Shown here in pieces: positions 1 to 13,188 of a stretch of 13,188 nt of DNA; positions within the stretch are counted from its first letter, which is position 1; the number at the start of each line of letters is the position of its first letter. A model generated the notes under the pieces. The model had not been told where the DNA came from. It made no database searches and saw nothing but the letters and a program-made list of their open reading frames with translations. The DNA lies in NCBI GenBank assembly GCA_016839865.1, contig JAEOTN010000159.1, forward strand, positions 1 to 13,188, in the 5' to 3' direction. This DNA comes from Promethearchaeota archaeon (lineage in GTDB: Archaea; Asgardarchaeota; Lokiarchaeia; Sigynarchaeales; MK-D1). The translations under genes were made by a program, and so were the position numbers.

Positions 1-635
1 AGTGGAGTTCCAACTTCTAAAATTATGCGATCGGATTTCGGGATGTGTTTCATCAACTTTTCGTGATATCCAAATGAGGGCTGATCCAAAGCGATCTGCA
101 AGTATGGAGGGCGCCACAATCTTGGAACTCGAATTTTGGCAATAGGATGCTTCGCACGATCCTTGTCATAAAACAATTTTTTGACAGAAGGTGATTTTTT
201 CAACGCTCTTCGAATAGCTAATTTGGTTGCACCATAATTATAATTGTAGATTTTTCGGTAATCTTCTGCTTTTGGGTGTATAAATATCGATGCACATATA
301 ACCCATTCATCTGCTTTGTCGATAGGAATTATGCCTTCTTCTAAAGCATCAGCAACCGCACGAGCAACTGCTGTTTGTGCAGGTCCAAAAATCTTGTCTG
401 TATCCTCAAGTGTTTTTAACGTTACTTTTGGAATGATTATGGTTGCTGGTTTTGTGATAAGGTTGGGACGAATACATGCAAGCAGAGGTGTATGTCCTTT
501 GTTAAGCTGAGCCAATCCATTTGCAAAGGCAGCTCCGACTGGTCCATTTTTGGATCCAATCATTAGATCAACGTGAGCGATATTTTCGCCGTCACCTAGG
601 AGAGCTTCTCCAATGAAAAAATCTGTTTTTGCCAT
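1..635 (-). CDS. fae-hps: Bifunctional formaldehyde-activating enzyme / hexulose-6-phosphate synthase (Fae-Hps), C-terminus cut by window edge
   Basis: Reading the minus strand from the ATG at 633-635 gives 211 uninterrupted codons running off base 1. Residues 1-165 or so are a Fae domain: [20 protein letters not shown] at 14-33, with His21 at the position of the Fae catalytic histidine, then the conserved IRPN, IPKVTL and FGPAQ stretches. From about residue 178, LQIALD (Asp184) and EVGTP (207-211) match the start of the Hps barrel. In the family, Fae condenses formaldehyde with tetrahydromethanopterin to methylene-H4MPT. Hps interconverts formaldehyde plus ribulose 5-phosphate with hexulose 6-phosphate, and in archaea the reverse direction supplies pentose phosphates. 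The fused form is typical of archaea, and both activities would be cytosolic. Most of the Hps domain lies outside the window, so its active-site residues cannot be judged. No strong Shine-Dalgarno is visible, and the start is fixed by the Fae N-terminus. Confidence 0.93.
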
Positions 636-661
636 CTTAATCCAACTCGATGAGGTTCTAA

Positions 662-675
662 CATGTAAAAACATG
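662..675. promoter_or_regulatory. Inverted repeat CATGT-AAAA-ACATG in the fae-hps leader
   Basis: A perfect 5-bp inverted repeat with a 4-base A spacer lies 27 bases before the fae-hps ATG, close to the transcription start predicted from the TATA-like box at 685-692. The position would suit a repressor operator. It is a short palindrome in AT-rich DNA, so chance is possible. Confidence 0.25.
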
Positions 676-684
676 AGGTAAAGT

Positions 685-697
685 GTATTAAATTTTG
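685..697 (-). promoter_or_regulatory. Putative archaeal BRE/TATA promoter of fae-hps
   Basis: On the minus strand this reads CAAAATTTAATAC: an A-rich BRE-like element followed by a TATA-like TTTAATAC (685-692). With the usual archaeal distance of about 25 bases, transcription would start near 663, giving a leader of about 28 bases. An A5 run at 701-705 (T5 on the minus strand) just upstream could help end the transcript of the preceding YkgJ-type gene. Confidence 0.4.
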
Positions 698-761
698 TTG
701 AAAAATAGTTCTCGGTCTTATTGGTGTGCTATTAACTCATAGAATTTAAAGGGAAAATTTC

Positions 762-1337
762 TTAGTCGAGCTTAATATTTCGTAAGAAACGGTAGCATTT
801 GTTCAAGTCATTATTATTTTTTCTCATTTTCTTCTGAAAATTGTATTCTATTTTCAATTCTGCTTCCAAATTGTTTAGAATTTGAGAAAGGGATATAAAA
901 TTATCTTTAGAACTAAATCCCGGGCATTTTTCCTTTGCTTCCCTCAGATCTTTAGCATTTGTCATGAGAGGATGCCATGTAGGCCAAGTTTTACATTGAT
1001 TTGGTCGGGCACCATAAATTTTACACAAGTTAGTTTTAGTATCTAAGAAAGCGCAAGACCCATCATTCTCATCTTGCTTTAAAATGAGGGATTTCAAGAA
1101 TATTTTCTTCTTTGTGGGATTTAGGTTCCTATCCATGACCTTATATTCGGAATTTATTACATCAACATACCTAGTTACAAATTCTTGGATAGATAAGTTA
1201 AGTTTCTTAGCAATTCTAGGGAGTTCTTTGTCATAGAGAAATACAAATCCTTCTTGTTCTGAGCAACATTTACCACATTTGATACAGTTAAATGAAAATC
1301 CATCCTTAACTTCCGGTAGAAGTCTTTTTCTGTTCAA
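762..1337 (-). CDS. YkgJ-family cysteine-cluster (Fe/Zn-chelating) protein
   Basis: This 191-residue protein has the YkgJ-type cluster C18-x2-C21-x2-CC24/25 and the second family hallmark, CKIYGARPNQCKTWP at 105-119. Further cysteines at 95, 105, 115 and 138 probably complete a metal site. The C-terminus (about 150-191) is basic and asparagine/lysine-rich. The family is annotated as a putative zinc- or iron-chelating domain, and no reaction is established for most members. There is no signal peptide or membrane segment. The start is TTG (1335-1337): an in-frame stop lies 18 bases upstream, the next in-frame ATG is at residue 68, inside the protein, and GGGAG is correctly spaced before the TTG. 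It lies 44 bases downstream of the radical SAM gene on the same strand and is probably co-transcribed with it. A metal or iron-sulfur role beside the radical SAM enzyme is an inference. Confidence 0.85.
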   Translation of the reverse strand: MNRKRLLPEVKDGFSFNCIKCGKCCSEQEGFVFLYDKELPRIAKKLNLSIQEFVTRYVDVINSEYKVMDRNLNPTKKKIFLKSLILKQDENDGSCAFLDTKTNLCKIYGARPNQCKTWPTWHPLMTNAKDLREAKEKCPGFSSKDNFISLSQILNNLEAELKIEYNFQKKMRKNNNDLNKCYRFLRNIKLD

Positions 1338-1346
1338 ATTGAGGTT

Positions 1347-1351
1347 CTCCC
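1347..1351 (-). promoter_or_regulatory. Shine-Dalgarno GGGAG supporting the TTG start of the YkgJ-type gene
   Basis: GGGAG on the minus strand lies 9 bases before the TTG at 1335-1337. It is the clearest ribosome-binding-site match in the window. An ATG at 1350-1352 overlaps it but is in another frame and does not lead into the cysteine-cluster protein. Confidence 0.45.
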
Positions 1352-1381
1352 ATTAATCCTATGCAATATTTTTGAATAGTG

Positions 1382-2809
1382 TTATAATCCCAGTTCATTT
1401 TTCAAGGATTTTGCAACATCCATCATTGTAGACAATTCCTTGTGACTTAAGGTGTCAGTTTCCATGATAATTTCTTTGCAATTGTACATATTGAAATTCT
1501 GATTAAGTATTTTTAAACCATATTCTTCTTGCTTGAAATGAAGGTCTGATCCGGGGTAAGGTGTTGCCGGAAAGATATCAATTTTATCGACTCCTTTTAC
1601 CAGTGGGAGATTGCGTATATACTCGAGAGTTTGTTCGAATGTTTCTTTGGTTTCCCCTGGAAGACCTAGTACAAAATACGCTTGCACAGCAATATCATGA
1701 TCCTTTAGCAGTTGAATACCTTCTGCTACTTTTTCTGGATTTTGGTTCTTCACGTTTAATTTCAATACTTCAGTAGCGGCGGATTCAACACCAGTAGCAA
1801 TTAAGCTACAATTACATTTCGTCATCTTTTTAACCTGACGTTCGGTAATTGCATCTACACGTAGTTCCGCGCCCCATGGAAGCCGAAATTTCCGCTCAAT
1901 AAGTGCATCAAGGAAATCGTAATAAAAAGTTTGGTTCAGATTGATGTTATCATAGAAATTCACGAATCGGTAGCTAGGAATAGTCAATATATGATCCAAT
2001 TCTTCCATTACATCTGAAACTGTTCGAACACGCACAGTTGGAAATAATTTTGTGCGCGAGCAAAATGAACAATTATTGGGGCAACCTCGGTTAATAATTA
2101 CATCTGCTACGTTATATGCGCCAATTAAATGCCTTGCTGGTAAAGGAACTGCATGAACATCGACTGGATCGGGGAATCCTGTTTCGTGAAGTATTAATTT
2201 TTTATTTTTGTACGTGTATTCATTATAAACTGCTCGAGTGAATCCACCTAACGCAATTTGTTTCGGATATACAATTCCTTTCGGTAACTGTGAGTTATTG
2301 AGCAATTCTTGTGATTTTCCAAACGTATTTTCCGTTCCCGATAGATCCACATTGCCATATAACTTTTCATATACGGAGTTCTCAAGAAAAATGTCAGCTA
2401 ACGCAGATAACGAGTGTTCAGATTCTCCAATACATATAGCATCTAAAAACGGCATATCTCGAAATGCTTCTTCATATTGAAAGGATATGTGTGGGCCTCC
2501 CATTACAATATAACTTGAAGGATTAAATCGCTTTGCAGCTTTTGCTAGCTCAATTGCTTGGTAGTAGGTATTTGTTAAACAAGTTACCCCAAACATTCTG
2601 AAATTCACAGCATTCTCCCTTAAATATTCAAAAGGATTGTCTAGTATGGAACAATCTATAATCTCCACCGCATAACCCTTGTTTTCGAGAATTGCTGCTA
2701 AAATCATAATTCCAACAGGTGGCTCTCGAATAAACCGTTCGGAATACTTGACACGGGGATCTGGTTTTTGAAGAGAAGTTCTTGGATTAATCAGAGCAAT
2801 ATCTATCAT
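1382..2809 (-). CDS. Radical SAM protein with N-terminal cobalamin-binding-type domain
   Basis: This 475-residue protein has the layout of B12-dependent radical SAM enzymes. Residues 1-145 form a Rossmann-like B12-binding-type domain, with PPVGIMILAAILENKGYAVE at 30-49, MGGPHIS at 103-109 and IGESE at 127-131. A spacer leads to the radical SAM barrel from about 233. The cluster motif is GCPNNCSFCSR with C243-x3-C247-x2-C250, which binds a [4Fe-4S] cluster and S-adenosylmethionine. GVES (340-343) and GLPGET (382-387) are SAM-proximal motifs of this superfamily. There is no DxHxxG motif, so if cobalamin is bound it is probably base-off without a protein histidine ligand. Family members perform methylations, ring formations and other radical chemistry, and the substrate here cannot be read from sequence. 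No membrane segments are seen. The gene follows the 85-residue gene by 53 bases and precedes the YkgJ-type gene by 44. Confidence 0.9.
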   Translation of the reverse strand: MIDIALINPRTSLQKPDPRVKYSERFIREPPVGIMILAAILENKGYAVEIIDCSILDNPFEYLRENAVNFRMFGVTCLTNTYYQAIELAKAAKRFNPSSYIVMGGPHISFQYEEAFRDMPFLDAICIGESEHSLSALADIFLENSVYEKLYGNVDLSGTENTFGKSQELLNNSQLPKGIVYPKQIALGGFTRAVYNEYTYKNKKLILHETGFPDPVDVHAVPLPARHLIGAYNVADVIINRGCPNNCSFCSRTKLFPTVRVRTVSDVMEELDHILTIPSYRFVNFYDNINLNQTFYYDFLDALIERKFRLPWGAELRVDAITERQVKKMTKCNCSLIATGVESAATEVLKLNVKNQNPEKVAEGIQLLKDHDIAVQAYFVLGLPGETKETFEQTLEYIRNLPLVKGVDKIDIFPATPYPGSDLHFKQEEYGLKILNQNFNMYNCKEIIMETDTLSHKELSTMMDVAKSLKNELGL

Positions 2810-2816
2810 TACCGAG

Positions 2817-2824
2817 AAAAAAAA
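2817..2824 (-). terminator. T8 tract between the small gene and the radical SAM gene
   Basis: An unbroken run of eight T on the minus strand lies 38 bases past the stop of the small upstream gene and 7 bases before the radical SAM ATG. Oligo-T runs are the typical archaeal termination signal. A TATA-like CTTAATTC at about 2834-2841 would place a new start close to the ATG at 2809, so the radical SAM transcript may be leaderless or nearly so. Alternatively, this is an AT-rich leader of a read-through operon. Confidence 0.4.
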
Positions 2825-2862
2825 TATACCATAGAATTAAGATATTGTGACTTAATTCCTTT

Positions 2863-3111
2863 CTAACCATCTAGTTCAATAATTTTACTATCTAAATTGA
2901 GGGTTATTTTCAAGACATAAGGTTCGAGAATTGCACCAGATAAGGCCTGCAAACCCATATCAGTATTTTGCTGCTCGGATTTATCCCTAATAAAATTAGA
3001 GAATTCTACGAAATCTTCAACCTTCTTCATGATCTCAGGTTTAATCATGATATTGTTTCGATTCACTATCTGGTATTTCTCTCCATTTATTTGAAGAATT
3101 ACGTTTCCCAT
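2863..3111 (-). CDS. Small unrecognised protein
   Basis: From the ATG at 3109-3111 this encodes 82 residues; a GTG at 3118-3120 would add three. I do not recognise it. The N-terminus (VILQINGEKYQIV) looks like a short beta hairpin. The middle is a predicted amphipathic helix (about 25-55, KPEIMKKVEDFVEFSNFIRD). The end, YVLKITLNLDSKIIELDG, looks like two beta strands. It is acidic overall, has no cysteine and has no signal or membrane segment. It reads as a real gene because it is the first open frame behind the divergent intergenic region and has the same strand and spacing as the radical SAM gene downstream. Function is unknown; a partner of the radical SAM protein is only a guess from position. 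Confidence 0.6.
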   Translation of the reverse strand: MGNVILQINGEKYQIVNRNNIMIKPEIMKKVEDFVEFSNFIRDKSEQQNTDMGLQALSGAILEPYVLKITLNLDSKIIELDG

Positions 3112-3120
3112 AGGAACCAC

Positions 3121-3204
3121 GCGATTAAATTAAATATTGTGGATAGTATTATGTAATAGGAAGAAAGATATTATTTTCAAATATTATCGAGATATTATCA
3201 TTCG
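3121..3204. promoter_or_regulatory. Divergent intergenic promoter region with ATATTAT repeats
   Basis: This 84-base, very AT-rich stretch separates the divergent small minus-strand gene and the plus-strand gene at 3205. On the plus side, GATATTAT (3167-3174), AATATTAT (3180-3187) and GATATTAT (3191-3198) repeat at 13- and 11-base steps. The first is well placed as a TATA box for a short leader. On the minus side, AATATTTAAT near 3128-3138 and ATAATAC near 3148-3155 are TATA-like. The exact boxes cannot be assigned by eye. Confidence 0.35.
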
Positions 3205-4026
3205 ATGAGGCAATACCTTATGCAACTATTCCAAATCACTCCAAACCAAGAAGCTGTATCTGTAAGAGCACACAACCTCGTTAGAGAAAATCTACGAGAC
3301 GATGGAGTTTACATAATAATTGATGATAACAAGAAAACTGTGTGGCTGTACAAAGGTCATAAAGCCAACTTATTGCTTCAAATCGTAGGTGCAACTTTAC
3401 AAGACAAAATGCGTATGTCATTGAAAAGCACGTATAAATCGAATGATCTCAATAAATTCAAAAAGGATAGTGATATCTTTACAGAAGTAATGGATGCAAC
3501 TGTAAAAGCAGGTTTAGCAAAGGAAATTCGTAAATCAAGGCAAGAGCTTGGTGCATCACCCACGGAGGCTAAAAGAAGAGCTTTCATGACTTATGCAGAA
3601 TCTCGGATGCAAGAAACTTGTGTTCATAAAGGTATAAATACAAAAGAAGCAATTCAAGAGGTTTTAGAATTTGAAAATCCTCCTGGTTTTATTCGTCATA
3701 TGTCGATGGTTGCTGGAAATATGTATAATGAAGATACAGTTGTAGACAAGTTCGTTACCGAGAATAAAGAGCATACTACTTTGAAGAAAATCGGGATTTT
3801 ACCAAACGGCTTTTACTTTCTCGAAAATATGTCTTCCCGTTTGTTTATTAAAGAAGGAAAAGTTGTATGTTTAGATCTCATGGTAGAAAAGGATAGAGAT
3901 CTAGGGGAAAATCGAATATTAGTACCAGTATTGCATAAAGAAAAGATCAACCGAAAAGGCGATTTGAATATCCTATTAAATGCATTCAAGGCACCAAAAA
4001 GTGATGAAGTTGGAAGAAGATCTTAA
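3205..4026 (+). CDS. Unrecognised 273-residue protein, possible N-terminal gelsolin-like fold
   Basis: I cannot assign a family with confidence. Residues 33-72 contain DDGVYIIIDDNKKTVWLYKG followed by a helix (NLLLQIVGATLQDKM). This order of two strands, a tryptophan, 'YKG' and an amphipathic helix resembles gelsolin-type domains. Residues 75-155 are lysine/glutamate-rich and probably helical. Residues 190-245 look like a second beta-rich segment (ILPNGFYFLENMSSRLFIKEGKVVCLDLMVEK) that could be another small domain. There is no signal peptide, no membrane segment and only two cysteines. The start is the ATG at 3205; the ATG at codon 6 is an alternative. It overlaps the CCA-adding enzyme gene by 23 bases, so the two are translationally linked. 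That suggests a partner in the same transcript rather than a proven shared function. Confidence 0.7.
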   Translation: MRQYLMQLFQITPNQEAVSVRAHNLVRENLRDDGVYIIIDDNKKTVWLYKGHKANLLLQIVGATLQDKMRMSLKSTYKSNDLNKFKKDSDIFTEVMDATVKAGLAKEIRKSRQELGASPTEAKRRAFMTYAESRMQETCVHKGINTKEAIQEVLEFENPPGFIRHMSMVAGNMYNEDTVVDKFVTENKEHTTLKKIGILPNGFYFLENMSSRLFIKEGKVVCLDLMVEKDRDLGENRILVPVLHKEKINRKGDLNILLNAFKAPKSDEVGRRS

Positions 4027-5500
4027 TGCATTACGTTCCAGCATTCTAGACAAAATTAGACCAACGAAAAACGAAAATCACAAGATTTCTGCTATTGTTG
4101 CCCAAATTACTAAAATTCTAGAACAATGGAATCAAAATAACAGTCAATTCTCTTATGAATTTGTCACCCCACAAGGATCAACAGGAATCAAACAAACCCA
4201 TCTACGTAACGATTCTGATATAGATTTGTTTATTTTCCTCAATCCAGAAAATTATAGAGACGCAATTGATCCTAATGCAAAAACCAGAATAAAGATAAGC
4301 ACTCTTTTTAGGAGATTATGTGATGAGTGGATTATTCCAGCGTTAAAAGAAAGTCAATTTGAGGACATATACATAGCTTACGCAGAGAATCCTTATGTTT
4401 CAACATTTTTAAAGGGGTATGACATTGATATTGTGTTTTCCTTCATTCTCCCTGAAGAGCAAATTCAAAAGTATGGACCTATCACTGCAGTAGATCGAAC
4501 TTATTACCATAGTAAATTTGTTACTGAGAATTTAACACCTGAACAGATTGATGATGTCCGTATTATGAAAATGTTCTTCAAGCAGAATTATTCTTATGGT
4601 GATAAATCTCCCATTGCACGTGGTGGATTTATTGGATATGCCGCAGAGTTACTGATTTATCATTTCGGAGATATTTGGTCCTTGTTTAGAAATTTTAAAG
4701 AATTACCATTTACAGCTGTAGATTTTTTTAAGCGTTCCACTTCTGACTTAAGAGCAATCCCACGTGTGCAAAAAGATTTTCTCTTAGTTATGGATCCTAC
4801 AGATAGAAAACGTAATGTTGCAGCTTCTATATCAGAACGTGCATGGATATATTGCCTAAAACGTATTGAGAATTTTCTAGCCACCCCAGAATTGAGAAAC
4901 ATTTACGATGAAAACAAACATGTTTTAGAAAAAGATGACAAATATCTCAATAACCATTTTGTTGTGGTTGAAACCATCCAAGTTAGTGATTCTCATTACA
5001 CAAAAATTCGAGATAAACTATATTCCATTGCTGAGTCAATCAAAAACCTAGCATCTTATGAGTTCGACCATTCTCCAAGGTTCTCATCAGTAGAGTATTC
5101 TATCTATTTTAATCCGTCGAATAAACGATTTTCATTAGCATTCTACACTGAACAATCTATAATTGATTTAGATTACATGCGTAAAGGTCCTAGAGTTGAT
5201 AAAAGCAAGAATTTTGAGAAATTCAAAGCAAAGCATTCTGATATGATAATAAAGAACGGATATAGTTATGTGAAAGAGATTCGGAAATTTACAAACTTTC
5301 AAGAGATAATAATATCTGCTTTTAACGATCGAATATTCAATGAGGTTAAGCTCACAAACATTTCTTCACCCAAACTTTGCCACTATGAAGAGTCTTTGAG
5401 TGCAGTTTATGTCTTGAAGAATTGTGTTTTACCTTATAGAGATGAGCTGGAGCAAATCGTTCGAAAGGTAATTCCGAAGAAACTACATAAAAAGCGGTGA
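4004..5500 (+). CDS. cca: CCA-adding enzyme (archaeal class I tRNA nucleotidyltransferase)
   Basis: This enzyme adds or repairs the 3'-terminal CCA of tRNAs with CTP and ATP in the cytosol. Counting from the ATG at 4004 (498 residues), the nucleotidyltransferase signature is GST at 58-60 with SDIDLF at 71-76 (metal-binding Asp72 and Asp74). A third carboxylate follows in GYDIDIVFSF (Asp140 or Asp142). The archaeal class I stretch AVDRTYYHSKFV (162-173) is followed by DDVRIMKMFFK, the GGFIGYAAELL motif (207-217) and DPTDRKRNVAAS (264-275). The C-terminal GPRVDKSKNFEKFKAKH block and the following EIRKFTNF match the tail domain. It is longer than the Archaeoglobus enzyme (about 440). The usual TWLxG before DxD reads THLRN. 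The start at 4004 gives a 23-base overlap with the upstream gene; the ATG at 3980 would add eight residues. Translational coupling with that gene is likely. Confidence 0.92.
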   Translation: MKLEEDLNALRSSILDKIRPTKNENHKISAIVAQITKILEQWNQNNSQFSYEFVTPQGSTGIKQTHLRNDSDIDLFIFLNPENYRDAIDPNAKTRIKISTLFRRLCDEWIIPALKESQFEDIYIAYAENPYVSTFLKGYDIDIVFSFILPEEQIQKYGPITAVDRTYYHSKFVTENLTPEQIDDVRIMKMFFKQNYSYGDKSPIARGGFIGYAAELLIYHFGDIWSLFRNFKELPFTAVDFFKRSTSDLRAIPRVQKDFLLVMDPTDRKRNVAASISERAWIYCLKRIENFLATPELRNIYDENKHVLEKDDKYLNNHFVVVETIQVSDSHYTKIRDKLYSIAESIKNLASYEFDHSPRFSSVEYSIYFNPSNKRFSLAFYTEQSIIDLDYMRKGPRVDKSKNFEKFKAKHSDMIIKNGYSYVKEIRKFTNFQEIIISAFNDRIFNEVKLTNISSPKLCHYEESLSAVYVLKNCVLPYRDELEQIVRKVIPKKLHKKR

Positions 5501-5507
5501 TCTCAAA

Positions 5508-5523
5508 TGGGAGACACCTCCCA
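5508..5523 (+). terminator. Hairpin TGGGAG-ACAC-CTCCCA just after cca
   Basis: A perfect 6-bp stem with a 4-base loop begins 8 bases after the cca stop. No T run follows directly, so it is not a bacterial-type terminator on its own. It may stabilise the 3' end or act with the T tracts at 5563-5575. Confidence 0.35.
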
Positions 5524-5562
5524 ATTCAGCCTTCTCGTTGTATTATCTCCGATTATGCCAAA

Positions 5563-5575
5563 TTTTTTATTTTTT
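5563..5575 (+). terminator. Oligo-T terminator downstream of cca
   Basis: Two T6 runs separated by one A (5563-5568 and 5570-5575) match the archaeal intrinsic termination signal. They lie 62 bases beyond the cca stop, after the hairpin at 5508-5523, and before the presumed EF-2 promoter. Confidence 0.5.
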
Positions 5576-5590
5576 GTTAAGTTTACCCAA

Positions 5591-5640
5591 GTAAATACTA
5601 GCATTACTATACGCTAGCTTTATTTTAAAGTGAAATATAA
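5591..5640 (+). promoter_or_regulatory. Presumed EF-2-like gene promoter with inverted repeat CTAGC-N10-GCTAG
   Basis: TAAATACTA at 5592-5600 is TATA-like and would place the start of transcription near 5620, leaving a leader of about 20 bases. An inverted repeat CTAGC (5598-5602) / GCTAG (5613-5617) straddles the region between box and start, where a repressor could sit. No clear Shine-Dalgarno precedes the ATG at 5641. Both assignments are by eye. Confidence 0.3.
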
Positions 5641-7893
5641 ATGGTAAAAATAAAGAACGCAGATGAAATTAGAGAACTTGTTTCTAATGACAGATACGAT
5701 AGGAAGCGAATTTTCTCAATTGTAGCGCATATTGATCATGGAAAAAGTACTACAGCAGACTTTTTACTTAAACGCGCTGGTTTAATGCGAGAAGAAGACG
5801 CCGGGAAGATACAAATGACTGATACTGATGATGAGGAACAAGCACGAGGTATCACCATCTTTACTTCCGTAGTTTTACTCGCATTTGAAGATAAAAGAGA
5901 TACTGAGGATAAAGTCCCGTATATCTTCCAAATTAACGATACGCCCGGTCACTTGTCATTTACAGGAGAAGTATCAAGAGCTCTGAGAGCCAGTGATGGT
6001 GCGCTCGTACTTGTTGACGCTTTGGAAGGCATTATGACACAAACCGAAACCAATATTCGATTGTCTGTTGGAGAAGAGATGTGTAAACCTGTCATTTTCG
6101 TAAACAAAGTTGATCGATTAATTTCTGAGTTACGACTAGAACCTAAGGAAACCTACGCCCGAGTTGACAAAATCATTAACGAGTGCAACGATATCATTCG
6201 GGAGATTATGCCTAAGGGTAAGAATTGGACTTGCTCTTTCCAGAAGAACTCAGTGGCTCTGGGATCAGCTAAAGATGGTTGGGGTTTCACTTTGGAAATT
6301 TTGAATGAACACAAAATCAAACCAACTTTGGTATTTGAAAAATATGCAGAAGGAGATATCGATTGGCTTCGTAAGAACTTACCATTGGATGACACACTCC
6401 TTCGGATGATTGTAGATCACCTCCCAGATCCTGTCACAGCTTCGGAATACCGTGTAAAGAAACTCATCGATAACGTTGATTGGGATTCTGATATGGGTAA
6501 AGCTTTAATGAAAAGTGACCGGAACGGTCCTTTAATGGGGATAATTTCCAAAATTTTCATTGATCCCAAAAGTTTCAGAGCAACTCTGATTGGTAGAATT
6601 TATTCTGGAACATTGACAGCTGGAGAGTCCGTGTATCTTGTAGGTAGAAAAGAAAAGCAACGTGTGAAACGTTTGGGAATTATGGAATTAACCGATATCT
6701 TAGACATGCAACAAGTTCCCGCTGGAAACTTATTCGCTATGTTTGGATTCATTACACCTGCTGGTGAAACTTTCGTTGGACCTGAATTGATTCCCGATAA
6801 AAAAGATCCTGATGCAACCGTACCTTCATTTGAAGCTATTAAATACGCGTGCGAGGCAGTTGTAAGTCGTTCAATTACGCCTGAAGACCCTCAACACTTA
6901 GCAAAATTAGGAGATGTAGTGAAGAAATGGCTCATGGCAGATAACACAGCGAAATTCCACCTCCAGAAAGAATCCCGAGAATATATATTAAGCGGGATCG
7001 ATCCTTTACAGATTGAAATTCTTACTAAACGAATCAACGAGCAATGTAAAATAAAAATAGGCGAACCAATCATCGTCTATCGTGAGAAGATCACTAGGGA
7101 TGGAGCAATATTTTTCACCAAATCAAGCAATGGTCATAATCGAATTCTCATGCAGATGACTCCATTAGACCAGGAAACTATAGATCTCATCCAATCTGGT
7201 GAAGTCCATGCCGAAATGAACGCAAAAACACGTGCAGGAATTTTGCGGGACAAAGCCGATTGGGATGGTAAACAGGCTAGAAAAATTTGGGATGTTTATG
7301 AAGGCAACATACTTCTTGATGGAACAAAGGGATTGCAAAGATTAGACCGAATTAAATCCTATTGTGTATCTGCATTCCGAGATTGGGTATCAGAATCAAT
7401 CTTAGCAAAAGAACCTGCGTTAGGTTTACTCTGCACCTTTACTGACGCCACTGTGCATGTTGATCCAGCCCATACCGGTTATAATGAGGTTGCAAGTATG
7501 ATGTTCTCCAATCTATCTCTTGGATTCTTATCCGCTGGCCCAAAAATGTTTGAACCAATCCAGAAGGTTGACATAAAAGTTCCTAACGGAAGTGCAGGAA
7601 GTATTGTAAAGATTCTTTCCCAACATCGTGGTCAAATCAAGGAAATCAAACCAGAAGGCGCATTTGAGCGTGTTATCGGAGAGCTACCTGTAGCTGAACA
7701 AATCGGTATTGCAGACGAATTTCGAGGTGCAACCCAGGGAAAAGCATTCTTTGGATACGAGTTCTTAGGATTTAAACCCATCCCACCAAATTTGCAAGAA
7801 GAGGTTATTATGGAAATTCGGAAACGGAAGAACATGCCTCAACAAATGCCGAATACATCATCCTACGAGCGGTTTATTTACGCAAGAAAATAA
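5641..7893 (+). CDS. Divergent elongation factor 2 paralog (aEF-2p type) lacking the diphthamide motif
   Basis: This 750-residue GTPase is collinear with archaeal EF-2, which drives tRNA-mRNA translocation on the ribosome. The G domain is intact: AHIDHGKST (29-37), RGITI (69-73), DTPGH (100-104), NKVD (155-158) and GSAK (208-211). The Asp usually found in DTPGHVDF is Ser106. Domain II starts near residue 294 and is followed by domains III to V. The two loops at the tip of domain IV, which reach the decoding centre in true EF-2, are altered. SPNKHNR reads SSNGHNR (495-501). The diphthamide loop, usually close to HxDAIHRGxxQIxPxxR, reads HVDPAHTGYNEVASMMF (606-622). The target histidine is still present as His611, but its context is lost. 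The C-terminus (YERFIYARK) also differs from the usual EF-2 ending. Such paralogs are known from dph-lacking archaea. It may be a specialised or alternative translocase; a second, canonical EF-2 would be expected elsewhere in the genome. Confidence 0.93.
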   Translation: MVKIKNADEIRELVSNDRYDRKRIFSIVAHIDHGKSTTADFLLKRAGLMREEDAGKIQMTDTDDEEQARGITIFTSVVLLAFEDKRDTEDKVPYIFQINDTPGHLSFTGEVSRALRASDGALVLVDALEGIMTQTETNIRLSVGEEMCKPVIFVNKVDRLISELRLEPKETYARVDKIINECNDIIREIMPKGKNWTCSFQKNSVALGSAKDGWGFTLEILNEHKIKPTLVFEKYAEGDIDWLRKNLPLDDTLLRMIVDHLPDPVTASEYRVKKLIDNVDWDSDMGKALMKSDRNGPLMGIISKIFIDPKSFRATLIGRIYSGTLTAGESVYLVGRKEKQRVKRLGIMELTDILDMQQVPAGNLFAMFGFITPAGETFVGPELIPDKKDPDATVPSFEAIKYACEAVVSRSITPEDPQHLAKLGDVVKKWLMADNTAKFHLQKESREYILSGIDPLQIEILTKRINEQCKIKIGEPIIVYREKITRDGAIFFTKSSNGHNRILMQMTPLDQETIDLIQSGEVHAEMNAKTRAGILRDKADWDGKQARKIWDVYEGNILLDGTKGLQRLDRIKSYCVSAFRDWVSESILAKEPALGLLCTFTDATVHVDPAHTGYNEVASMMFSNLSLGFLSAGPKMFEPIQKVDIKVPNGSAGSIVKILSQHRGQIKEIKPEGAFERVIGELPVAEQIGIADEFRGATQGKAFFGYEFLGFKPIPPNLQEEVIMEIRKRKNMPQQMPNTSSYERFIYARK

Positions 7894-7900
7894 ATCTAAA

Positions 7901-7919
7901 TTTTTATTTCTATTTTTTT
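7901..7919 (+). terminator. T-rich terminator of the EF-2 gene
   Basis: T5 (7901-7905), T3 and T7 (7913-7919) follow the EF-2 stop within 26 bases. The T7 run overlaps the last codons of the convergent minus-strand gene, so the EF-2 transcript would end inside, and antisense to, its neighbour. Confidence 0.5.
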
Positions 7920-9928
7920 ACTTTTGATCCGCAGTTTGAGCATTCCTTCGCACTTTGAGGAAGGGATACTCCACAAAATGAACAGAATATTTTTCTATGT
8001 TTACTTTTACGATCCCGTTTTGCTCGTTTATCCTTTGGTCTTACCTTTGGTTCAGGAGCTTTTTGAGTTTTCGATTGTTGAATTTGACCAATATTATTTT
8101 TAAGAGTCGGTCCGTTGTTAAAGAATGTGGGTTTGGGTTGGATCATGGGTTTCGGTGGCTCTTGTGGTATTTCAGGTTCAGGTTCTGGGATAGGTTCAGT
8201 TGGTGGGGGAGTCACTTGAGGTGGTGGGTTCATTGCAGGAGGAGGTGTTACTACTGGTGGAGGTGTCGCTTGGGGTGGAGGATTCATTGCAGGAGGAGGT
8301 GTTAATGTTGGTGGTGGTGTCACTTGGGGTGGAGGATTCATCGCAGGTGGAGGTGTTACTGTTGGTGGAGGTGTAGTTCTCCATGCCGGATCAAGTTCTG
8401 ATTCTGGTGCGGAAGATGAAGTGTCAGTAACTTCGATCTCATCGTAATCTGGTTGAGTTTGTGGAACTTCGTAGTGTGGGAGGTCTTCTTCGGTAGGCAA
8501 ATGATAATCTGGCTCTGGTGGGATTTCTTCCTCATAATCATGTGTTAAACTTGGAGGTGGATTAAGAACTGGTGTAGAATCAGATTCAGGTTGGTCATAT
8601 GCACTTTCCGTTTCAAATTTTGGTGGTACTTCTTCTGTAATTTCATTCTGTTCTGCAGAATCAATACCAAAGCGTAAATCCGGAAAATCTAGTGATTCTA
8701 GATCTGAAAATGTTTCTTTTATATCCTCAAAAGTAGGAATATGATCAGGTTCCTCATCTAGAACAGTGTTAATTGCGTGCATTTTATCAGTAGGAGAAAT
8801 TGGACGAGGGTTTAAATCGGACTCAATTTGATTTAAGGCTTCAAGCGTAGACTGCAATTCAGCTTGGACTTCTTCCAAAGATTGTAATCCTTCTGAAATC
8901 ACGGGATCTTGAGGAACTATAGTAGAGGGTGAGGGTGTACCAAGTGGTAATGGAGGAGGGGCAAGTTCAGGCTCTAGTTCTGGTTGTGGTTGTGGTTCCA
9001 CGGTTGCTGAAGGTGGAACACTAACAGGAACGAGAGGTTCTTCCTCTAATTCGAGCAATGACATCAATTTATAAGTTTCTTGCTTCAATAGGGGAAAGTT
9101 TTTGTTCTCACTGATGGTTTGTACGGCTTTAATCTTCTGTAGCACATCGGCAGTACCTAAATTACCACTCAAATATTCAATATAAATGATTAGCAGGTTG
9201 TAAAAGTGCTGCAGTTGTGTTTCTTCTATTTGTGAAGCATTTTTTTTCCCCGTGATGACAAATTTCACCAAATTATCCCTTTGCATTTTCATTTGTCCGG
9301 GATCGGTAATTTTGTATACTTCTTTTTCTAAAAGATTGTAGAAATTATTGATGACGCTGTAACAATCCATGCATATGAAATCCTCGTTGATAACTTCATC
9401 TTCTAAATCGACATTGGTGTGAACTGTCAACGCACTAGAACATCGGTTACAACGTGGTATTTTAAATACATGATCAGCAAAATGTAAATGTAAATTCTTG
9501 TGTATCAAGCTCTGCAATATCATTACATTTTCTTCAGATGATTCGATTTCTGCTGCTCCAGCAATTATAGGTTGTTCTAATCCAAAAGGAATTTGAGGTA
9601 AGCTCCTATGAAAGACAAATTCTATTGTTAGGGTATTTTCTGATAGTTGGTATTCAGTGATGTGATTAATTGATAAAATGAACGCAGAATTTTCGTTAAT
9701 ATCAGTAAATTGAAGTTTATTGAATATTTCATAGTATCCTGTTATGAGAGTGCGTGGTTTATGGATTTCAGTTGTGCGAGAATCATAATAAGAATCTATA
9801 TTGTATGTTCCTTCAATGTCCATCGCAATTTCTTCATCAGAATGAGGAGTAAAGTACCATTTGATGTTGATATTCTGTAAATGTACTTCACCCTGACTTT
9901 TTAGCAGTGTATCGATTGTTAAACTCAT
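7910..9928 (-). CDS. Large proline-rich protein with two zinc-binding Cys4 sites
   Basis: I do not recognise a named family for this 672-residue protein. Residues 1-155 form a beta-rich domain of unknown type. A Cys4 site follows (C160-x2-C163, C186-x2-C189), then a helical segment to about 292. Residues 293-520 are acidic, rich in Pro, Glu, Ser and Thr, and probably disordered, with a short predicted helix near 345-370. Residues 522-576 consist of three 18-residue repeats built on TPPPAMNPPPQxTPPP. A PEPEP stretch and a basic segment (628-646) lead to a C-terminal zinc ribbon (C649-x2-C652, C663-x2-C666). There is no signal peptide or membrane span, so it is probably a cytosolic scaffold. 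Disordered Pro-rich linkers beside zinc ribbons fit an Asgard-type protein. A polyproline partner such as profilin is possible but unproven. The ATG at 9926-9928 is the only in-frame start with the N-terminal domain complete. Confidence 0.85.
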   Translation of the reverse strand: MSLTIDTLLKSQGEVHLQNINIKWYFTPHSDEEIAMDIEGTYNIDSYYDSRTTEIHKPRTLITGYYEIFNKLQFTDINENSAFILSINHITEYQLSENTLTIEFVFHRSLPQIPFGLEQPIIAGAAEIESSEENVMILQSLIHKNLHLHFADHVFKIPRCNRCSSALTVHTNVDLEDEVINEDFICMDCYSVINNFYNLLEKEVYKITDPGQMKMQRDNLVKFVITGKKNASQIEETQLQHFYNLLIIYIEYLSGNLGTADVLQKIKAVQTISENKNFPLLKQETYKLMSLLELEEEPLVPVSVPPSATVEPQPQPELEPELAPPPLPLGTPSPSTIVPQDPVISEGLQSLEEVQAELQSTLEALNQIESDLNPRPISPTDKMHAINTVLDEEPDHIPTFEDIKETFSDLESLDFPDLRFGIDSAEQNEITEEVPPKFETESAYDQPESDSTPVLNPPPSLTHDYEEEIPPEPDYHLPTEEDLPHYEVPQTQPDYDEIEVTDTSSSAPESELDPAWRTTPPPTVTPPPAMNPPPQVTPPPTLTPPPAMNPPPQATPPPVVTPPPAMNPPPQVTPPPTEPIPEPEPEIPQEPPKPMIQPKPTFFNNGPTLKNNIGQIQQSKTQKAPEPKVRPKDKRAKRDRKSKHRKIFCSFCGVSLPQSAKECSNCGSKVKK
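8202..8381 (-). repeat. 54-bp tandem repeat, 3 copies plus 18 bases, coding for polyproline
   Basis: Units lie at 8202-8255, 8256-8309 and 8310-8363, with a partial copy at 8364-8381. Each codes for 18 residues of the form TPPPAMNPPPQxTPPPxx. Copies differ mostly at third positions, so the array is not freshly duplicated and the peptide appears to be maintained. All units are in frame, so copy-number change would only lengthen or shorten the polyproline segment. Confidence 0.92.
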
Positions 9929-9930
9929 TA

Positions 9931-9960
9931 TTTACCATCTTGGGTGGATTTACCATCTTG
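9931..9960 (-). repeat. Direct repeat of 12 bases in the leader of the proline-rich gene
   Basis: TTTACCATCTTG occurs at 9931-9942 and 9949-9960, separated by GGTGGA, immediately before the ATG at 9928. On the coding strand each copy reads CAAGATGGTAAA, so there are two upstream ATG codons in a frame different from the main gene. It may be a protein-binding site or a mark of a small duplication. Confidence 0.6.
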
Positions 9961-9963
9961 CAG

Positions 9964-9979
9964 ACTATTATATAATAGT
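9964..9979 (-). promoter_or_regulatory. 16-bp perfect palindrome containing a TATA box
   Basis: ACTATTATATAATAGT is a perfect palindrome centred 43 bases upstream of the proline-rich gene's ATG. Its core TTATATAA is a good archaeal TATA box, which would place the transcription start near 9945, inside the 12-base direct repeat. The symmetry could also serve a dimeric regulator. Confidence 0.5.
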
Positions 9980-10031
9980 GATTATTCACCCTACTTATGT
10001 GTTTTTGTTCATCGCGACCTAGAAAACACGG

Positions 10032-10036
10032 AAAAA
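10032..10036 (-). terminator. Short T5 tract after raSEA
   Basis: On the minus strand, T5 follows the raSEA stop (10039-10041) by two bases, with a further T4 close behind at 10022-10025. This is a weak archaeal-type terminator candidate; the next gene on this strand has its own TATA-like box at 9964-9979. Confidence 0.3.
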
Positions 10037-10038
10037 GC

Positions 10039-11148
10039 TCAGTTTGATATGAATTCTAAAAATAAATTATACTCCCCAAAGCAATTACATTCATTATAAG
10101 GTAGGTTTTCTTTATGTAAAATCTCCAGATTTTGGGTAGAAATGAATTTATTTAATATTTCCAACCAGCGTGAGTTACATGCTCGATCATGGCAGTTATG
10201 TACTCCGCGTTCTTTACCTGCAGCGCTAGGTGAGCATAATATTAGAACCTTATCGAGAATATCTTGAGTTAAAGCTTGTTGAAATACAGAGATGACCGAA
10301 TAAATCCATGGTGAGCGGTATTTTTTGTTATTATATAGATTTTCAGCAACAGTAAATGCTTGAATATTAACTGGATTCAGCGATATCGAATCTACACCCC
10401 ACATCACCGCATCTGTAATACTATGAACGGCATCTCGTATTGCAGTTTTTTCATTGAGAAATGGAGGTTTAAGTAGTAGGTAAGCTTTTACAAGAACTCC
10501 GCAGTTATGAGCCGTTTTGATTGCATCTTTAAGATGTTGAGACGAAAAACCTTTGTTAATCAACACTTCTCGAACATAGTCATTTGAGGATTCCATACCA
10601 ATGCCTAATTCCAGAGGTTTTCCATTACAAGCGGTGACAATCGAAAGTAAAATTTCTTCTTTTACAAATTCAGGACGAGTTTCGGCTAGTATGCTTTGTA
10701 CTGAAGGTAGTTTGACGACCTTTTTTACAATTTCAAGGCGAGTTTCAGGATGAAATTCTTCATCATCAAGAAAACTTCCTGAAGAAAAAAATTTCACGGT
10801 TGTTTTTTTCCCTTCTTTCTGGATTTCTTCAAGTTTTGAAGTGTGTTTGTTGATTGCATATTGTACTTGATCTAAGATTTGCGATTGAGCAATGGAATCA
10901 GGACCTTTATCGTTGAAATACCCGCACATTGTGCATCCGGCATCATCAGAACGAGCCCAACTACATGCACATGTTCGAAAGATTATAGTGAATTCATACC
11001 CCATTTCATCATGCAGACGATCCTCAGATACCCATGATGTAACTGGTTTTGTGAGATTCCATTTAGTATGTTTATCAACCCGTTCTTTTGCCTTATTACG
11101 GAGTTTTCTGGTTTGGTTTTTTATCATTTCTGCGATTTTTTCGGACAT
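10039..11148 (-). CDS. raSEA: Archaeosine synthase radical SAM subunit (RaSEA)
   Basis: RaSEA is the radical SAM partner of ArcS. ArcS attaches lysine to preQ0 at position 15 of the tRNA D-loop, and RaSEA cleaves the lysine adduct to leave the formamidine of archaeosine (G+). The 369-residue protein has the wide cysteine pattern of this family (formerly COG1244): FRTCACSWARSDDAGCTMCGY at 57-77, with C60, C62, C72 and C75, rather than the common CxxxCxxC. Other family-like stretches are FFSSGSFLD (residues 119-127), LAETRPEFV, LELGIGMESS and a C-terminal cysteine region (CHDRAC, and CNC at 354-356), possibly for a second metal. No signal or membrane segment is present. The gene starts one base after the arcS stop on the same strand. 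No Shine-Dalgarno is evident, so translation is probably coupled to arcS. The adjacency strongly supports both assignments. Confidence 0.9.
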   Translation of the reverse strand: MSEKIAEMIKNQTRKLRNKAKERVDKHTKWNLTKPVTSWVSEDRLHDEMGYEFTIIFRTCACSWARSDDAGCTMCGYFNDKGPDSIAQSQILDQVQYAINKHTSKLEEIQKEGKKTTVKFFSSGSFLDDEEFHPETRLEIVKKVVKLPSVQSILAETRPEFVKEEILLSIVTACNGKPLELGIGMESSNDYVREVLINKGFSSQHLKDAIKTAHNCGVLVKAYLLLKPPFLNEKTAIRDAVHSITDAVMWGVDSISLNPVNIQAFTVAENLYNNKKYRSPWIYSVISVFQQALTQDILDKVLILCSPSAAGKERGVHNCHDRACNSRWLEILNKFISTQNLEILHKENLPYNECNCFGEYNLFLEFISN

Positions 11149-11149
11149 C

Positions 11150-13153
11150 TTATTTATTCTCCTTCTTCAATTTTCGAATTTTCACAATTGCACCTCTACG
11201 CATTAGTAAAAATGTCCTACTACTCACGAGTAATAAACCCACTCCCAAGTATTCCTTGTCAGGTCCGAGAATTACAACTTCATCTCCGGCACACAAACCC
11301 TCATCAACATGTTCAATACCAGGTTTAAAAATTGTAGTTCCTGTTATATCTAAAGTATTAAGAGTCACTGCAATACCAGAATGATCTGCAAGTCGCTCTC
11401 CTCCTTGAAAATTAAGTTGGATATGCCCTGTATTGCGGATATATCGACCAAGTTGGAGTTTGCCATAACTTTCAAATCCAAAAATTTTCTTAATTTGGTC
11501 ATTACGAGATTGGAGAAAACGTGCTGAACTTCCAATTAACGCAGTCCCAGCTCCGATTCCAAGTTGAAAATCTGCAATCATTTTAATAGTGTGTTCTTCA
11601 TTTGATAGCGAGTCCTTGATTCTTCCATCATCATTTTCTTTGTTCATACTTTCAATGGCTTTTATGATAGATTCATTGAACTCATCAGGATTTTCCGGAA
11701 TTGCAAATGATATATTTTGACCATCTTGTTTAATCCCATCTATTGCCATTTCAAATGCTTTTCGATACCCCCCTTTCAAGTATGCAATGATTTTCACATC
11801 TTTGGGCAGTTTACGAATCCAATGGGTAATGTCATCCGCAGTCAGGTGTAACTCCTCAGCATCCCAATCTCCCGTAACGGATATATCATAATGTGCCGCA
11901 GGAAAAACTTCTTCCAATTCACGGGGCACGACTCCTAATGGGGATGTGATTGTAACCTCTGAGATATACTTATCCCATTTCAGTGCTGCATTCCGAATTA
12001 TCTTTCGAAATTGTCGATGAGATTTGGATTTTGAATACGGTTTACCCATGCTACATGGCAGGAAAATACAAATTTTCGTGTTAGGACGTGGCTCTACATT
12101 ATTTTTAAGTTTACTTTTATATTGTTCCACATTTGGATTATGATAGGATAGAGCACTAGTGCAAGGAAGAAATGCATCTTTGTTTAAACCTTGAACTGAA
12201 TTGAATGTATTGCCATGATCCTTTTGAATGTGACGTAACGCACTAAGAAGGAACAAAGAAAAACCACATTTCTTCTCAATGTAAGTACTCAATGAACCCT
12301 TCTTAATGTTTTTACGAATGCGTTCAATCTCAATTAGTCCATGACGGAGGTTATGGAATGCAAAATGATGAAAAAATGAATTAATATCAGAGACATTATC
12401 AAATTCCGAAACTAATTCGCGAACTACGTCACAATTTTCACACATACATGCATAATCCTCAAGAGTGTTGAGTTTTCTAACCCATTCCATACGTTCATCA
12501 TGTACCAAGTATAATCCGGAATATCCTGCTTGGATGAGATAAGTCATATCAATTACATCAAATCCCAAATTAATGAGAAAGGCATATTCATAAGGTAAAA
12601 TCTTGCCCGATGCAATATAGAGCAGATCTGCAGGAAATAATTTTCTTAATTGTAAAAACAAATCAACCGATGATGTGTAATCAATTTTTTTATTGAATAG
12701 TCCTTCAATTCTCAAGGCAACTAAGTTATCGTAAATTAGAGAATTGGAAACAAACGATTCTATGAGATTCAATAGTATAGTCGGATTTCTTAAATTAAGG
12801 AAGTTCAATGAGATACCGAATCCTTTCATTCGTTCAATTTTTTTTGGATCTTGTTCGATTTCATCTATAATTTCCTTGAAAAATTGAGTATACCATTCCA
12901 CTGCAAACTCATCATATAAAAATGTAGATGGGCAAGTTTTTGTGAAGAAATAGGTGATTTCTTCCGAGGGATTGTTGGGAATCATCTGTTCTGGCATAAA
13001 ATCGGAAGTATAATAGTTTGTATTTGATTGGTGAAGGATTAGATGGTTTTCTCGTGTTGTGGGTAAGTCTTGATCTGGGGAACGAATCGTATATAGGAGA
13101 TTTTGTGTTTTTAGAATGGTTGAGTAAAACTTATTCTCTAGAAGATAATCCAT
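11150..13153 (-). CDS. arcS: Archaeosine synthase subunit alpha (ArcS, TGT-like)
   Basis: ArcS is a tRNA-guanine-transglycosylase-like protein. It transfers lysine to the nitrile of preQ0 in tRNA, the step before RaSEA forms archaeosine at position 15. The 667-residue protein carries the ArcS signature PC-x3-KPY-x2-S-x2-H exactly, as PCSMGKPYSKSKSH at 366-379. An N-terminal TGT-like barrel spans about 60-300 and keeps a zinc site, C236-x-C238-x2-C241-x25-H267. A central domain holds the signature and YLKGGYRKAF (458-467). A C-terminal PUA domain (about 585-660, including GDEVVILGPDKEYLGVG and RRGAIVKIRK) binds the tRNA acceptor end. The start is the ATG at 13151-13153, 35 bases from the window edge; an N-terminal extension beyond the visible stretch cannot be judged. 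ArcTGT, which inserts preQ0, is not in the window. Confidence 0.94.
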   Translation of the reverse strand: MDYLLENKFYSTILKTQNLLYTIRSPDQDLPTTRENHLILHQSNTNYYTSDFMPEQMIPNNPSEEITYFFTKTCPSTFLYDEFAVEWYTQFFKEIIDEIEQDPKKIERMKGFGISLNFLNLRNPTILLNLIESFVSNSLIYDNLVALRIEGLFNKKIDYTSSVDLFLQLRKLFPADLLYIASGKILPYEYAFLINLGFDVIDMTYLIQAGYSGLYLVHDERMEWVRKLNTLEDYACMCENCDVVRELVSEFDNVSDINSFFHHFAFHNLRHGLIEIERIRKNIKKGSLSTYIEKKCGFSLFLLSALRHIQKDHGNTFNSVQGLNKDAFLPCTSALSYHNPNVEQYKSKLKNNVEPRPNTKICIFLPCSMGKPYSKSKSHRQFRKIIRNAALKWDKYISEVTITSPLGVVPRELEEVFPAAHYDISVTGDWDAEELHLTADDITHWIRKLPKDVKIIAYLKGGYRKAFEMAIDGIKQDGQNISFAIPENPDEFNESIIKAIESMNKENDDGRIKDSLSNEEHTIKMIADFQLGIGAGTALIGSSARFLQSRNDQIKKIFGFESYGKLQLGRYIRNTGHIQLNFQGGERLADHSGIAVTLNTLDITGTTIFKPGIEHVDEGLCAGDEVVILGPDKEYLGVGLLLVSSRTFLLMRRGAIVKIRKLKKENK

Positions 13154-13188
13154 TATAGGGAGAATTGCAACTGGAGTACGGATCTTTA

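What the first reader, a model, noticed from the sequence alone, without database searches (positions are those of the whole stretch)
7456..7506. EF-2 with a destroyed diphthamide loop but the target histidine kept
In archaeal and eukaryotic EF-2 the loop around the diphthamide histidine (HxDAIHRGxxQIxPxxR) is nearly invariant. Here residues 606-622 read HVDPAHTGYNEVASMMF. His611 (CAT at 7471-7473) aligns with the modified histidine, but the flanking Ile, Arg, Gln, Pro and final Arg are replaced. EF-2 paralogs with this loss have been described in dph-lacking Asgard and related archaea (Narrowe et al. 2018). The GTPase motifs are intact, so this is not decay: it looks like a translocase-like GTPase retuned for another task, such as a different ribosome state or a stress or ribosome-recycling role.
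Basis: partly seen in the sequence, partly recalled or inferred. Interest (0 to 1): 0.75.

Follow-up and report, generated by a model that had tools for sequence, protein, structure and literature searches.

The report
Lokiarchaeal EF-2 lacking diphthamide-type loop
This is one of two elongation factor 2 genes carried by Lokiarchaea and other Asgard archaea that have lost the diphthamide modification; it keeps the parts that touch tRNA and mRNA, so it is probably the working ribosome motor, and its partner copy is the one that lost them.

Summary
In detail: residues 606-622 of the EF-2 at 5641-7893 read HVDPAHTGYNEVASMMF, with His611 at 7471-7473. "Destroyed" is too strong. It is a conserved alternative loop: H606, D608 and H611 are in 86 of 86 genome copies read and 120 of 120 listed database relatives. 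Only the shell (R612, Q616, P619, R622) has changed.

The window's own genome is not held. Its two nearest relatives (93%, 88%) are Lokiarchaeota MAGs without dph1/2, dph5 or dph6 hits. Of 148 Asgard genomes, 117 carry this "class A" EF-2, and none of these has dph1/2. In 94 of the 117 there is a second EF-2 match, typically "class B". Class A is its own clade; a tree uniting A with B is rejected. Class B groups with canonical EF-2 but has lost the target histidine, the tip contacts and, mostly, a recognisable domain IV.

So the paralogue reading holds, but "retuned for another task" better fits the partner. Class A keeps all four tip contacts tested in 71 of 80 copies; class B keeps at most one. 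Most likely the window encodes the working translocase, using an unmodified histidine. EF-2 duplication in dph-less Asgards is known (Narrowe 2018, not readable here); the functional hand-over is my inference.

The parts
5641..7893 (+). EF-2 gene of class A, 750 aa, all five EF-2 domains
   Evidence: ORF; Pfam GTP_EFTU, EFG_III, EFG_IV, EFG_C over their cut-offs, domain 2 models just below theirs; TIGR00490 563 bits, below its cut-off; AlphaFold2 model pLDDT 84.9, best PDB match an archaeal EF-2 at TM 0.86 (query) / 0.89 (target)
5728..5748 (+). G1 / P-loop HIDHGKS (residues 30-36)
   Evidence: read from the translation
5938..5952 (+). G3 DTPGH (residues 100-104), with His104
   Evidence: translation; equivalent of Sulfolobus H97
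6103..6117 (+). G4 NKVDR (residues 155-159)
   Evidence: translation
7120..7143 (+). domain IV tip loop I, KSSNGHNR (494-501), with His499 at 7135-7137
   Evidence: His499 = Sulfolobus H491; kept in 71 of 80 class A rows
7456..7506 (+). domain IV tip loop II, the diphthamide loop, residues 606-622 HVDPAHTGYNEVASMMF
7456..7458 (+). His606, invariant in the class A and canonical EF-2 rows read
7462..7464 (+). Asp608, invariant in the class A and canonical EF-2 rows read (Sulfolobus D601)
7471..7473 (+). His611, equivalent of the diphthamide histidine (Sulfolobus H604)
   Evidence: 86 of 86 class A, 2 of 37 class B
7474..7476 (+). Thr612, class A signature replacing canonical Arg
   Evidence: 85 of 86 class A, R in 71 of 71 canonical rows

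Best explanation
The window comes from a Lokiarchaeota-type Asgard archaeon close to MAG AMARA_1. The gene is the class A EF-2 of a lineage that has lost diphthamide synthesis. It is most likely the translocase in daily use. Its domain IV enters the A site and holds the codon-anticodon helix with His499, His606, Asp608 and an unmodified His611. The outer loop residues (Arg612, Gln616, Pro619, Arg622), no longer held in place once the Dph enzymes were gone, drifted to a new consensus with Thr612 and Met620. The second EF-2 (class B), which groups with canonical EF-2, lost the tip and works, if at all, as a ribosome-bound GTPase without translocation, for example in aIF6 release or subunit recycling. 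Shown: sequence, clade, absence of dph hits in relatives, residue conservation. Inferred: translocase activity, unmodified His, the order of events, the role of class B.
For: Clade: class A is one clade with SH-aLRT 100. A tree uniting A and B is rejected, p-AU 0.0027.

dph: dph1/2 (PF01866) is in 0 of 117 class A genomes and 14 of the other 31. The nearest genomes G001 and G002 have no PF01866, TIGR00522 or PF01902 hit.

Tip contacts: in Sulfolobus aEF2, K490, H491, D601 and H604 touch tRNA (PMC10516650, passages). In yeast, Diph699 acts with His583, Asp696 and His694 (PMC8674143, passages). Of {H499, H606, D608, H611}, canonical rows keep four in 71 of 71; class A keeps four in 71 of 80 and three in 9 of 80; class B keeps none in 26 of 35 and one in 9 of 35. 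The GTPase-centre residues E66, Q67 and H104 are kept in 80, 78 and 80 of 80 class A and in 35 of 35 class B.

Constraint: canonical-invariant domain IV columns are kept 0.61 in A and 0.32 in B, while in G, II and III B keeps more than A. Over the same genome pairs A is more conserved than B in 658 of 666. Pfam EFG_IV is precomputed for 120 of 120 listed class A hits and 2 of 120 listed class B hits.

Ordered change: G010, first branch of class A (unresolved), reads HEDPAHTGPAQIVPM, with Arg already Thr but GPAQ and P kept.
Against: Class A is far from canonical EF-2 (stem 0.72-0.82 substitutions per column), and in domains G to III it keeps fewer canonical-invariant residues than class B, so it is not simply a conserved EF-2. 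Lys498 (Sulfolobus K490), a tRNA contact, is lost in class A (G in 50 of 80), and H499 is lost in 9 of 80. Some class B rows keep much of the loop shell (4 of 5 shell residues in 4 of 35). Eleven genomes showed class B without class A (all eleven class B copies there lack His611), against 22 with class A alone. MAG completeness is not given, so neither copy can be called essential. Codon usage did not separate the copies: 14 of 19 genomes favoured A, Wilcoxon p 0.066, and the ribosomal protein operon itself showed almost no bias. One class A genome, G058, has a dph5 hit over the cut-off.
Confidence: 0.7

Rival explanations
1. One reading: the window's copy is the specialised paralogue, a translocase-like GTPase for stress, recycling or another ribosome state, and class B is the everyday EF-2.
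For: Class B groups with canonical EF-2, scores higher on the aEF-2 model (611 for G002's class B against 563 bits for the window) and keeps more canonical-invariant residues in domains G, II and III. Class A has a long stem (0.82) and has lost Lys498.
Against: Class B keeps 0 or 1 of 4 tip contacts in all 35 rows, has Glu or Asp at the diphthamide position in 116 of 120 listed hits, lacks precomputed Pfam EFG_IV in 118 of 120 and evolves faster. A copy without a domain IV tip is a poor candidate for the everyday translocase.
Confidence: 0.17
2. Both copies translocate, on different ribosomes or messages, or in different conditions.
For: 94 of 117 class A genomes show two or more EF-2 matches at E 1e-60, some of them pieces of one gene. 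The GTPase centre is intact in both classes.
Against: Loss of the tip in class B, strongest in ten genomes (G023, G038, G039, G051, G052, G077, G096, G110, G116, G130) where the main match to the aEF-2 model stops at about position 464-481 of 720.
Confidence: 0.08
3. Ordinary decay: a pseudogene or relaxed EF-2 with no constraint on the loop.
For: Several canonical loop residues have changed.
Against: H606, D608 and H611 in 86 of 86 and T612 in 85 of 86; a full-length frame and a confident five-domain model.
Confidence: 0.02
4. His611 is still modified, by dph genes in the window's own unheld genome or by an unknown enzyme.
For: The target His is invariant in class A, and the own genome could not be searched.
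Against: No dph1/2 in any of 117 class A genomes; four of the five shell residues tested, kept in canonical rows, are changed in the window.
Confidence: 0.03

Closest known systems
Asgard EF-2 paralogue pair in dph-less genomes (Narrowe et al. 2018, Genome Biol Evol 10:2380; not held, known here through passages of PMC10307638, PMC5875740 and PMC10989751)
   Same: A dph-less Asgard lineage with two EF-2 genes and changed diphthamide loops
   Different: The phrase in PMC10307638 is a second paralogue that misses key residues for diphthamide modification. The window's copy keeps the His and the tip contacts, so it looks like the partner of that paralogue. Which copy Narrowe named the paralogue I could not read.
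Canonical archaeal EF-2 (TIGR00490; Sulfolobus acidocaldarius 8hl1, Methanoperedens 6u45)
   Same: Five domains, GTPase centre, H499, H606, D608 and H611
   Different: Separate clade, 563 against a 738-bit cut-off; Arg612, Gln616, Pro619 and Arg622 of the loop changed
Eukaryotic EF-2 relatives Efl1/Ria1 and Snu114
   Same: EF-2 derived GTPases without diphthamide (recalled); U5 116 kDa (Snu114) chains match the model at query TM about 0.8
   Different: Those carry other tasks (recalled); the window's copy keeps the translocase tip

Membership tests
EF-2 of dph-less Asgard archaea (two-copy system) | genome lacks dph1/2, dph5 and dph6 | tested here: inconclusive
   own genome not held; the nearest genomes G001 and G002 have no PF01866, TIGR00522 or PF01902 hit
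EF-2 of dph-less Asgard archaea (two-copy system) | a second, divergent EF-2 gene in the genome | tested here: inconclusive
   met in relative G002 (L093, about 30% identical); relative G001 showed one copy only; own genome not held
EF-2 of dph-less Asgard archaea (two-copy system) | clade apart from canonical EF-2 | tested here: met
   SH-aLRT 100
Second paralogue missing residues for diphthamide modification and translocation (aEF-2p, name recalled) | diphthamide histidine lost | tested here: not met
   His611 kept in the window and in 86 of 86 class A; lost in 35 of 37 class B rows, two of which are fragments
Second paralogue missing residues for diphthamide modification and translocation (aEF-2p, name recalled) | translocation tip residues lost | tested here: not met
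   the window keeps H499, H606, D608 and H611 (but not the Lys at 498); class B keeps at most one of the four
Canonical archaeal EF-2 | score above the curated aEF-2 cut-off | tested here: not met
   563 against 738 bits
Canonical archaeal EF-2 | loop HxDxxHRGxxQxxP | tested here: not met
   R, Q and P replaced
Canonical archaeal EF-2 | five-domain fold with domain IV | tested here: met
   Pfam, model and fold search
Canonical archaeal EF-2 | ribosomal translocase activity | not testable with these tools
   needs an in vitro assay

The most novel reading that the evidence does not exclude
A change of motor. When the ancestors of most Asgard archaea lost diphthamide, translocation passed from the EF-2 that groups with canonical EF-2 to a deeply separate EF-2 (class A). 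Class A fixed a His-Thr tip that holds the reading frame with a bare histidine. The old EF-2 then lost its tip, often with an acidic residue at the former diphthamide site, and became a translocation-dead ribosomal GTPase.
Probability: 0.5. Interest if true: 0.65.

Novelty: new member of a known kind. Interest (0 to 1): 0.45.

Why it matters
Diphthamide is conserved across archaea and eukaryotes and guards the reading frame (PMC8674143, passages), yet whole Asgard lineages seem to live without it. If class A is their translocase, it is a natural solution to translocation with an unmodified histidine, and putting its loop into the EF-2 of a laboratory archaeon or yeast would test what diphthamide is for. 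It also warns that EF-2 trees of Asgards and eukaryotes can mix two clades: the copy that groups with canonical EF-2 is fast-evolving and tipless, and the better conserved copy sits elsewhere.

Tried and rejected
I saw none in their listings or in the passages I read, but most subscription papers are not in that library.

Codon usage as a proxy for expression (reference = all ORFs of 80 aa or more in 9-14 kb around the uL14 gene): uninformative, since that operon shows almost no bias in these genomes. Gene neighbourhood: of 8 other class A neighbourhoods compared, plus G010, cca lies beside class A in G001 and G050 and about 4 kb away in G094, but was not seen in the stretch held for G002; RaSEA lies near class A in G001, G002, G135 and G094, ArcS in the first three. 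There is no fixed operon. Class B lies near a gene that I take for aCPSF1 (recalled, no family search) in 8 of 19 loci. Neither settles function. A first mapping of Sulfolobus residue numbers used a wrong offset; one search found offset 7, which fits all seven published landmarks, and one search replaces. Convergence on the bacterial EF-G tip was considered by eye with a recalled EF-G loop and dropped; no call supports it.

Rows dropped before counts: one search left out three partial proteins and used a chosen subset of 60 rows; a chosen 34. Searches used class A over 700 aa (80 rows with the window), class B over 640 aa (35), and every second listed canonical protein of 725-745 aa plus Asgard dph-bearing ones over 600 aa and two PDB chains (71). 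One search kept the longest copy per genome and an identity threshold of 45.5% for class A, covering 86 of the 117 class A genomes; its 37 class B rows include two fragments (G029, G116). The list of 117 was read by hand, fragments included; a 42% fragment in G060 with HEDPAHT was not counted.

Full report
Observation. The gene at 5641-7893 (+) encodes a 750-aa EF-2. Codons 606-622 (7456-7506) read HVDPAHTGYNEVASMMF and His611 is CAT at 7471-7473, as reported. NCBI's aEF-2 model matches nearly end to end with 563 bits but below its 738-bit cut-off. The Ala before the His is normal: S. acidocaldarius EF-2 has HEDPAHRGPAQLYPAVR.

Where it comes from. No genome is held for the window. The closest genome loci are two Lokiarchaeota MAGs, AMARA_1 (93%) and Zod_Metabat.1044 (88%). 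AMARA_1 (L126) shares the order radical SAM, unknown ORF, cca, EF-2, zinc-ribbon protein, archaeosine RaSEA, ArcS with the window.

Two EF-2 genes. The Zod genome (G002) has two EF-2 genes: the window's orthologue, and a second one (L093) without the diphthamide His. AMARA_1 (G001) showed only the window's type. In 148 Asgard genomes drawn from the phylum, 117 carry the window's type, which I call class A (49% identity or more; fragments counted). Of these 117, 94 show two or more EF-2 matches at E 1e-60, some of them pieces of one gene, and 23 show one. dph1/2 (PF01866) is in 14 of 148 genomes and dph5 (TIGR00522) is over its cut-off in 15 of 148. None of the 117 class A genomes has dph1/2, against 14 of the other 31. 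Fisher's p is 2e-11, but related genomes are not independent. One class A genome, G058, has a dph5 hit. DUF71/dph6-like hits are scattered (44 of 148 at E 0.001, 36 over the cut-off), ten class A genomes among the stronger ones; that family is not specific to diphthamide (PMC3541065, title and start of abstract in a listing). Of the 14 genomes with dph1/2, 13 showed an EF-2, one gene each, and all 13 read HEDP[VI]HRG; the 14th, G069, showed none.

Which copy is which. In a 60-row tree class A is one clade with support 100, outside Sulfolobus, Bathyarchaeota, dph-bearing Asgard EF-2 and class B. With 34 chosen, mostly slower rows the picture holds: class B (8 rows, support 96) groups with four dph-type Asgard proteins, though with support of only 80, and holding A and B together costs 39 log-likelihood units, p-AU 0.0027. 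The nearest named protein of those dph-bearing lineages is from Freyarchaeum (P0124). These are quick trees with long branches, and the root is not inferred.

Loop. Class A has a fixed signature: H606, D608 and H611 in 86 of 86 genome copies, T612 in 85 of 86 and M620 in 85 of 86, one row ending before it (86 of the 117 class A genomes were read). In 120 listed database relatives, H499, H606, D608, H611 and M620 are in 120 of 120 and T612 in 117 of 120. G010, the first branch of class A (an unresolved fork), reads HEDPAHTGPAQIVPM. This suggests that Arg to Thr came first and the rest of the shell changed later. In class B, His611 is kept in 2 of 37 genome copies, and in 120 listed relatives of L093 the position is Glu or Asp in 116; the alignment there is weak.

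What the residues do. In the S. acidocaldarius ribosome, aEF2 K490 and H491 (loop I) and D601 and H604 (loop II) contact the tRNA (PMC10516650, passages). In yeast, diphthamide 699 works with His583, Asp696 and His694 (PMC8674143, passages). After fixing the numbering offset with seven landmarks, Sulfolobus H491, H599, D601 and H604 map to window H499, H606, D608 and H611. Canonical rows keep all four in 71 of 71. Class A keeps four in 71 of 80 and three in 9. Class B keeps none in 26 of 35 and one in 9. The shell residues R605, G606, Q609, P612 and R/K615 are kept at 4 or 5 of 5 in all 71 canonical rows; class A keeps one in 65 of 80, two in 11 and three in 4; class B keeps none in 21 of 35, one to three in 10 and four in 4. 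K490 is lost in class A. The GTPase-centre residues E66, Q67 and H104 are kept in both classes, Q67 in 78 of 80 class A.

Constraint by domain. Of the columns that are 95% invariant in canonical EF-2 (238 in all), class B keeps more than class A in the G domain (0.84 against 0.74), in G-II (0.72 against 0.63) and in III (0.75 against 0.52). Class A keeps more in domain IV (0.61 against 0.32) and a little more in V (0.72 against 0.67). In domain IV 48% of these columns are still fixed within class A and 4% within class B. Among 37 genomes with both copies, class A is the more conserved in 658 of 666 genome pairs overall and in 630 of 630 for domain IV. Pfam EFG_IV is precomputed for 120 of 120 listed class A hits and 2 of 120 listed class B hits. 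In ten of the eighteen genomes the main class B match to the aEF-2 model stops at about position 464-481 of 720. The class A model has pLDDT 84.9 and query TM 0.86 to Methanoperedens EF-2; the class B model (P0241) has pLDDT 80.4, with low stretches that include 559-566 and 573-580, and query TM 0.80-0.81 to the same protein's 6u43 and 6u45.

Reading. Class A has kept what translocation needs and dropped what surrounds the diphthamide loop. Class B has done the reverse of what an everyday translocase should: it keeps its GTPase centre and loses its tip. I therefore judge the window's gene to be the working translocase with a plain histidine, and class B a ribosomal GTPase of another use. A plausible one is aIF6 release: Sulfolobus aEF-2 made in E. 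coli, without diphthamide, was used in the aIF6 release experiments (PMC8024482, title, start of abstract and passages). None of this function is shown here. The evidence against is a long class A stem, loss of K490, eleven genomes with class B alone and no codon-usage support. All eleven lone class B copies lack His611 and keep none of the other three contacts except one Asp608, so those genomes would have no tip-bearing EF-2 at all unless they are incomplete; that is likely, but completeness is not given.

Known or new. PMC10307638 (passage) states that many archaea lacking dph genes have a second EF-2 missing key residues, citing Narrowe 2018, and that among Asgards only Hodarchaeales have dph plus a single canonical EF-2. 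The system is thus known, and the window's gene is a new member. I could not read Narrowe 2018, so I cannot say whether the functional split proposed here is already in that paper. In my searches I saw no account of it.

Noticed in passing
window 7910-9928 (-), repeat 8199-8374: 672-aa protein with a C-terminal zinc ribbon and a proline-rich linker encoded by a 54-bp tandem repeat (3.3 copies); relatives in G001 and G002.
   Followed up: partly
window 3205-4026 (+) and 3980-5500 (+): An unknown 273-aa ORF overlaps the start of a divergent archaeal CCA-adding enzyme (185 bits, cut-off 281). The pair is kept in G001 and, weakly, in G094.
   Followed up: partly
window 10039-11148 (-) and 11150-13153 (-): Archaeosine RaSEA and an ArcS-like subunit (293 bits, cut-off 440) lie side by side near EF-2.
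   Followed up: no
L017-L019, L023, L024, L028 (G040, G032, G059, G006, G047, G053): Six Asgard genomes with dph1/2, dph5 and one EF-2 with the canonical loop.
   Followed up: partly
L079-L084 (G081, G125, G072, G087, G131, G146): dph1/2-bearing genomes with a single 811-818 aa EF-2 on a long separate branch; perhaps the eukaryote-like Hodarchaeales type (my guess, not tested).
   Followed up: no
G012 contig C137:6-2057 (-) and 3217-5313 (+): Class A and class B EF-2 genes are neighbours, transcribed apart from each other.
   Followed up: no
class B proteins P0241-P0360: Glu or Asp sits at the former diphthamide position in 116 of 120, which looks like more than random decay.
   Followed up: partly
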